A model generated the notes under the pieces. It searched no databases. It was not told the DNA's origin and saw nothing but the letters and a program-made list of their open reading frames with translations. From Desulfobaculum xiamenense (GTDB lineage Bacteria > Desulfobacterota > Desulfovibrionia > Desulfovibrionales > Desulfovibrionaceae), in contig NZ_JAATJA010000001.1 in the NCBI RefSeq assembly GCF_011927665.1, positions 1,159,019 through 1,223,018 on the forward strand: 64,000 nt of DNA. Reading direction: 5' to 3'. Both the position numbers and the translations under genes were made by a program. Shown piece by piece: positions 1 to 64,000 of this stretch; position 1 is the first letter of the stretch, and the number at the start of each line of letters is the position of its first letter.

Positions 1-113
1 GGAATAAGCTCCACCCAGTCGAGCGCGAGCTGTTCAAGCGTCTCGACGGCCAGACGGACGTGACCATTGTGCACGGGGTTGAAACAGCCCCCGAGAAGTC
101 CGATGCGTGCCAC
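1..113 (-). CDS. nadD: Nicotinate-nucleotide adenylyltransferase NadD, N-terminal part only
   Basis: This is the first 37 codons of a minus-strand gene cut by the left window edge. The product would transfer AMP from ATP to nicotinate mononucleotide in NAD synthesis. The visible N-terminus begins [18 protein letters not shown], which matches the nucleotidyltransferase GG-F-PVH-GH signature that binds ATP. The usual T and D of GGTFDPVH are C and N here. The start is GTG, and its first base is the last base of the proA TAG stop, so the two genes are probably co-transcribed and translationally coupled. proA-nadD adjacency is common in Desulfovibrio-like genomes. The rest of the protein is outside the window. 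Confidence 0.85.
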
Positions 114-1372
114 TAGCCGCGCACCTGTCCTTCGCCGAAGACCACGAACTTCGAGCTGGTGAGTTCGGTGACCCCCATGGGACCGTAGGCGTGCAGCTTG
201 GACGTGCTAATGCCGATTTCCGCGCCAAGGCCAAGCTCGCCGCCGTCGTTGAAGCGCGAGGAAGCGTTGATGGCCACCATGGACGCGTCGGCCTCGCGCA
301 GGAAGCGCATGGCGCGGTCGTGATCCTGCGTGACGATGATCTCGGTATGATTGGACCCGTGCGCGGCGATGTGATCGAGGGCCTCGGTCTCGGAATCCAC
401 GACCTTCACGGCCAGGACAAGCGCATGGAACTCCATACCCCAGTCCTCGGCGCAAGCGGGAACGGCCGCACTGCCAAGCAGCGGCAGCGAGCGTTCGCAG
501 GCGCGAAGCTCCACGCCGTCACGCCCGAGGCGCTCGGCAACCATGGGCAGGAAACGCTCGGCCACGGCGGAATGCACCAGCAGGCACTCCAACGCGTTAC
601 ACACGCCGGGGCGCTGCACCTTGCCATTGTGGACGATCTCCACGGCGCGGTCGAGGTCCGCCGCGCGGTCGATGTAGGCATGACACACGCCCTTGTAGTG
701 CTTGAGCACGGGCATGGTCGCGTCGGCGACGACGGCGCGGATGAGGTTCTCACCGCCACGGGGAATGATGACGTCGATGAATTCGTCGAGCTTGCACAGG
801 GCGGGCACGGCGGCGCGGTCGGTGGTGGGCACCACCTGCACGGCGTCCTCGGGTAGCCCGGCCTCGGCGAGGACGCGATGGATGAGAGACGCGAGGAAGC
901 GATTGGAGTGGAAGGCTTCCCTACCGCCGCGCAGGATGACGGCATTGCCCGCCTTAAGACACAAAATGGCCGAATCCACCGTAACGTTGGGGCGCGACTC
1001 GTAGATCATGGCGATAACGCCGAGAGGGATGCGCATCCGCCCCACCAGCAGACCGTTGGGGCGCTTCCACATGGTGGAAATCTCGCCCACGGGGTCGCTC
1101 TGGGCGGCCACCACGCGGCAGGCCTCTGCCATGGCGTCGACCACGGCGGGCGTCAGGCGCAGGCGATCCAGCCGCGCGCTATCCATTCCGGCTTCGGTGG
1201 CGGCGGCGATATCCAGAGCGTTGGCTTCGGCGATGGCGTCGCCCTCGGCCTCCAGAAGCTGCGCCAGCCTGTTCAGCACATCGACCTTCACCGTCGCGGA
1301 GGCAACCGCCATCCGCCGGGATGCGGCGCGGGCCTTGCGCCCCATGTCCCGCATCATTTCCTGAATATTCAT
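113..1372 (-). CDS. proA: Glutamate-5-semialdehyde dehydrogenase (gamma-glutamyl phosphate reductase)
   Basis: Reduces gamma-glutamyl phosphate to glutamate 5-semialdehyde with NADPH, the second step of proline synthesis, in the cytosol. The aldehyde-dehydrogenase-fold protein is 419 aa, the usual family length. The catalytic cysteine lies in the motif [10 protein letters not shown], about residue 258 from the chosen start, and [10 protein letters not shown] and [12 protein letters not shown] are also typical. I chose the second of two adjacent ATG codons, because a GAGGAGG Shine-Dalgarno lies just before it and overlaps the longer GTG-started frame. It overlaps nadD by one base. proB is not in the window. 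Confidence 0.95.
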
Positions 1373-1530
1373 CATTCCTCCTCGCACGGCGATCCGACAC
1401 GCCCTGCATCGCGTTGCACGCGCCCGGCCCGCGCGAAAGGACGAATTGCATTCGGAATACCGGGAAAAGTCCTTGAAATCCTACGAAAAACGATTACAAC
1501 AGAAATGGAAAAAATCCTACAAGAGTTCTT

Positions 1531-1559
1531 TTGACATTTCTGTAAAGCAGCGATAAAAA
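1531..1559 (+). promoter_or_regulatory. Candidate sigma-70 promoter for the 1643 gene
   Basis: TTGACA at 1531-1536, a 17-base spacer and TAAAAA at 1554-1559, inside an AT-rich gap between divergent genes. A small hairpin (CCCGC-ATT-GCGGG) and a T run at 1585-1590 lie at the predicted 5' end of the transcript. Inferred from sequence only. Confidence 0.5.
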
Positions 1560-1642
1560 TACTGACCCCGCATTGCGGGCTGCCTTTTTTGTGCCAAATC
1601 CCGCCAGCAAGTCAATATGCACCTTATGGAGGACAGACCGAG

Positions 1643-2314
1643 ATGACCGACACCGCTTCCGCTCCGAATCAGGGAGCCCCCGTGGAAGAACTTCTGGAAA
1701 ACGTACCGTCGAAGCTGCACCCCGTGCTGCAGGCCATCGTCGACAACATTCGTTTCATTCTGGCAGGCATCGCGCTGCTTGTCATCGCCGTAGGCGCCAG
1801 CGCCGTGTACAAGCACGTCCAGGCCTCCGCCGTGGAAAAAGCCCGCACCGAGATTGGTGAAGCCCTCGCCAAGGCTCCGGCCGAACGTGTCGCGGCGCTC
1901 GACGCGCTTGCAGCCTCCGCCCCCGAGGAACTTCGCGCCGCCATTGCCCTTGAGCTGGCTGGCGCCCTGTCCGAGGCTGGCGACCATGACCGCGCCGCCG
2001 CCGAACTCGGCAAGATCGTCGCCTCCGGCAACGCCGTAGGCCCCATGGCCGCGCTTGGTCAGGCAGCCGAGCTGTCCCGCGCTGGCAAGAACGCCGAAGC
2101 CCTCGCCGTTCTCGAATCCGCATCCGCCAATGCCCCCGCCGCCTTCGCGCCCGTCTTCGCCCGCCAGACCGCCGTCCTCGCAGAGGCCACCGGCGACCTC
2201 GCCCGCGCCCGCGCCGCCTACGAGAAGCTGCTCGAAGCGGCCACCGCAGGCAACAAGGGCTACATCGAAGACAAGATCGCCCGCCTGGAGGCTCAGATCG
2301 CCAAGAACTCCTAG
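1643..2314 (+). CDS. Membrane-anchored TPR-like protein (YfgM/TPR_21 type)
   Basis: This 223-residue protein has a hydrophilic N-terminus, one membrane helix at about residues 39-56 and an Ala-rich, all-helical remainder of paired helices resembling TPR repeats. That is the architecture of YfgM-like ancillary proteins of the Sec translocon, whose TPR domain faces the periplasm. The role here is inferred from architecture only. GGAGG at 1628-1632, ten bases before the ATG, fixes the start. A likely promoter lies at 1531-1559. The iorAB operon follows after 51 bases, so co-transcription is possible. I see no catalytic motif. Confidence 0.65.
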   Translation: MTDTASAPNQGAPVEELLENVPSKLHPVLQAIVDNIRFILAGIALLVIAVGASAVYKHVQASAVEKARTEIGEALAKAPAERVAALDALAASAPEELRAAIALELAGALSEAGDHDRAAAELGKIVASGNAVGPMAALGQAAELSRAGKNAEALAVLESASANAPAAFAPVFARQTAVLAEATGDLARARAAYEKLLEAATAGNKGYIEDKIARLEAQIAKNS

Positions 2315-2365
2315 GGCGCCGTCCCCGGGTTTTCCGATACGCAATGCATAGGGAGAATCTGCATC

Positions 2366-4207
2366 ATGTCTCATCCGCTTCTCAACAAGGACGGCGGGGA
2401 ACGCCATCTGCTTCTGGGCAACGAAGCCATCGTGCGCGGCGCCCTTGAAGCTGGCGTGGCCTTTGTCAGCTGCTACCCCGGCACACCGTCCTCCGAGGTG
2501 CCGGACACCTTCTTCCGGCTGTCCCCCGATGGGGACTACACCTTCGAGTATTCCGTCAACGAGAAGGTCGCTCTTGAAGTGGGCGGCGGCGCGGCCCTTG
2601 CCGGTGCCCCCACCCTCGTCACCATGAAGCACGTCGGCGTCAACGTCGCCGCGGACCCGCTCATGACGCTGGCCTACATTGGCACGCCGGGCGGTCTGGT
2701 GCTTCTTTCCGCCGACGACCCGGGCTGCCATTCCAGCCAGAACGAGCAGGACAACCGCTACTACGCCCGTATCGCCGGAATGCCCGTGTTCGAGCCGTCC
2801 TCCGCGCAGGAAGCCAAGGACATGACGCGCGACGCCTTCGAGCTGTCGCGCCGTTTCGAGCAACCCGTCATGCTGCGCACCACCACCCGCGTGGCGCATC
2901 TGCGCGGTCCCGTGGACTTCGGTCCGCGCCCCGGCGCACTGCATGGCCCAGACTTCACCAAGAATCCCGGGCGCTTCGTACCGGTTCCGGCCGTCTCCCG
3001 CGCACGCCACATCGCGCTGCTGGAGAATCTGACCAAGATCCGCGAAGCCGTCGAGTCCTCCCCGTGGAACACCGTCTCCGGCAACGGCGAGGTGGGCGTG
3101 GTCGCTTCGGGCATGGCCCGGGCCTACGTGGCCGACGTCCTCGACGAGGAACGCTTCAGCGGCCGCTTCCGCGTGCTGAACCTGGGTCTGACCTATCCCC
3201 TGCCCGAGGAAAAGCTCGCGAACTTCCTGCGTGAGGTCCGCCGCGTGCTCGTGGTCGAGGAAGGCGAACCGCTCGTGGAGCAGGCCCTTCGCGCCATCGC
3301 GCAGGAAAGGGGCATCGACGTCGAGATCGTGGGCAAGGGCAAGCACCTGACCCGCCTCGGCGAATACTGCACGCGGCAGGTCCGCCTTGCCGTGGCCGAT
3401 TTCGTGGGTGAGACGGACGCCACGGCGTCCTGCCCCGCCCCCGAGAAGCTGCCCATGCGTCCGCCGAACCTCTGCGCCGGCTGTTCGCACCGCGCCCTGT
3501 ACTACACCATCCGTCAGGCATACGGCGACAACGCCGTGTACTCCTCGGACATCGGCTGCTACACCCTCGGCCTGCTGCCCCCGCTCTCCGCTGCGGATTT
3601 CCTGCTGTGCATGGGTTCCTCCGTCAGCGCTGGTTGCGGCTTCGCCAAGGCACAGGACAAGCCCGTGGTCGGCTTCATCGGCGACTCGACCTTCTTCCAC
3701 TCCGGCATCACCGGGCTGGTCAATGCCGTGTACAACCGCCACGACATCCTGCTGGTGATCCTCGACAACCGCACCACGGCAATGACCGGCCATCAGCCCA
3801 ATCCCGGCGTGGACACGACCATCCACGGCGAGAACCCGAGCAAGGTGGACATCGAGACCATCGTGCGCGGCTGCGGCGTGGAGCACATCCGTCGCGTATC
3901 GCCCTACAACTTCAAGAAGACCATGGCCGCCGTGGAAGAGCTGAAAGCCCTGCCCGGCGTGCGCGTCCTCATCGCCGAGGAACCATGCGTCCTGTTCGCC
4001 CGCCGCACCCTGCGCAAGGCACGTCCCAACGTGGCCTACGTGGCCGAACAGACCGAGGCCGTGACCCGCTGCCTGACCGAACTCGCCTGCCCGGCCTTCC
4101 GCAAGGACGGGGACGAGGTCGCCATCAGCGAGCACCAGTGTGCGGGCTGCATGTTCTGCATGCAGATCTGCCCCGACATCAAGGCGCGAAAGAGGAGCCA
4201 GTCATGA
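2366..4207 (+). CDS. iorA: Indolepyruvate:ferredoxin oxidoreductase, alpha subunit
   Basis: With IorB it oxidatively decarboxylates aryl pyruvates (from Trp, Phe and Tyr) to aryl-CoA and reduces ferredoxin, in the cytosol of anaerobes. The protein is 613 aa. The N-terminal pyrimidine-binding domain carries SCYPGTPSSEV. The TPP domain carries PPNLCAGCSHRA, GDSTFFHSGI and the metal-binding DNRTTAMTGHQPNPG. A C-terminal ferredoxin-like motif CAGCMFCMQICP could hold one [4Fe-4S] cluster. The segment where the family usually has another cluster keeps only CLTELACP, two cysteines. The start has GGGAG about 12 bases upstream. The stop overlaps the iorB start as ATGA. Confidence 0.95.
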   Translation: MSHPLLNKDGGERHLLLGNEAIVRGALEAGVAFVSCYPGTPSSEVPDTFFRLSPDGDYTFEYSVNEKVALEVGGGAALAGAPTLVTMKHVGVNVAADPLMTLAYIGTPGGLVLLSADDPGCHSSQNEQDNRYYARIAGMPVFEPSSAQEAKDMTRDAFELSRRFEQPVMLRTTTRVAHLRGPVDFGPRPGALHGPDFTKNPGRFVPVPAVSRARHIALLENLTKIREAVESSPWNTVSGNGEVGVVASGMARAYVADVLDEERFSGRFRVLNLGLTYPLPEEKLANFLREVRRVLVVEEGEPLVEQALRAIAQERGIDVEIVGKGKHLTRLGEYCTRQVRLAVADFVGETDATASCPAPEKLPMRPPNLCAGCSHRALYYTIRQAYGDNAVYSSDIGCYTLGLLPPLSAADFLLCMGSSVSAGCGFAKAQDKPVVGFIGDSTFFHSGITGLVNAVYNRHDILLVILDNRTTAMTGHQPNPGVDTTIHGENPSKVDIETIVRGCGVEHIRRVSPYNFKKTMAAVEELKALPGVRVLIAEEPCVLFARRTLRKARPNVAYVAEQTEAVTRCLTELACPAFRKDGDEVAISEHQCAGCMFCMQICPDIKARKRSQS

Positions 4208-4794
4208 CCGGAACTCGCGTATTCCTCACCGGCGTAGGCGGACAGGGCACTCTCACCGCCACCATCATTCTCGGCCAGGCAGCCATGGACAAGGGCATCG
4301 ACGTCACCGCCGGCGAAGTGCACGGCATGGCCCAGCGCGGCGGCGTGGTGGAATCCACCCTGCTGCTCGGCGGCTACCGCAGCCCCCGCATCAGCCACGG
4401 CGAAGCGCATGTGCTACTCGGCTTCGAGCCGCTCGAAACCCTGCGCGCCCTGCCCTACCTCGTGGCCGAAGGCGGCACCATCGTCTCCAACGCCGAGCCG
4501 ATCATGCCGCTTGGCGTGACCATGGGCCGCGAAACCTACCCCAGCCTCGATGACATCCGCAAAAGGGCCGAAGCCTGCGCCAGCCGCGTGGTCTTCCTGC
4601 CCTGCCAGAGCATCGGCGCCGAGGTGGGCGCATTGCAGTGCGGCAACCTCGCCCTTCTGGGCGCGGCCTGCGCCACCGGCGCGCTGCCCCTCACGCCCGA
4701 CGATCTCATCGCCGCCGTGAAGGCACGTCTGAAGCCCAAGGTCGTGGACATGAACCTCAAGGCCATCGACCTTGGGGTTGCCGCGGTTTCCTGA
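4204..4794 (+). CDS. iorB: Indolepyruvate:ferredoxin oxidoreductase, beta subunit
   Basis: This 196-residue partner of IorA belongs to the gamma-type domain family of 2-oxoacid oxidoreductases, shown by the start TRVFLTGVGGQGTLTA and by the motif AGEVHGMAQRGG. It starts at the ATG that overlaps the iorA stop by four bases (ATGA), a sign of translational coupling and fixed subunit ratio. The open frame continues far upstream of this ATG, through iorA in another frame, but that part is not a gene. A ten-base-pair hairpin follows at 4808-4829, before the regulator gene. Confidence 0.95.
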   Translation: MTGTRVFLTGVGGQGTLTATIILGQAAMDKGIDVTAGEVHGMAQRGGVVESTLLLGGYRSPRISHGEAHVLLGFEPLETLRALPYLVAEGGTIVSNAEPIMPLGVTMGRETYPSLDDIRKRAEACASRVVFLPCQSIGAEVGALQCGNLALLGAACATGALPLTPDDLIAAVKARLKPKVVDMNLKAIDLGVAAVS

Positions 4795-4807
4795 TTACGA
4801 CTCACAC

Positions 4808-4829
4808 GCGGGGAGCCACGGCTCCCCGC
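4808..4829 (+). other. Hairpin between iorB and the sigma-54 activator gene
   Basis: A perfect ten-base-pair inverted repeat (GCGGGGAGCC / GGCTCCCCGC) with a two-base loop starts 13 bases after the iorB stop. No T run follows, so it is not a classical terminator. It may stabilise the 3' end of iorAB or lower transcription into the next gene. Function inferred. Confidence 0.45.
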
Positions 4830-4845
4830 ACAACCCAACAAAGCG

Positions 4846-6423
<1,578 letters not shown>

Positions 6424-6584
6424 CAGCCTCCGGTTCGGGAATTCCATGCGAAAGGCTTCCGCTTCGGCGGGAGCCTTTTCCTTTTGCGCGTCCCCGCTGC
6501 GGGCATGCATTCACACGCCTGCGCAAAGCGTGCTAAAGTGGTCGCGTCCCATCCGTGACCATCCGCAGACGCGAGGAGCACCGC

Positions 6585-7529
6585 ATGCTGCCACGTCCCA
6601 ACCCCTACGGCCTGACGGACGCCGCAAAACGGCTCGAAGAGCGCCTCGCGTCCGGCGAGCTTTCCGGCGCGGACCTCGCAGGCGAGTTGGGGGAATTCAT
6701 GCGGGTGGTGGCACACGTCATCGCCGACGCGCAGATCATCCCACAGGATGCCCCAGCGCAGCGCGCGGCGGACATCGCCCATCCTGCACCGACCGTCGCG
6801 ACGCAGGAACAACAGGCACAGTTGCAGCCTGCGACCTCCGAATTTCCCGCCGCGCCCCTCGCGGACGATGAACCCGAAGAGGACTTCGCCCTTGAGGAGG
6901 AACCAGGACTCCCAACGCTCGATCCCTTCGCGATGCGCGACACTGCGCGGGAGGAGCCTCAAGCGCAGACATATGCCGAAGCGCCATGCCCGCCGCAGCG
7001 CCCGACGCGACGGGTCATCGTCACCGGCAACGCGGACTGGGAACAGCCCGCCAGTTCCCCCGCCATGTTCATGGGCAACCCGGAAGCCGACGGCCTCGAC
7101 ATGTTCGCCTGCACCATGTTCGGCCCCAATCCGGCCTGTGACACGCCAGACACTACGGACGGCGAAACTGCCGATCGCGAACGGCTGGCAGGCTGGGCCT
7201 CCCAGTCCTTCGCATCGCAGAAAAGCCCCCACGCGGCAGCGCTCCTCTCGCTCATCATTCCTGGGAGCGGGCATTTCTACGTCGGCCACGCGCCCCTCGG
7301 CATCGCCTATTTCATCGCGGCCACGGCCTGCGCATACGGCACGGCGGCCCTCGGCAGTCCGCTCGCCCTCGGCGCGTTCATCGGCCTCGGCGTCTCCGGT
7401 GCCATCGGCACCTTTGGCATGGCACAGGAGCACAACGACCGGGAGCAAGCCTTTCGCAGAACCAGCCCCGTGGCCACTGCGCACGGCGCACACCGCGAAT
7501 CCACCCTCACCGCGCGCCACCTGCCTTAG
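6585..7529 (+). CDS. Hypothetical protein with C-terminal TM2-like membrane domain
   Basis: A 314-residue protein not recognised as a named family. The first two-thirds are hydrophilic, rich in Ala, Pro, Glu and Asp and probably disordered. Near residues 216-285 two or three membrane helices carry IPGSGHFYVGHAPLGIAYF, which resembles the PGxGxFYxG turn of TM2/DUF5683-type small membrane domains. The chosen ATG has GAGGAG seven bases upstream at 6573-6578; an upstream GTG in frame is less likely. It stands alone between the sigma-54 activator and a convergent gene. No function can be assigned. Confidence 0.65.
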   Translation: MLPRPNPYGLTDAAKRLEERLASGELSGADLAGELGEFMRVVAHVIADAQIIPQDAPAQRAADIAHPAPTVATQEQQAQLQPATSEFPAAPLADDEPEEDFALEEEPGLPTLDPFAMRDTAREEPQAQTYAEAPCPPQRPTRRVIVTGNADWEQPASSPAMFMGNPEADGLDMFACTMFGPNPACDTPDTTDGETADRERLAGWASQSFASQKSPHAAALLSLIIPGSGHFYVGHAPLGIAYFIAATACAYGTAALGSPLALGAFIGLGVSGAIGTFGMAQEHNDREQAFRRTSPVATAHGAHRESTLTARHLP

Positions 7530-7552
7530 AAATTCCGTCCTCGCCAACCATG

Positions 7553-7581
7553 AAAAAGGGCGGAACCTCCCGGCTCCGCCC
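7553..7581 (-). terminator. Rho-independent terminator for the cysteine synthase fusion gene
   Basis: Read on the minus strand, a GC-rich stem (GGGCGGAGCC pairing with GGTTCCGCCC) is followed by a run of five Ts. It sits 30 bases after the stop of the 7611-9914 gene, between convergent genes. Confidence 0.8.
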
Positions 7582-7610
7582 ACATAATCATCACATCCAG
7601 CACACGACGC

Positions 7611-9914
7611 TCAATCGCGCCGCACCCGCAGGAGCCGCGCGCCCTCGCGGTCGTCCTCCACGACGTATCCTGCGGCATGCATCTCGTCGCGCAGGGCGTC
7701 GGCACGGGCAAAATCCCGTGCGGCACGGGCGGCGCTACGCGCCTCCACCAACGAAGCGACCTCGGCTGGCCACTCGCATGGCGGCACGGGCAACGCCTCG
7801 CGGTCCAGAATCCGCAGCACATCATCCACGGCCATAAGCTGGTCGAGGCAGGCCCGAGCCTCGCCCGGAGCCAGCGCGCCATCCAGCGCATGCCGCCGAA
7901 TGCCCCGGCAAAAGCCGAACAGCTCCGGCCAGAAGGAATACAGCGCCAGATCGCGCTCAATGGCCTCGCGGAAGGCTGCACGAAGATTGACCTTCATCTC
8001 GGCCACGCCGCCCTCGGCCGCGCCCTCGCGCCCCGCACGGGCCGACAGCGCGGCGGCAAGCTCCTGCACGCGGCGACGGTTGGAGTCCCACATGGACAAG
8101 GTCTGCGTGGAGAAATCGAGCGTCTTGCGGTAGGCGGCGGAGAGCAGCCACATGCGTAGCGTCTGCGGGCAAAAGCCTTCGTCGAGAAGCGCGCCGACGC
8201 TCATGCGGGAGTGCGAATCCCGATCCGCGGCAACCACGGGCGAGGCCAGAAGCCACGCGCGCGGGCTCGCCCCGTCCGAAGCTGTCCAGATGGAGCGCAG
8301 ATTCTCCAGATGCGGGAAGCGGTGGGACTCGCCGCCCATGAACACGGTGGGCACGCCGCCCGCGGCGCGGGCCGCAGCGGCCATCTGCACGAACCAACTC
8401 GGCCGCACGTTGCCCCAGCAGGTTTGCCAGCACTCGCCGTCCTTGAGGTCACGTAGCGAGGCGCGCTTGAGCAGCGTGAAATCCTGCGGATTGCCCTTCA
8501 CGTAGTCGGCGAGGTCCACGGTCTTGCCGAGGGACAGCTTGTCCAGATCGGCCTGCCCGAGCCTGCCGTAGTCGCCGTCGCGGCTCACGTCGAAATAGAC
8601 GGACCGCAGCTTCTCGTAGGCCAGCCCGCTGCCGAGCAGACCACCACACAGGGCGAGGATGTCCTCGCGCCCGTCCCCGGCGAGGGAAAGCGCCACGTCG
8701 CCCATGTCGAGCTGCGCCGCGCGCGCGGCCACCATGTCCCGCACTTCGCGGGCGAAGTCCGAACGGGAAAGGTGCGCATCGCGCGAGGCAGCCATGGCGC
8801 GGTCGTCCATGTCCGGCAGTCCTGCGGCGAGCGTGGCATCAGCGCCGCGCAGGCCGAGGTAACGCCGCATGACGTCGAGGAAGGCGAGCCGTCGCCAGAA
8901 ATCTGGGTCGTCCCAGCGGTCGAGGCTGGGACCGACGGTATACAGGCGGACGCTCCCGGTACAGGGCAGTACCACGTCGTCACCGGTCGCGCTGGCGAGG
9001 TGCACGCCCTGTTCGTCGGGCGTGGCGAAAAGCGAAGTGGACAGGTAGCGCTCGCCGCTGTCCGGAAAGATGACCACCACGGTGCCCTGCTCCAGTTCGG
9101 CGGCAAGGTGCACCGCACCGGCAAGCGCCGCGCCGGAGCTCATCCCCACCAGCAGGCCTTCCTCACGCGCGAGGCGACGGCAGTATTCGAAGGCCTCCTC
9201 GTCCTCGACGCGGATGATGCGATCGAGCAAGTGCTTGTTGAAAATGCCCGGAGGATAGGACTCCTGCATGTTCTTGAGGCCCTGAATATGATGGCGGGCG
9301 TAAGGTTCCACGGCGGCCACGCAGATGTCGGGATTCTCGCGCTTGAGCCGCTTGACCAGTCCCATGGCCGTGCCGGAGGTGCCAAGCGCGGCCACCACGT
9401 GGGTCACCCGCCCGTCGGTCTGCTCCCAAATCTCGCGGGCAGTGCCCTCAAAATGGGCCTGAATGCTGGCGGGGTTGTTGTACTGGTCCATGAGCACGTA
9501 CTCGTCGGGGTGCTCGCGCGCCATGCGATAGGCCAATTCAATGGCTCCATCGGTGCCCAGCCGACCTTCGGTCAGCTCGATCTCCGCGCCGTAGGCCCGC
9601 AGGATGCGCTTTCGCTCCTCGGAGACGTTGTCGGCCATAATGAGACGCAGACGGTAGCCCTTGACCGCGCAGGCCATGGCCAGCCCGATGCCCGTGTTGC
9701 CGGAGGTCGGCTCGATGACCGTCCGCCCCGGCACGAGTTCTCCCGAACGCTCGGCGGCTTCGAGCATGGCTAGCGCCACGCGGTCCTTGATGGAGCCGCC
9801 GGGGTTGAAGTACTCGACCTTGGCCAAAATATTGACACCCTTGTGGGGGTTGAGTCGCCTGATCCGGACCAGCGGCGTGTTGCCGGCGCATTCGAGGATG
9901 TTGTCGTAGTGCAT
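7611..9914 (-). CDS. Cysteine synthase fused to a degenerate cysteinyl-tRNA synthetase-like domain
   Basis: A 767-residue two-part protein. Residues 1 to about 305 are a PLP enzyme of the cysteine synthase/cystathionine beta-synthase family: NTPLVRI, the PLP lysine at 43 in GGSIKDR, PTSGNTGIG, GTSGTAMGL and MSSGAAL are all present. It should make cysteine from an activated serine and sulfide. The remaining roughly 450 residues align end to end with class I cysteinyl-tRNA synthetase, but HIGH reads DDPD, KMSKS reads SRMSV, and the zinc ligands are lost (YVCG is YTVG, the second Cys is missing, FPHHENE is FPHLENL). Charging activity is therefore unlikely. I chose the ATG giving MHYDNILECAGNTPLV, the family-typical start; a longer frame from 10007 exists. 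No cysE was seen nearby. Confidence 0.9.
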   Translation of the reverse strand: MHYDNILECAGNTPLVRIRRLNPHKGVNILAKVEYFNPGGSIKDRVALAMLEAAERSGELVPGRTVIEPTSGNTGIGLAMACAVKGYRLRLIMADNVSEERKRILRAYGAEIELTEGRLGTDGAIELAYRMAREHPDEYVLMDQYNNPASIQAHFEGTAREIWEQTDGRVTHVVAALGTSGTAMGLVKRLKRENPDICVAAVEPYARHHIQGLKNMQESYPPGIFNKHLLDRIIRVEDEEAFEYCRRLAREEGLLVGMSSGAALAGAVHLAAELEQGTVVVIFPDSGERYLSTSLFATPDEQGVHLASATGDDVVLPCTGSVRLYTVGPSLDRWDDPDFWRRLAFLDVMRRYLGLRGADATLAAGLPDMDDRAMAASRDAHLSRSDFAREVRDMVAARAAQLDMGDVALSLAGDGREDILALCGGLLGSGLAYEKLRSVYFDVSRDGDYGRLGQADLDKLSLGKTVDLADYVKGNPQDFTLLKRASLRDLKDGECWQTCWGNVRPSWFVQMAAAARAAGGVPTVFMGGESHRFPHLENLRSIWTASDGASPRAWLLASPVVAADRDSHSRMSVGALLDEGFCPQTLRMWLLSAAYRKTLDFSTQTLSMWDSNRRRVQELAAALSARAGREGAAEGGVAEMKVNLRAAFREAIERDLALYSFWPELFGFCRGIRRHALDGALAPGEARACLDQLMAVDDVLRILDREALPVPPCEWPAEVASLVEARSAARAARDFARADALRDEMHAAGYVVEDDREGARLLRVRRD

Positions 9915-10066
9915 GGAAGTGTCTGGTATGTCCGGATGGTCGCTACCGCAATCCTGAATGCCGAGGAAAACGCCTTGGCATGGCAGGGTCCTTGCAAACT
10001 GGTCCATGATTCACCGCGCGAACACATGTCCGACGCATAGACACCAGACCAAGGCAGGGAGACGGC

Positions 10067-11830
10067 ATGGAACTCTATAGGTTTCTCGAAAAGAACCTGA
10101 AGGCCCTGAAACGGCAGAACGCTCCGGTTGCGTCCTGGCTCGAAGGGGTGGATTCTGACCCCATTGCTCTCGAAAAGCAACTGATCGTGAACCGCTTCGG
10201 CCTCATGGACGTTCCGCTCGATCACGGCGGCTCCCTGTTCGAGGCCTTCCCGCCCCAGCACTACTATCAGTCATGGACTCCGGGCGAAGAGGCCCACCGC
10301 AACGCCTCCATCATCGTGGGCCTGAATCTGGGCTACGGCCTCGTGCAGGTTCTGCAAAACGCCCCGGCCACACACCGCATTCTCGTCGTGGAGCCGCGCC
10401 CGGAGATGCTTACGGCATGCCTCGGGCTGAGCGACTACACGCCATTCATCGAATCCGGGCAACTCGCCTTCCTCTCCCCGGTCGAATCCGAGGTCTACAA
10501 CGCGGCCATCCGGCTGGACCTCCAGTTCCTGCACGGGCGCGTCAAGCTCCTCGCCGACTTCCCGAGTCAGCAACTTGGGCCGGAATATGCCCGCTGGATT
10601 CGCGTGGTGCGCAACATGCTCGAAGGCATCACCGTGGAACTCAACACACTGAGGCTGAGCCAAAACGTGATGGTCGGCAACGAGCTTGGCAACTACGTCC
10701 GCGCCTTTCGCGACGGTTCCCTCACGCCGCTTGCCGGAGCAGGACAGGGACTGACCGCGCTCATCGTGGGCGCAGGCCCATCACTCAACGACTTCGGCCC
10801 CGAACTGGCGACCATGCAGGGCAACGCGCTGGTCATCACCTCGCTCCAGACGCTCCCAGCCCTCCAGGCCGCAGGCATCAAGCCGCACCTGTGCATGGCC
10901 ATCGACTACAGCGACGGCATGAAAAAGGTCTTCAATCGCCTCGATGCCGAATGGGCCGCCGACATCCCGCTTATCTACTCCACCAAGGTCTCGCCGGACG
11001 TCGTCTCGCGCTACCCCGGCCCCACCCTGCCGCTGTGGACCGTGGGCGGTCTGGCGACCTTCGTGCTCAACAAGACCGAACCCGTGTTCGACGCGGGCGG
11101 CAACGTCAACGTGACCATTCTGCGCTTCCTATCGTGGTGCGGAGTGAAGAAGCTGCTGCTTGCCGGGCAGGATTTCTCGTGGAGCGCAGAGCGCAGCCAT
11201 GCAGCCGGACACCACGCCGCACGCCCGACGCGAACCTACGATCCCGCGCGGCACATGAAGCTCGAAAACATGCGCGGCGAAACCGTGTATTCCACCCTCG
11301 CCTACGTCACCGCCAAGCGAGACATGGAGCACGACATCGAAGGGCTATCCCTCGACGTCCTGAATCTCTACGGCGGCGGTCTGGACATCGCGGGGACGAA
11401 GGCCATCGGCATGGGCGAGGCGGCAGACGCGCTCGCCAGCGGCCAAGACCGCGTGGACCGCTTCCTCGCTATCCTCGCCTCGGCCCGCCAGTCGCGCCCG
11501 CGCCCCGTCTTCGAGGCCCGCGCCGCCACATGGACCCAGTCGCTTCGCGCGGCGACGAAGCGCATGGAAAAGCTGTTCCGCAAGCCCGTACGCAACCGCG
11601 CGGAAATCCGCAGGCTCATGGAACAGACCCTGTTCTTCCTGCGGCAGGACCCGCTGTACCTGCCCTACCTGTATAATGAGAGTATGGATCTCGCCGGATT
11701 GGCGCGGTTCACGCAGAACCCGGTCCCAGCGGACATGCGCCGCTACAGGGACGTCATCGCCCGCGCACTGGCGAAGGTGAAGGAGATGGACGCGGCGCTC
11801 GCCGCAGCGGAAGGCACGCAGGCCGCCTGA
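10067..11830 (+). CDS. DUF115/MptE-like protein (Maf flagellin-glycosylation family relative)
   Basis: A 587-residue protein with a central Rossmann-like DUF115 domain. LIVGAGPSLNDFGPEL near residue 232, the later MAIDYSDGMKK and LLLAGQDFSWS are typical of 6-hydroxymethylpterin diphosphokinase MptE-like and motility-associated factor (Maf) proteins, some of which transfer nonulosonic acids to flagellin. The family is known for flagellar glycosylation, but no flagellar or sugar genes adjoin this one, so the substrate is uncertain. GGGAG six bases before the ATG supports the start. It is divergent from the cysteine synthase fusion across a short gap. Confidence 0.75.
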   Translation: MELYRFLEKNLKALKRQNAPVASWLEGVDSDPIALEKQLIVNRFGLMDVPLDHGGSLFEAFPPQHYYQSWTPGEEAHRNASIIVGLNLGYGLVQVLQNAPATHRILVVEPRPEMLTACLGLSDYTPFIESGQLAFLSPVESEVYNAAIRLDLQFLHGRVKLLADFPSQQLGPEYARWIRVVRNMLEGITVELNTLRLSQNVMVGNELGNYVRAFRDGSLTPLAGAGQGLTALIVGAGPSLNDFGPELATMQGNALVITSLQTLPALQAAGIKPHLCMAIDYSDGMKKVFNRLDAEWAADIPLIYSTKVSPDVVSRYPGPTLPLWTVGGLATFVLNKTEPVFDAGGNVNVTILRFLSWCGVKKLLLAGQDFSWSAERSHAAGHHAARPTRTYDPARHMKLENMRGETVYSTLAYVTAKRDMEHDIEGLSLDVLNLYGGGLDIAGTKAIGMGEAADALASGQDRVDRFLAILASARQSRPRPVFEARAATWTQSLRAATKRMEKLFRKPVRNRAEIRRLMEQTLFFLRQDPLYLPYLYNESMDLAGLARFTQNPVPADMRRYRDVIARALAKVKEMDAALAAAEGTQAA

Positions 11831-11921
11831 CGCAATCTGCGAAGCTCACCCGGAGTTGCGCACCGGCTGTCCCGAGGGTATACCCGAAGCGCATCTTCAA
11901 CCCTGACCGGAACGAAATACC

Positions 11922-12314
11922 ATGCCCCAGAAGCATTCCACGCCCCTCATCGCCCTATGGGGGGCGTCCATCCTCGTCGTCTGCTGGCTGTCGCTCACGC
12001 CCAATATGCCCCAGCCAGTGGACATCAAGCACATCGACCTCGTGGAGCACCTGCTGGCCTACACATGGCTGGCGCTTCTTCCCATGCGGGCCTTCCGCAC
12101 CCGGCAGGCGGCCATCGTGGCCGCAGGCTCCATGGTCTTCCTCGGCGCAGGCATCGAGATCGCCCAGCATTTCGTGCCGGGCCGCTTCACCTCCTGGGCG
12201 GACATGGCGGCCAACACGGCAGGCGTCGTCCTTGGCGTGTGGATCGGCGAGCGCATCAAGGAGCGCGAGTATTTCCGCACGCTGCGCCAAGCTCTTGGCG
12301 TCAAAGATCGATGA
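11922..12314 (+). CDS. VanZ-like family membrane protein
   Basis: A 130-residue protein with three or four membrane helices. The signatures LSLTPNMP, DLVEHLLAYTWLALLP and GAGIEIAQHFVPGRFTSWADMAANTAGVVLG match the VanZ family, a small membrane family of unknown biochemical role linked in some species to envelope or glycopeptide responses. Its last 14 bases overlap the 3' end of the convergent 3D-domain gene. The start has a weak GGAA upstream. Confidence 0.8.
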   Translation: MPQKHSTPLIALWGASILVVCWLSLTPNMPQPVDIKHIDLVEHLLAYTWLALLPMRAFRTRQAAIVAAGSMVFLGAGIEIAQHFVPGRFTSWADMAANTAGVVLGVWIGERIKEREYFRTLRQALGVKDR

Positions 12315-12810
12315 GGTGCACTTCAAGCTGCTTGCGGCCGAAATCGAGGGCAGCCCGCGTGTCGAACATGAAGATGTCCATCTGATTGCGCTTGTCCACG
12401 GCCATGAGGTCGTCGATGGTGAACACGCCGTAGTTCTTGATGTAGACCTTCTTGCCGAACACCCACCCCGCATCGAACAGATCGCGCGACACGGCGACGA
12501 TTCCCTGCCGCACAGGCCGGTTGGAAGCCGTGTGGAAAGGCGAGTCGTCGGTTTCGGCCTCGCGCGGGCTGTAGGCGGTCACCGTCAGCACGCGCGAACG
12601 CCGAAGCTCCTGAATGCTCCGGTGATTATTGACGATAAACCGATAGAACAGCCCCGTCGCGTCGCTGTCCCGAGCCATGGTCATTTCCATGGATTCTATC
12701 CGGTCCAGCCCATCATCGAGTCTTTCCGACAGCGCAACGAGCTGCCAATGCTCCACGAACAGCGCCACGGACAGCGCCACGATTGCAAGAAATGAAAATA
12801 TCCTGTACAT
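12301..12810 (-). CDS. Membrane-anchored 3D-domain (double-psi beta-barrel) protein
   Basis: A 169-residue protein with an N-terminal membrane helix, a short coiled segment and a C-terminal 3D domain. The domain starts at VLTVTAYSP and ends with FTIDDLMAVDKRNQMDIFMFD, giving the three aspartates that name the family and are shared with MltA-type lytic transglycosylases. A role in binding or cleaving peptidoglycan from the periplasmic side is inferred. I chose the ATG with CTGGAG eight bases upstream rather than the ATG at 12834, whose Shine-Dalgarno is too close. It overlaps the convergent VanZ gene by 14 bases. Confidence 0.7.
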   Translation of the reverse strand: MYRIFSFLAIVALSVALFVEHWQLVALSERLDDGLDRIESMEMTMARDSDATGLFYRFIVNNHRSIQELRRSRVLTVTAYSPREAETDDSPFHTASNRPVRQGIVAVSRDLFDAGWVFGKKVYIKNYGVFTIDDLMAVDKRNQMDIFMFDTRAALDFGRKQLEVHLIDL

Positions 12811-13002
12811 CCTGAACTCCAGAAAATCTGACATGCTCCATCATTCCAAGGCATTGGAACGATGAACCCTCAACTCGGGCCATGATTGAAGCTCACTATA
12901 AGTAAAGCGTCACATCATTGCATCAACAAATTGCGCAAACCCTACTTCCGCGAATCAGGACTGCACCTGCCCCCTCCCTGCGGCCTTGCCACGGAACACG
13001 CC

Positions 13003-13650
13003 ATGCCCTATAAGCGCCGCATGCGTACTGAAAATCCTGCCCTGCACTTCGTGCTGGGATCGTTGCCGCTCATCGCGCTGGTCGCGGTGCTTCCGCTGGC
13101 CTTCGGCGGAGAATTCGCCCTCGCCGAGGCCATGCGCCAACACAAGAACGCGCACGACCTGCTCCGTGAAATAGCCTTCTTCTTCACGGACTGGGGCAAC
13201 CCCGCATTCTACCTGACATTTCTGGGCATCCTCGTTCACGGGGTGCGCACGAAAAATGAAAACCTCACGAAATTCGCGCTGACCTACGCCGCCTGCCAGT
13301 TGGCCATCTGCCTCTGCCTCGTCAATCTGACCAAGATGGCGCTTGGCCGTCCGCGCCCGCTGACCGGCGAAACCGTGTACCACCTGCTGACGCTCGACCC
13401 GCACTTCCACTCGCTGCCGTCCGGCCACACCGCCGACGCCACGGGTTCCGCGCTGGCGCTGGCCCTGTGGCGGCGCAACATGGGGCTGACAATCTCCCTC
13501 GGCGTCCTTTTGGCGCTCATGGGCTTCACGCGGATCTACCTGTTGCAGCACTATCCCTCGGATGTCTTCTTCGGCTGGGCCTACGGAGCCGTCTCCGCAT
13601 GGGCCATCTTCACCTTCGGACTCAAAAAGGACACCCCAGCCCATGAATAA
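13003..13650 (+). CDS. PAP2-superfamily membrane phosphatase
   Basis: A 215-residue integral membrane protein with about six helices and the complete PAP2 active site: KMALGRPRP (motif 1), LPSGHTADATG (motif 2) and TRIYLLQHYPSDV (motif 3, catalytic His and Asp). It likely dephosphorylates a polyprenyl or lipid phosphate such as undecaprenyl diphosphate at the outer face of the inner membrane. It overlaps the following ArnT-like gene by eight bases, so the two probably act together in sugar transfer to lipid A or another surface polymer. The ATG at 13003 has a weak GGAA upstream; 13021 is an alternative. Confidence 0.85.
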   Translation: MPYKRRMRTENPALHFVLGSLPLIALVAVLPLAFGGEFALAEAMRQHKNAHDLLREIAFFFTDWGNPAFYLTFLGILVHGVRTKNENLTKFALTYAACQLAICLCLVNLTKMALGRPRPLTGETVYHLLTLDPHFHSLPSGHTADATGSALALALWRRNMGLTISLGVLLALMGFTRIYLLQHYPSDVFFGWAYGAVSAWAIFTFGLKKDTPAHE

Positions 13651-16066
13651 GTTCCTTTCGCGACTGTGGACCGTGGCGGCGCTTCTGCCGCTCGTGGTTC
13701 TTGGCCTCGTGCTCGCGGCGCAGACGCTGCCCGCCCTCGACAGCCGGGCCCTGTGGTTCTCGGACGAAATCCGCTACGCCAACGTCTTCGAGCATGTCGT
13801 TCATGCCAAGAAGTGGCTGGTGATGTACTTAAACGGTGTGCCCTACCCGGACAAGCCTCCGGTCTACTTCTGGTTCCTCACGGCGTTCATTCCCTTCTTC
13901 GGCTCGTCGAACCCCACGCTGTTCTTCGCCGGAGCGGCGGCCAGCGCGCTCCTGTTCATCGCCGCCATGCTGACCATGAACCGCCTTGTGCTGCGCGGCG
14001 GACGCGAAACGGGACTCGCCGCCGGCATCATCCTGCTCACCTGCTTCTACTTCGTGGCGCTGACCCACTACTCGCGCATGGACCTGCTCTTCGCGGCCAT
14101 CATCACCGCCGCGCACGTCTGCCTGTTTGGCGCATGGCAGCGCGAAAAGGCCATGGGACTGACCGTGGCGGGCTTCGTGCTCGCCGCAGTGGCCACGCTG
14201 ACCAAAGGCCCGCTCGGCCTCGTGTTTCCGCTTCTGGCCTCGGTGGTCTATCTCGCATGGAGCGGACGCCTCTACCGCCTGTTCCGGCGCGACGTGGCCG
14301 TGGGCATCGGCGCGGCGCTCGGCATCCTCCTCGCGTGGATCGGCGCGGCGTGGATCGGCGGCGAGCATGATCTGGTCAACAACATCTTTTACAAGCAGAT
14401 CTACCGCCGCGCGGTGAACGCCTCGCACCACGAGCAGCCTTTCTGGCACTACTTCGCCACGTTCCCGGCGGCCTTCCTGCCGTGGACCTTCGTCGCGTTC
14501 CTGCTGCCCTTCGGCAAGCTCGTGAAGGGCGAATTCTGGAAATCCCTGTGGTACGCCCGTCACGCCGACGTGGACAGCGAAGGCTCCGGCAAAAGCTACC
14601 TGTGGTGCGCCCTCGTCTCAGGCTTCGTCCTGCTGACCTGCCTGAGCACCAAGATCGTCGTCTATCTGCTGCCGCTCTTCCCGCCGCTGGTTCTGCTCAC
14701 TGCGCAGGCCGTGCTGGCCTTCGACGCCGTGCGCACCCGCAGGCTGATGCTGGCCGTAGCCGGGCTGTTCGCGCTTCTGGCCGTGGCCACGCCACTGGTC
14801 AACATCTTCACGCAGTGGCCCGAATACCTCAGCGGCCTGTGGCTTCTGGCCGTCGCCTGCGGCGTGGTCGCCCTCGTTCTGTGGCGCTACGCCACCCGCT
14901 TCGACATCCGCGCCGCGCTCATCACGCTGGCCGCGCTGGTCACCCTGTGGGTGCAGCCGCTGGCTCTCGTGGCCGTGCCGGAGCTCGACTCCGTCATGAG
15001 CCCGCGCGAGCAGGCCGAGGTGATGGGCGAATTCATCGAGGCAGGCTACACGCCCGCCGCATACAAAATCTACTCCGGCGTCTACACCTACTACTGCGGC
15101 GCGAACGTCCTCGAAACGCAGGATCTCAACCTCATCACTGGCATGGCAACCGGCGGCGAACGCCTCGTCCTCGGCATGCAGAAGCGCTACTGGGATTCGT
15201 GGGAAAACCGCCCGGAAAACCTGCACGTCATCCACGAGCAATGGATCGCGGACCGCCCCTACGTGCTCGCGGTCAACACCCCCGGCGACGCGCCTGTCGC
15301 GGCCGATGTGACCGTTACAGCACCTGCGCTTCCCGTCGGAGAAGCGGCAGAAGCACCCGCGCCGACAGCCGCGCCCGAGGTACCCGCCGCGACGCCCGCA
15401 CCGGTCGTTCCCGCGCTACCCGTGATGCCTGAAACGGTCCCGGCTCCCGTCGTGCCGGAAGCGGCTCCAACCCCGGTCCCCGCGCCCGTCATGGAGACCG
15501 CTCCTATCGCCCCGATCCCGACTCCCGCAGCACAGCCGGAAGCCGTCGCCCCTGCGGCGGACGCCGCACCTGCCGCGCCCGCCGAACCGGGCCTCTTCTC
15601 GAAGATTCTCGACGCCCTCGGCGGATTCGCAGCCGACGCATGGCATTCGCTGACCGCCGCGCTGGCGGACTTCTGGACCTCGTGGACGGCCCCCAAGGGC
15701 GACGTGCACGAGCAGAACGAGGGCACCGGCCTGTTCATGAAAACCATGCAGTGGCTTTCGGACGTGACCCGTGGCGATGTGGACGAGCCGGACATGGATC
15801 AGCCCATCCTGCCCGAGACGATACAGGAATCCGGAGCGACCCCTGTCGGCCCTGAAGTCACCACTCCTGAAGCCGCCGCTCCGGGAACTGCCGCACCGGG
15901 CGCCATTGACCCGGACGCCACAGCTCCCGAGGCACTGCAGCCCGAAGCGGCTCCGGCGCAAGACGCCACCAACGGCACGGCCCCCGCAGATTCGACGCCC
16001 GCCGCACCGGGCGACGGCGCTGACGTGACCCCGGCAACCGACGCCCCCACGGGCATCGCCATCTGA
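13643..16066 (+). CDS. ArnT-like polyprenyl-phosphate glycosyltransferase with Ala/Pro-rich C-terminal tail
   Basis: An 807-residue GT-C enzyme. About 12 membrane helices fill the first 480 residues, and the periplasmic acidic motif FSDEIRYANVFEH near residue 40 matches ArnT/PMT (GT39/GT83) enzymes that transfer sugars from polyprenyl phosphate to lipid A or protein. A roughly 60-residue soluble segment follows, then a tail from about residue 548 to the end made of Ala, Pro, Glu and Val repeats around one hydrophobic amphipathic stretch (GLFSKILDALGGFAADAW). This tail is not part of the family. The start overlaps the PAP2 gene by eight bases. The sugar donor is unknown. Confidence 0.85.
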   Translation: MNKFLSRLWTVAALLPLVVLGLVLAAQTLPALDSRALWFSDEIRYANVFEHVVHAKKWLVMYLNGVPYPDKPPVYFWFLTAFIPFFGSSNPTLFFAGAAASALLFIAAMLTMNRLVLRGGRETGLAAGIILLTCFYFVALTHYSRMDLLFAAIITAAHVCLFGAWQREKAMGLTVAGFVLAAVATLTKGPLGLVFPLLASVVYLAWSGRLYRLFRRDVAVGIGAALGILLAWIGAAWIGGEHDLVNNIFYKQIYRRAVNASHHEQPFWHYFATFPAAFLPWTFVAFLLPFGKLVKGEFWKSLWYARHADVDSEGSGKSYLWCALVSGFVLLTCLSTKIVVYLLPLFPPLVLLTAQAVLAFDAVRTRRLMLAVAGLFALLAVATPLVNIFTQWPEYLSGLWLLAVACGVVALVLWRYATRFDIRAALITLAALVTLWVQPLALVAVPELDSVMSPREQAEVMGEFIEAGYTPAAYKIYSGVYTYYCGANVLETQDLNLITGMATGGERLVLGMQKRYWDSWENRPENLHVIHEQWIADRPYVLAVNTPGDAPVAADVTVTAPALPVGEAAEAPAPTAAPEVPAATPAPVVPALPVMPETVPAPVVPEAAPTPVPAPVMETAPIAPIPTPAAQPEAVAPAADAAPAAPAEPGLFSKILDALGGFAADAWHSLTAALADFWTSWTAPKGDVHEQNEGTGLFMKTMQWLSDVTRGDVDEPDMDQPILPETIQESGATPVGPEVTTPEAAAPGTAAPGAIDPDATAPEALQPEAAPAQDATNGTAPADSTPAAPGDGADVTPATDAPTGIAI

Positions 16067-16106
16067 AACCGGCCCACGCCCATGGGCAGCGGCCAGCGGA
16101 GACGCC

Positions 16107-16742
16107 ATGCGTGACGCCATCCGGAACACATTCGTACTGATCGCACCGCTTGCGCTGGTGGCCCTTGCGCTATGGCGGATGCCGCTCACCGCGAGCGAGA
16201 CTCCCTGCTGGGAGGTCCGCCGCCCCGTGTCCCACGACGTGCTTGCGCCTGACTCGACGCTCGCACCCGGCAAGGCGCCCGCACAGGTCGCGATTCCGGC
16301 GCAGCTTCCGGCTCCCGCCGCACAGGCGGAATCCGGCAAAGCGACAGACGAGGCACCCGCCCCGGCTCCGACGCAGGGCCAGACGCTTACGACCGTAAAG
16401 GCCTCGCCCGCCACGGCACCCACCGTGACCGGCGTACACTACGCGGCCGCAGAGGACGTCCTCGACGTGACCATCCGCACGGACGGCGGGATACCGCGCT
16501 TCACGGCATTCCCCCTCGATTCGCCGCCGCGCATCGTTGTGGACGTCTTCGCCCAGAGTGCCCTGCCCGACGCGCAACAAGAGCTGCTGGTGGACTGTGC
16601 GCGGGCCAACCGCATCCGCACGGGCTTCCACCCCGCGCGCGGCGTGGTGCGCACCGTCATCGAAACCACGGCGGAAGGTCTGGCGCACTTCGACGTCCGC
16701 GCCACTGACGACGCCGTGCACGTGCTCATCGGGCACAAATAA
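16107..16742 (+). CDS. AMIN-domain periplasmic protein
   Basis: A 211-residue protein with an N-terminal signal anchor, an Ala/Pro-rich linker (about residues 45-110) and a C-terminal AMIN domain, recognised by VLDVTIRTDGGIPRFTAF, PPRIVVDVF and RIRTGFHPARGVVRTVIE. AMIN domains target amidases and secretins to peptidoglycan at special wall sites. There is no catalytic domain, so it may be a localisation or scaffold protein. It follows the ArnT-like gene by 40 bases and is probably the last gene of that operon; a terminator follows. Confidence 0.75.
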   Translation: MRDAIRNTFVLIAPLALVALALWRMPLTASETPCWEVRRPVSHDVLAPDSTLAPGKAPAQVAIPAQLPAPAAQAESGKATDEAPAPAPTQGQTLTTVKASPATAPTVTGVHYAAAEDVLDVTIRTDGGIPRFTAFPLDSPPRIVVDVFAQSALPDAQQELLVDCARANRIRTGFHPARGVVRTVIETTAEGLAHFDVRATDDAVHVLIGHK

Positions 16743-16765
16743 CGCCCACGAAACGAATTCCCACG

Positions 16766-16803
16766 CGAAAGGCCCCGAATGCACACGCATCCGGGGCCTT
16801 TCG
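16766..16803. terminator. Bidirectional terminator between convergent genes
   Basis: A perfect 12-base-pair stem (CGAAAGGCCCCG pairing with CGGGGCCTTTCG) with a 14-base loop lies between the AMIN gene and the convergent diguanylate cyclase gene. The tails are short T or A runs on either strand. Confidence 0.75.
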
Positions 16804-16829
16804 CTCCTGTGGTCTCCACCAGCCCAGCG

Positions 16830-18107
16830 CTACCCGGCGCAGACCTGATTGCGTCCCTTCTTCTTGGCCTTGTACAGTGCCTTGTCCGCCTCCTTGAGCA
16901 CGTCCTCCGGATTCTGGCGGGCATCGGTCCGTTCGGCGAGACCTATGGAAATCGTCACGGACACCGTCTTACCCGCCGACGCGCCAGCGCCCTTGCCACG
17001 GGATGGTTTCCCCTTGGCATCGGCATCCTTAGGCTTCTTCGCGGGGCGATCCTTGGAGCGCACGGCAAAGGGCGAGCCCTCGATGGCCGCGCGCACGGCG
17101 TCCAGATGCGGCAGGGCCTCCTGCGCGTTGCCGCGCGGGAAAAGGATAGTAAACTCCTCGCCGCCGTAGCGGTAGGCCGCACCGCCCCCGGTCACGCGGG
17201 CAAGGCGGCTGGCGACCATGCGTAGCACTTCGTCGCCAACGTCATGCCCGTAGGTGTCGTTGAACTTCTTGAAATGGTCCACGTCTCCCATGGCCACGGC
17301 GTAGCGCCCGCCAAGCTTGCGGAAGTCCGCCACCAACGCCCGGCGCGACGGCAACCCCGTCAGTTCGTCGAGAAAGGCCATGCGGTAGGAATCCTGAAAC
17401 AGCGGAACGACGATGCACCCCGCCGCCGCGCAGAAGAAGAGCGCCACGAAGTCCGGGCGTCCCGCGACATGCATCCCCGCCGCGACGCCGACGACGCACC
17501 CAGCGAATCCCGCATCCAGCGGCTCGTCGCGCACAACGCCGCGCACGATGAAGAACGCCGCCGCCACGGCCACCGCCAGCAGCGCAGGCTGCGGCAGCCA
17601 CGTCCACGCATCCGCCCATTGCGGCAAAAGCCGCGCATGCAGCGTCTCAGCCACGGCCACGCGCATGGCCTGCGCACCCTCGGCCGAGGGGATGCCGAAT
17701 CCGCCATCGACGGCGAAACACGTGACCGTACCGACGATGCTCACCATGGCAAGCACCACCGCGCCCCACGCCGTGAATACACCCCGGTCGCCAAGCACCC
17801 CCAGCAGCACGAGCATGAGCGGAAAGGATATGGCGTAGGCGGGATAGGCGATCTGGCCGAGTGCCCCTGCCCCTATGCCCGCCGCAAAGAACGCCTGCAT
17901 CATCGCGAATCCGCAAACGAGAAAAGCGAGGGCAAACACGCCACGGCTGCGCTTGAAACGCCCACACAGCAGAGCGCCAATGCCCGCCAGCACGTATGGA
18001 GCAACGGCGAGCACGCCGGACGGGAGCGGCGGATGCATCGCCACCACCACGGCCGTGCCAACAAGACAGGCTATGGGAAATATCAACACGTTCACAAGGG
18101 TTCGCAT
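16830..18107 (-). CDS. Membrane-bound diguanylate cyclase (GGDEF)
   Basis: A 425-residue protein with about eight N-terminal membrane helices (residues 5-237) and a C-terminal GGDEF domain that would make cyclic di-GMP from two GTP. The active site GGEEF is at 315-319, with FLDELTGLPSRRAL before it and the metal-binding GDVDHFKKFND. The RxxD product-inhibition site is absent at the usual position. A Lys/Gly-rich insertion of about 29 residues (351-379) interrupts the domain before VTISIGLA. The start has AGGAG ten bases upstream. The membrane sensor domain resembles no family I can name. Confidence 0.9.
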   Translation of the reverse strand: MRTLVNVLIFPIACLVGTAVVVAMHPPLPSGVLAVAPYVLAGIGALLCGRFKRSRGVFALAFLVCGFAMMQAFFAAGIGAGALGQIAYPAYAISFPLMLVLLGVLGDRGVFTAWGAVVLAMVSIVGTVTCFAVDGGFGIPSAEGAQAMRVAVAETLHARLLPQWADAWTWLPQPALLAVAVAAAFFIVRGVVRDEPLDAGFAGCVVGVAAGMHVAGRPDFVALFFCAAAGCIVVPLFQDSYRMAFLDELTGLPSRRALVADFRKLGGRYAVAMGDVDHFKKFNDTYGHDVGDEVLRMVASRLARVTGGGAAYRYGGEEFTILFPRGNAQEALPHLDAVRAAIEGSPFAVRSKDRPAKKPKDADAKGKPSRGKGAGASAGKTVSVTISIGLAERTDARQNPEDVLKEADKALYKAKKKGRNQVCAG

Positions 18108-18212
18108 GGGGCGTCTTCTCCTGTTGGGTCGGCCTTGTACCATGCCGGTGCCACACTGAAAACCCCACGCCCCGGCCCCGCGAACGCCCCCGGCAAGCCG
18201 AAGTCCACAAGA

Positions 18213-18238
18213 AAGGCCACCCGCGAGCGGGCGGCCTC
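18213..18238 (-). terminator. Terminator downstream of the CBS-domain gene
   Basis: On the minus strand an inverted repeat (AGGCC-GCCCGC pairing with GCGGGTGGCCT) is followed by TTTCTT. It lies between the CBS gene stop at 18265 and the start of the diguanylate cyclase gene. Confidence 0.65.
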
Positions 18239-18264
18239 CACGGACTGCGCGTCGAAAATAATGC

Positions 18265-18759
18265 CTAATGCGCGTGGTCGAGCACGTCGCGGCTGATCTC
18301 GCGGAACACGTCGCCCTTAAAGATGACGCCGAGCACCTTGCCGCCCTCGCGTACCACGGCCCAGCCCCTGCGATGGTCCATGAACGCCTCAAGCACGATG
18401 ATCATGGGGTCGTTGGGCTGCACCTCGGGCATGTCGTCCTTCTTCTGCACGATGGCGTCGATGTTCAGGTCGCAGCAACTACGGCAGGCCCGCCCGAAGG
18501 CCTGATCCCAGTCGGCCTCGTCGAAGCGGGCCAGATCGTCCTGCCGGAACACGCAGCCCTCAAGGCTCTTCAGGATGTCCCACATGGTGATGACGCCCAG
18601 AAAAGACCCATCCTTCGCGAAAACCAGCGCGACGTGATTGTCCGAGTCCTTCTTCACCGCTTCGCGCATAAGGCGCATGACCTCGAAAAGGCTCGCCCCT
18701 TCCTCGACGCGGGTGAAATCATCCCGCAGTATGTCCCAGGCACGCTTGCGCATCAGCAT
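18265..18759 (-). CDS. CBS-domain pair protein
   Basis: A 164-residue cytosolic protein with two CBS motifs: the first spans residues around 12-60 (HVALVFAKDGSFLGVITMWDIL), the second runs to the C-terminus (GWAVVREGGKVLGVIFKGDVFREI). CBS pairs bind adenine nucleotides or related ligands and act as energy or ligand sensors. No effector domain is attached. AGGAG eight bases upstream of the ATG at 18759 supports this start over a longer frame from 18840. It is divergent from the PfpI gene across a 241-base gap in which I see no other gene. Confidence 0.8.
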   Translation of the reverse strand: MLMRKRAWDILRDDFTRVEEGASLFEVMRLMREAVKKDSDNHVALVFAKDGSFLGVITMWDILKSLEGCVFRQDDLARFDEADWDQAFGRACRSCCDLNIDAIVQKKDDMPEVQPNDPMIIVLEAFMDHRRGWAVVREGGKVLGVIFKGDVFREISRDVLDHAH

Positions 18760-19000
18760 ATGTCCACTCCTTGCACTGTTGGGATGCCTCTCCATCCGCG
18801 CCGCACTCCGGCCGGCGATTCCATCATCTGATTCAATCATTATTTCACATCGTTGCTTTAGGCAACCACAAGCGCATGCACTGCATCACCGCGTCGTTTT
18901 GCGCACCCCCCTTGCCGCAACCACGCCGCTTGCGTAAACTGTGTGTTTGCCGCACCGCGACAATCCTTCACGCAGCACAATCACGCCACGGAGGTTCGAT

Positions 19001-19534
19001 ATGGGCGTTTTGCAAGGAAAGACCGTCCTCATGTTCGTTGAGGACGTCTACGAGGATCAGGAACTTTGGTACCCCAGATACAGGCTTGAGGAAGAAGGCG
19101 CTCGCGTCGTCGTGGCAGGACCGCACAAGGGCAAGACCTACGTCTCCAAGCACGGCTACCCCTGCACGGCCACCGCGTCCCTCGACGAAGTGCGCGCAGA
19201 GGACTTCGACATGCTGGTCATTCCCGGCGGCTTCGCCCCGGACAAGCTGCGCCGCCTCGACAGCGTCAAGCGCCTGACCCGCGAAATCCACGAAGCGGGC
19301 AAGCCGGTGGCCCACATCTGCCACGGCGGCTGGATTCCCATCTCCGCAGGCATCATGAAGGGCTTCACCTGCACGTCCACCCCCGGCATCAAGGACGACC
19401 TCGTCAACGCCGGGGCAACGTGGGTCGATGAGGAAGTGGTTGTGGACCGCAACCAGATATCGAGCCGCAAGCCCGGTGACCTTCCCGCCTTCATGAAGGC
19501 CGTCATCGCAGTGGCCACGTCTCGACAGGTTTAG
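19001..19534 (+). CDS. DJ-1/PfpI family protein
   Basis: A 177-residue class I glutamine-amidotransferase-like protein. The nucleophile elbow HICHGGW places the reactive cysteine at 107 and a histidine at 108; YEDQELWYPRYRLEEEGARV and LVIPGGFAPDKLR are typical of PfpI-type proteins, which act as proteases, glyoxalase/deglycase-like enzymes or stress proteins. GGAGG seven bases before the ATG fixes the start. It is followed after 47 bases, across a strong hairpin, by an ArsS-like radical SAM gene, so the two may be expressed together. Confidence 0.9.
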   Translation: MGVLQGKTVLMFVEDVYEDQELWYPRYRLEEEGARVVVAGPHKGKTYVSKHGYPCTATASLDEVRAEDFDMLVIPGGFAPDKLRRLDSVKRLTREIHEAGKPVAHICHGGWIPISAGIMKGFTCTSTPGIKDDLVNAGATWVDEEVVVDRNQISSRKPGDLPAFMKAVIAVATSRQV

Positions 19535-19543
19535 TCACCCACA

Positions 19544-19568
19544 GGCCCGCACGCGGCGCGTGCGGGCC
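19544..19568 (+). other. Strong intergenic hairpin between the PfpI and radical SAM genes
   Basis: A perfect 11-base-pair inverted repeat (GGCCCGCACGC / GCGTGCGGGCC) with a three-base loop ends three bases before the GGAGG of the next gene. There is no T run. It could be a processing or stabilising element, or could limit readthrough. Function inferred. Confidence 0.45.
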
Positions 19569-19581
19569 ATCGGAGGACCAG

Positions 19582-20523
19582 ATGACACCGTTCGCCAGGC
19601 ACCTCGACCAGCGTCTCACGGCACAGGACATCGAAGTCCTGCAAGTCAACATGGGCCTTCGCTGCAACCTCGCCTGCCACACCTGCCATCTCGAATGCTC
19701 ACCGGGGCGCAGGGAGATCATGGGCTGGAGCGTGCTCGAAAGCGTCATCGCCGCGGCGGACGCACTGCGCCCGGCGCTGGTGGACATCACCGGCGGCGCA
19801 CCGGAGCTCAACCCAAACATCAAGCGCTTCATCCGCATCCTGCGCGGCACGCACCCCGTACAGGTCCGCACGAACCTCATGGGCATGACCATCGACGGGC
19901 TCGACGACCTCCCGGACTTCTTCGCGCTGCACAAGGTCCGCCTCGTAGCCTCGCTGCCCTGCTCGCTCGACGAGGCCGCCGTGCGCGAACACGGCAACGG
20001 CCTGTACAGAAGCAGCATCGACGTGCTCAAGCGCCTCAACCAGCTCGGCTACGGGCACGACGAAGCCCTCGGGCTGGACATCGTGTTCAACCATCCCCTC
20101 GGCCCCTACCACCAGCCAGGCCAGCGCGCTCTGGCCGAGGCCTGCAAACGCGAACTCGACGAACGCTTCGGCATCACGGTGAACAGGCTGTTCACCATCA
20201 CCAACGTTCCCCTGAACCGCTATCTCGAACTGCTTCGCGTCCACGACATGGAGGACGAATACATGCAGCTCGCGGAATCGTCCTTCAACGCGACGAATCT
20301 GCCGGGGCTCATGTGCCGCCATCAGGTGAACGTGGGTTGGGACGGCACCCTCTACGATTGTGACTTCAATCAGGCCCTCGGCCTGCCCACGAACCACGGA
20401 GCACCCTGCCACATCAGCCAGTTCGACGCGGAACTCCTCCGAGGGCGTTCCATCGTCACGGGGCCGCACTGCTTTGCGTGCACCGCGGGCATCGGCTCGG
20501 CGTGCAGCCGCGCCCTCAGTTGA
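19582..20523 (+). CDS. arsS: ArsS-like radical SAM/Cys-rich protein
   Basis: A 313-residue radical SAM enzyme. The cluster motif is C28-x3-C32-x2-C35, followed by DITGGAPELNPN. The C-terminal Cys-rich domain (DUF3641 type) contains MCRHQVNVGWDGTLYDCDFN and HCFACTAGIGSACS. This layout is that of the arsenosugar biosynthesis radical SAM protein family, named for a role in making dimethylarsinoylriboside, but many family members lie outside arsenic operons. No arsM or other ars gene is in this window, so the substrate is open. GGAGG lies five bases before the ATG. Confidence 0.8.
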   Translation: MTPFARHLDQRLTAQDIEVLQVNMGLRCNLACHTCHLECSPGRREIMGWSVLESVIAAADALRPALVDITGGAPELNPNIKRFIRILRGTHPVQVRTNLMGMTIDGLDDLPDFFALHKVRLVASLPCSLDEAAVREHGNGLYRSSIDVLKRLNQLGYGHDEALGLDIVFNHPLGPYHQPGQRALAEACKRELDERFGITVNRLFTITNVPLNRYLELLRVHDMEDEYMQLAESSFNATNLPGLMCRHQVNVGWDGTLYDCDFNQALGLPTNHGAPCHISQFDAELLRGRSIVTGPHCFACTAGIGSACSRALS

Positions 20524-20809
20524 CGCTAGCGGCCCGCAGCGCCACACCATCCAGACGGCGCAGGCTCGTTCCCCACAGGGAAACGCGCCCCCTTTGCATC
20601 GTCACGCCGCCGACATGGTGTAGAAAAAGCAAAAACGGTCATTGACTTCGCCCACCATGTTCGTGCAACGATTCCACGGCGTCATTTTTTTTCGTCACCA
20701 CCAGCACGAGAACGGATGACGCAGCCGACGAATACCGAAATCAAGACCAACAGCCGCATGCCGTGCCCCACGCGCGCTGCGGCATCGACGCTTCGAGGAC
20801 AATCCCTTC

Positions 20810-21850
20810 ATGAACAGACTGACGACATACGCGCTTCTCTGCATGGCGCTTCTCTCCCTCGTCGCATGCGGCGACAACGGCAACGAACAGCCCACCGACA
20901 CGCCCGAGACCCCGCAGGCGGTCAACGTCCGAGTGATCACCGTGGAGCCGCAACCGCTCCTCGACATCCTGACCCTGCCCGGCCAGACGGAACCCGTGGC
21001 CGACGTACGCGTGGCCGCCGAGCGGGCGGGCGCGGTGGAATGGATGGGCGTGGAACGCGGCGACGCCGTGACCAAGGGCCAGCCGCTGGCCCGCATCGAC
21101 GCGACAACACTTGCCGCCGCGCGTGACCGCGCCCGTGCGGACCTGCGCCTCGCCACCGCCAAGGCCGAACGGCGGCGGGAACTCTTCGAGAGCAAGGTCC
21201 TCGCCCGCGAGGAACTCGACAACGCCCAGACCGAACTGACCCTCGCCCGCGCCACCCTGCGCGAGGCCGAGGCCGAATACGCCAAGGGAGAAGTCTCCGC
21301 GCCCATTTCCGGCGTCATCGACGAGCTGCACGTGGATGCGGGCGAATACGTCAACGAGGGCGAACCCGTGGCCGACATCGTGGACGTCTCCGTCATCCGC
21401 ATCATCGTGGACGTGCCGGAACTGGACGTGCGCTTCCTGCACAGCGGCGACAGCGCCCGCGTGCGCGTGGACGCATGGCCGGACCGCACGTGGGACGGCC
21501 GCATCGACTTCATCGCCAGCAAGGCCGACGCCGACACCCGCACCTTCCGCGTGCGCGTGGTGGTGGCCAATGCCGACGCCGCCATCCGCCCCGGCATGAT
21601 GGCCCGCGTCTCCATGGTCCGCCGCGAGATTCCAGACGCCATCACCGCGCCGCTCTCCGTGCTTCTGGACCGCAACGGCGAGCGCATCCTCTACGTCGAG
21701 AAGGACGGCGTGGCGCACGCCCGCATCATCACCCCCGGCGTGCTCGACGGCGGAACGGTCCAGATTCTCGAAGGCCTTGACGCGGGCGACAGACTCATCG
21801 TCAGCGGTCAGGCCATGGTCGAAGAAGGAACGCGGGTGAACGTGCAATGA
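20810..21850 (+). CDS. RND efflux periplasmic adaptor (membrane fusion) lipoprotein
   Basis: A 346-residue membrane fusion protein. The N-terminus is a lipoprotein signal with lipobox LVAC around residue 19. Barrel-sandwich halves (VAAERAGAVEWMGVERGDAVTKGQPLARID and APISGVIDELHVDAGEYV, each split across the hairpin), an alpha hairpin at about 100-150 and beta-barrel/proximal domains follow. It would connect the inner-membrane pump to an outer-membrane channel. It ends in an ATGA overlap with the RND permease gene. No TolC gene is adjacent; the nearest is at 37954. A GAGGA ten bases upstream supports the start. Confidence 0.9.
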   Translation: MNRLTTYALLCMALLSLVACGDNGNEQPTDTPETPQAVNVRVITVEPQPLLDILTLPGQTEPVADVRVAAERAGAVEWMGVERGDAVTKGQPLARIDATTLAAARDRARADLRLATAKAERRRELFESKVLAREELDNAQTELTLARATLREAEAEYAKGEVSAPISGVIDELHVDAGEYVNEGEPVADIVDVSVIRIIVDVPELDVRFLHSGDSARVRVDAWPDRTWDGRIDFIASKADADTRTFRVRVVVANADAAIRPGMMARVSMVRREIPDAITAPLSVLLDRNGERILYVEKDGVAHARIITPGVLDGGTVQILEGLDAGDRLIVSGQAMVEEGTRVNVQ

Positions 21851-24800
21851 TCGTCAACCGTTCCGCACTCAAGCGACAGTCCACCGTGCTGGTGCTGCTG
21901 GCGTTCATCGTCACGGCGGGGCTTTCGGCCTACGAGGCCCTGCCGCTGGAATCCAATCCGGACATCACCATCCCCTACATCTTCGTCTCCACGGAGTACG
22001 AGGGCGTTGCGCCGGAGGACATGGAGAAGCTGATCACCATCCCCATCGAGCGCAAGCTACGCGGCCTCAAGGATGTGGAGGAGATCAAGTCCACGTCGGT
22101 CGATGGCTCGTCCGTCATCTCCATCAAGTTCCTGCCCCGCGTGGACATCGACGACGCACTCCAGAAGGTGCGCGACAAGGTCGATCAGGCCAAGCCGGAC
22201 CTGCCGCCCGACCTGCCGGACGATCCCGTCATCATCGAGATGAACTTCTCGGACATGCCCATCATCAACGTGGTGCTCTCCGGGCCGTTCTCGCTCAAGC
22301 GCCTCAAGAGCTTCGCCGACGACATGGAGGACCGCTTCGAGTCCATCCCCGGCGTGCTGGACGCCGAACTCATCGGCGGACTGGAGCGCGAAATCCACGT
22401 GCTTTTCGATCTGGACCGCGTGGCCTTCTACCGCATGCCGTTCTCGGAACTGGTGACCTCGGTGGAAAGCGCCAACGTCAACGTCCCCGGCGGCTCCATG
22501 GACATCGGCACGTCCAAGTACCTCGTGCGCGTGCCGGAAGACTTCCACCACCCATCGGAGATCGATTCCGTGGTGGCCTTCGTGCGCGGGGGCAAGCCCG
22601 TGTACCTGCGCGACGTCGCCGTCATCGCCGATGCCTCGCGCGATCCGCTCTCACGTAGCCGCTTCGACGGCGAAAAGAGCGTGACCATCGCCATCAAGAA
22701 ACGTAGCGGCGAAAACATCATCGACATCGCCGACGAGGTGAAGCGCATCGTGCGCGAGATGGAAACGGAAATGCCGCCCGCCCTGCGCATCGACATCACC
22801 TCCGACCAGTCCAAGGACATCCGGCTCATGGTGGCGGACCTCCAGAACAACATCATCTCCGGCCTCGTACTCGTGCTGGCGGTGGTGTTCGTATTCATCG
22901 GCGGCCGCTCGGCGCTGTTCGTCTCGCTGGCCATTCCGCTGTCCATGCTCATCACCTTCATCCTGCTTCAGGCCTCGGGCGTCACGCTCAACATGGTGGT
23001 GCTCTTCTCGCTCATCCTCGCGCTCGGCATGCTGGTGGACAACGGCATCGTCGTCGTGGAGAACATCTACCGCCACATGCAGAACGGCTCGACTCGGCAA
23101 CAGGCCGCGCTGGCCGCCACCGACGAGGTGGCGTGGCCGGTCATCGCCTCCACGCTGACCACCGTCGGCGCATTCGCACCCATGCTCTTCTGGCCCGGCA
23201 TCATGGGCGAATTCATGAGCTACCTGCCGCTGACGGTCATCATGGCCCTGTCCGGCTCGCTGTTCGTGGCGCTGGTGATCAACCCCGTGCTCTCGGCCCG
23301 CTTCCAGACCATCCGCAAGGAGAACGGCAAGCGCCGCCCCATGGCCCAGCGGGCACTGGACCACGTGCAGAACACCTACGCACGGCTACTGGACTGGAGC
23401 CTCGACCATCGCCTCGTCGTCCTCGGTGTGGCACTGGCCTCACTCGTCACCTCGGCCATGGCCTTCGGCATGTTCGGCAAGGGCGTCGAGTTCTTCCCGG
23501 ACGCGGACCCCAGACGCGCCTTCGTCAACATCAAGGCCCCGGTGGGGACCAACCTCGACGCCTCGGACGCCATCGTCACGCAGGTGGAGCAGGTCGTCTC
23601 CGCCTATCCGGACGTGGTCCACACCATCGAGCAGGTCGGCTCCGAGGGCGGCGATCCGTTCTCGTCCGATGGCTCGGGCACGCACGTCAGCACGGTAACC
23701 ATGGAATTCAAGGACTTCCACGAACGCTCGCGCACCTCGGCGGGCATTGTGGACGAAGTGCGCGGCAAGCTCCTCGCCGCCATCACCGGCGCGGAAATCC
23801 GGGCGGAAAAGGAGCAGGACGGCCCGCCCACCGGAGCGCCCATCAACCTCGAAATCACGGGCCGCGACATCCACGAGCTGGGCCGCATCGTGACCGACAT
23901 CCGCGAGCGCATCCGCACCGTTCCGGGTCTGGTGGACCTGAAGGACAACTTCGTGGAGGGCAAGCCGGAGATCCGCGTGGACGTGGACAAGGAAAAGGCC
24001 GCCATCATGGGCCTTTCCACCGCCGTCATCGCCAATACCGTCAAGGCGGCCATCGGCGGCGTGAAAGCCGGCAGCTACCGCGAGGGCAAGGACGAATACG
24101 ACATCGTTGCCAAGCTCCCAGAAAAGGATCGCACCAGCGTGGAGAGCATCCGCCGCCTCACCGTGTCCGGCCCGGACGGCAAGCCCATCCCGCTGACCAG
24201 CGTGGCCAGCGTGCGCCTCGCCAGCGGTCTCGGCGGCATACAGCACATCGACCAGCAACGCGTGGTGACCATCTCCGCCGACGTCTCAGGACGGCTGGCC
24301 AACGACATCATCGCCGACATCTCCGCCCGGCTGAAGGACTACCAGTGGCCGCGCGGCTACAGCCACGCCTTCACCGGCGAGCAGGAAGAGCAGGCCAAGG
24401 CTTCGGCCTTTCTGGGCAAGGCCTTTGTAGCCGCGCTGTTCATCATCTTCCTCGTACTGGTCACGCAGTTCGACTCGCTGGCCATGCCGCTGGTCATCCT
24501 GACCTCGGTGGTGCTGTCCCTCGTCGGCGTCTTCGTGGGGCTTCTGGTCACTCGCATGCCATTCGGCGTGATCATGACCGGCGTCGGCGTGATTTCGCTG
24601 GCGGGCGTGGTGGTCAACAACGCCATCGTGCTCATCGACTACTTCCAGCAACTCAAGGCCCGGGGTATGGCCGCGCGCGAGGCACTCATGGAGACGGGGC
24701 GCACACGCTTCCGCCCGGTGCTGCTCACGGCCATCACCACCATTCTCGGTCTCATCCCCATGGCCACGGGCGTGAGCTTCGACTTCCTAAACTTCCGCTG

Positions 24801-24981
24801 GGAGGTCGGCAGCGAATCCGCGCAGTGGTGGGGACCGATGGCCGTGGCCGTCATCTTCGGCCTGCTCTTCGCCACGCTGCTCACTCTGGTGGTCGTGCCG
24901 GTGCTGTGCTCCCTCGTGGAGGACGCCCACACCCGCGCGCTCCGCCGCGCAGAGCGCCGCGCGGCAGCGGCCGCGGACTGA
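21847..24981 (+). CDS. RND-family efflux transporter permease
   Basis: A 1044-residue proton-driven pump of the AcrB/MexB superfamily (HAE-type), full length. Twelve membrane helices and two large periplasmic loops are visible. The TM4 motif reads LGMLVDNGIVVVENIYRH, so the usual DD proton-relay pair is DN, a common variant in this superfamily. VVVNNAIVLIDY marks the second half. Translation is coupled to the adaptor gene by the ATGA overlap. The substrate (drugs, bile salts, metals or lipids) cannot be read from the sequence. A strong bidirectional terminator follows. Confidence 0.93.
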   Translation: MIVNRSALKRQSTVLVLLAFIVTAGLSAYEALPLESNPDITIPYIFVSTEYEGVAPEDMEKLITIPIERKLRGLKDVEEIKSTSVDGSSVISIKFLPRVDIDDALQKVRDKVDQAKPDLPPDLPDDPVIIEMNFSDMPIINVVLSGPFSLKRLKSFADDMEDRFESIPGVLDAELIGGLEREIHVLFDLDRVAFYRMPFSELVTSVESANVNVPGGSMDIGTSKYLVRVPEDFHHPSEIDSVVAFVRGGKPVYLRDVAVIADASRDPLSRSRFDGEKSVTIAIKKRSGENIIDIADEVKRIVREMETEMPPALRIDITSDQSKDIRLMVADLQNNIISGLVLVLAVVFVFIGGRSALFVSLAIPLSMLITFILLQASGVTLNMVVLFSLILALGMLVDNGIVVVENIYRHMQNGSTRQQAALAATDEVAWPVIASTLTTVGAFAPMLFWPGIMGEFMSYLPLTVIMALSGSLFVALVINPVLSARFQTIRKENGKRRPMAQRALDHVQNTYARLLDWSLDHRLVVLGVALASLVTSAMAFGMFGKGVEFFPDADPRRAFVNIKAPVGTNLDASDAIVTQVEQVVSAYPDVVHTIEQVGSEGGDPFSSDGSGTHVSTVTMEFKDFHERSRTSAGIVDEVRGKLLAAITGAEIRAEKEQDGPPTGAPINLEITGRDIHELGRIVTDIRERIRTVPGLVDLKDNFVEGKPEIRVDVDKEKAAIMGLSTAVIANTVKAAIGGVKAGSYREGKDEYDIVAKLPEKDRTSVESIRRLTVSGPDGKPIPLTSVASVRLASGLGGIQHIDQQRVVTISADVSGRLANDIIADISARLKDYQWPRGYSHAFTGEQEEQAKASAFLGKAFVAALFIIFLVLVTQFDSLAMPLVILTSVVLSLVGVFVGLLVTRMPFGVIMTGVGVISLAGVVVNNAIVLIDYFQQLKARGMAAREALMETGRTRFRPVLLTAITTILGLIPMATGVSFDFLNFRWEVGSESAQWWGPMAVAVIFGLLFATLLTLVVVPVLCSLVEDAHTRALRRAERRAAAAAD

Positions 24982-25010
24982 CCCGCACCCCGCGCACTCT
25001 CGACATGAAA

Positions 25011-25040
25011 AAAGGGCGCTCCCCATGGGGAGCGCCCTTT
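25011..25040. terminator. Strong bidirectional terminator
   Basis: A perfect 14-base-pair stem (AAAGGGCGCTCCCC pairing with GGGGAGCGCCCTTT) and a two-base loop, with A and T runs on both sides, separates the convergent RND permease and DEAD-box helicase genes. Confidence 0.9.
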
Positions 25041-25065
25041 CATTTGGCATCAGAAGCGGTGCGGA

Positions 25066-26784
25066 CTAGCCACGCTGCTCGTAGGACCGGCCGCGGGATT
25101 CGCCACGGTCGGAGTAGCGCCTGCCGCCCTCGGGGCGGGACGCACCCTCGCCACGACGATTGCCGAAACCGCCACGGGAGGAGAAGTTGCGGGGCTTGCT
25201 GCCGCCATTCTGGCGCGAACGGCGCACCAGCGGCGGAGCACCGGCGGACAGCTTACGGAAGGTCCGCTCGATCAGCTCGGCCTCGCTGTCCGGAACGGTG
25301 AAGATGGAATGGCGAGCCAGAATCTTCACGCCCTGAATGAGGCGAGGATTGATGTGCGACTCGCGGGCCACGCGGTCCACCAGATCGCGCGGGGACACGC
25401 CATCCGCACGACCGGCCGCAAAGAACATCTCGGTGCGGCCGTTGCCGGCGCTGAAGCCGCGCTGCGGCGCATCGTCGATGGTGCGGTAGCGGGAGGGATC
25501 GAGATCGTCCCGGTAGGCCATCTTGAGCACTGCGGCCAGGGCTTCCTCGGGGCTGTTCTCGGCCATCAGCTCGCGAGCGAAGGCTTCGAACGGCTCAAGG
25601 CCACCCTGCTCCAGCGCGGCATTCAGGCCTTCGCGCAGGCGGGTCTTGCGGGCGGTGATGACTTCTTCCACGCAAGGCAGCTTTTCCTTCTCGATGCGGC
25701 CGGAGGCATTGCGCACGATGTAGGTGAGCTTGCGGAATTCGTTGGGCGTGATGATGGTCACCGCGCGGCCGGTGCAACCGGCGCGGCCGGTACGGCCAAT
25801 GCGGTGGACATAGGTCTCGGGGTCCTGCGGGAGGGCGAAGTTGACCACATGGGTCAGCTCCTGCACGTCGATGCCGCGGGCGGCCACGTCGGTGGCCACG
25901 AGCACGGTGACGAGCTTGCGGCGGAACGAGCCGAGGACCTTCTCGCGCTGGGCCTGCGAGGCATCGCCATGCAGACCTTCGGCGGCGTATCCGCGCTCCT
26001 GCAGACGCACGGCCACGTGATCCACGTCGGCACGGGTGCGGCAGAAGACGAGACCGTAGAAGTTCTCACTCGCGTCGATCACGCGGCACAGGGCCTCGAA
26101 GCGGTCACTTTCGGCCACTTCGTGGAAGACCTGCTCGGTCAGCGGCTCCTCGCTCTTTTCGCGGGCCACGCTCACATGCTCGAAGTCGCCCATGTAGCGC
26201 TTGGCAATGCGCAGGATGTCCTGCGGCATGGTCGCGGAGAAGAGCAGCGTGCGTCGCTCGGGGGACGCAGCCGCCATGACGGCCTCGATGTCTTCGATGA
26301 AGCCCATGTTGAGCATCTCATCGGCCTCGTCGAGGACCAGGAAGGAAATCTGGGACAGATCGAGGCTACCGCGCTCGATGTGATCGAGCACGCGGCCGGG
26401 GGTTCCGACGACGATGTCGGCGCCCTGCCGCAGACCCCGGAACTGGGGGCCGAAAGCCTGTCCGCCGTAGATGGGCAGCACGTTCAGGCGCTGGGCGCCC
26501 TTGAGGGATTCGAGTTCCTCTGCCACCTGAATGGCCAGCTCGCGGGTGGGGGCCAGAACAAGAGCCTGCACATGCCCGCTGCCGCCAGCAATCTTCTCGA
26601 GAATGGGCAGACCGAACGCCGCGGTCTTGCCGGTGCCGGTCGCAGCCTGACCGACGATGTCGCGCTCGCCGCCGAGCAATCTGGGAATCACCGCCGCCTG
26701 AATGGGGGTCGGCTCACTGAAACCTTTGCGCGCCAGAGCGTCGCAAATACCATCCGAAAGGCCAAGGGCCTTGAAGCACTCCAT
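25066..26784 (-). CDS. deaD: DEAD-box ATP-dependent RNA helicase (DeaD/CsdA type)
   Basis: A 572-residue RNA helicase for ribosome assembly, mRNA decay or cold adaptation. The Q motif (FSEPTPIQ), Walker A ATGTGKTAAF, DEAD (VLDEADEML), SATMP and the arginine finger motif HRIGRTGRAG are all intact. A DbpA-like RNA-binding domain lies at about residues 425-500, and the tail is Arg/Gly/Ser-rich (SSRGGFGNRRGEG), typical for RNA binding. The gene has a long untranslated region upstream (26785-27267), which for this family often carries temperature control. That is inference here. Confidence 0.93.
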   Translation of the reverse strand: MECFKALGLSDGICDALARKGFSEPTPIQAAVIPRLLGGERDIVGQAATGTGKTAAFGLPILEKIAGGSGHVQALVLAPTRELAIQVAEELESLKGAQRLNVLPIYGGQAFGPQFRGLRQGADIVVGTPGRVLDHIERGSLDLSQISFLVLDEADEMLNMGFIEDIEAVMAAASPERRTLLFSATMPQDILRIAKRYMGDFEHVSVAREKSEEPLTEQVFHEVAESDRFEALCRVIDASENFYGLVFCRTRADVDHVAVRLQERGYAAEGLHGDASQAQREKVLGSFRRKLVTVLVATDVAARGIDVQELTHVVNFALPQDPETYVHRIGRTGRAGCTGRAVTIITPNEFRKLTYIVRNASGRIEKEKLPCVEEVITARKTRLREGLNAALEQGGLEPFEAFARELMAENSPEEALAAVLKMAYRDDLDPSRYRTIDDAPQRGFSAGNGRTEMFFAAGRADGVSPRDLVDRVARESHINPRLIQGVKILARHSIFTVPDSEAELIERTFRKLSAGAPPLVRRSRQNGGSKPRNFSSRGGFGNRRGEGASRPEGGRRYSDRGESRGRSYEQRG

Positions 26785-27267
26785 AATACCTTACCTTTTT
26801 AGGGAAATGAGACTCGAGCAGGACGCGCGTCCATTGGATGGGAATTCGGTCTGAGCGACGGCCGGTGTGGCCCGCTAGCGATGGCGTTCTGCGGCGAGGG
26901 ATGCATTCCCTACACCAATTTTTCGCCAGCGGCAAGCTCCGTCCAAAATCCATGCCGACACGGCATCCACCAAGACATGGCGCGCATTTTCCCGCAACGG
27001 GCCGCCAAGCCTGACAATCCACGCATTTTACGCCGAGGTGCAGTTCTGCATCCCTGCGGCGGCGTGGAAGAAAAAGTTATCAATTGCGTCCGCCGTCATT
27101 GACGTTTCCATTTTCTTTTCAAAAAAGATGGCCCCACGCCAATCCGTTCCCGCGTTCGGCGATCATTCGAAACCGGCACTACAACGTGACGGCCGTGGCC
27201 ACGACATTCGCACCGCAGCCACGGCCCGGAAGATTCGCCCGCACTGCTCGCACAGGCGCACGCATCA
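26785..27267. other. 483-base intergenic region upstream of the helicase gene
   Basis: I see no gene here. The part at 27060-27140 is AT-rich and probably holds the helicase promoter, giving a 5' leader of a few hundred bases. An inverted repeat at 27191-27226 (GGCCGTGGC / GCCACGGCC) could mark the end of the upstream cytochrome transcript but lacks a T run. Confidence 0.4.
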
Positions 27268-27918
27268 TCAGAAACGTTCCGTCTTGCGTTCCCATTCCTG
27301 CACGGCGTCGGCGTCCTCCACTTCCTCCCAGCCGGTGAACATGGCCGTAATGTGCGCCCAGACGCTATGGCCGGTGGTCGTCATGTAGACATGAATGACG
27401 ATGAAAGCCACGAGCGCGAAGGCCAGCGCCGTATGCACGAAGGCCAACCCGTCGAGGCTCAGAACTCCGGTCAGCCCAAGCGCGGGCCAGTCGTTGAAGA
27501 ACATGTAGAGCAGGCCAGACCCCATCTGCACCGGCAGAAGCAGCGCGGCAAGAGACAGATAGGTCAGCCGCTGCAAGGGATTGTGCTTGGCGCGGGTGGT
27601 CTTGGGCACGGGATGCGCCTCGCCCCGGAAGATGCCGATTGCGTAATAGCGTGCCACCTCGATGACCTTGCGCGTGGTGGGCACGTACTGCCGCCATTCT
27701 CCTGTGGTAATGATCCAGAACACGATGAAGGCCCACAGCACCACCCAACTCCACGCGCAAAACTCATGAATGTCGTGGGCGCGCTCGAAGCCAAACAAGG
27801 TGAAGGAGCCGTGCAGCTCGAAGCCCGTAAGCGCGAGGACCGAGATCAGCGCCGCCTGCGCCCAGTGCCAGAAGCGCTCGAACCGCGTATAGAGATACAT
27901 CTTCTCCATGGCTTTCAT
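27268..27918 (-). CDS. b-type cytochrome, membrane subunit
   Basis: A 216-residue integral membrane protein with four to five helices and histidines placed for two b haems (RFWHWAQAAL, HDIHEFCAWSW, FVHTALAFA, IHVYMTTTGH). It resembles the cytochrome b subunits of [NiFe] hydrogenase, formate dehydrogenase and tetrathionate-reductase-like systems and would exchange electrons between the quinone pool and its partner. It begins four bases after the stop of the octaheme cytochrome gene and is probably its membrane partner. AGGAG seven bases before the ATG supports the start. Confidence 0.82.
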   Translation of the reverse strand: MKAMEKMYLYTRFERFWHWAQAALISVLALTGFELHGSFTLFGFERAHDIHEFCAWSWVVLWAFIVFWIITTGEWRQYVPTTRKVIEVARYYAIGIFRGEAHPVPKTTRAKHNPLQRLTYLSLAALLLPVQMGSGLLYMFFNDWPALGLTGVLSLDGLAFVHTALAFALVAFIVIHVYMTTTGHSVWAHITAMFTGWEEVEDADAVQEWERKTERF

Positions 27919-27922
27919 GGCG

Positions 27923-29578
27923 CTACTCCTTTGCCTGCTCGTTGGACCATCTGCGGCGGGTGACCATGCGTATCGCGCCATGGATGCCCACGCCGATCAG
28001 GCAGACGGCCACAAGGCCCCAGCCCGCCATGTCCAGCGCCCGATTGCCGTCACGTCCGGGCATGTAGAACCCGGCGAGATTCGCCAGCCGTCCATTGCGC
28101 GAATGGCACTGCCCGCAACGCAGAGCGTCTGCCTTCGGTGCCACCATGTGCGTGGTCGGAAACACCCACTCGGTTTCCACGAAACCGTACTCGCCGGAAT
28201 ACTCCAATCCCGCATACGCCATGCCGGAGCGGATGGCGGCGGCCCAGTCGTAGGTCTTCCAGTAGGCGGCGTCGTCCTTACCAAACAGGTGGGCGATGAC
28301 CATCGTATTTCGCCCCTTGTCGTAGGGCGTCTTTCCGCGATGGACCTTGAAGGGCATGATGCGCGAACGCGGATCGCCATACTCGCCCTCGGGCCACGAC
28401 AGCCGCACCACACCGGAGGGGTCGATGGTGTCCGAGGCGCGGACAGACTCGATCACGCCGTTGTACCAGTAGTATTCGGGGCGAACGTTGGTCTCCCAGC
28501 GGAAACTGCCCTTCTTGCTGTCGTAGCTCGGCAGGCCAAGAGGTCCCTTCTCCGCGTAGGGCTTGCCGTCCTTCTTCTTCCCGGCCGTGGACCAATCCCA
28601 GTACATCTTGGTGGGATTCTCGCGGGCGAACTCGGGGATATGGCAGGCCTGACAGGCCACGCGGTCCGTGTGGTCGTTAGCCTTGTGCCCGGCCCGGTGC
28701 GGAGTTGCGCCATGGCAGGACTCGCACATGATCTTGGGCAGCAGGTCGTCCTCAAGCAGGCTCTTGCGCTCCGTGGCGGCGGGGTTGCTGTAGATGCGAC
28801 CGGCTATGTCGTGAAGCGCCGTGGTGTGGCAGCGTGAGCAGGTGAAATTCTGCCCGTCCACGCCCATATGCACGTCGAGCTTCTTCGTCGGCGTGAACAG
28901 CGAGGAATCCAGATCGCCATGCTTCACGCCGTCGCCGCCGCCACCGTAGAAGTGGCAGGTGCCGCAGTTGCGCCGCGAGGGACGCCCCACGCTCTGCGCG
29001 ACGGCATTGTAATCCGGCGGATAGAACATGTCGTTTCCGCCGAACTTCGTGGGTTCCTTGACGGGATAGCCCGCCATGGTGGGAAATTTCCGGTAGGTTC
29101 CCGTCTGCTCGTGACAGACGAGACAATCAACCTTGACGGGGTTCGAGAAATCGAAGGACTTGTCCTTCCATCCGTACCCGGCGTGGCATGATGTGCAACG
29201 AGCCTCGTTGCTCTGAATGTTCATTCAGAAATTGTTGATGACGAGGCCGCCCTTTCCGATCTTCAGGGCGGGGTCCTCCAGCGGATCGAGCCACGTCCAG
29301 TGGATGGTCTTGTGGAACTGTGCGGCGGCTTCGGTGTGGCAGGTCAGGCAGGCGGCCGTGACCTCCTCCGGGGTCTGGAAGGCCTGCTTGAGCACCTCGT
29401 GCTTGGAGTGGTCCGACGTGATCCACAGTGTGTGCTCCCGCGTGGCCTGCCGGGCGAGTGCGCGTCCCGGCGCGGGCCGGGCCTCCTCCTCGACGGCCAG
29501 CGCAGGCAGCGCCACCGCCAGCGTCAGCCACGCGACTGCCCAAAGCGCAATCCGACGCGACAAAACGGACGAATGCAT
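27923..29578 (-). CDS. Octaheme tetrathionate-reductase-family cytochrome c; candidate selenoprotein (in-frame TGA)
   Basis: Read through one in-frame TGA (29225-29227) the gene encodes 551 residues. A signal peptide spans 1-28. The first haem motif CLTCH is at 77-81, and the TGA codon falls at 118 after INNF. Seven more CxxCH motifs follow, giving eight only if the halves are joined; a C-terminal membrane helix precedes the stop. The sequence after the TGA (CTSCHAGYGWKD) is typical of octaheme tetrathionate reductase (OTR), and from memory homologues carry Cys at the TGA position. From memory, the Geobacter ext operon homologue is described as a '(seleno)protein' ExtKL. A SECIS-like hairpin lies 13 bases after the TGA and selC is in this window. 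If not selenocysteine, it would be a nonsense mutation or two separate genes. The substrate could be tetrathionate, nitrite, hydroxylamine or selenite. Confidence 0.85.
29195..29227 (-). promoter_or_regulatory. UGA codon and candidate bacterial SECIS hairpin
   Basis: On the minus strand TGA at 29227-29225 is followed by 13 bases, then GCAACG (29211-29206), the loop AGGCT and CGTTGC (29200-29195). The six-base-pair perfect stem, five-base loop with G near its start, and 19-base distance from the TGA to the loop fit the bacterial SECIS rule. The loop is close to the AGGTCT loop of E. coli fdhF (recalled). Confidence 0.65.
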
Positions 29579-29686
29579 GCGTCACCCCCTGTTGTACATC
29601 TCCCGATACTCCGGCGGGCACGGAACCGTTTTCCGGCCCGCCGAAGAATTGATCGAGACAGACGAGGCGAACGCGCATCCCGCCCG

Positions 29687-30109
29687 CTACTGGCAGCAGG
29701 TGCCGTCTTCCTCGTGGCTGATCTGCGAGAGCGTGATGGAGTCGAGGATGGAATTCATGGCGTTGGTCGCCTCGATCCACACCGCGCGCACATTGCATGT
29801 GGCGGCGCGCTTGCATTTCCCGGAATCGCCCACGCAGTCGGTCAGATTGATACCGCCTTCAAGCAGCCGGACCACCTCGCCCACGGTGATTTCCTCGGGC
29901 GCGCGGGTGAGCATGTGCCCGCCCTTGGGTCCGCGCACGCTATCGAGATACCCACCCCGCTTGAGCGGCCGAATGAGCTGTTCCAGATACTTGACCGAAA
30001 CGCCAAGCCGTCTGGAGATGTCGCTCACGGATACGGGCTGGCCGTTGCCATTGCGCGCGATATCAATCAACATTCTGGTTCCATAGCGGCTACGAGTGGA
30101 AAGTTTCAT
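29687..30109 (-). CDS. Rrf2-family transcriptional regulator
   Basis: A 140-residue winged-helix repressor. The start MKLSTRSRYGTRMLIDIA and the recognition helix SVKYLEQLI are family hallmarks. Cysteines at 92, 99 and 105 (C-x6-C-x5-C) match the [Fe-S] ligands of IscR/NsrR-type members, so it may sense NO, oxygen, iron or sulfur species. It sits between the two halves of the cytochrome cluster and precedes the octaheme gene by 109 bases, so it probably controls that gene and itself. A perfect palindrome at 30154-30169 is a candidate operator. The start is set by the family N-terminus. Confidence 0.9.
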   Translation of the reverse strand: MKLSTRSRYGTRMLIDIARNGNGQPVSVSDISRRLGVSVKYLEQLIRPLKRGGYLDSVRGPKGGHMLTRAPEEITVGEVVRLLEGGINLTDCVGDSGKCKRAATCNVRAVWIEATNAMNSILDSITLSQISHEEDGTCCQ

Positions 30110-30153
30110 GCCTACGCCCCCCGGCAGAGAAATCGGTCTTTGGTTCACAGGAC

Positions 30154-30169
30154 TGTCCGCAAGCGGACA
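30154..30169. promoter_or_regulatory. Candidate operator palindrome upstream of the Rrf2 gene
   Basis: TGTCCGCAAGCGGACA is a perfect 16-base palindrome, seven bases per arm, 45 bases before the Rrf2 start codon. Rrf2 regulators bind short dyads near their own promoters, so this is a reasonable autoregulatory site. It is inferred from position and symmetry only. Confidence 0.4.
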
Positions 30170-30269
30170 CCCTTTTGCTTGCCGGGAACGTACATCTTTA
30201 GCCGAATTTTTCCAACCATTTTCCCCAAATGCAGTAGGAATTGCATCCACCTACGATTTCTAACGGATT

Positions 30270-30749
30270 TCAGAAATTTCGCTCACCATCCGCACGATAC
30301 GCTATCCGCCCGCCGACGAGCGCCACTAGCGCGAACACGCCCAGAAGCACCGCCGCCGCCAGATGCCCCCAATCGATCAGCATAACAGTCATCGGCGAAA
30401 ATGACACGTCCGGCATATTCTTGAGCACGCGCACCACGCCCGTGCCGATGAGTAGCGCAATGCTCGCCGTGCGCAGCCACCCCGTCACCGTGAGCCGCCA
30501 ACCGCGCTCCAGCGCGAAACGCGTAGCGAAATGGAAGGCCAGCGCGAGGAACACGGCTGCCGCCGCATAGTGCATGGCATGGGTGAACACAAAATCCGCC
30601 GTCCAGCCGAAGCCCGGAATATCCGCGATGTAGTAGCGCTTGAAGATCGGCATCTGGGCCATGCCGCTCACGGCCAGCGTCCAGCACGCCAAGAGGTACA
30701 GCCACCTCATCCAGCCGCATCCGTCCTTGGGGCACGATCTAGCGGTCAT
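30270..30749 (-). CDS. Small b-type cytochrome membrane protein
   Basis: A 159-residue protein with four membrane helices and paired histidines (FTHAMHYAAAAVFLALAFH and IDWGHLAAA) that can hold b haem. It resembles DUF4405/cytochrome b561-like quinol-oxidising or quinone-reducing subunits. Its start overlaps the stop of the Fe-S protein gene by four bases (ATGA), so the two form a membrane-bound electron-transfer pair. Together with the octaheme cytochrome and the second b-type cytochrome it recalls the cytochrome b/Fe-S parts of Geobacter ext operons. The assignment is by architecture. Confidence 0.7.
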   Translation of the reverse strand: MTARSCPKDGCGWMRWLYLLACWTLAVSGMAQMPIFKRYYIADIPGFGWTADFVFTHAMHYAAAAVFLALAFHFATRFALERGWRLTVTGWLRTASIALLIGTGVVRVLKNMPDVSFSPMTVMLIDWGHLAAAVLLGVFALVALVGGRIAYRADGERNF

Positions 30750-31687
30750 CTCCGCCCCCCCTTGCGCATGGCGCTAACGAAGGTCAACACGCCCGCCGCA
30801 ACGCCAACCACCGGGGCGGCCAGCACCGCGCGGGCGAGGTGCTCGTCGTTCCCCATCACGTCCTCCACCTCCGCCAGATGCGGGCGTCCCGGCCCCTTGT
30901 CGAGCGCGGCGTTCAGTTCCTCAAAGGGCACTGGAAACACGTAGAAAGTATTGGTGCCCCCGTTCTCGCGTTCGCCGTACACGAATCCGCCCATCTCCTC
31001 GGCCAACGCATGCGCACGCTCCAGCATGACCGAACGCGGGCCGATCTGCTGCACGTCCTGCGGGCAGGCCTCGATGCAGGCCGGAAGCTCGCCCTGCGCA
31101 ATGCGATCGTGACAGCGGTCGCACTTGTACATCACGCCGTTTCCGGCAAGGGAGGGCAGCAGGTCGAGATACAGCCCCACCCCGGTCTGCCGCTGGGGAA
31201 TGGACCACGGGCACACGGTGCGGCACTTGGCTCCGCCGAGGCAGATGTCCGCGTTGATGCGCACGATGCCGTTGGACTCCTTGGCGGCGGCTCCCCACGG
31301 GCACAGATTGGCGCAGGGCGGATTCACACAGTGCAGGCAGCGCCGAGGGATGTTGAGTTCGACGGACTCGCCGCCACGCTCCACTGTGGCGGTCTGGATG
31401 AACAGCCAGTTGTAGGGCGTCAGTCGGTCATCCACGTCGCGCCGCTCGGACCAGTCCTCGGCCTTGACCCGCTCGGGGTACATGCGCGGAAAGGGTTTCG
31501 TCGGCTCCGGGAACTTGTGCGCGTTTGACTCGCGGCAGGCCTCGACGCAGGCCCCGCAACCGATGCACTTGGATATGTCGAGGAGGGTGGCAAGCTCCTC
31601 GCCCCGCTGCCCGGCCTGCGCCGTTTCAGGCAGCGTCAGGGCAAGGCCGCCCGCGCCAATGCTCTTCAGAAAATCTCGTCTGTTCAC
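30746..31687 (-). CDS. TAT-exported tail-anchored [4Fe-4S] electron-transfer protein (HybA/DmsB type)
   Basis: A 313-residue ferredoxin-like subunit. The N-terminus RRDFLKSIGAGGLALTLP is a twin-arginine signal. Four cysteine groups follow: CIGCGACVEAC, CLHCVNPPCANLC, CLGGAKCRTVC and CDRCHDRIAQGELPACIEAC. The third group has Gly in place of the usual second Cys, so that cluster may be [3Fe-4S] or absent. A C-terminal membrane helix at about 285-305 would anchor it to the periplasmic face. I chose GTG at 31687 because it places the twin arginines at the start and has AGAGG upstream; a TTG at 31735 opens the longer frame. It heads the cytochrome cluster. Confidence 0.85.
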   Translation of the reverse strand: MNRRDFLKSIGAGGLALTLPETAQAGQRGEELATLLDISKCIGCGACVEACRESNAHKFPEPTKPFPRMYPERVKAEDWSERRDVDDRLTPYNWLFIQTATVERGGESVELNIPRRCLHCVNPPCANLCPWGAAAKESNGIVRINADICLGGAKCRTVCPWSIPQRQTGVGLYLDLLPSLAGNGVMYKCDRCHDRIAQGELPACIEACPQDVQQIGPRSVMLERAHALAEEMGGFVYGERENGGTNTFYVFPVPFEELNAALDKGPGRPHLAEVEDVMGNDEHLARAVLAAPVVGVAAGVLTFVSAMRKGGRR

Positions 31688-31801
31688 CTTGTGTTCAACC
31701 TCTTGCCCCAACGGGCGGTTTTCGATCGAACCCAATTGTTGCAGGGAGCGTCACCAAAGGCAAGCCCACGAGGGAATCGGACGAATGCTGGCGGGAATGG
31801 A

Positions 31802-33037
31802 CTAGCGCCCGACCACGGGGCCGCGGCGGGCGGTATTGGCGATAAGCTCCAGATGGCGCGGCAGAAGCCGCTCAAGGCTGTAGCGCTCAAGAGCCACCTC
31901 TCGCGCGCCCTTGCGCAGGCGGGCCGCCAATTCGCGGTCTTCGAGCACGCGCACGATGCCCTCGGCAATGGCCGACGGGTCGCGGAAATCCACAAGTAGC
32001 GCGCTATGGCCGTTGGTCATGGCCTCGCGCACGGGTTCGGTGTCCGAACCCACAATGCAACACCCACAGGCCATGGACTCGATGGACGACCACGACAGCA
32101 CGAAGGGCCGCGTCAGGTACACATGCACCGACGAGGCCCGCAGCATGTCGCGGTAGGCCCCGTAGGGCAGCGCCCCCGTGAAGTGGACCCGCTCCATGGG
32201 CAGATCGAGCCGCTCCAGCATGATGTCCTTGTACCCGCGCCCGCTCGGGTGTGGCGACCCGTAACAGACGCGATCCGCGCCGACGATGACGGCGTGGGCC
32301 TGCGGCCGCTCGCGCAGCACCTTCTCGATAGCAACCATGAACTGCGGGAATCCCCGGTAGGGTTCCATGCCGCGCCCGGCGAAGGTCACGATCTCGTCCA
32401 CGCCGGAGAGATCGAGCTTCGGCAGACGCATGCGCGCGCCCTCCACCGGGGAAAAGAACGTCGTATCCACGCCGTCGTGCAGCACGGCAATCTTCCCCTG
32501 ATATTCCGCCGGAAACTGGGACTTCTGCCAGTGGGTGGGCGAGAGCCCCTGCTCGCAGTTCCACAGGTCGTTGAAGATGGCGGCGTTGCGTGTGCGCAGG
32601 AGCTTGGGCGGCGGCGCGGCGTCCCCCGCGACGGGCGGAACGTCGTAGAGCGCATCGCTGCCCTGCGGATCGTAGAACCACTCGAAGTAGCACATGAGCG
32701 GCACATCGGGCCAGACGTCCTTGAGGTAGAGCGTACTGCCCCAGCCCGAATTGGCATAGATGACATCCGGCGTGAACCCGGCGGACCGCAGCCGATGCCC
32801 AAGGCGGTACATGGCCTCGCCCTGCAACACGGCGTCCTGCACGGGTTCGGCGAGGCGATGGACCTTGAACTCCCCGTCATCCGTCACGTAGAGGGCCTTA
32901 CTCACACCGGGGATGGCCCACTCGTGGCGCGGATTGCGCGTGGCGAACACCACCACGTTGTCCTTCCCGGCACCCAACGCCCGCGCCACGTGCCGCAACT
33001 GGGCCGGGAAATTCGGATGGATGAGCAACACGCGCAT
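31802..33037 (-). CDS. GT4-family glycosyltransferase
   Basis: A 411-residue retaining GT-B glycosyltransferase. The N-terminal half starts MRVLLIHPNFPAQLRHVARAL. The C-terminal GT4 domain includes VTFAGRGMEPYRGFPQFM, the acceptor/phosphate loop region and the nucleotide-sugar motif FVLSWSSIESMACGCCIVGSDTEPVRE. It starts one base after the stop of the HlyD gene, so it is part of the type I secretion operon. It may glycosylate the secreted protein or make a surface sugar; the donor and acceptor are unknown. The ATG chosen removes an unlikely 51-residue extension that lies inside hlyD. Confidence 0.85.
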   Translation of the reverse strand: MRVLLIHPNFPAQLRHVARALGAGKDNVVVFATRNPRHEWAIPGVSKALYVTDDGEFKVHRLAEPVQDAVLQGEAMYRLGHRLRSAGFTPDVIYANSGWGSTLYLKDVWPDVPLMCYFEWFYDPQGSDALYDVPPVAGDAAPPPKLLRTRNAAIFNDLWNCEQGLSPTHWQKSQFPAEYQGKIAVLHDGVDTTFFSPVEGARMRLPKLDLSGVDEIVTFAGRGMEPYRGFPQFMVAIEKVLRERPQAHAVIVGADRVCYGSPHPSGRGYKDIMLERLDLPMERVHFTGALPYGAYRDMLRASSVHVYLTRPFVLSWSSIESMACGCCIVGSDTEPVREAMTNGHSALLVDFRDPSAIAEGIVRVLEDRELAARLRKGAREVALERYSLERLLPRHLELIANTARRGPVVGR

Positions 33038-33038
33038 G

Positions 33039-34439
33039 TCAGCGTTCCTGCATGGCCTGCCCCATCGACCCGAGGAACGGATCGGTGAGGTATTCGAGAA
33101 CCGTCCGTTGGCCGGTGTGGATGTAGGCCAGCACCAGCATGCCGGGAATGAGCTTGTACTCGAACTCCCCGTGGCGGAACGAATCGCCATCAGTCTCTAT
33201 ACGTACGGAATAGAAAGTCTGCCCCTCTGGCGTGGTAAAGGTGTCCGGGCTGACCTGCACCACCCGCCCCGGCAGCTTGCCGAACCGCGCGGCGTCCTGC
33301 GAGGCCAGCCGTACGATGGCCGACTGCCCCTCCTGCACGTAGCCGATGTCGGAAATAGGCAGATGCGCCTCCACCACGAGCCGGTCACTCGACGGCACGA
33401 TGTCCACAATGGTCATGCCCGGCTTGACCACACCGCCGATGGTCACAATGTGCAGGGTCTTCACCACCCCTTCCACGGGGGAACGGATGACCGTCCTGCG
33501 CAGGCTGTCCTTGTAACGCAAAAGGCGCTGGGTGAATTCCTCCAGCTCCTGCCGCGCCTTGCGCAGTTCCTGCGCGGCGTCTTCGCGGTAGGAGCGTTCG
33601 ATGCGGGCGAGCTTCTCGCGGGCCTCGGCAAGGGCGGACTCCGCACGCGGCAATGCCGCGCGGTCCTGCTCGATCTTGCTCACAAGCTGCGACTGCTCGC
33701 GCAGAAAAGCCAGATGCTTGTAGCGGGTGGTCAGGTTGTCGCGCAGGAGTTCGTCGGACAGGGCAATCTGCTCGCGCACCAGCCGCAGACTCTCGGCGTT
33801 GTTCCTGTTGCGGGCGTGGATTTCCTTGATGTCCTGCTCGCGCTGGACCACGTTCTCGCGCTGTTCGGCAAGCTCGCTTTCCAAAAGGCTGCGGCTGGCC
33901 GCGAAAAGCCTTTGCGCCTGCTCGGCAAGGTCCGGGTGCTCCTTAGCGAAGCCCTCGGGAAATTCTGGCGCGTTGAGCATACGGGCCTGCGCGTCGAGCC
34001 GGGCAACCTCCGCCGTCAGCGAGGTGGTGCGCACGGCCAATTCCTCGACGCTCGCGCCGGTGCTCGTCTCCTCAAGGATGACCAGCGACTGACCGGGGGT
34101 CACAGCGTCGCCCTCGCGCACCAAAATCTCGCGCACGATGCCGCCTTCGAGATGCTGGACGCTCTTGAGCTTGGTGCTCGGAATCACCTCGCCCTGCGCC
34201 ATACTCACGATATCGAGGCGAAACAGCGCGGCCCACACGAGGAAAGCCGCACACCCCGCCGCGCACAGCCATAGAAACATCCGCGCCGCAAGATTGGCCT
34301 CATCGCCCGGGCCGCCATTTCCAGCCCGCATGGCATCGGTCAACCGTCCGAGAACCGCGCCCCCACGGGCCGCGGCGTTCCGGGAATTCCCCGCCCCGCC
34401 GCTCTCGCCGGGCCTGCCTGTCGCTCGTCCCTCACCCAT
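33039..34439 (-). CDS. Type I secretion HlyD-family adaptor
   Basis: A 466-residue periplasmic adaptor. A Gly/Ala/Arg-rich cytosolic N-terminus of about 53 residues precedes one membrane helix (54-74). A lipoyl-like half motif (GEVIPSTKLKSVQHLEGGIV), a long coiled coil at about 140-330 and the second half (TVIRSPVEGVVKTLHIVTIGG) follow. It bridges the ABC transporter and TolC. Its start overlaps the preceding ABC gene by eight bases, showing one transcription unit with both ABC genes. Confidence 0.93.
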   Translation of the reverse strand: MGEGRATGRPGESGGAGNSRNAAARGGAVLGRLTDAMRAGNGGPGDEANLAARMFLWLCAAGCAAFLVWAALFRLDIVSMAQGEVIPSTKLKSVQHLEGGIVREILVREGDAVTPGQSLVILEETSTGASVEELAVRTTSLTAEVARLDAQARMLNAPEFPEGFAKEHPDLAEQAQRLFAASRSLLESELAEQRENVVQREQDIKEIHARNRNNAESLRLVREQIALSDELLRDNLTTRYKHLAFLREQSQLVSKIEQDRAALPRAESALAEAREKLARIERSYREDAAQELRKARQELEEFTQRLLRYKDSLRRTVIRSPVEGVVKTLHIVTIGGVVKPGMTIVDIVPSSDRLVVEAHLPISDIGYVQEGQSAIVRLASQDAARFGKLPGRVVQVSPDTFTTPEGQTFYSVRIETDGDSFRHGEFEYKLIPGMLVLAYIHTGQRTVLEYLTDPFLGSMGQAMQER

Positions 34440-36126
34440 GCGCCTGCACCCCGCTTCGGGTTCCCTGCCGCGTAGCGTCGCCCACCGCCGTAATGGCGGG
34501 CACGGGCTTCACGCCGAGGTCCAGCCGGAAGGCAGGGTCCCTAATGATGTTCGGATCGCTCGAAAGAACCACCAGCGTACGCCCCTGCGCCGCCAGCGCG
34601 GTGATGACCGCCACGGCGGCCTTCGCCCCGTCGCCGTCCAGCCCCTCGAAAGGCTCGTCCATGACGACCAGTCGCCCGTCGGTTGCCAACGCCCGGACAA
34701 GGGCCATGCGCCGCCGCATGCCGAGCGGAAATCTGCGTCCAGAATCGACGATCTGCGTCTCCAACCCGTCCGGCAGGGCCGCAACGAAACGCCCCAGTCC
34801 GCTCTGCTCCACGAACTGGTCAAGGCGCTCCTGCGGAAGATCCGGATTGGCGGAAACGAGGTTGTCGCGCAAGGTCGTATTCAGAAATGTCGGTTCCTGC
34901 GGCACGAAAACGAGCTGCTGCCGCCACCACTGCGGCGCGAGCTGGCGCATGTTGATGCCGTCCACGAGAATCTCGCCCCGCGTCGGCTCCACCTGCCCGG
35001 CCAAGAGACGAGCCAGTGTCGTCTTGCCCGAACCGTTGGGACCATGGACGACAAGCGCGGCCCCGCCCGGCAGCGACAGGGAGAGCGATTCGAACAGCGG
35101 ACCGCTGCTTCCCGGATAGGCGAAGGCGACATCGCGAAACTCAATGCGCCCGGCGTAGCGCCGCAGGGCAGTGCCGCCCTCCGGCTCCAGCGGCAGGCGG
35201 AAGAATTCGCGAAGTTCGGCTAGGGCCTGCGTCGCACGGGCGAACTGCGCCCCGGTCTGCACGGTCATGGCCGCCTGCCGCAACGCATGCGACACCAGAA
35301 TATTGGCAACGATGAGCCCCGGAAAATCAAGCTCGCCAAAGACGACCTCCCGCGCGCCAACGGCGTAGACCACCACCCGCACCAAAACGGGAAGCGTCAC
35401 CGTGGCGTTCATGGCGGAACCGCGCAGCCGCCCAAGCCTGTCGCGCAGCCCGCGCACGGTCTCGCTCTGCTCCTTCCAACGGGCCATGACGAAGGCCCCG
35501 CCGCAGAAGGCGCGCACCGTGTCAGCACCGCTTCGCGCCGCACCGACGAGGCTGGCATGCACGGCATTGGCCCGTTGCAACTCGCGCCCGACCCGACGCA
35601 TGCGGGCGTTGGAAAGCAGTCCGCTCCCAAGGAGCGCGAGCGCCCCAACCAACCCAATGACGCCAACGGCGGGGCTGAAGTGGAACGTCGCCGCAAGAAA
35701 GAGCAATGAAAATGGCGCGTCGAGGGCGGACGTCACGTTGGGGGCGTTGTAGGCGGCCTGCACAGCCTGAATGTGCGCCGGAAGCTCGCGCCGAAAGGCG
35801 GCCGGAACGCGGTCCAGCGCCGAAGCGCGCGCTCGGGAAAGCATCTGGAAGACGGCCCCGGCCAATTCCGTGTCCGGCTCGGCGCTCACGGCCGTGGCCA
35901 TGCGCACGCGCACCTGCCGAAACCCCACTTGCAACAGCATGGCCAAGAGCATGCCCACCGACAGCGTGACCAGCGTCCCGTCAAAGCCGGTGTCCGTATA
36001 CTGGCCAAGGATCATCATCACGAACAGCGGTGAGGCGAAAGACAGGATGTTCACCAGCGCCGTCGCCATCACCAGCCGGATGGTCAGCCGAGGGTTCAAG
36101 CCCAGACGCCGCAGGAATTCTCTCAT
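34432..36126 (-). CDS. Type I secretion ABC half-transporter, degenerate ATPase (second of pair)
   Basis: A 564-residue permease-ATPase fusion. About six membrane helices fill residues 15-290. The ATPase has Walker A GPNGSGKTT, Q-loop FVPQEPTF and Walker B LVVMDEPFEGLD. The ABC signature reads FPLGMRRRMAL rather than LSGGQ, and the switch histidine is replaced by serine (VLSSDPNII), so this half is probably weakly catalytic. No peptidase domain is present. It overlaps the partner ABC gene by four bases and hlyD by eight, so a heterodimer with the 36123-37835 protein is likely. Confidence 0.9.
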   Translation of the reverse strand: MREFLRRLGLNPRLTIRLVMATALVNILSFASPLFVMMILGQYTDTGFDGTLVTLSVGMLLAMLLQVGFRQVRVRMATAVSAEPDTELAGAVFQMLSRARASALDRVPAAFRRELPAHIQAVQAAYNAPNVTSALDAPFSLLFLAATFHFSPAVGVIGLVGALALLGSGLLSNARMRRVGRELQRANAVHASLVGAARSGADTVRAFCGGAFVMARWKEQSETVRGLRDRLGRLRGSAMNATVTLPVLVRVVVYAVGAREVVFGELDFPGLIVANILVSHALRQAAMTVQTGAQFARATQALAELREFFRLPLEPEGGTALRRYAGRIEFRDVAFAYPGSSGPLFESLSLSLPGGAALVVHGPNGSGKTTLARLLAGQVEPTRGEILVDGINMRQLAPQWWRQQLVFVPQEPTFLNTTLRDNLVSANPDLPQERLDQFVEQSGLGRFVAALPDGLETQIVDSGRRFPLGMRRRMALVRALATDGRLVVMDEPFEGLDGDGAKAAVAVITALAAQGRTLVVLSSDPNIIRDPAFRLDLGVKPVPAITAVGDATRQGTRSGVQAHG

Positions 36127-37835
36127 GCCGCGCCTCCCTGATCGGATGCGGTAGCCGTGACAGAGGGCTGCGCCTCGGCGGAAGACGCCACCACACGCAC
36201 GGGCTTCGCCTCGCCACCCGCGTCCAGATCAAGCACGTAATTCGCCCCACGCACGATATTGCGGTCATGCGAGACGACAAGAATCGAACGCCCCTCGCGG
36301 GCAAGGGCGTTGAGCGCCTCGAAGACGGTCCTCATGCCCTGCGCGTCCAACCCTTCCGTCGGCTCGTCGAGCACCACGACGCGCCCGCCGGTCGCCAGCC
36401 CACGGGCCAACGCCAGCCGCCGCCGGATGCCGAGGGGCAGATTGCGTCCGCCGCCCTCTATGCGCTCTTCCACGCCCTTCTCGCTGCGGTCGAGGAACTC
36501 GCGAAGCCCCGCCGCCGCAATGACCGGCTGCAAGTCGAATTCCGCTGGCGCATCCGTAGCCATGGTCAGATTCTCGCGGATGGTCCCATCCAGAAAAGCG
36601 GCTTCCTGCGGCATGTAGCAGAGCTGCCTGCGCCACCACACGAGGTCCGTCCCATCGAGTGGCGAATCGTCCACACGGATGGTCCCTGTCGTGGGCCGCA
36701 GCAGGCCGAGCGCCAGCCGCACAAGGGTCGTCTTGCCGGACCCGTTGGAGCCGACAACCACCAGCACCTCGCCGGGATTCAATTCGAAGGAGACAGGCGG
36801 AAACACCGGGCGCGCGCCCTCTTCCCACGCGAAGGCTACATCCTCGAATCGCAAACGTCCGGCATAGGCCTCCGGCACGGCCCCGCCCTCGCGCTCGCGC
36901 GGGAGGGCGATGAAGGACTCCACACGTCGGCTCGCCTCTGCGGAACGCTCCAGCCGCTCCGCCGCCTGCACGAACAGCGAAACCTTCTGGATGGCGTACG
37001 AGGCCAGCATGCTCGCGCCGATGAGGGCTGCGGTGCTCAAATGCCCCTCAACCACGAGCTTCGCGCCCACGGCATACACGCCTACGCGGGCAAAGACGCC
37101 CACCCCCTGCGCCACGGACTGGCTACGGCCCGAGACCCCGGCCAGCGCCCGACGCAGGGCGAAGATGCGCCCGTGCTGCTCCTCCCACAGTCTGCGGCAG
37201 GTGCGCCCGCCCAGAAACGTCCGCACGGCGTCCACGGCGTGTGACGCGGAACCGATGAGCGCTCGGTTCTCGCGTTCCGCATCGTCCAGCGCGGCCATCG
37301 CCTTTCGCGAGGTACCAAGCGAACGCAGCCCGAAGACAAGCGTCAGCGCGGACCCCACAAGCACCACACCCGCCAGCGTGGGACTCAGGAACCACACGGC
37401 CAGCGTGAACAGCAGGAAGAACGGCGCATCGAACATGTTGCACACCGAGGCAGGCTCGAAGGCGGCTCGCGCCTTTTCCAGCTCACCAACGATGTCATGC
37501 GCGCGTTCGTCCGAGAATCCGTCCAACGCGCTGGCCTGCGCCCGCACAAGGGCCTCGGCGGCGCGCAGAGCGTCGCGGCGTTCGCGGGCGGCGTCCACGC
37601 CTGCGGCCAGCGTTTCGCGCACACGGCGCAACGCGAACTGCAAGGCAATGGCGACAAGCGTTCCAAGGGTAAGGATGATGAGCGTACCGTCGAAACCATG
37701 CGCCACGTAGCGACGCAGGACGATCATGACGAACACCGTATCGGCAAGCGCGAGAAAATTGAGCAGCAACGTCGCGGTTGCAAGTTCCGCGGCGAGCATG
37801 CGGTCACGCCCGAATCGTTTCAGCAGTTCGTTCAT
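36123..37835 (-). CDS. Type I secretion ABC half-transporter (first of pair)
   Basis: A 570-residue permease-ATPase fusion parallel in layout to its downstream neighbour. Walker A is GSNGSGKTT, Q-loop YMPQEAAF, Walker B VVVLDEPTEGLD, and the switch histidine is present (VVSHDRNIV). The signature is LPLGIRRRLAL, again not LSGGQ. Six helices lie at about 18-300, with no C39 peptidase-like domain. With HlyD and TolC it would export a large unfolded protein, such as an adhesin, in one step. The substrate gene is not in the window. No clear Shine-Dalgarno was seen. Confidence 0.9.
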   Translation of the reverse strand: MNELLKRFGRDRMLAAELATATLLLNFLALADTVFVMIVLRRYVAHGFDGTLIILTLGTLVAIALQFALRRVRETLAAGVDAARERRDALRAAEALVRAQASALDGFSDERAHDIVGELEKARAAFEPASVCNMFDAPFFLLFTLAVWFLSPTLAGVVLVGSALTLVFGLRSLGTSRKAMAALDDAERENRALIGSASHAVDAVRTFLGGRTCRRLWEEQHGRIFALRRALAGVSGRSQSVAQGVGVFARVGVYAVGAKLVVEGHLSTAALIGASMLASYAIQKVSLFVQAAERLERSAEASRRVESFIALPREREGGAVPEAYAGRLRFEDVAFAWEEGARPVFPPVSFELNPGEVLVVVGSNGSGKTTLVRLALGLLRPTTGTIRVDDSPLDGTDLVWWRRQLCYMPQEAAFLDGTIRENLTMATDAPAEFDLQPVIAAAGLREFLDRSEKGVEERIEGGGRNLPLGIRRRLALARGLATGGRVVVLDEPTEGLDAQGMRTVFEALNALAREGRSILVVSHDRNIVRGANYVLDLDAGGEAKPVRVVASSAEAQPSVTATASDQGGAA

Positions 37836-37882
37836 CGACGGCCATGGTGTGTTGAGTGCAGGATGTTCGCCCTACAATAGAA

Positions 37883-37923
37883 AAACCGGCAGGTCATTGC
37901 AATGACTGATGACCTGCCGGTTT
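37883..37923 (-). terminator. Terminator after tolC
   Basis: On the minus strand a 15-base-pair stem (AAACCGGCAGGTCAT pairing with ATGACCTGCCGGTTT) with an 11-base loop is followed by a T run. It lies between the tolC stop and the first ABC gene, so the ABC operon probably needs its own promoter or partial readthrough. Confidence 0.85.
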
Positions 37924-37953
37924 CGGAAAGCACGTTGCGAACGGCGTGATGCG

Positions 37954-39270
37954 CTAACGGACGAAGAGGTCGAGTTCCAGCTCGCCCATGGCGTAGAGCA
38001 GATTGAACGCCGCGAGGTCCTGATCAACCTCGGCGGAGGTCGCGCCGCTCAGGGCGTTGTTGTGGCTCACTTCGGCGGTGAGCACGTCGAGCAGGGAACG
38101 GTTGCCGAGCTTGCGCTCCTTGCGGGCCAGTTCGAGGAATTCGCCCTCGATGTTGGCCTGATTGCGGAACCATTCGGCCTTGGCCCGGGCGGTGAGAAGG
38201 TTCTGCCAGTTCACGCGGACCAGCTCCTCGATGAGGCGCTCCTGATCGCGCAGGGTGTTGGTGGCATCGCCTCGGGCGTGGGTCGCGGCCTTGAGGGTCG
38301 CCACGTCGCCGCCGCCAGCGTAGAGATTGTAGTTGAACTCGATGCCAGCGCGCTGCTCGATTTTGACCTCGGGCGTGCCGGAATCGTTCTCCTTGCGCCA
38401 GTATTCGCCGAAGGCATTGAAGCTCGGGTAGAACATGGAGCGCGCACGCCTGATTTCCTGCTCGGACATGGCGATGTTCTTGTGCAGCATGAGCAGGTTG
38501 GGATTGTACTTCACGGCGGCGGCGATGGCGTCGTCCAGCGAGGCGGGGATGAGATCGTAGGGCACGTCCGGGGCGGCGAAATCGCGAATCCTCTCCTCAT
38601 CCACGTCATGCCCGAACACGGCGCGGAAGCGGTTGCGCGCGTTGACGAGGTCACCCTCGGCCACGACGCGCAGAGCGGCCGCTCCGGCCAGTTGCGACTT
38701 GGCCTGCAGCACGTCCGAGGACAGACCGGCCCCCTTCTCAACGAGCGACTCTTCGATGCCCGTCTGCCGCTTGATGTTTTCCTCGGACTGCAACGCGTAG
38801 CCCAGCACCTTGCTGAAGCGGATGCAGTTCAGGTAGGCGGTCACGCCCTCCTGAATGAGGCCCTGCCGCACGGCGACACGTTGGACTTCGGACTGTTCCC
38901 ACGCGGCCTTGTTGGTATCGATGAGGCTGTTGGTGCGCCCAAAGTCCCACAGGAGCTGGGTCGCCCGAAGCTTCTCGATGTTGCGCGTGTAGGAGGTCAA
39001 TGCCGATCCGCGCTTCTCAATATTCTCCTTGGCCACGTCGCCGGTCAGATCGAGGCGCGGATACCAGCCTGCCTTGGCCTGACGCATGCGGAAGTACGCC
39101 GCGTCCTGACGCTCCGTCGCTGCCTGCAAACGCTCGTGTTCGGCCAGCATATCCGGCAGAAGTTCCCCAAGCGTCCTGGCCTGAACATCGACGGCGGCGC
39201 ACAGGCACAATCCCGCCAATGCCACCGCACAAAGAATGTACCGTTTCAAGGCTACCCCCCACTGCTTCAT
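37954..39270 (-). CDS. TolC-family outer-membrane channel
   Basis: A 438-residue outer-membrane efflux protein with a signal peptide ending near VQA at residue 31 and two long helical OEP repeats. LLWDFGRTNS and NLYAGGGDVATLKAATHA are the characteristic turns. It is the outer-membrane exit for the type I system encoded just downstream and possibly also for the RND pump. A promoter with good match to consensus lies at 39302-39330 and a terminator follows. A TTG at residue 8 with a GGGGGG upstream is an alternative start. Confidence 0.92.
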   Translation of the reverse strand: MKQWGVALKRYILCAVALAGLCLCAAVDVQARTLGELLPDMLAEHERLQAATERQDAAYFRMRQAKAGWYPRLDLTGDVAKENIEKRGSALTSYTRNIEKLRATQLLWDFGRTNSLIDTNKAAWEQSEVQRVAVRQGLIQEGVTAYLNCIRFSKVLGYALQSEENIKRQTGIEESLVEKGAGLSSDVLQAKSQLAGAAALRVVAEGDLVNARNRFRAVFGHDVDEERIRDFAAPDVPYDLIPASLDDAIAAAVKYNPNLLMLHKNIAMSEQEIRRARSMFYPSFNAFGEYWRKENDSGTPEVKIEQRAGIEFNYNLYAGGGDVATLKAATHARGDATNTLRDQERLIEELVRVNWQNLLTARAKAEWFRNQANIEGEFLELARKERKLGNRSLLDVLTAEVSHNNALSGATSAEVDQDLAAFNLLYAMGELELDLFVR

Positions 39271-39301
39271 GCCGTTACCATGCGAAAATACTCATTGTCT
39301 T

Positions 39302-39330
39302 TTGTTATTTTGCGTACAGCAAAATGTCAA
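39302..39330 (-). promoter_or_regulatory. Candidate sigma-70 promoter for tolC
   Basis: On the minus strand TTGACA (39330-39325), a 17-base spacer and TAACAA (39307-39302) lie about 30 bases before the tolC start. The surrounding 167-base gap is clearly more AT-rich than the flanking genes, as expected for a promoter region. Confidence 0.55.
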
Positions 39331-39437
39331 TACCTCTTGGCAAAAGAGTCGATCAGTCACGGAATATTCCCATCTGGCGGGAACTTTCAAATATACAACA
39401 ATATCGGATGATTTCATTGAATTCCCGTCAAAAACTC

Positions 39438-40388
39438 CTATGTGAGAAATTGCGCCGCCGCATACGCGGCTCCCCACAGTCCGGAATCCTCGTTGGCATT
39501 CAGCCGGACTGGCATATCCGCCAGCAACGCACCATGCGTTTCGGACGTGCGAAAGGCATCGGCAAAGGCGCGATGCGTCACCAGCACGGGGTTCTTTGCC
39601 GCCACCCCGCCGCTCACGTACACGCCGCCAAGCGAAAGCGTGCTAAGCGCGAAATCGCGACAGGCCCGCCCATACAACCGCGCCATCCACTCGATGGTGC
39701 GCGAATCCGCCCCCGCCACGGCAGCGACCTCGGCCGCCGACAGGCGCTCACCAGTCAGGAACTCGTGAATCAGCGTAAGCCCCGGCCCGGACACGACCAT
39801 GTCGCCAATGACCATCCGTCGCCCGGTGCGCTGCCGCACGAACTCCATAAACGCGAATTCCTCCGAATCAACGAAGGGAAACAGCGCATGCCCACCCTCG
39901 GTGGGCAGGACAACCCGCCCGCCCCTGCCGTCCGGCACCAGCGCCGCCTTACCAAGCGCCGTTCCCGCACCGATGACGGCCACCACGGCCTGCGGATCGG
40001 CATGTCCGGGCAGAATCTCCGTGGCCTCTTCCACCGCCGGAGTCAGACAGGCAAGCGCCTGCGCCGTGAAGTCGTTGATCAGCACGCTGCGGGCGAACAG
40101 CCCCGCATCGCGCCCGCCGAGGTCAATGTCCCACGCGATGTTGGGCGGCGTGCAGCGCACGCCCTCACGCACAGGCCCAGCAATGGCGATGCCAACCATG
40201 TCCGCGTCCCTGGGGGCGAGGGGAAAGCCGCGCTGCGCCAGTTGCCCCACGAGTTCCGCAAAAGACGTTGCGCAGGTGGTTTCGAGCCACGCGGAGGCCC
40301 CCATGCGCAGGGTTCGCCCGTCATCCGTCGTGAACACGGCAAAGCGTCCGTTGGTACCACCGATGTCCGCAGCAAGGATCGTTCGCAT
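39438..40388 (-). CDS. glk: Glucokinase
   Basis: A 316-residue ATP-dependent glucokinase of the bacterial Glk family, phosphorylating glucose to glucose 6-phosphate in the cytosol. The phosphate-1 motif AADIGGTNGRFAVF, the sugar-binding INDFTAQALA with its catalytic aspartate, GAGTALGKA and PTEGGHALF are present. The ATG at 40388 has GGAG nine bases upstream, so a GTG at 40403 is less likely. The gene stands alone, with a terminator between it and the solute-binding protein gene upstream. Confidence 0.92.
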   Translation of the reverse strand: MRTILAADIGGTNGRFAVFTTDDGRTLRMGASAWLETTCATSFAELVGQLAQRGFPLAPRDADMVGIAIAGPVREGVRCTPPNIAWDIDLGGRDAGLFARSVLINDFTAQALACLTPAVEEATEILPGHADPQAVVAVIGAGTALGKAALVPDGRGGRVVLPTEGGHALFPFVDSEEFAFMEFVRQRTGRRMVIGDMVVSGPGLTLIHEFLTGERLSAAEVAAVAGADSRTIEWMARLYGRACRDFALSTLSLGGVYVSGGVAAKNPVLVTHRAFADAFRTSETHGALLADMPVRLNANEDSGLWGAAYAAAQFLT

Positions 40389-40406
40389 ATCGACTCGCTC
40401 CACATG

Positions 40407-40439
40407 AAAAGGCGGCCCGAACAGAAGGTCCGGACCGCC
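40407..40439 (-). terminator. Terminator downstream of the solute-binding fusion gene
   Basis: On the minus strand GGCGGTCCG and CGGGCCGCC pair around an 11-base loop (one mismatch), followed by TTTT. It starts seven bases after the stop of the 40446-41591 gene. Confidence 0.75.
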
Positions 40440-40445
40440 GTTGCG

Positions 40446-41591
40446 TCATCGTGCCGTTGCCGAGCCGCCAAAGGGCAGCATCCGCGAAATCATCCACATG
40501 TCATACTCGCCGGGGTTTGGTTCCCACATCACCAGCACGCCGCGCCCGAACTCGCGCACGAGCTGGCGCTCGCGCCCGGAGAGGATGCGCGCCCGGCCCT
40601 CCGGGTCCACCGCCGTCACGGCCCGGATTTCCAGATCGCCCGCCGCCACGGCCTGCAACAGGGCGGATTCGAGGGCCGTGTACCCGCCCGCTGGTCCGCC
40701 ATTGACGTCTCCGGCCACGTAGGTCCTGCCCGTACGGGTCAGCACCGCCGCGCCCCCGCCCTTGCCGCGATTCGGCAGATAGGCCGCGCCGCGCGCGCCG
40801 CGCGCGGACTCCAGCAGCGCCGTCATCTCGGCGGCGGAAAGCTCCGGCACAAACCACTTGCGGTAGATGCGGTCGTAGGTGCCGTCGGCATGGATGCGGG
40901 CGAGCCCACGCTCCACGGTTTCGCGCAGGTCCGCCTGCCCCTTGTAGAGCGCATAGTAGACGGGCACCGTGGCGAGGGACATGCCCACGGCGCGCAGGTC
41001 GGAATAGTGCTCGCGTCCGATGATGTCGAACGTCACGAGATCCGCGCCGAAATAGGCCTCGGTCTCGCCCATGACCAGCGCCTTGAGCGCCGCGTCCCCG
41101 CTATCGTAGAGCTTGACGATGACCCCGCCGAATTCCTGAAGCAGGCGCTGATAGAGCGAATCGCGAATGACGGCCACGGTGCGCCCGCGAATGGCCCCCA
41201 CGTCCGTGATGCCCGAGGACTCCTTGACGAAAAACTTGAGCGCGAGGGTGAAGGTCGGCGTCTGCGGGTAGATGAACAGCCTGTCGCGCAGATGCGTGCG
41301 CGTCATGCCCGAGGCGATGTGCGCCACGCCCCCGGCCAGATCGGACTGCGCGCGCTCCCAGTCCTTCATGGGCACATAGCTGATGGTGATGCCCGTCCCC
41401 GCGAGGGCGGCATCGAATATCTCGACCTCGAAGCCCATGGGCTTCTGGTTGCGCACGAACGACATGGGGATGAACTCCCTGTCGAACACGAAGACGGCCT
41501 TGTCCGCGCAGAAGCCCGTGCCCGTGCCCATGGCGCACACGAGCGCGAGAGCCAGAACGGTCAGGACCATGCGGCGCAGAATATTTGACAT
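40446..41591 (-). CDS. Solute-binding protein (family 3) fused to a degenerate cytidine-deaminase-like domain
   Basis: A 381-residue exported protein. The signal peptide ends near residue 29. Residues 30-248 are a family 3 amino-acid-type solute-binding fold (PMGFEVEIFDAALAG, VAHIASGMTRTHLRD, GTYDRIYRKWF). Residues 253-374 resemble cytidine deaminase: GGAAVLTRTGRTYVAGDVN, TALESALLQAVAAGD and SGRERQLVREFG align with the core strands and zinc helices, but none of the three zinc cysteines is present. Deaminase activity is therefore unlikely. The ligand is unknown and no permease or ATPase gene adjoins. GGAG 11 bases upstream supports the ATG. Confidence 0.75.
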   Translation of the reverse strand: MSNILRRMVLTVLALALVCAMGTGTGFCADKAVFVFDREFIPMSFVRNQKPMGFEVEIFDAALAGTGITISYVPMKDWERAQSDLAGGVAHIASGMTRTHLRDRLFIYPQTPTFTLALKFFVKESSGITDVGAIRGRTVAVIRDSLYQRLLQEFGGVIVKLYDSGDAALKALVMGETEAYFGADLVTFDIIGREHYSDLRAVGMSLATVPVYYALYKGQADLRETVERGLARIHADGTYDRIYRKWFVPELSAAEMTALLESARGARGAAYLPNRGKGGGAAVLTRTGRTYVAGDVNGGPAGGYTALESALLQAVAAGDLEIRAVTAVDPEGRARILSGRERQLVREFGRGVLVMWEPNPGEYDMWMISRMLPFGGSATAR

Positions 41592-41773
41592 GGTGCGGAT
41601 GACTCCTCGTTGGTGAATGATCGGCAATGCGACAGCCGTACGGATACGTATTCGGCAGACCGGGGCAGAATCTTTAATGTTTTTCGCGGCAACACGTCCC
41701 ACGAGTCGAACGGTCGCATGCTCGCGAGTGTAACAGACGTGCCCAATCCGGTGAACCCCCGCGCGAGGACGTC

Positions 41774-41806
41774 AAAAAGCCCCGCTCCGCCGAGGCGGAA
41801 CGGGGC
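41774..41806 (-). terminator. Terminator downstream of the DUF4389 gene
   Basis: On the minus strand a 13-base-pair stem with one mismatch (GCCCCGTTCCGCC pairing with GGCGGAGCGGGGC) is followed by a run of five Ts. It lies 22 bases after the stop of the small gene at 41829. Confidence 0.85.
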
Positions 41807-41828
41807 CATGCGTGCAGGATGACCTCGG

Positions 41829-42131
41829 CTACTTGCCGTAGGTGATGTCGCTCTCGGGAGCCTCGGCGTCCTTCGGCAGCGGCGAGAAGGGGAAGGGACG
41901 CGCGTTGGAGTTGAGCGTCATGTAGCGCAGGCACAGGTAGGCGTAGCGCGACATGGTGTTGCAGAACGTGCGCAACGGCTCGCTGTGCTTGCGGGTGGCA
42001 AGCAGGATGCCGTACTGGACCAGAGTTCCAAGCTGGGCCAGCAGACGGACGACCTCGAACGCGATGAAGATCACGAGAGTGTACAGGAAACGGTACAGGA
42101 CCGCCTTGCGGTCGGCATGCATATCGGACAT
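41829..42131 (-). CDS. DUF4389-family small membrane protein
   Basis: A 100-residue protein with an amphipathic start, one or two membrane helices (YRFLYTLVIFIAFEVVRLL and following) and a short C-terminal segment CLRYMTLNSNARPFPFSPLP, which is characteristic of DUF4389. The biochemical role is unknown. AGGAGG about ten bases before the ATG gives a confident start. It stands alone with its own terminator. Confidence 0.8.
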   Translation of the reverse strand: MSDMHADRKAVLYRFLYTLVIFIAFEVVRLLAQLGTLVQYGILLATRKHSEPLRTFCNTMSRYAYLCLRYMTLNSNARPFPFSPLPKDAEAPESDITYGK

Positions 42132-42325
42132 CGTGCGTATTCCTCCTTCATTGGATGGGTGCATATGACGCATTACGCTACATGGCGCATGCGCTCACCA
42201 ATCCGTAACCGCTCGCCAGCCGCATGTCCAGAGATAGCGACACGCCGCATATTGACAGTTTCCGCACACGCACACGTCGTCCAACGCATGCATTCCGCAT
42301 GCCGTACACTGCATCGACACAACGC

Positions 42326-42356
42326 AAAAGGGACCGCCCCCCGAAGGAACGGTCCC
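42326..42356 (-). terminator. Terminator after the coiled membrane-protein pair
   Basis: On the minus strand GGGACCG and CGGTCCC pair around an internal TTCC/GGGG-rich region and are followed by TTTT. It ends the two-gene unit at 42383-43865. Confidence 0.8.
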
Positions 42357-42382
42357 ATGCCATACAACGCGTCCGCGCCGCG

Positions 42383-43141
42383 CTACTCGCTAGCCATACC
42401 CTCGTAGATGGCGGTCAGCAGCACGTCGATGATGCTCGATCCTTCACCGGCAAAGGTGCTCTCGGCCGTGGCCATGGCGAGCAGGATAAGTTCGCGCCGC
42501 TGACGCTGGTCCGGCGTCAGTTCGGAGGGCGGCGAGGTCAACAGATGACGGATGCGGCTTTCGGCCGCGCCGAGGTCGCGCCGGAAATCGCGCACCATCT
42601 CGCGCGACTGCACCGTGTAGTGCGTCCGGAACAGTGCGGCCAATTCCTCGGCCATCTGCTGGCGGCGCTCATCCTCGGGCAGGTTGCGCAGGATGCGCTC
42701 GATGCGTGGGCGGCTGTCCGCAAGCTCGCGGCCGATCTCCTCGGCCATGCGCTCGTCAAGCTCCGCCAATTCGGCCTCGATGGGCAGGGCAAAGGCCTGG
42801 AGCATTTCCTTGCGCAGTTCGGGCAGCTCCGCCACCGCAGCGCGGGACATCTCGTCCACCCCGGCAGGCACCCGCTCAAGCAGAAACTCCTCCAGCACGG
42901 GTTTGGCCTTGGGCAGCAGTTCCGCCTCGGCGTAATCCCCAAGCAGGGCGGCAAGCTCCCCCTCGTCCATCATCTGCGCGAGGTTGGAGTGGATCCACCC
43001 GAGGTACCACCACAGGCCAACGAAAACCAGAACACCAAGGACCATGTTGCGATTGCGGGCCCTACGCTCGCGGCGCACCTCGCCATCGAGCACGCTCTGC
43101 AACTGGTCCATGGATATGATGCGATCGTGTTCGTACGTCAT
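42383..43141 (-). CDS. Hypothetical single-pass membrane protein with long helical domain (pair member 2)
   Basis: A 252-residue protein not recognised as a family. A 40-residue charged N-terminus precedes one membrane helix (MVLGVLVFVGLWWYLGWI, about 33-50). The rest is highly charged and helical (for example FALPIEAELAELDERMAEEI), probably a coiled coil in the periplasm. It lies ten bases after a gene for a protein of the same layout (43152-43865) and ends with a terminator. AGGAGG six bases upstream fixes the start. The two may form a membrane complex; function unknown. Confidence 0.65.
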   Translation of the reverse strand: MTYEHDRIISMDQLQSVLDGEVRRERRARNRNMVLGVLVFVGLWWYLGWIHSNLAQMMDEGELAALLGDYAEAELLPKAKPVLEEFLLERVPAGVDEMSRAAVAELPELRKEMLQAFALPIEAELAELDERMAEEIGRELADSRPRIERILRNLPEDERRQQMAEELAALFRTHYTVQSREMVRDFRRDLGAAESRIRHLLTSPPSELTPDQRQRRELILLAMATAESTFAGEGSSIIDVLLTAIYEGMASE

Positions 43142-43151
43142 GACGCGCCTC

Positions 43152-43865
43152 CTAGCGGGCATACGGTCCGGCAATCAGGGACAAAAACGCCTGCGTGAAC
43201 CGCGCGGAATGTTCCGGGTCCGCCCGGATCGCATCCACCTCGGCCCGCACGGTGGGCATGTTCAGCACATCCTCGATGCCGCGAATGGACTCCTCGATGC
43301 CAGTGAATTCCCTGTCCACGACCGAGGCCACGGCGCGGTCCATGACATCCATGATCTGATCTTCCACTGCCGTGCGGTACCCTGCGTCCTCAAGCTCCGG
43401 GTACTGGCCGAAGAAGGCCTTGCCATGCACACTCAACTGGTTGCGCACGAAGCCCTTTACCCGCTCGTAGAGCATCACGCTCGCCTCGTCGGCAAGCTGC
43501 TTCACCTCCCGATCCAGCGCCTCGGTCACCAGCGGCAGGTTCTTCTGCACCGCCGCGTCGACACGCCGAAGCACCTCGTCGCGGTTGGTCGAAATCACCT
43601 CGCGGACCATTGCCTCGCCCTGCGGGCGCAGGTCGAGCAGTTCCTCGCCCACCTGCTCGACAAAGGCGTTTGTGTCGAACCGGGTAAAGAGATTGCCTAT
43701 CATGAAGGCATAAATCACGAACAGCGCCAGCGACAGCAGGACGGACACCCGCTTCAGCTTGCGGTTGCGCTCCTGGAGCCTCATGTATTCACCGAACAGG
43801 TCGAGCACTTCGGAATGACTCTTCCCGCACTCCCCGTTCTCTTGGCGAACCTGTTCCTCGCTCAT
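43152..43865 (-). CDS. Hypothetical single-pass membrane protein with long helical domain (pair member 1)
   Basis: A 237-residue protein with a charged N-terminus, one membrane helix at about 38-59 (KRVSVLLSLALFVIYAFMIG) and a long helical, charged remainder (AFVEQVGEELLDLRPQGEAMV and following) likely in the periplasm. It matches the layout of the downstream protein, though I see little direct sequence identity, so the pair could be old paralogues. There is no catalytic motif. It is divergent from the Smr gene. Confidence 0.65.
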   Translation of the reverse strand: MSEEQVRQENGECGKSHSEVLDLFGEYMRLQERNRKLKRVSVLLSLALFVIYAFMIGNLFTRFDTNAFVEQVGEELLDLRPQGEAMVREVISTNRDEVLRRVDAAVQKNLPLVTEALDREVKQLADEASVMLYERVKGFVRNQLSVHGKAFFGQYPELEDAGYRTAVEDQIMDVMDRAVASVVDREFTGIEESIRGIEDVLNMPTVRAEVDAIRADPEHSARFTQAFLSLIAGPYAR

Positions 43866-44044
43866 CTTGCGCTCCTTTTTGGATTGCCCAATCTTCCCGC
43901 CATATGCAGCCCCCTGCGCACGGCAGTAGCGGACATACTACCACCCCCACGGGAAGTCGGAAAGGCCCGCATGAGGAAATGCGCACGCCGCAAGGGTTGA
44001 CAGTCAAGTGCCGCTGCGGGACAACCACGGCAAGGAGAACGACG

Positions 44045-45013
44045 GTGAGCGATAATGAATACAATCCCTTCAGTGTGCTGAAGAAGGCGGGCCTCAAGCT
44101 TCGCGACGACGGAACTGGGCCGAAGAAGGCCCCTGTGGCCCCAAAGCCAGCCCCCGCGAAGCCAGCAGACAATACAGCGGAAATTCTCGACAAATCCATG
44201 TTTCTGAACGCCATGGCAGGCACGACACGGCTGAAATCGGCGGGCAAGACGAAAACGTCTGCCCCGGCCAAAAAGGCCGCATCCAAGACGTCCGCGCCCA
44301 AGGCATCCACCCCCGCCGCGCAGGCCCCGCACCCGCAGGCCGCCGCGCCAGAACAGCCCCAACAACCCGTGAAGCAGGCACCGCGCCCCACAGCCGCCCC
44401 CGCACCGGCGCAAGACGAGGTTGTGGACGATTCCCTGTTCATGAAGGCCATGCAGGGCGTCAAGCCCATGGACGGCACCAGCGGCCGCGACGTTCCCGCA
44501 AGCGTGGAACCCGCCCCAGAGGCGGCGAAACCCGCAGACGCCCTCTCGCGTGAGCAGTTGCGAAACCTTCTGCACGGCGAGGTGTCCTACCAGCTCGAAT
44601 TCGCGGACGGCTACCAGCATGGCTACGTGACGGGCCTCGACCCCAAGATTTTCAACCGCCTGCGCGCCGGAAGCTTCCCCGTCGAGGCCAGCCTCGACAT
44701 GCACGGCCTGACCTCCGAGGAAACCGTCCACGAGCTCGTGGATTTCGTACGCAAGCACTATCAGCTCGGGCACCGGACCCTGCATCTTGTCACTGGGCGC
44801 GGCAACAATTCGCCGCTTGGCCGCAGCGTGCTACGCGAAGAGGTGCAGAACTGGCTGACGCGCGACCCGCTGCGCCGCGTGGTGCTGGCCTTCGTCACCG
44901 CGCAGCCGAAGCACGGCGGCCCCGGCGCTGTCTATGTTCTGCTGCGCAAGCACAAGAAATCCCTCGGCAAGGTGGACTGGGACATGCCCCTCGAAGGTCC
45001 GGACACCTTCTAG
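44045..45013 (+). CDS. Smr-domain protein
   Basis: A 322-residue protein with a disordered Ala/Pro/Lys-rich first half and a C-terminal Smr domain (about 215-305). LDMHGLTSEETV, HLVTGRGNNSPLG and AQPKHGGPGAVYVLLRK carry the conserved DxH and TGxG motifs of Smr nucleases. Smr proteins are linked to ribosome-collision rescue or DNA mismatch/recombination; which applies here is unknown. The GTG start has AAGGAG seven bases upstream. A terminator separates it from the convergent DUF2905 gene. Confidence 0.85.
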   Translation: MSDNEYNPFSVLKKAGLKLRDDGTGPKKAPVAPKPAPAKPADNTAEILDKSMFLNAMAGTTRLKSAGKTKTSAPAKKAASKTSAPKASTPAAQAPHPQAAAPEQPQQPVKQAPRPTAAPAPAQDEVVDDSLFMKAMQGVKPMDGTSGRDVPASVEPAPEAAKPADALSREQLRNLLHGEVSYQLEFADGYQHGYVTGLDPKIFNRLRAGSFPVEASLDMHGLTSEETVHELVDFVRKHYQLGHRTLHLVTGRGNNSPLGRSVLREEVQNWLTRDPLRRVVLAFVTAQPKHGGPGAVYVLLRKHKKSLGKVDWDMPLEGPDTF

Positions 45014-45032
45014 ACGCCCACAGTTTCCGAAA

Positions 45033-45072
45033 CGAAGAGGCCCGACTCCCCACAGGGAGCCGGGCCTCTTCG
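45033..45072. terminator. Bidirectional terminator
   Basis: An 18-base-pair stem with one mismatch (CGAAGAGGCCCG-A-CTCCC and its partner) and a four-base loop lies between the Smr gene and the convergent DUF2905 gene. Confidence 0.85.
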
Positions 45073-45097
45073 CGTCCACGCCGTTGCGACGGATGCG

Positions 45098-45313
45098 CTA
45101 TCTGCGAAAGATGGAGAACAGCACGGACAAAATGATGCTCACCACCACGCAGGTGACGATGGGAAACGAGAAGCGCACGCCGTTGCGCTCGAAATTGATG
45201 TCACCGGGCAGGCGGCCAAGGGGGATGCGGTCCCCGCCCCAAAGCATGAACGCGCCGACGACGACAAACAGCGCGCCGAGGATGATCAGCGTTTTCCCGA
45301 ACTCCGGATGCAT
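45098..45313 (-). CDS. DUF2905-family small membrane protein
   Basis: A 71-residue protein with two membrane helices separated by DRIPLGRLPGDINFER, the defining DUF2905 segment. The role is unknown. The start lies in an ATGATG overlapping the TauE stop: the second ATG has GGGAGG at good distance, and the first (45316) is an alternative. It is translationally coupled to the TauE-type gene. Confidence 0.85.
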   Translation of the reverse strand: MHPEFGKTLIILGALFVVVGAFMLWGGDRIPLGRLPGDINFERNGVRFSFPIVTCVVVSIILSVLFSIFRR

Positions 45314-46044
45314 CATGCCCCTCCCAGACTCTTGACGATCATGAGCACGCCGAGCGCGCACACGAGCGCCGTGAATATCCTCCGGTACCCGCCCTCGCCG
45401 ATACGGACGTAGAGCGCGCGCCCAAGCGTGGCCCCGACGATCAGTCCCGGCAGGCACCAGCCGGACAACCGCAGCGTCTCGGCCGTCACCAAGCCCTGCC
45501 ACGCCTGAAATCCGAGGACGAAAAGCCCGGACAGGAAGAAGAACCCGACCATCGTGGCCTTGACGCGGTCCTTGTTCCACGGTTGCAGGGACACGTAGAC
45601 GAGGATGGGCGGCCCCTGCGAATTGAGCGCCCCGCCAAGGCAACCGGCCACGAATCCCGTCACCAGCACCCAGAAGCGCCCTATCTCGCGCGGAACGGGT
45701 CGGGCGAACCACTGGTAGAGCGAATAGGCCACCAGCATCACGCCAAGCGTGCCCTGCAACACGGCCACGGGCATGACGCGCAGCAGGTGCACGCCAACGG
45801 GAATGCCCGGCAGCGTCGCCAGCGTAAGCGGAATGATCCTGTCCCACGCCGGGCGCTGCCCATGCTGCCACATGATGAGCAGGTTAAGCGCCTGCGCGAG
45901 CAGCACCAGCGTGATGACCGAGGTTTTGAAATCGACGAACAGCGAGATGAGCGGCAGGCTCATGAAGGCGAAACCGAACCCGGCCAGTCCCTGTGTAAAG
46001 GCCGCCGCGAAAACGATGGATACAACGGCTACTATCTCGAACAT
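45313..46044 (-). CDS. TauE/SafE-family membrane permease (anion exporter-like)
   Basis: A 243-residue transporter with seven to eight helices. AAAFTQGLAGFGFAFMSLPL near the N-terminus and GFVAGCLGGALNSQGPPILVYVS in the middle are the duplicated TauE/SafE signatures. Members export sulfite, sulfoacetate or related anions; the substrate here is not defined. I chose ATG 46044 over the TTG at 46053 because the AGGCGGA is better spaced. The DUF2905 gene follows with overlapping stop and start. Confidence 0.88.
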   Translation of the reverse strand: MFEIVAVVSIVFAAAFTQGLAGFGFAFMSLPLISLFVDFKTSVITLVLLAQALNLLIMWQHGQRPAWDRIIPLTLATLPGIPVGVHLLRVMPVAVLQGTLGVMLVAYSLYQWFARPVPREIGRFWVLVTGFVAGCLGGALNSQGPPILVYVSLQPWNKDRVKATMVGFFFLSGLFVLGFQAWQGLVTAETLRLSGWCLPGLIVGATLGRALYVRIGEGGYRRIFTALVCALGVLMIVKSLGGA

Positions 46045-46104
46045 GAAAGGCAATCCGCCTGATCGATCAAAGGATGAACGGCCCCGCGCACGTGGAACCC
46101 GGTG

Positions 46105-48447
46105 CTACAGCATGTTGACGGGGTCGAGGTCGAGGGACACGCGAATCTTCGAATGCTGCGAGAGGCGGCTTTTCAGATGCGCGAACACGCGCCGCACAGA
46201 CGGCCAGTCCTTGCCCTTGAGCAGGCACTGGTAGCGCTTGCGACCGCGCAGCATGGCCAGCGGCGACGGCGCGGGACCAAGCACGCGCACCCCGAGCTTC
46301 ATGCCGAGGTCCATGAGGATGCTGCCGAGTTCCATGATCCGCGTCTCGCCCTCCGCCCAATCCACGGGATGGCTCATGCGCACCAGCCCAAGCCGCGTGA
46401 ACGGCGGGTAGCCGTACTTGCGCCGCAGCTCCACCTCGCGCGCGAAGAAACCACGATAATCGTTCTCGCGCACGAACTTCCAGCAGTAGTGGTTGGGGTC
46501 GCGGGTCTGAATGAGCACGCGTCCGGGCTTCTCACCGCGTCCGGCGCGGCCCGCCACCTGCACCAGCAACTGAAAGGTGCGCTCCGCCGCGCGGTAGTCG
46601 GGCAGATTGAGCCCCATGTCGCCATCGGGCACGGCCACCAGCGTCACGTTGGGGAAATGGTGCCCCTTGGAGAGCATCTGCGTCCCCACCAGCACCTGTG
46701 CCTCCTGCCGAGCGAAGGAGTCGAGGATTTCCTCCATGCGCCCCGGCCGCCGCGTACTGTCGCGGTCGAGCCGCAGGACGCCGGTCCCTGCGGGCAGAAG
46801 CACGTTGAGCGTCTCCTCGATGGATTCCGTCCCCTCGCCCATGGGCAGGAAGTTGGAACCGCCACAGGTGCAGCGGCACGGAAATTCCCGGCTCTCGCCG
46901 CAGTAGTGGCACACGAGGCGCTCGCGATTCTTGTGGTAGGTCAGGCCCACGTCGCAGTGGGGGCAGCGCATCACGGCTCCGCAGTCGAGGCAGTACATGA
47001 GCGGCGCATACCCACGACGATTGAGCATGATGATGGCCTGATCCCCGGCCTTGACCGTAGCGGTGAGCGCTGCGGCGGCCGTCGGGGTCAGCGGACCAAC
47101 GCTTGGCCGCTCGTTTCGCAGGTCCACGAGGGCAATCTCGGGAAGCGTTCCATCGCCCACACGGTGCTCCATGCATACCGAGGTGATGAGCCCCTGCTCC
47201 ACGGCCTGAAAGGTCTTCACGTCCGGCGTTGCGGAGCCAAGCACGAGCAGCGCCCCATCCTGTCGGGCTCGGAAATGGGCGACTTCCTTGGCCTGGTACG
47301 GCAGCCGCTCCTCCTGCTTGAAGGACGAGTCGTGCTCCTCGTCAAGGACGATCAACCCCACCTGCCCAACGGGAAGGAACAGCGCCGAGCGCGTGCCCAC
47401 CACCAACTCCGGCCCGGCGGACGCGGCCAGCTCGCGAAAGGTGTCCTCGCGTCGCGAGGGCTGCTGATAGCCATGATAGAGCCGAACGTTCAGCCCCGGA
47501 AAATGTCTGACCACCGCCTTGTACAGATGGCAGGCCAGTGCCACCTCCGGAGCGAGCAACAACACGGACCGACCGGACGCGAGGGCGCGCTCCGCAAGCT
47601 TGAGATAGACGAGGGTCTTGCCGCTCCCCGTCACCCCAAAGACGAGGCGCGTGGCTGGCTGACCGGAATCGAGGGCGGCGTACAGGTCGTCGAGGCAGAC
47701 GCTCTGCTCGGCCGACAGTTCGGGCACGTTCTCCTGCACGTCTATGGCGCAGACCTCCGGCTCATCGACCACCGGCGGCGGACCGATGGACACGACGGCG
47801 TTGGCGACCAGCGTGTTCAGCGCCTGCGCCACGCCGGAGCCGAGATCGGCAACGAGTTCCGTGCGCGATGTCGGCCCGTTGTCCCACAGATATTCGAGCA
47901 CTTCGATCTGCCGCTTCGCCGACGGACGCACGGGCCACGGCGGGTCCTGCGTCAGAAAGCAGTATTCCTGCTCCTTTTCAGCGGTGCAGCGCGCCACCAC
48001 CTGCATGCGCCCCTCGTCCCACAGCCGGGCAAGCTCCACGCGGTCCTGCGCGCAAAGTGCGCCGAGTTCCGCGCCCGACAGACGGGCCGGATAGCGCGGA
48101 TCGAAAACGCGAAAGGAGATGCGCACGGAACGCACCGCCGCGGGCAAAAGCGCCTCCAGAATCTTCCCCAGCTCGGACATCTGCCGCGTGGCAAGATTGT
48201 CGGCAAGCTCCATGTAGCGGGCGTCGAGAAGCGCCTCCCGCTCGGCAGGCCACACGATCTCGCGCAGGGTGACGTTCGGCGGCGCATCCACGGCTTCGCG
48301 CACCACGATGCCAAGCCGCGTCGATCGGCCAAGCGGCACCACCACCCTCTGGCCGGGCCGAATGGACTCGGCCGGCAGACAGGCGGGATGCGCGTAGGTC
48401 AAAATCGAGAAGGGTGCGCAGGGAAGCGCGACATGCCAGAGCTTCAT
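46105..48447 (-). CDS. priA: Primosomal protein N' (replication restart helicase PriA)
   Basis: A 780-residue superfamily 2 DNA helicase that reloads the replisome at stalled forks. It has the N-terminal DNA-binding region, Walker A GVTGSGKTLVYLKL, Walker B VLDEEHDSSFKQE, the zinc-binding insert (CLDCGAVMRCPHCDVGL and CHYCGES plus CRCTC) and motif VAGRAGRGEKPGRVLIQT. It is full length. The ATG is preceded by GGGGGT, which lies inside the 3' arm of the galU terminator, so expression may depend on readthrough from galU. An internal promoter was not found. Confidence 0.93.
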   Translation of the reverse strand: MKLWHVALPCAPFSILTYAHPACLPAESIRPGQRVVVPLGRSTRLGIVVREAVDAPPNVTLREIVWPAEREALLDARYMELADNLATRQMSELGKILEALLPAAVRSVRISFRVFDPRYPARLSGAELGALCAQDRVELARLWDEGRMQVVARCTAEKEQEYCFLTQDPPWPVRPSAKRQIEVLEYLWDNGPTSRTELVADLGSGVAQALNTLVANAVVSIGPPPVVDEPEVCAIDVQENVPELSAEQSVCLDDLYAALDSGQPATRLVFGVTGSGKTLVYLKLAERALASGRSVLLLAPEVALACHLYKAVVRHFPGLNVRLYHGYQQPSRREDTFRELAASAGPELVVGTRSALFLPVGQVGLIVLDEEHDSSFKQEERLPYQAKEVAHFRARQDGALLVLGSATPDVKTFQAVEQGLITSVCMEHRVGDGTLPEIALVDLRNERPSVGPLTPTAAAALTATVKAGDQAIIMLNRRGYAPLMYCLDCGAVMRCPHCDVGLTYHKNRERLVCHYCGESREFPCRCTCGGSNFLPMGEGTESIEETLNVLLPAGTGVLRLDRDSTRRPGRMEEILDSFARQEAQVLVGTQMLSKGHHFPNVTLVAVPDGDMGLNLPDYRAAERTFQLLVQVAGRAGRGEKPGRVLIQTRDPNHYCWKFVRENDYRGFFAREVELRRKYGYPPFTRLGLVRMSHPVDWAEGETRIMELGSILMDLGMKLGVRVLGPAPSPLAMLRGRKRYQCLLKGKDWPSVRRVFAHLKSRLSQHSKIRVSLDLDPVNML

Positions 48448-48451
48448 AATG

Positions 48452-48486
48452 AAAATACCCCCGCCGGGACTGGCCCGGCGGGGGTA
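48452..48486 (-). terminator. Terminator after galU, overlapping the priA ribosome binding region
   Basis: On the minus strand a 13-base-pair GC-rich stem (CCCCCGCCGGG pairing with CCCGGCGGGGG, extended by TA) with a five-base loop is followed by TTTT. It starts 20 bases after the galU stop. The G-rich arm contains the only Shine-Dalgarno-like sequence of priA. Confidence 0.8.
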
Positions 48487-48505
48487 AGAATGGACGGTCG
48501 CCGGA

Positions 48506-49375
48506 TTATTTGCAAGGCAGGAGTTCGAGAAGATTGCGGACCAGATCGTCCCGGAGTTCCTCATCCTGCAAGGCGAAGTAGATATTAGCGGTCAGGTACT
48601 CGGCCCAGTCGCCAGCGTCGAAGCGGCGACCGCGCATGCGCACCGCCAGCAGACGGTTTTCCGCAGCGAGGCACTGCAGCGCGTCGGTAAGCTGAATTTC
48701 GCCGCCCACGCCCGGCGCAATGGACGTCAGGTGATCGAAAATCTCGGGGATGAGCACATAGCGGCCAACGATGGCCATGCGAGAGGGCGCGTCCTTGATG
48801 GCGGGCTTTTCCACCACGCTGCGAACGCGGAACACGCCGGGCGCGAATTCGTCGCCGTTGATGATGCCGTAGCGGTCAACCTTCTCCTGCGGCACCTCGA
48901 CCACGCCGATGACGGCCATGCGCTCGGACTTGGCCACGTCGACAAGCTGCTTGATGCCCGGCTCCATGCCAAACATAAGATCATCGCCGACCATCACCGC
49001 GAAAGGCTCGTCCTTGACGACCTCGCGCGCGCACAGCACGGCATGGCCGAGGCCAAGCTGCACCTTCTGACGCACGGAGATGATGTTCGCCATCTCGGCC
49101 ACGTCGCGGATCTCCTTGAGGAGTTCCTTCTTGCCCTTGCGTTCGAGCAACTGCTCAAGCACGAGGTTGTAGTCGAAATGGTCCTCAATGATCGTCTTGT
49201 TCTGGTTGTTGACGAAAATCACGTCCGTCAACCCGGTCTGAATGGCTTCCTCGACCACGTACTGCACGATGGGCTTCTTGTAGATCGGCAGCATTTCCTT
49301 GGGGATATTCTTCGTGGCGGGTAGCGAGCGGGTACCCCATCCCGCCACGGGGATGACGACTTTGGTGATGTTCAT
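48506..49375 (-). CDS. galU: UTP-glucose-1-phosphate uridylyltransferase
   Basis: A 289-residue nucleotidyltransferase making UDP-glucose for surface polysaccharides. PVAGWGTRSLPATKNIPKEM is the nucleotide-binding start, and VQLGLGHAVLCA, VGDDLMF and VVEKP are typical. AGGAG seven bases before the ATG fixes the start. It is the last gene of the ftsH-folP-cdaA-cdaR-glmM-galU run and ends with a terminator. Confidence 0.95.
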   Translation of the reverse strand: MNITKVVIPVAGWGTRSLPATKNIPKEMLPIYKKPIVQYVVEEAIQTGLTDVIFVNNQNKTIIEDHFDYNLVLEQLLERKGKKELLKEIRDVAEMANIISVRQKVQLGLGHAVLCAREVVKDEPFAVMVGDDLMFGMEPGIKQLVDVAKSERMAVIGVVEVPQEKVDRYGIINGDEFAPGVFRVRSVVEKPAIKDAPSRMAIVGRYVLIPEIFDHLTSIAPGVGGEIQLTDALQCLAAENRLLAVRMRGRRFDAGDWAEYLTANIYFALQDEELRDDLVRNLLELLPCK

Positions 49376-49436
49376 GGCTGTCTCCTTCAGAAATGGCAAA
49401 AAGCTCGTACGTACAGCATGATATCGCTTTTCGTAT

Positions 49437-50789
49437 TTATCGCAAGCTCTCGCGCAGCACGTTGACAAGTTCTTCGGTCAGGCGTTCCACCTGCGCGGCG
49501 TCGCGGCCTTCCACCATGACCCGCGCCACGGATTCCGTGCCGGAGTAGCGCAGCAGCACGCGGCCATGCTGACCAAGCTCGCGCTCGGCCGCGGCCACGG
49601 CCTCGACCACGGCGGGCACGCTGTCGAAGGGAATCTTGCGTTCCACATGAACATTCCTGAGCTTCTGAGGATACGGCTCCACAAGGTGCGCCAGTTCCGA
49701 AAGTGGCCTGTCCTTTTCGACCATGAGCCGCAGGAGCTGGAGTGCGGCAAGAATGCCGTCGCCCGTGGTGGAGTGCTCCATGAAGATAAGGTGTCCGGAC
49801 TGCTCGCCGCCGAGCATCGCGCCCTCGCGACGCATGGCCTCCACGACGTAGCGGTCGCCCACGGCGGTGCGCAACAGGCGTCCGCCATGCTCCTTCATGA
49901 ACGCCTCAAGCGCCATGTTGCTCATGACCGTCGCCACCAGCGTATTTCCGGGCAGCGCACCACGGGACATCATATCCATGGCGCACAGGGCCATGATCTG
50001 GTCGCCGTCGAGGATGCGGCCCTGCTCGTCCACCACAATGAGGCGGTCGCCATCGCCGTCGAGGGCGAGGCCGATGTCGGCCCCGGTCTCACGCACGCGG
50101 GCGGCAACGCCCTCGGGATACAGTGAGCCGCACTTGTCGTTGATGTTCAGGCCATTGGGCTCGACGCCCATCTTGACCACCTCGGCCCCAAGCTCCTCGA
50201 ACACGCGGGGGGCGACCTTGTAGGTCGCGCCGTTGGCGCAGTCGAGCACGATCTTCACGCCGTCGAGGGTGAGATGCTGGGGGAAGGAGTACTTGAGGGA
50301 CACGATGTAGCGGCCGGTGCTGTCTGCGATACGCGCTGCGCGGCCCACATCCTCGGGCGCGGGGTACTCCCAGTTCGTCGAGGGATCGAGCATCATGTCC
50401 GAAATGGTGTCCTCGACATCGTCGGGCAGCTTGAAGCCGTTGCGATCGAAGAACTTGATGCCGTTGTCCATGAACGGGTTATGCGAGGCGGAGATAACCA
50501 CGCCGAGGTCGGCGCGCATGCTCCGGGTCAGGTACGAAATGGCGGGCGTCGGCATGGGGCCGACCAGCAGCACATCCATACCAGCAGAACAGAAACCGGA
50601 GGTCAGCGCGGACTCGAAGATGTAGCCCGAAATGCGCGTATCCTTGCCGATGAGCACGCGGTGGTGCTTCTTGCCGTTTCGAAAATACTGCCCAGCCGCA
50701 AGGCCCAGACGCAGGGCCAGCTCCGGGAGCATGGGGAAAATATTGACCTGACCGCGCAGACCGTCGGTTCCGAATATCCGTCTAGCCAT
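49437..50789 (-). CDS. glmM: Phosphoglucosamine mutase
   Basis: A 450-residue alpha-D-phosphohexomutase converting glucosamine 6-phosphate to glucosamine 1-phosphate for UDP-GlcNAc synthesis. The start [10 protein letters not shown], the phosphoserine loop [13 protein letters not shown], the metal loop DGDGDRL and the sugar loop GGEQSGH are all present. GAGGA upstream of the ATG supports the start. The cdaA-cdaR-glmM order is widely conserved, and the three proteins are known to interact in other bacteria. Confidence 0.96.
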
Positions 50790-50861
50790 CGACTTCCTCT
50801 TTATATCATGAATTGGCAGGCCGATCCGCACGCCAGAAGGCCGCGGCAGCCCACGGCAAGG

Positions 50862-51779
50862 CTAGGCAGGCTTGCGCCTGATCCGCAGATCGACCTTCTG
50901 CGGGACAGCCTTGATGAGCGTACAGCCGGGCGGCATCTTGATGCGGTATTCCACCACATGCCACCCCGGCTCCATGGACGAATTGAGCAGGATGAACGCC
51001 GAGAAGCGCTCACGAAAATCCTTTTCCCTCGCGATGCTCACCGGCGCCTCCACCTGAACCTGCACCGTGGCGGGCTTCACCTGCGCCGACGCGGCGGCCG
51101 AGGAATTCTCGGGCAGCACGCGGATGGGAATCTTGAGCCACATCTGGCGGGTTCTCTCCGCAAAGCGGAAATGTACCCTGACCGAGGCCGGATTTGCCTG
51201 AATTTCCCGAGGCAGGTCAAGGCCGAGATCGCGCACCATGGCCCCGGCGGACGTCACGTTGCCCGTCAGCGGCAGCGTAGGCACGCTCTTGAGCGGCTCC
51301 ACAAGGCGCTCCGGCCCCTCCAGCTGAACAACCAGCGGATCGGCCACGGCCTCAAGCAATTCGTAATCCTCGGCCACATCGCCCTGCCAGCGCGGCTCCA
51401 CCGGCACCCGTCTACGCACGAGGCGGTCGGCCTCGACGGTCAATCGCGCGGGGTCGATCTCGATGACCTCAACAGCCTTGGGCACGGACACCTTGCCCGG
51501 TTCAATGGTCACGACGTTCGTACCAGGGGTGAGCGTTGCCAGGTTCAGGGAATAGGCAAGGCTGCGCGCATCCAGCCCACGAAGCATGGGCTTGGAGCCA
51601 CGCACCCGCACATTGATGCGCGACGGCACGCCGGACTGGACGACGAGGTCCTTCGGCGTATTGACAATCTCCACGGGAATCTCGATCCACGTCTCGACCT
51701 TGTCCTGCCCGGTCACGAGGTACCAGCAGGCAAAGGCGAGCAGGAGCGCCAAAATGCGATATGGCCAGTTCTCACGCAT
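50862..51779 (-). CDS. cdaR: YbbR-domain regulator of diadenylate cyclase
   Basis: A 305-residue protein with one N-terminal membrane helix (YRILALLLAFACWYLVTG) followed by three YbbR-like beta domains outside the membrane. CdaR proteins bind and modulate CdaA. The chosen ATG has GGAG nine bases upstream; an ATG five codons earlier (51794) overlaps the cdaA end. It lies between cdaA and glmM, the conserved order. Confidence 0.9.
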   Translation of the reverse strand: MRENWPYRILALLLAFACWYLVTGQDKVETWIEIPVEIVNTPKDLVVQSGVPSRINVRVRGSKPMLRGLDARSLAYSLNLATLTPGTNVVTIEPGKVSVPKAVEVIEIDPARLTVEADRLVRRRVPVEPRWQGDVAEDYELLEAVADPLVVQLEGPERLVEPLKSVPTLPLTGNVTSAGAMVRDLGLDLPREIQANPASVRVHFRFAERTRQMWLKIPIRVLPENSSAAASAQVKPATVQVQVEAPVSIAREKDFRERFSAFILLNSSMEPGWHVVEYRIKMPPGCTLIKAVPQKVDLRIRRKPA

Positions 51780-51781
51780 GG

Positions 51782-52531
51782 CTATCTGCTCCATGCCTTC
51801 TGAAGCACGCGCTTGAGGCGCACCTCGTCAAGGGCGGTGGTCAGTCTGCCGCCGATGGCCACGGAAATTTCTCCGCGCTCCTCGGAGACCACCACCGCCA
51901 CGGAGTCCGTCTCCTGCGTGATGCCGATGGCCGCGCGATGGCGTGTGCCGAAATGCTGGCGCTTGCGCAGCCCCACCGCCAGCGGCAGGATGCACCCGGC
52001 GGCGATGACGTGTCCGTTGCGCACGATGACAGCTCCGTCGTGCAGCGGCGTGTCCGGATGGAAGATGGTCATCAAGAGTTCCTTGGACATGTCGGCGTTG
52101 ACGGCCACACCGCGCGCCACGAGATCGCCCAGCGGGACGTTCTTCTCGATGACGATGAGCGCGCCAATGCGCTTCTCGGCCATGGACAGGACCGACGCGG
52201 TCAGCACATTGAAGCCCTGATCGCTCTCGGGAGCCCTGCGCCAGAGACGCCCTGCCCCGAACTGGGACAGGGCGTTTCTGATGTCGCGCTGAAAGAGAAT
52301 AATGACCACCAGGAAGATGGAATCGAGAAACTTGGCAAGGAGCCAATGCAGGGTGGTCAGCCCGAGCTCGCCCGAAAAGTAGTAGATGAGCAGCAGAAGG
52401 ACGAGCCCGGTAAAGACCGACAGGGCACGAGTGCCCTTGATGAGCAGGATCAGCCTGTAGAAGATCACCGCGACGACCGCGATGTCGGCCATTTCAAGCC
52501 ATGAGATGCTGAACCCGCCAAGACTCGGCAT
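51782..52531 (-). CDS. cdaA: Diadenylate cyclase
   Basis: A 249-residue membrane enzyme that makes cyclic di-AMP from two ATP. Three helices at about 12-90 precede the DAC domain with the catalytic DGA (LHDGAVIVRNGH) and RHR (GTRHRAAIG) motifs. c-di-AMP controls potassium, turgor and wall balance. The stop is two bases before the cdaR start. A PgpH-like HD phosphohydrolase that may degrade c-di-AMP is also in this window (61906). Confidence 0.96.
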   Translation of the reverse strand: MPSLGGFSISWLEMADIAVVAVIFYRLILLIKGTRALSVFTGLVLLLLIYYFSGELGLTTLHWLLAKFLDSIFLVVIILFQRDIRNALSQFGAGRLWRRAPESDQGFNVLTASVLSMAEKRIGALIVIEKNVPLGDLVARGVAVNADMSKELLMTIFHPDTPLHDGAVIVRNGHVIAAGCILPLAVGLRKRQHFGTRHRAAIGITQETDSVAVVVSEERGEISVAIGGRLTTALDEVRLKRVLQKAWSR

Positions 52532-52536
52532 ATGGC

Positions 52537-53424
52537 CTACTCCACTCCGAGCCGACCGCGTACGGAACGCCGGTCAATGGCCTGCACGATCCGCATCGTC
52601 TGCACGGTCATGGCGACCTCGTGCACCCTATGGATCTGCACGCCGCGCGACGCCAAAAGCGCCGTGCCCACCTGCGTGGCGTTCTGCCGCTGGTCCGTCT
52701 CCAGCCCAAGCAGCGCGCCCCACAGGGACTTGTTGGACAGGCCCACATACACGGGCAGGCCAAAGCGGCCGAATATCTCGATATTGCGCAAAATTTCGAG
52801 ATTGTGCTCAAGTGTCTTGCCGAAGCCGACGCCCGGATCGAGGACGATGTTTTCCTCGGGCACACCGGCACGGGTGAGCGTGCGCAGGCGCTGGTCGAAG
52901 AAGTCCATGATCTCATCGACGACGTCCACATAGGACGGCTCGTTCTGCATGCTGCCGGGCACGCCCTGGCAGTGCATGAGCACATAGCCGGGCTGATACT
53001 GGGCCAGCACGTCGATCAGTTCGGGATCGTAACGGCATCCGGAAACGTCGTTGACGATCACGGCGCCAGCTTCGAGCGCGGCGGCGGCCGTCGCAGCCTT
53101 GTAGGTATCCACGGAAACGACGGTGTCGAGTTCCTTCTCGCGGATATGCCGCGCCAGCTCGCGCACCACGGGCACAACGCGGCGAAGCTCTTCGCCGGTG
53201 CCCACGCGTTCCGCCGTGGGGCGGGTGGATTCGCCGCCGACGTCGAGAATGTGCGCGCCGTCCTCGATCAGCTTCAGGCCGTGCGCGACACCCGCCTCGG
53301 GCGTGGCATGCGCGCCGCCGTCATAAAACGAGTCGGGCGTGACGTTGACGATGCCGACAACGAAAAAGGGGGCGGGGCCAAGGACCCTCCCCCCTGAAAC
53401 GTTCCAGTGAACAAGTCCATGCAT
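52537..53424 (-). CDS. folP: Dihydropteroate synthase
   Basis: A 295-residue TIM-barrel enzyme joining p-aminobenzoate to dihydropterin diphosphate in folate synthesis, the sulfonamide target. GIVNVTPDSFYDGG, DVGGESTRP, NDVSG and DPGVGFGKT are its pterin and diphosphate sites. The ATG follows the ftsH stop by one base (TAG-A-ATG), so translation is coupled. It is followed by cdaA. Confidence 0.96.
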   Translation of the reverse strand: MHGLVHWNVSGGRVLGPAPFFVVGIVNVTPDSFYDGGAHATPEAGVAHGLKLIEDGAHILDVGGESTRPTAERVGTGEELRRVVPVVRELARHIREKELDTVVSVDTYKAATAAAALEAGAVIVNDVSGCRYDPELIDVLAQYQPGYVLMHCQGVPGSMQNEPSYVDVVDEIMDFFDQRLRTLTRAGVPEENIVLDPGVGFGKTLEHNLEILRNIEIFGRFGLPVYVGLSNKSLWGALLGLETDQRQNATQVGTALLASRGVQIHRVHEVAMTVQTMRIVQAIDRRSVRGRLGVE

Positions 53425-53425
53425 T

Positions 53426-55489
53426 CTAGTTGTCCTTCCCTTCCTTCCCCGGCGCGGTGGGATGCTCCTCCGCGTCGCCGGGTTCGAGGGTGAATTCATC
53501 ACCCTCCTGTGCCTTTCGGAGAGGCACTTCATCGTTCATCATTTTTTTGAACAGGCCCTGCTGGTCGGCCTCGCCGGAAGTCGCCTCGTCAGCCGTGGCC
53601 ACAGCGGCACCCTCGGCTTCGACCTGCGCGTCGGGAGCGGCCGGAGCGGCAGCGCCAAAGCTGCGCCGCGATCCGTTCACGCCATTCTCCATGGGAGGCA
53701 GGGCTTCGCCCTTGATGAGCTTGTCGATGTCCTCGCCCGAAATGGTCTCTCTTTCGAGCAGGGCAGCGGCGATGGAGTGCAGGGCCTCGATGTTCTCTTC
53801 CAGAATCGTCTTGCCGCGAAGGTGGGCCTCCTCGATGATGCGCCGGATTTCGGCGTCCACGAGGCGTGCGGTCTCTTCGCTGTGGTTCTTATGCCGGATC
53901 ATCTCACGGCCCAGGAACACGGAATCGTCCTTCTCGGCGAGGGCGAGCGGACCAATGGCTTCGCTCATGCCCCACTGGGTGACCATCTTGCGGGCCATGT
54001 CCGTGGCGCGCTCGATGTCGTTGGATGCTCCGGTGGTGCGCTGGTCGAAAATGATCTCCTCGGCCAGTCGTCCGCCGAGCAGCACGGCCAGCGTGCCCTC
54101 AAGGAACTTCAGGGAATAGTTGTGCCTGTCGTCCACGGGCAACTGCTGGGTCACGCCAAGCGCCATGCCACGGGGAATGATGGACACCTTATGCACCGGA
54201 TCGGTGCCGGGAATCATCTTGGCCACAAGGGCATGACCGGCCTCGTGATAGGCGGTGGTGCGCTTCTCGTCCTCGGAAATGATGACGCTTCTGCGCTCCT
54301 TGCCCATGAGCACCTTATCCTTGGCGGTCTCGAAGTCGTCCATGAGGACCTGATCACGGCCGAGCTTGGCGGCCTGCAGGGCAGCTTCGTTGACGAGGTT
54401 TTCGAGGTCCGCACCGGAGAATCCGGGCGTACCGCGCGCGATGCTCATGATGTCCACATCGGGGCCAAGCGGCGTACGGCGCGAATGCACTTCGAGGATG
54501 CGCGCGCGGCCGCGAACGTCGGGCGTGGGCACCACGACCTGACGGTCGAAACGACCGGGACGCAGCAGCGCCGGATCGAGCACGTCGGGCCGGTTGGTGG
54601 CCGCGATGAGGATGACACCCTCGTTGGACTCGAAACCGTCCATCTCGACCAGCAACTGGTTCAGGGTCTGCTCGCGCTCGTCATGACCGCCGCCAAGACC
54701 GGCTCCGCGCTGACGGCCCACCGCGTCGATTTCGTCGATGAAGATCAGGCAGGGAGCGTTCTTCTTGCCCTGAATGAACAGGTCACGCACACGGGATGCG
54801 CCGACGCCCACGAACATCTCGACGAAGTCCGAACCAGAGATCGAGAAGAACGGCACTCCGGCCTCACCGGCGACTGCACGGGCCAGAAGGGTCTTACCGG
54901 TTCCGGGAGGGCCGACGAGCAGCACACCCTTGGGAATGCGACCGCCAAGGCGGGTGAATTTCTTGGGGTTGGACAGGAACTCGACGATTTCGGAGAGTTC
55001 CTCCTTGGCCTCGTCCACGCCAGCAACGTCATCAAAGGTGACCTTGCTCTGATCCTGGGTGATCATCTTGGCGCGCGAACGGCCAAAGCTCATGGCCTTC
55101 CCCCCGCCGGACTGCATCTGCCGCATGAAGAATATCCATACGCCAATGAGGAGCAGCATGGGGAACCACGAGATGAACAGCGTCATGTACCACGGCGAAT
55201 CCTCATCCGGCTCCGCGGTGACCTGAACCTTTCTGTCCAGCAGATGGCGCACGAGGCTGGGGTCGTCCGGCGCAAAGCTCACGAAGCGTTGCCCGTCGAC
55301 CACGGAACCGGTGATGCGCTGGCCCTGGATCTTCACTTCCACCACATCGCCCTTGTCCACGCGCTCCAGCAGCTCGGTATAGCTGAACTTCAGCTGCGGG
55401 GCGGGGGGCTGGTTGAACAGGTTGAAGAGGACGACCATGACCAGGGAGATGGCCGCCCATAAAAAGAGGTTCTTGGCGAAGTTGTTCAA
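53426..55489 (-). CDS. ftsH: ATP-dependent zinc metalloprotease FtsH
   Basis: A 687-residue inner-membrane AAA+ protease. Two helices (about 8-25 and 100-120) flank a periplasmic domain. Walker A GPPGTGKT, Walker [11 protein letters not shown], the SRH region and the zinc motif AYHEAGHAL with a later Asp ligand are present. The C-terminal tail of about 80 residues is Ala/Glu-rich and longer than in E. coli. It degrades membrane and regulatory proteins and heads the folP-cdaA operon. A candidate promoter is at 55545-55573. Confidence 0.97.
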
Positions 55490-55848
55490 GTCGGAACTCC
55501 TCTATGGGATTGGCGCGCATGCGCTGATTTGCAGGTTGTTCGGCAGTATAAGAACTGAATCTATGGCAGGCAATGGGCGAACCCATTATTTTTCCTTTTT
55601 TCGCGTCATGCCCGCGCCGTGAACCTTAAAAAATTACCATACGCAGCAGACGCTGTCCACGCACTCGCCGCCATCAAAAGATGTTTCATTCCGCAATGTT
55701 CTACGCACACAACGCCAAAACGCACACATTCCGACAGAAGCACCTTTCCTCCTGCGCCCAACTCAGAAAAACACGCCGACGTAAACGTGGCACCCCTTCG
55801 GCCCTTGAATACCGGCCGCAAAACTGATACCTCACCACTTGCTTCCAC
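55490..55848. other. 359-base intergenic region between ftsH and selC
   Basis: I see no gene. The ftsH promoter lies at the left end, and the region before selC (about 55800-55840) is likely to hold the tRNA promoter, though I found no convincing -35/-10 pair there. The middle part is moderately AT-rich with no clear repeats. Confidence 0.4.
55545..55573 (-). promoter_or_regulatory. Candidate sigma-70 promoter for ftsH
   Basis: On the minus strand TTGCCT (55573-55568), a 17-base spacer and TATACT (55550-55545) lie about 55 bases before the ftsH start. Inferred from the consensus match. Confidence 0.5.
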
Positions 55849-55942
55849 GGAGGGACGTCTCATCCGGTGATGGGCGCGGGCTTCAAACCCGTAGGATCGT
55901 TGAGAAACGATTGGCAGGTTCGACTCCTGTGTCCCTCCGCCA
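55849..55942 (+). tRNA. selC: tRNA-Sec (anticodon TCA)
   Basis: A 94-base tRNA with the special selenocysteine form. The acceptor stem has eight base pairs (GGAGGGAC with GTCCCTCC), discriminator G and encoded CCA. The anticodon loop CTTCAAA reads UGA. A long extra arm (GATCGTTGAGAAACGAT) and T arm GGCAGGTTCGACTCC follow. This shows that the organism inserts selenocysteine at UGA codons, which bears directly on the TGA inside the octaheme cytochrome gene at 29225. selA and selB are not in the window. Confidence 0.97.
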
Positions 55943-56186
55943 CTTTTCCCCGCAATTTTTATCCGCTTCTTGTAGCAATCCGGCATACCTGATATTTTCA
56001 TTGGACCGCTCCCGCTAGCGCTGTGCGCAACCCCCTGCAAACACGACGCAACGGGGTCCGGAACTTGACGCGCGAGCGTCCATGATGTAGGCGCTTTCGG
56101 GCCATATCAGGCCGATTGACCATAAAAAGCCGAATCGAAGCCCGCCCACAGCGGCTGGCTCATGAATATCAAAACTCGGAGGTTCT

Positions 56187-56405
56187 ATGCCCAAGGAAGA
56201 TGCAATCGAAGTACAGGGCGTCGTCGAAGAAGCCCTGCCCAACGCCACTTTCCGCGTAAAGCTGGAAAACGGCCACGAGGTGCTCGCGCACATCTCCGGC
56301 AAAATGCGCAAGTTCCGCATCCGCGTGCTCCCCGGCGACAAGGTCACCGTCGAACTTTCTCCCTACGACCTCTCCCGCGGCCGCATCACCTTCCGCCCCC
56401 GCTAG
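56187..56405 (+). CDS. infA: Translation initiation factor IF-1
   Basis: A 72-residue OB-fold protein that binds the ribosomal A site with IF-2 and IF-3. [39 protein letters not shown] and [11 protein letters not shown] are nearly invariant in bacteria. A strong terminator follows. Confidence 0.98.
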
Positions 56406-56432
56406 AGCGCTTCGCTCACTTCGTCCGATTGG

Positions 56433-56491
56433 CCGGAGAAAGGGGGAAAGGCATCCTCACGCAGGACGCCTTTCCCCCTCTCTCCGGTTTT
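56433..56491 (+). terminator. Terminator after infA
   Basis: A long stem (CCGGAGA, AGGGGGAAAGGC and TCCT with their partners, two small mismatches) with a five-base loop is followed by TTTT. Confidence 0.9.
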
Positions 56492-56511
56492 ATCCATTTC
56501 CGACACACATC

Positions 56512-56549
56512 AAACGCCCCGCAGGCCACTGGCCCGCGGGGCGTTTTTT
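56512..56549. terminator. Terminator between infA and the L17-like gene
   Basis: An 11-base-pair stem (AAACGCCCCGC pairing with GCGGGGCGTTT) whose loop contains a second short hairpin, followed on the plus strand by six Ts. It lies 15 bases past the stop of the minus-strand L17-like gene and can serve both directions. Confidence 0.8.
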
Positions 56550-56563
56550 CGTTCACTCTTTGG

Positions 56564-56929
56564 CTACTTCACAATGGTAGGCAGTTCGACCATCGTCATC
56601 GTCGATGCGGAGCCGCTGCCGCCGATGGGATTGAGGCGAACGTAGGATCCGCCCTCCTCGCTGCAGCACGGGCCAATCGTGTCGAACAGACGCATCAGTA
56701 TCCTGTTGTCGTTCAAGAACCTGTAGGCCTGCCGGCGCGACGCGTCACTGTTCTCCACCGCCAGCGAGACAAGCCGATCAACAACGAAACGCAAATGCGC
56801 CGCCTTTTCCTCGGTGGTACGAATCTTTCCATGCGTCATCAGCAGTTTCACCATGGGACGGTAGCCTGCGTATCTCGAAAGGAACTCTCTACCGATCCCG
56901 GGGCCAGACAATACATCCTTACGCTCCAT
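56564..56929 (-). CDS. Divergent stand-alone ribosomal protein bL17-like protein
   Basis: A 121-residue protein. Residues about 24-115 match bL17 segment by segment: MVKLLMTHGKIRTTEEKAAH, RFVVDRLVSLA, RRQAYRFLND, LMRLFDTIGPCC, GGSYVRLNPIG and TMTMVELP. The usual basic N-terminus (KLGR...HR.AM) is replaced by GIGREFLSRYAGYRPM, and the protein is less basic. It is not in a ribosomal operon but alone after infA. It may be a second, specialised L17, a relic or a repurposed RNA-binding protein; a standard rplQ elsewhere in the genome is expected. GGAG seven bases upstream fixes the start. Confidence 0.75.
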   Translation of the reverse strand: MERKDVLSGPGIGREFLSRYAGYRPMVKLLMTHGKIRTTEEKAAHLRFVVDRLVSLAVENSDASRRQAYRFLNDNRILMRLFDTIGPCCSEEGGSYVRLNPIGGSGSASTMTMVELPTIVK

Positions 56930-56976
56930 GGGTACACTCCGATGTTGAGTTGAAAAACTCTTTCACCATGAAAGAA

Positions 56977-57005
56977 ACCATAGAGCCTCAACATGCATTA
57001 ATCAA
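56977..57005 (-). promoter_or_regulatory. Candidate promoter for the L17-like gene
   Basis: On the minus strand TTGATT (57005-57000), a 17-base spacer and TATGGT (56982-56977) lie about 50 bases before the start codon in an AT-rich stretch. Confidence 0.4.
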
Positions 57006-57086
57006 CACCCTTTTTATTTTGGCTATTTTATCCCGACCCGAAGCGAAAAAACGCTACTTCACCTTCTCTTGCACAAGTGCAATCCC

Positions 57087-57314
57087 CAGCGCCGCACCCC
57101 ACCGTATCGTTCCCTGCCGCATGCAAGACGTAGGCTCCGCCGGCCAAGGGGCCGCTGGCCCCTTGGAACCCCGATTTGCGATGGGCCGCCTGCCCTCGGC
57201 AAAACGTACGGCTTTGCGCGACGCTCCCCCTAATTGGGATTCTCAAGGGCCCACGGCCCTTGAGCGGGTCCGGGCAGAGCCCGGCCGCCGGAGGCGACGC
57301 TTCGCGCAGCGGGC
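57087..57314. repeat. 228-base tandem repeat, copy 1
   Basis: This non-coding unit is followed directly by a second copy at 57315-57542. By eye the copies differ at about 27 of 228 positions with no gap. The unit contains inverted repeats: CCAAGGGGCC / GGCCCCTTGG, TCAAGGGCC / GGCCCTTGA and CCGGGC / GCCCGG, so the RNA or single strand would be highly folded. I see no gene; short open frames on both strands are GC artefacts. Confidence 0.85.
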
Positions 57315-57542
57315 CAGCGCCGCACCCTACCGTATCGTTCCCTGCCGCATGCAAGACGCAGGCTCCGCCGGCCAAGGGGCCGCTGGCCCCCTGGACCCCC
57401 GACATGCGATGGGCCGTCTGCCCTTGGCAAACCGTACGGCTTAGCGCGACGAAACCCTAGTGAGGATTGTCAAGGGGGTCACCCCCTTGACCGGGTCCGG
57501 GCAGAGCCCGGCCGCCGGAGGCGACGCTCCGCGCAGCGGGTC
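57315..57542. repeat. 228-base tandem repeat, copy 2
   Basis: The second copy keeps the same hairpins. One stem has changed on both sides together: AAGGGCC / GGCCCTT in copy 1 is AAGGGGG / CCCCCTT here, which preserves pairing. It ends 40 bases before the argH terminator. Confidence 0.85.
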
Positions 57543-57581
57543 TAGCTCGCTCTGCGTTGGCAACACATCGTGCAGAACGCA

Positions 57582-57611
57582 GGAAGGCCCCGGCTTTCGC
57601 CGGGGCCTTCC
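57582..57611 (-). terminator. Terminator after argH
   Basis: A perfect 13-base-pair stem (GGAAGGCCCCGGC pairing with GCCGGGGCCTTCC) with a four-base loop lies 28 bases after the argH stop. The T run is weak. Confidence 0.75.
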
Positions 57612-57639
57612 ATCAATGCATTATGGCAATCCGCTGGTG

Positions 57640-59037
57640 CTAGTGCTCGGCGCGTTCGGCGTCGAGCCATGCGCGGATGGCGTCGATCTGTCTGGAGACG
57701 GAGCCGGGACCGGTTCCGCCAGTGGTTTCACGGCGGGCGACGGCGGTCTCGTAGGCGAGGGCCTCGTAGACGTCCTCGTCGATGAGTTCGGAGAACTGAC
57801 GCAGTTCGTCGATGGTCAGGTCTTCGAGTCCACGTCCCTGCCGTTCGGCGAAGCCCACGGCTGCACCGGTGACGTGGTGCGCCTCGCGGAAGGGCATGCC
57901 CTTGGACGCGAGGTAGTCGGCCAGTTCCGTAGCGTTAAGGAACCCGCGAGCGCAGGCGGCACGCATGCGTTCGACGTCGAAGCCGAGGGCGTCCATCATG
58001 TCGGCCATGATGGCCACGGACGCACGCACGGTGCGATCGGCGTCAAAGAAGGGTTCCTTGTCCTCCTGCATGTCGCGGTTGTAGGCCAGCGGCAGGCCCT
58101 TGATCAGGGTCATCAGGGTGGTCAGGGAACCGTAGACTCGTCCGGTCTTACCGCGCATCAGCTCAGCCACGTCCGGGTTCTTCTTCTGGGGCATGATGCT
58201 CGAACCAGTGGCGAACGCGTCGGGGAGCTTCACGAAACCGAAGGCCGGATTGGACCAGATGATGATCTCCTCGCACAGCCGGGAAAGGTGCGCCATAACC
58301 ATGGAACCGGTGAACACGGCCTCGATGACGAAGTCGCGGTCGGACACGGCGTCCATGGAGTTGGCGAACACGCCGCCCATGCCCAGCTCCTCGGCCACGG
58401 CGGCCGGGTTGAAGGGATAGGTGGTTCCAGCCAGCGCAGCGGCACCAAGCGGCGAAACGGCCGAACGGCGCGCGCAGTCCGCGGCACGGTCGCTGTCACG
58501 CATGAACATGCAGGCATAGGCCAACAGGTGATGCGCAAGGCTCACGGGCTGTGCGGGCTGCATGTGCGTGCAACCGGGCAGAATGGTGGCTCGGTGCTCG
58601 TCGGCCTTGCGCTGCAGGGACTCGACGAGGTGCGCCAGCAGGCCGCGCCACTCGTTCAGACGACGGGTGACGTGCAGTCTGAAGTCGAGGGCAACCTGAT
58701 CGTTGCGGCTACGACCGGTGTGCAGCTTTCCGCCCAGCGGACCGATGATCTCGGTCAGACGGGCCTCGATGTTCATGTGCACGTCTTCGAGCTCGCGCTT
58801 CCACTGGAAGCTGCCGTTCTCGATCTCCTCGCGCACCTGTTCGAGTCCTGCGACGATGGCGGCGGCCTCGGCGTCGGTGAGGACGCCGCACCCGGCCATC
58901 ATGTGCGCATGCGCGATGGAGCCGCGAATGTCCTCTGCGTGGAGGGCGCGGTCATAGTGCTCAGAAGCGGTGTATTCCTCGACGGAACCCGCCGTGCGCG
59001 CGGCGAACCTGCCGCCCCACATCTTGGTTTCGGCCAT
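57640..59037 (-). CDS. argH: Argininosuccinate lyase
   Basis: A 465-residue homotetrameric lyase releasing arginine and fumarate. The fumarase-family signature [15 protein letters not shown] is present, along with the N-terminal MWGGRF and the catalytic [12 protein letters not shown]. It starts nine bases after the argG stop and is the last gene of argF-argG-argH. Confidence 0.97.
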
Positions 59038-59046
59038 GATCCGCTC

Positions 59047-60243
59047 CTAGCGCTTGGCGAAGCCGCGCAGACGCAGGCCCTGAAGCCTGATGAAGCCGGC
59101 GGCGTCGGCCTGATTGTAGACTTCGTCCTCCTCGAAGGTGGCCAGAGCCGAATCGTAGAGGGAGAAGGGGGAACGGCGACCAAGGGGAATGACCTGTCCC
59201 TTGTAGAGCTTGATGCGCACGGTGCCGGTGACGTGCTCCTGAGACTTATCGATGAAGGCCTGAATGGCCTCGCGCTCGGGGGCGTACCAGAAGCCGTTGT
59301 AGATCATGCCCGCGTAGCGGGGGATCAGGGAATCGCGCAGGGACATCAGCTCGCGGTCCATGGTGATGCCTTCGAGGTCGCGATGGGCGGCAAAGAGAAT
59401 GGCACCGCCGGGGGTCTCGTACACGCCACGGGACTTCATGCCCACGAAGCGGTTCTCGACCATGTCCACGCGGCCAATGCCGTGCTTGCCGCCAAGCTCG
59501 TTGAGCTTGAGCATGATGCCTGCGGGGGTGAGCTTCTCGCCATTGATGGCGACGGCGTCACCCTTTTCGAAGTCGATGGTGATGATCTCGGCGGCGTCGG
59601 GAGCCTGCTCCACGGGCACGCACATGGCGTAGGACTGGGGACCGGGCTCGTTCCACGGCTCCTCAAGCTCGCCGCCCTCGAAGCTGCAATGCAGAAGGTT
59701 GCGGTCACAGCTATAGGGCTTGGCATGGCTCATGGGAGTCTGAATGCCGTGGGACTTAGCAAAATTGATGCAGTCGGTGCGGGACTTGAGGTCCCACTCG
59801 CGCCAGGGGGCGATGGTACGCAGACCGGGGGCGAGAGCGGTCACGGACAGCTCGAAGCGCACCTGATCGTTGCCCTTGCCGGTGGCGCCATGGGCCACGG
59901 CCTGCGCGCCCTCGGCCACAGCGATATCCACGAGGCGCTTGGCGATGAGCGGACGGGCTATGGAGGTGCCGAGCATGTAGCGGCCCTCGTAGATGGCACC
60001 AGCGCGGAACATGGGGAAGATGAAATCGCGGGCGAACTCTTCCTGCAGGTCCTCGACGTAGGCCTTGACGGCTCCGGTGGAGAGGGCCTTCTCCTCGATG
60101 CCGTCAAGTTCCTCGCCCTGACCGAGGTCGGCGGTGAGGGTCACGACCTCACAGTCGTAGGTTTCCTTGATCCATGCAAGGATGACCGAGGTGTCGAGGC
60201 CACCGGAGTAGGCCAGGACGACTTTCTTGATGTCTTTGCTCAT
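59047..60243 (-). CDS. argG: Argininosuccinate synthase
   Basis: A 398-residue ATP-dependent ligase joining citrulline and aspartate. The P-loop-like [14 protein letters not shown] is at the N-terminus, and [14 protein letters not shown] and the substrate-binding region are intact. It lies between argF (20-base gap) and argH (nine-base gap), forming a clear operon. Confidence 0.97.
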
Positions 60244-60263
60244 TGGTTCCTCTGATTAAAATG

Positions 60264-61166
60264 CTAGGCGGTGAAAACCCATTCGAGGATGGCCTTCTGC
60301 ATGTGCAGACGGTTCTCGGCCTGATCGAAGATGATCGACTGCGGCCCCTCGAGGACGGACTCGGAAACCTCCTCGCCCCTGTGGGCGGGCAGGCAGTGCA
60401 GGAACTTGGCGTCTGGCGCGGCGAGCGCCATCAGCTCGTCGTTCACCTGAAAATCGGCGAAGGCCTTTTCGCGCTTCTTCTGCTCCTGCTCCTGTCCCAT
60501 GGAGGCCCACACGTCCGTATTGACGTAGTGCGCGCCCCGGCAGGCCTCGCGCGGGTCACGGGTGACGCTGACGCGTGCGCCCAGACGCCGTGCGTTGTCG
60601 AGGATGGCCGGGTCGGGATCGTATCCTTCGGGCGCGGCGATAACCAGCTCGAAGGGAAAATGCACGGCCGCATTCATGTATGAATGGGCCATGTTGTTGC
60701 CGTCGCCCACCCAGGCCACCTTGAGGCCTTCAAAGTCCGGGGTGCGCTCGTACATGGAGAGCATGTCGCTCATGACCTGACAGGGGTGGAACTCGTTGGT
60801 CAACGCGTTGACCACGGGAACACTGCCCCACTTCACCAGTTCATCAAGCTTTTCCTGCCCGAATGTGCGCACAACCAGTCCAACGCAGTAGCGAGACAGG
60901 ACGCGCGCGGTATCGCGCAGGGGTTCGTTGCGGCCAAGCTGGGATTCCGCAGGGGTCATGAGGAGCGGAGTTCCGCCCAGATGTCGGATTCCCACCTCGA
61001 AGCTGACTCGCGTACGAGTCGAGGCCTTTTCGAAGATCATGACCACGGTCTTACCCGCCAGCAGGTCGCTGCGGTAGTCCGTACGCTTCATTTCGTGCGC
61101 ACGGCGCACGAGGGCATGGGCCTCATTCCGATCGAGATCGAGAATGCTCAGAAAACTCTTGGGCAT
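60264..61166 (-). CDS. argF: Ornithine carbamoyltransferase
   Basis: A 300-residue enzyme making citrulline from ornithine and carbamoyl phosphate. The carbamoyl-phosphate motif STRTRVSFE, the ornithine-binding HCLPAHRGEE and HPCQ are present. It is the first gene of the argF-argG-argH operon. No ArgR-like box was recognised in the upstream gap. Confidence 0.96.
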   Translation of the reverse strand: MPKSFLSILDLDRNEAHALVRRAHEMKRTDYRSDLLAGKTVVMIFEKASTRTRVSFEVGIRHLGGTPLLMTPAESQLGRNEPLRDTARVLSRYCVGLVVRTFGQEKLDELVKWGSVPVVNALTNEFHPCQVMSDMLSMYERTPDFEGLKVAWVGDGNNMAHSYMNAAVHFPFELVIAAPEGYDPDPAILDNARRLGARVSVTRDPREACRGAHYVNTDVWASMGQEQEQKKREKAFADFQVNDELMALAAPDAKFLHCLPAHRGEEVSESVLEGPQSIIFDQAENRLHMQKAILEWVFTA

Positions 61167-61380
61167 GGCGTTCCCCTGTCAGATAATCGGTTCCATTCAG
61201 TGCCAGACAAAGAAGAAACGGTCATTTAACGCCGAACACGAACCATTGTAAAGTGCGACAAGGGGGAATCGGCCCACGGCGCGGACTGGCGGACCAAGGG
61301 ATTACGCCGTCCCGTTTGCGCCACACCGGTGCCAACGCCCCCAGCCCCCCCCCCACAGCCACGCCCTGCCCCACTTCACG

Positions 61381-61418
61381 AAAAAGCGGCACCGACGGGA
61401 TGCCCCGCCGGTGCCGCT
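61381..61418 (-). terminator. Terminator after ybeY
   Basis: On the minus strand AGCGGCACCG and CGGTGCCGCT pair, with an inner CGGG/CCCG stem, followed by a run of five Ts. Confidence 0.85.
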
Positions 61419-61444
61419 CCATGTTGCGATCATGCGCTTCGCGT

Positions 61445-61909
61445 TCAGTCGTCGTCAGCGTCGAGGGACATGGCCACGGCGTCAACGGCGGCCTCGGTCA
61501 GCGCCTCCATCTCCTCACCATGGGGATAGCCCGCCAGATGCAGGAAGGCATGCGCCAGAAGCCGCGCCAGATGCTCCACACCAATCTGCCCATACAGCAC
61601 GGCCTCGCGGGCCAGCGTATCCGCGGAAAGCACCACCTGACCGATGTAGTTCGGGCGCTCGGGGTCCTCGTCCGGGAAGGACAGCACGTTGGTGGGACCG
61701 GTGCGTCCCTTGAAGTCGTGATGGTAGTGCGCCATGTTGGCGTCGTCGACCACGATGATCTCCACCTCCGCCTCGGGCATGCCGAGCACGGCAAGCACGA
61801 GGCGCACCACGGGCAGAAGCCCGCGCGGAGAAAGCGGCAACGTGGGATTCAGCGCCGCGTGAGTATCAAGGACTATGCGTCCCTGCTCGAAGAGTTCTTC
61901 GGCGATCAT
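61445..61909 (-). CDS. ybeY: Endoribonuclease YbeY
   Basis: A 154-residue zinc endoribonuclease for 16S rRNA 3' maturation and ribosome quality control. The zinc site AHAFLHLAGYPHGEEM supplies the three histidines, and TGPTNVLSFPDED is conserved. The start overlaps the stop of the HD-domain gene by four bases (ATGA), the usual pgpH-ybeY order. Confidence 0.95.
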   Translation of the reverse strand: MIAEELFEQGRIVLDTHAALNPTLPLSPRGLLPVVRLVLAVLGMPEAEVEIIVVDDANMAHYHHDFKGRTGPTNVLSFPDEDPERPNYIGQVVLSADTLAREAVLYGQIGVEHLARLLAHAFLHLAGYPHGEEMEALTEAAVDAVAMSLDADDD

Positions 61910-64000
61910 GCTCCGCCTGCCCTCGTCTTGTTGAATTTGAGTTGCGTTGTCGCATCGCCGTCACGGCCGGGCGTCATATGGCCGGACATATCCACCACGC
62001 GCTCACAATCGCCAGAGCGTTCGGAGCGTTCCGTGCGGGGGCGCTCCTCCTCGCGTTCGCGAGGGGCGGCCTCGGCGGGCGCGGCATCGGCGCGGGGAGC
62101 CTGACCGTCTATGCGCGGCTGCGCTCCGGCCGGGTACTCGATGCGCTGATGGAAGATACCCGTCAGGATGCGGTGGAATATCTCGCTGATGCGATGCAGA
62201 TCCTTCAGCGTGAGTTCGGACTCGTCAAGCTGCCCATCGGAGAAGATGCGCTTGATGACCGACTCGATATGGCCCTTGATGCGCGACGGCGTGGGATCGG
62301 TCAGCGTGCGGCTAGACGCCTCAATGGCGTCGGCCAGCAGGATGAGACCGGCCTCCTTGGTCTGCGGCTTGGGACCGGGATAGCGGAATTCCTCCTCGCG
62401 CACGTCCTCCTCGCCACGGGCCTCGGCCTGTTCCTTGGCCTTGTGGTAGAAGAAGGAAATGAGCGTGGTGCCGTGATGCTGCTGGATGATGTCCGCGATC
62501 TCGACGCCGAGCTTGTGCGCGTGCGCCAGCTCCACGCCCTTCTTGACGTGGGAGATGAGAATGAGCGCGCTCATGGAGGGCGTCAGCTTGTCGTGCTTGT
62601 TCTTCTCGCGGGCAAGCTGATTCTCGATGAAGTACTGCGGCTTGGTGATCTTTCCGATGTCGTGGTACAGCGCCGCGACCTTGGCCAGCAACGGATTCGC
62701 GCCAATGGCCCGAGCACCGGCCTCCACCATGTTCGAAACGACGAGGGAATGATGATACGTGCCCGGAGCGGCGACCATGAGTTCCTGCAGAAGCGGCTGT
62801 TCGAGATTCATCAGCTCCATGAGCTTGAAGCGCGACGTGTAGCCGATGAGGAACTCCACGATGGGCGACAGGGCCAGCACCAAAAGCAACGAGACAACGC
62901 CACCGGCCAGCACATAGACCGCGCCCATGGCCATGGCGGGCAGGCCCCGCAACTCCACAATAGCCACGCCGGACCACGCCATGAACAGCCCGCCAAGCAG
63001 CGGCAGCACACTGCGCAACAGCTCGTAGCGCGTGTGCGTCTGCTTGATGAGGAAGGTCTGGAACATGCCCCCGGCGAAATAGAACACGAACAGGGGCAGT
63101 CCGCCCCCGAACATCCACGTGCACATGAAGGCCAGAATGAGCGAGACGTAGAAGCACAGCGCATAGGGGAAGAACAGCGCCAGCACGCCCGTGGCCCCGG
63201 CCAGCGGCAGAGCGTAGGGCAACAGGTCGCGCGTCCACGCCCCGGCGGAGAAGGCCAGCGGCCCCTCGAACAGCGAAAGGAACTTCGCCAGACAGCCGAA
63301 CAGCAGCACAACCATCGCCACAAGCGCGAGATCACGTCCGCGAAGCGCCGTGCACAGCCCGGAACGGGTGGACATCACCAGCCCCATCACCAGCACGGAA
63401 GCCAGCACGAAAATGCCTATTGCGCGTCCGAAACCATAGGTTTCCGCAACCGAGGAGGCCATGGCCTTGAGCTTCAAATGCTGTTCCTCGCTCACGGCCT
63501 CGCCCTGTCGGACGATGACCTCACCTTCGCGCACATGGAAATACACCGGTTCGATGGTCTCCATGACGCTACGCTTGCGGACCGCGGTTTCCTGCGGATC
63601 GAGGGCGAGGCTCGGGCCGACCAGCGGACCGATAAGGGTCCAGATGTCGCGCCGAACCACGAGCGACTTCTTGAGTTCCGTCTTGAGGAACGCGGCGAGG
63701 TCGCGGCGCAGGCGCGCGAGGTCGGCGATTTCGGCGGGATCGGTGCGCAGGGTCTCCATGCCACCAGCGGCGTCACGGACCATGATGCCGGAATCGTAGC
63801 GCGACAGGGCGGCGGATTCCGCCACCACGCCGCGTTCGAGGTACTTCTTCATCCACGGCAAAACGCGCCCGAGGACGAGGTTTTGGAAGTCCTCGTGCCG
63901 CCAGCGCTGGAAGGCCGTGGTGCCGATTTCGGCGTTGAGGTCCTCGGCGATGCGCCAGCGCACGTCCTCCAGCTCGGCGGCCGGGGAACTGTTGAGCGTC
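61906..64000 (-). CDS. 7TM-HD phosphohydrolase (PgpH-like), C-terminal part; gene cut by the right edge
   Basis: At least 697 codons are present; the frame stays open past 64000, so the N-terminus is missing. The visible order is an extracytoplasmic 7TMR-HDED domain, a block of seven membrane helices (about 62850-63450) and a cytosolic HD domain with the HDIG motif ALYHDIGKITKPQYF, then an Arg/Glu-rich tail. Listeria PgpH of this family hydrolyses c-di-AMP, so it may oppose CdaA (51782). It is coupled to ybeY by ATGA. Confidence 0.9.
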   Translation of the reverse strand, partial: TLNSSPAAELEDVRWRIAEDLNAEIGTTAFQRWRHEDFQNLVLGRVLPWMKKYLERGVVAESAALSRYDSGIMVRDAAGGMETLRTDPAEIADLARLRRDLAAFLKTELKKSLVVRRDIWTLIGPLVGPSLALDPQETAVRKRSVMETIEPVYFHVREGEVIVRQGEAVSEEQHLKLKAMASSVAETYGFGRAIGIFVLASVLVMGLVMSTRSGLCTALRGRDLALVAMVVLLFGCLAKFLSLFEGPLAFSAGAWTRDLLPYALPLAGATGVLALFFPYALCFYVSLILAFMCTWMFGGGLPLFVFYFAGGMFQTFLIKQTHTRYELLRSVLPLLGGLFMAWSGVAIVELRGLPAMAMGAVYVLAGGVVSLLLVLALSPIVEFLIGYTSRFKLMELMNLEQPLLQELMVAAPGTYHHSLVVSNMVEAGARAIGANPLLAKVAALYHDIGKITKPQYFIENQLAREKNKHDKLTPSMSALILISHVKKGVELAHAHKLGVEIADIIQQHHGTTLISFFYHKAKEQAEARGEEDVREEEFRYPGPKPQTKEAGLILLADAIEASSRTLTDPTPSRIKGHIESVIKRIFSDGQLDESELTLKDLHRISEIFHRILTGIFHQRIEYPAGAQPRIDGQAPRADAAPAEAAPREREEERPRTERSERSGDCERVVDMSGHMTPGRDGDATTQLKFNKTRAGGA

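Follow-up and report, generated by a model that had tools for sequence, protein, structure and literature searches.

The octahaem tetrathionate reductase (OTR) of Shewanella is a periplasmic protein, purified on its own and able to reduce tetrathionate, nitrite and hydroxylamine, with haem II as its catalytic haem (PMC4484225, in its accessible part). In Desulfovibrio, an octahaem cytochrome (OhcA) is encoded together with an Fe-S protein (OhcB) and a haem b protein (OhcC), as the gene set OhcB-OhcA-OhcC, DVU3143-DVU3145 (accessible part of PMC4641369). Two papers, in their available portions, treat Ohc as a complex that transfers electrons rather than as a terminal enzyme (PMC4641369, PMC6491731), the second tabulating it with the assumed redox partners TpIc3/MQ, i.e. 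cytochrome c3 and menaquinone. The octahaem homologue DVU3144 goes up under sulfate limitation and has been tied to hydrogen cycling (PMC4543118), and a related module combines a tail-anchored Fe-S protein, a HybB-like protein and an octahaem cytochrome (PMC10924467).

Selenium has been associated with this family in a table of a 2026 review, where TIGR04315 is given as a selenoprotein family ("GenBank annotated", WP_331457571.1); in the available part of that review the entry, which like the gene described here has one Sec, is confined to one line of the table that gives neither motif nor function (PMC13188914). The gene described here is a further member of this already listed family. Beyond that table line, among the open-licence papers listed we found none that deals with the function, the Sec site or the SECIS of an octahaem or Ohc protein containing Sec, and the word "cytochrome" is absent from the available main text of PMC12013277. 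As far as the literature searched reaches, what is added here is the division of the SECIS into two classes, the decay of hairpins and the connection with Ohc. ExtKL of Geobacter (NF040886) is comparable in being a multihaem cytochrome with a predicted Sec, encoded in an electron-transfer gene cluster, but it is a pentahaem protein and belongs to a different family. The original prediction had named it as the Geobacter homologue, which we rejected: the window proteins matched eight families at E 0.001, and NF040886 was not among them.

The gene lies in a 64,000-nt stretch of the Desulfobaculum xiamenense genome (the window), on the minus strand at positions 27923-29578. When TGA is read, this frame stays open over 551 codons, the sole in-frame stop before the terminal one being the TGA of codon 118 (29225-29227, minus strand). 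The product carries one CxxCH motif before the TGA (residue 77) and seven after it (residues 128, 152, 205, 247, 285, 309 and 488), so the early claims that a single TGA separates two halves of one frame, and that eight haems exist only in the read-through product, both stand. Its N-terminus is hydrophobic and, by eye, typical of a signal peptide. The list of open reading frames splits the gene into 117 (29225-29578) and 433 residues (27923-29224), the second starting at an ATG that is the codon directly 3' of the TGA; mechanical ORF calling cuts such a selenoprotein gene in two. The read-through protein matches TIGR04315 with 637 bits (cut-off 375) over profile positions 2-440 of 440, which makes the gene ohcA-like, of the tetrathionate reductase family.

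Shewanella OTR (PDB 1SP3) aligns with the read-through protein at E 2e-126. Counted on this alignment, the TGA corresponds to position 64 of the 1SP3 chain, the Cys in INNFC, while Asn115 and Lys219 correspond to Asn61 and Lys153; the Asn61/Cys64/Lys153 set is thus kept as Asn115/Sec118/Lys219, with residue 118 probably selenocysteine. We take Lys153 to be the ligand of haem II, and Cys64 presumably lies near this haem; Sec118 stands 10 residues ahead of the haem II motif. An AlphaFold2 model (40-row alignment, mean pLDDT 79) was used for a structure search, in which 1sp3 alone reached E 0.001 or better, with a TM of 0.85 by target length, so that family and fold are both shared with OTR; note that the loop bearing the haem II lysine (213-222) is of low confidence in the model. 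The model also has a hydrophobic C-terminal helix at residues 513-550. This helix, the Sec in place of Cys and an adjoining haem b gene set the present protein apart from OTR.

The haem b gene (27268-27981, minus strand) encodes an ohcC-like membrane subunit of the haem b561 type (Ni_hydr_CYTB) and overlaps the 3' end of the cytochrome gene. Among genes for which 900 nt or more of downstream sequence was at hand, a haem b gene follows within 700 nt in 111 of the 114 genes whose product has a hydrophobic C-terminal stretch (71/72 Cys and 40/42 Sec forms), versus 1 of the 31 genes without such a stretch. On the other side, an ohcB-like gene (30746-31735, minus strand) encodes a 4Fe-4S relative of HmcB/HybA. 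This protein possibly has a Tat signal, which scores 21.7 bits where the Pfam cut-off is 22.7. Close homologues of the ohcB-like gene (64-72% identity) occur, among the loci listed, only in L039, L048, L119 and L120, and weaker Fe-S relatives adjoin other genes, mostly with 13 motifs. As in the Desulfovibrio Ohc set, octahaem, Fe-S and haem b proteins are thus encoded together, and given this association with ohcC and ohcB the octahaem gene is best called the Sec-OhcA of an Ohc complex.

Unlike the Desulfovibrio set, ohcA here contains a UGA, and two genes separate it from ohcB. One (30270-30749, minus strand) encodes a 159-residue protein, hydrophobic by eye and matching no Pfam family over cut-off, which adjoins ohcB in some near relatives and may be an extra membrane subunit. 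The other (29687-30250, minus strand) encodes an Rrf2-family regulator whose domain starts at residue 48, so its true start is probably internal. This regulator gene lies inside the ohc gene set both in the window and in L039. By eye, three cysteines lie near the middle of the protein, spaced as in Fe-S sensors, so that it may respond to redox state or NO through an Fe-S cluster. For the Desulfovibrio Ohc, a sigma-54 regulator has been described.

To situate codon 118, related genes were drawn from 149 relatives, 395 genomes of the phylum and 65 named loci of public genomes. The relatives and the phylum genomes gave 68 and 78 matches over the TIGR04315 cut-off, 141 of them distinct. Exactly one inner TGA was present in 47 of these 141 matches, the 47 coming from 18 family codes, and TAA and TAG in none (a count by hand on two tables, consistent with tallies of 58 and 69 genomes); all 47 TGAs fall at column 118. 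Below the cut-off, at least two TGA matches and at least one TAG match were found in the phylum genomes, and one TAA match among the 149 relatives. Overall, column 118 in 165 segments from 175 loci is Cys in 109, TGA in 53, Tyr in one, Lys in one and not covered in one, in agreement with the original prediction that homologues have Cys at this residue; the Tyr and Lys belong to weak paralogues, each under 130 bits. The 53 TGA segments are the 47 above, four named loci (L039, L043, L051 and L058) and two weak segments (L171 and L172). At 300 bits or more, the TGA at column 118 is found in 51 genes, the window included, of which two are DNA duplicates. Two close relatives (L027 and L028, 72 and 74% identical) also have it.

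For a stricter comparison, we excluded matches below 300 bits, dropped five partial rows and merged identical rows, giving an alignment of 151 rows in which the window protein stands twice. Column 118 is Cys or Sec in 151/151 rows (102 Cys, 49 Sec), as constant as the haem cysteines, and Asn115 and Lys219 are invariant in all 151. Other in-frame TGAs in the aligned stretches are at columns 548-549 of five genes, at the C-terminal end, and at column 7 of one gene (L077); the former were taken as true stops, and the latter likely precedes the start.

Among the named relatives, TGA occurs in three Thermodesulfobacteriota and one Proteobacteria record, and the named Cys forms come from Bacteroidota, Chloroflexota, Planctomycetota, methanogens, Thermodesulfobacteriota and others. 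Outside the phylum, we looked for the Sec form in 301 genomes of the phylum of G536, the Anaerolineales genome that holds L057; 12 of them gave 13 matches over the cut-off, none with a TGA. In ten genomes of other groups, 12 matches passed the cut-off, two of them again from G536, and these likewise had no TGA.

Directly 3' of the window TGA, the RNA can form a hairpin (29195-29211, minus strand) with a 7-bp stem, GCAACGA/UCGUUGC, and a 3-nt loop, GGC (29202-29204), that starts 20 nt past the UGA. According to the available part of PMC13188914, a bacterial SECIS has a loop of 3-9 nt with a G in positions 1-2, a stem of 4-16 bp, a position 16-37 nt after the UGA and a minimum free energy of -7.5 kcal/mol or lower. 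With -9.0 kcal/mol for 38 nt, the window hairpin passes these rules, which bears out the SECIS-like hairpin of the original prediction. Against shuffled sequences it is by itself unremarkable (z of -0.59, -0.63, -1.48 and -3.57 for 50, 52, 38 and 91 nt, respectively); its significance comes from the comparison between genes and not from the energy of a single fold. Note that a search of the hairpin region against Rfam gave no SECIS family but one chance hit (E 8.4), and that at gathering thresholds the whole window yields tRNA-Sec only. An exact 20-mer of the hairpin occurs in 3 of the 395 phylum genomes, once in each and every time in the octahaem gene, while its reversed control occurs in none of the 395.

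We compared codons and stems in 22 type A Sec genes, 27 type B Sec genes and 101 Cys genes, 15 of the 165 rows having been skipped (six duplicates, the others without the residue or without CxxCH at equal distance). Type A, to which the window belongs, reads Asn-Glu-Ala/Ser-Arg ahead of the haem II motif, and type B reads Asn-Trp-Cys-Arg/Ser. In type A genes, codons +5 to +10 after the UGA are fixed: AGC or GGC, AAC, GAG, GCT or TCT, CGT, TGC. The AAC, GAG, CGT and TGC are identical in 22/22 genes, the Ser codon at +5 is AGC in 19/19 and the Ala codon is GCT in 20/20; one type A gene, that of G279, escaped the 20-mer pattern because it begins with GGC. Codons +11 to +18 (Thr, Ser, Cys, His, Ala, Gly, Tyr) are variable in type A, and in the Cys genes codons vary throughout the compared region.

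The type B genes (L126, L136, L137, L140, L142, L144, L147, L149-L151, L153-L156 and L158-L170) share another stem, CUGGUGC/GCACCAG, with the loop AGGU or AGUU 24 nt past the UGA. This hairpin is unrelated in sequence to that of type A, lies a few bases further 3' and is paired with Trp-Cys ahead of the haem II motif. Complete type A stems occur in 22/22 type A, 0/27 type B and 0/101 Cys genes, and complete type B stems in none of the type A, 27/27 type B and 0/101 Cys genes, with a compensatory change of a C-G to a U-A pair in L169; as the compared genes are related by descent, these counts are not independent trials. When bSECIS constraints i-iii were combined with a helix of -7.5 kcal/mol or lower in the minimum-energy fold, 21/22 type A genes (the window among them, L108 being the exception), 27/27 type B genes and 0/101 Cys genes passed. 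Constraints i-iii alone are passed by 9 of the 101 Cys genes, eight of them with a whole-fold (47-nt) energy of -7.5 or better.

The RNA element also appears to set the residue two before the haem II motif, since at that position Sec genes carry Ala, Ser or Cys but 75 of the 101 Cys genes carry Pro. Three genes that encode Cys but branch among type A genes (L035, L042 and L118) have kept Ser-Asn-Glu-Ala-Arg-Cys, and differ from the hairpin by 4, 2 and 2 bases, all synonymous, so that 4, 6 and 5 of the 7 pairs are kept, respectively. The simplest reading is that these genes reverted from Sec to Cys and that a SECIS no longer needed is decaying.

In a quick tree of the 151 rows from which columns 118-128 were excluded, at least 12 exchanges between Sec and Cys are needed; internal branch supports are mixed, and gain is not separable from loss or transfer. 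Both deep halves of the tree contain type A, among eight-motif OhcA-like proteins and among 13-motif paralogues (L104-L109), and type B forms one group of 23 and, separately, L167-L170.

The machinery for selenocysteine is at hand. The tRNA-Sec gene selC, placed in the window by the original prediction, was located at 55849-55942 (plus strand), and selA and selB, on which that prediction depended, were found over cut-off in the genome, as was selD. The genome's selD (L174, G000:C5:132442-133365) itself has one in-frame TGA, and so is probably a selenoprotein gene too. We also considered whether SelB separates Sec from Cys forms, using 80 of 100 chosen genomes. An over-cut-off SelB is encoded in 43 of the 45 Sec-form genomes, the two misses being drafts, and in 34 of the 35 Cys-only genomes; this criterion was rejected, nearly all genomes having SelB, and the machinery does not explain the choice between Sec and Cys.

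From the conservation, hairpins, machinery, family and gene neighbours described above, the gene very probably encodes a single 551-residue selenoprotein, Sec-OhcA. SelB carrying Sec-tRNA would bind the hairpin just 3' of UGA-118 and insert selenocysteine, and the chain would be exported and then loaded with eight haems. OhcA would be the octahaem subunit of a membrane Ohc complex, its C-terminal helix anchoring it beside the haem b protein OhcC, and Sec118 would take the place of the OTR Cys64 near haem II. The menaquinol pool or periplasmic cytochrome c3 could supply electrons, via OhcC/OhcB, to the haem chain, where Sec and haem II may jointly reduce a small sulfur or nitrogen oxyanion, a periplasmic reductase being the most likely function. 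Because the site residues are unchanged in all rows and Cys is the sole alternative to Sec, we lean towards the Ohc octahaem subunit being an enzyme, probably a reductase, rather than a wire. The broader proposal, on which we are evenly divided, is that in many Desulfobacterota-type bacteria this subunit is a selenium enzyme in whose active site a selenolate is paired with a c-type haem ligated by lysine, and that the SECIS has fixed the protein sequence from Sec to haem in two ways, as Glu-Ala-Arg or as Trp-Cys-Arg.

Selenocysteine might also be inserted into a mere conduit between cytochrome c3 and menaquinone, where it would tune haem II or guard the protein against oxidation, without any substrate. 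We regard this as possible but distinctly less probable. It agrees with the redox partners assumed for Ohc in the accessible part of PMC6491731 and with the rise of DVU3144 under sulfate limitation and its tie to hydrogen cycling (PMC4543118), but a pure wire would hardly need the equivalents of Asn61, Cys64 and Lys153 to be invariant (counting Cys and Sec as one) in 151/151 rows, and at least 12 changes between Sec and Cys with nothing else in the column fit a catalytic residue.

Three other readings concern the TGA itself, and each was judged unlikely on the evidence against it. Were it a true stop, two proteins would be made, the second from the ATG directly after it in the window; yet that codon is Met in only 6/22 type A and 3/27 type B genes, and otherwise Ile or Val, and the Cys relatives cross column 118 in one frame. 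The second half, moreover, has by eye no signal peptide although haem is attached to c-type cytochromes outside the cytoplasm, and the hairpin and the codon invariance would be left without explanation, which makes this reading very improbable. A sequencing error or a fresh nonsense mutation in a pseudogene would take a single base change from TGC or TGT to TGA, but is hardly credible when 51 genes scoring at least 300 bits share the TGA at column 118, each with one or the other hairpin after it, and the 47 over-cut-off TGA matches span 18 family codes with no TAA or TAG. That UGA is read as another amino acid, by a suppressor or a code change, is just as implausible, given selC, selA, selB and selD in the genome, a hairpin that fits the SelB-dependent mechanism and Cys as the only other residue in column 118.

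If Sec-OhcA is made as proposed, a widespread respiratory cytochrome would have selenium at what is presumed to be its catalytic haem, and the question "carrier or enzyme?" becomes testable with Sec, Cys and Ser forms of the protein. The switches, at least 12 in number, the two hairpins at one site and the decaying hairpins offer a natural series on what Sec buys a cytochrome, and on how an RNA signal constrains the sequence beside an active site.

Two weak segments, L171 (from 2790, plus strand; 157 bits) and L172 (from 1015, minus strand; 142 bits), also place a TGA at column 118, but they align poorly, their surrounding sequence differs and a G+C-rich hairpin is present. Each could be another Sec variant or a genuine stop, and both were excluded from the codon, stem, SECIS and 151-row group counts. 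A larger paralogue class with 13 CxxCH motifs (L104-L109 and L113-L118) also alternates between Sec and Cys at column 118. Its Sec members carry the type A hairpin, and an HmcB-like Fe-S gene lies near 10 of these 12 loci.
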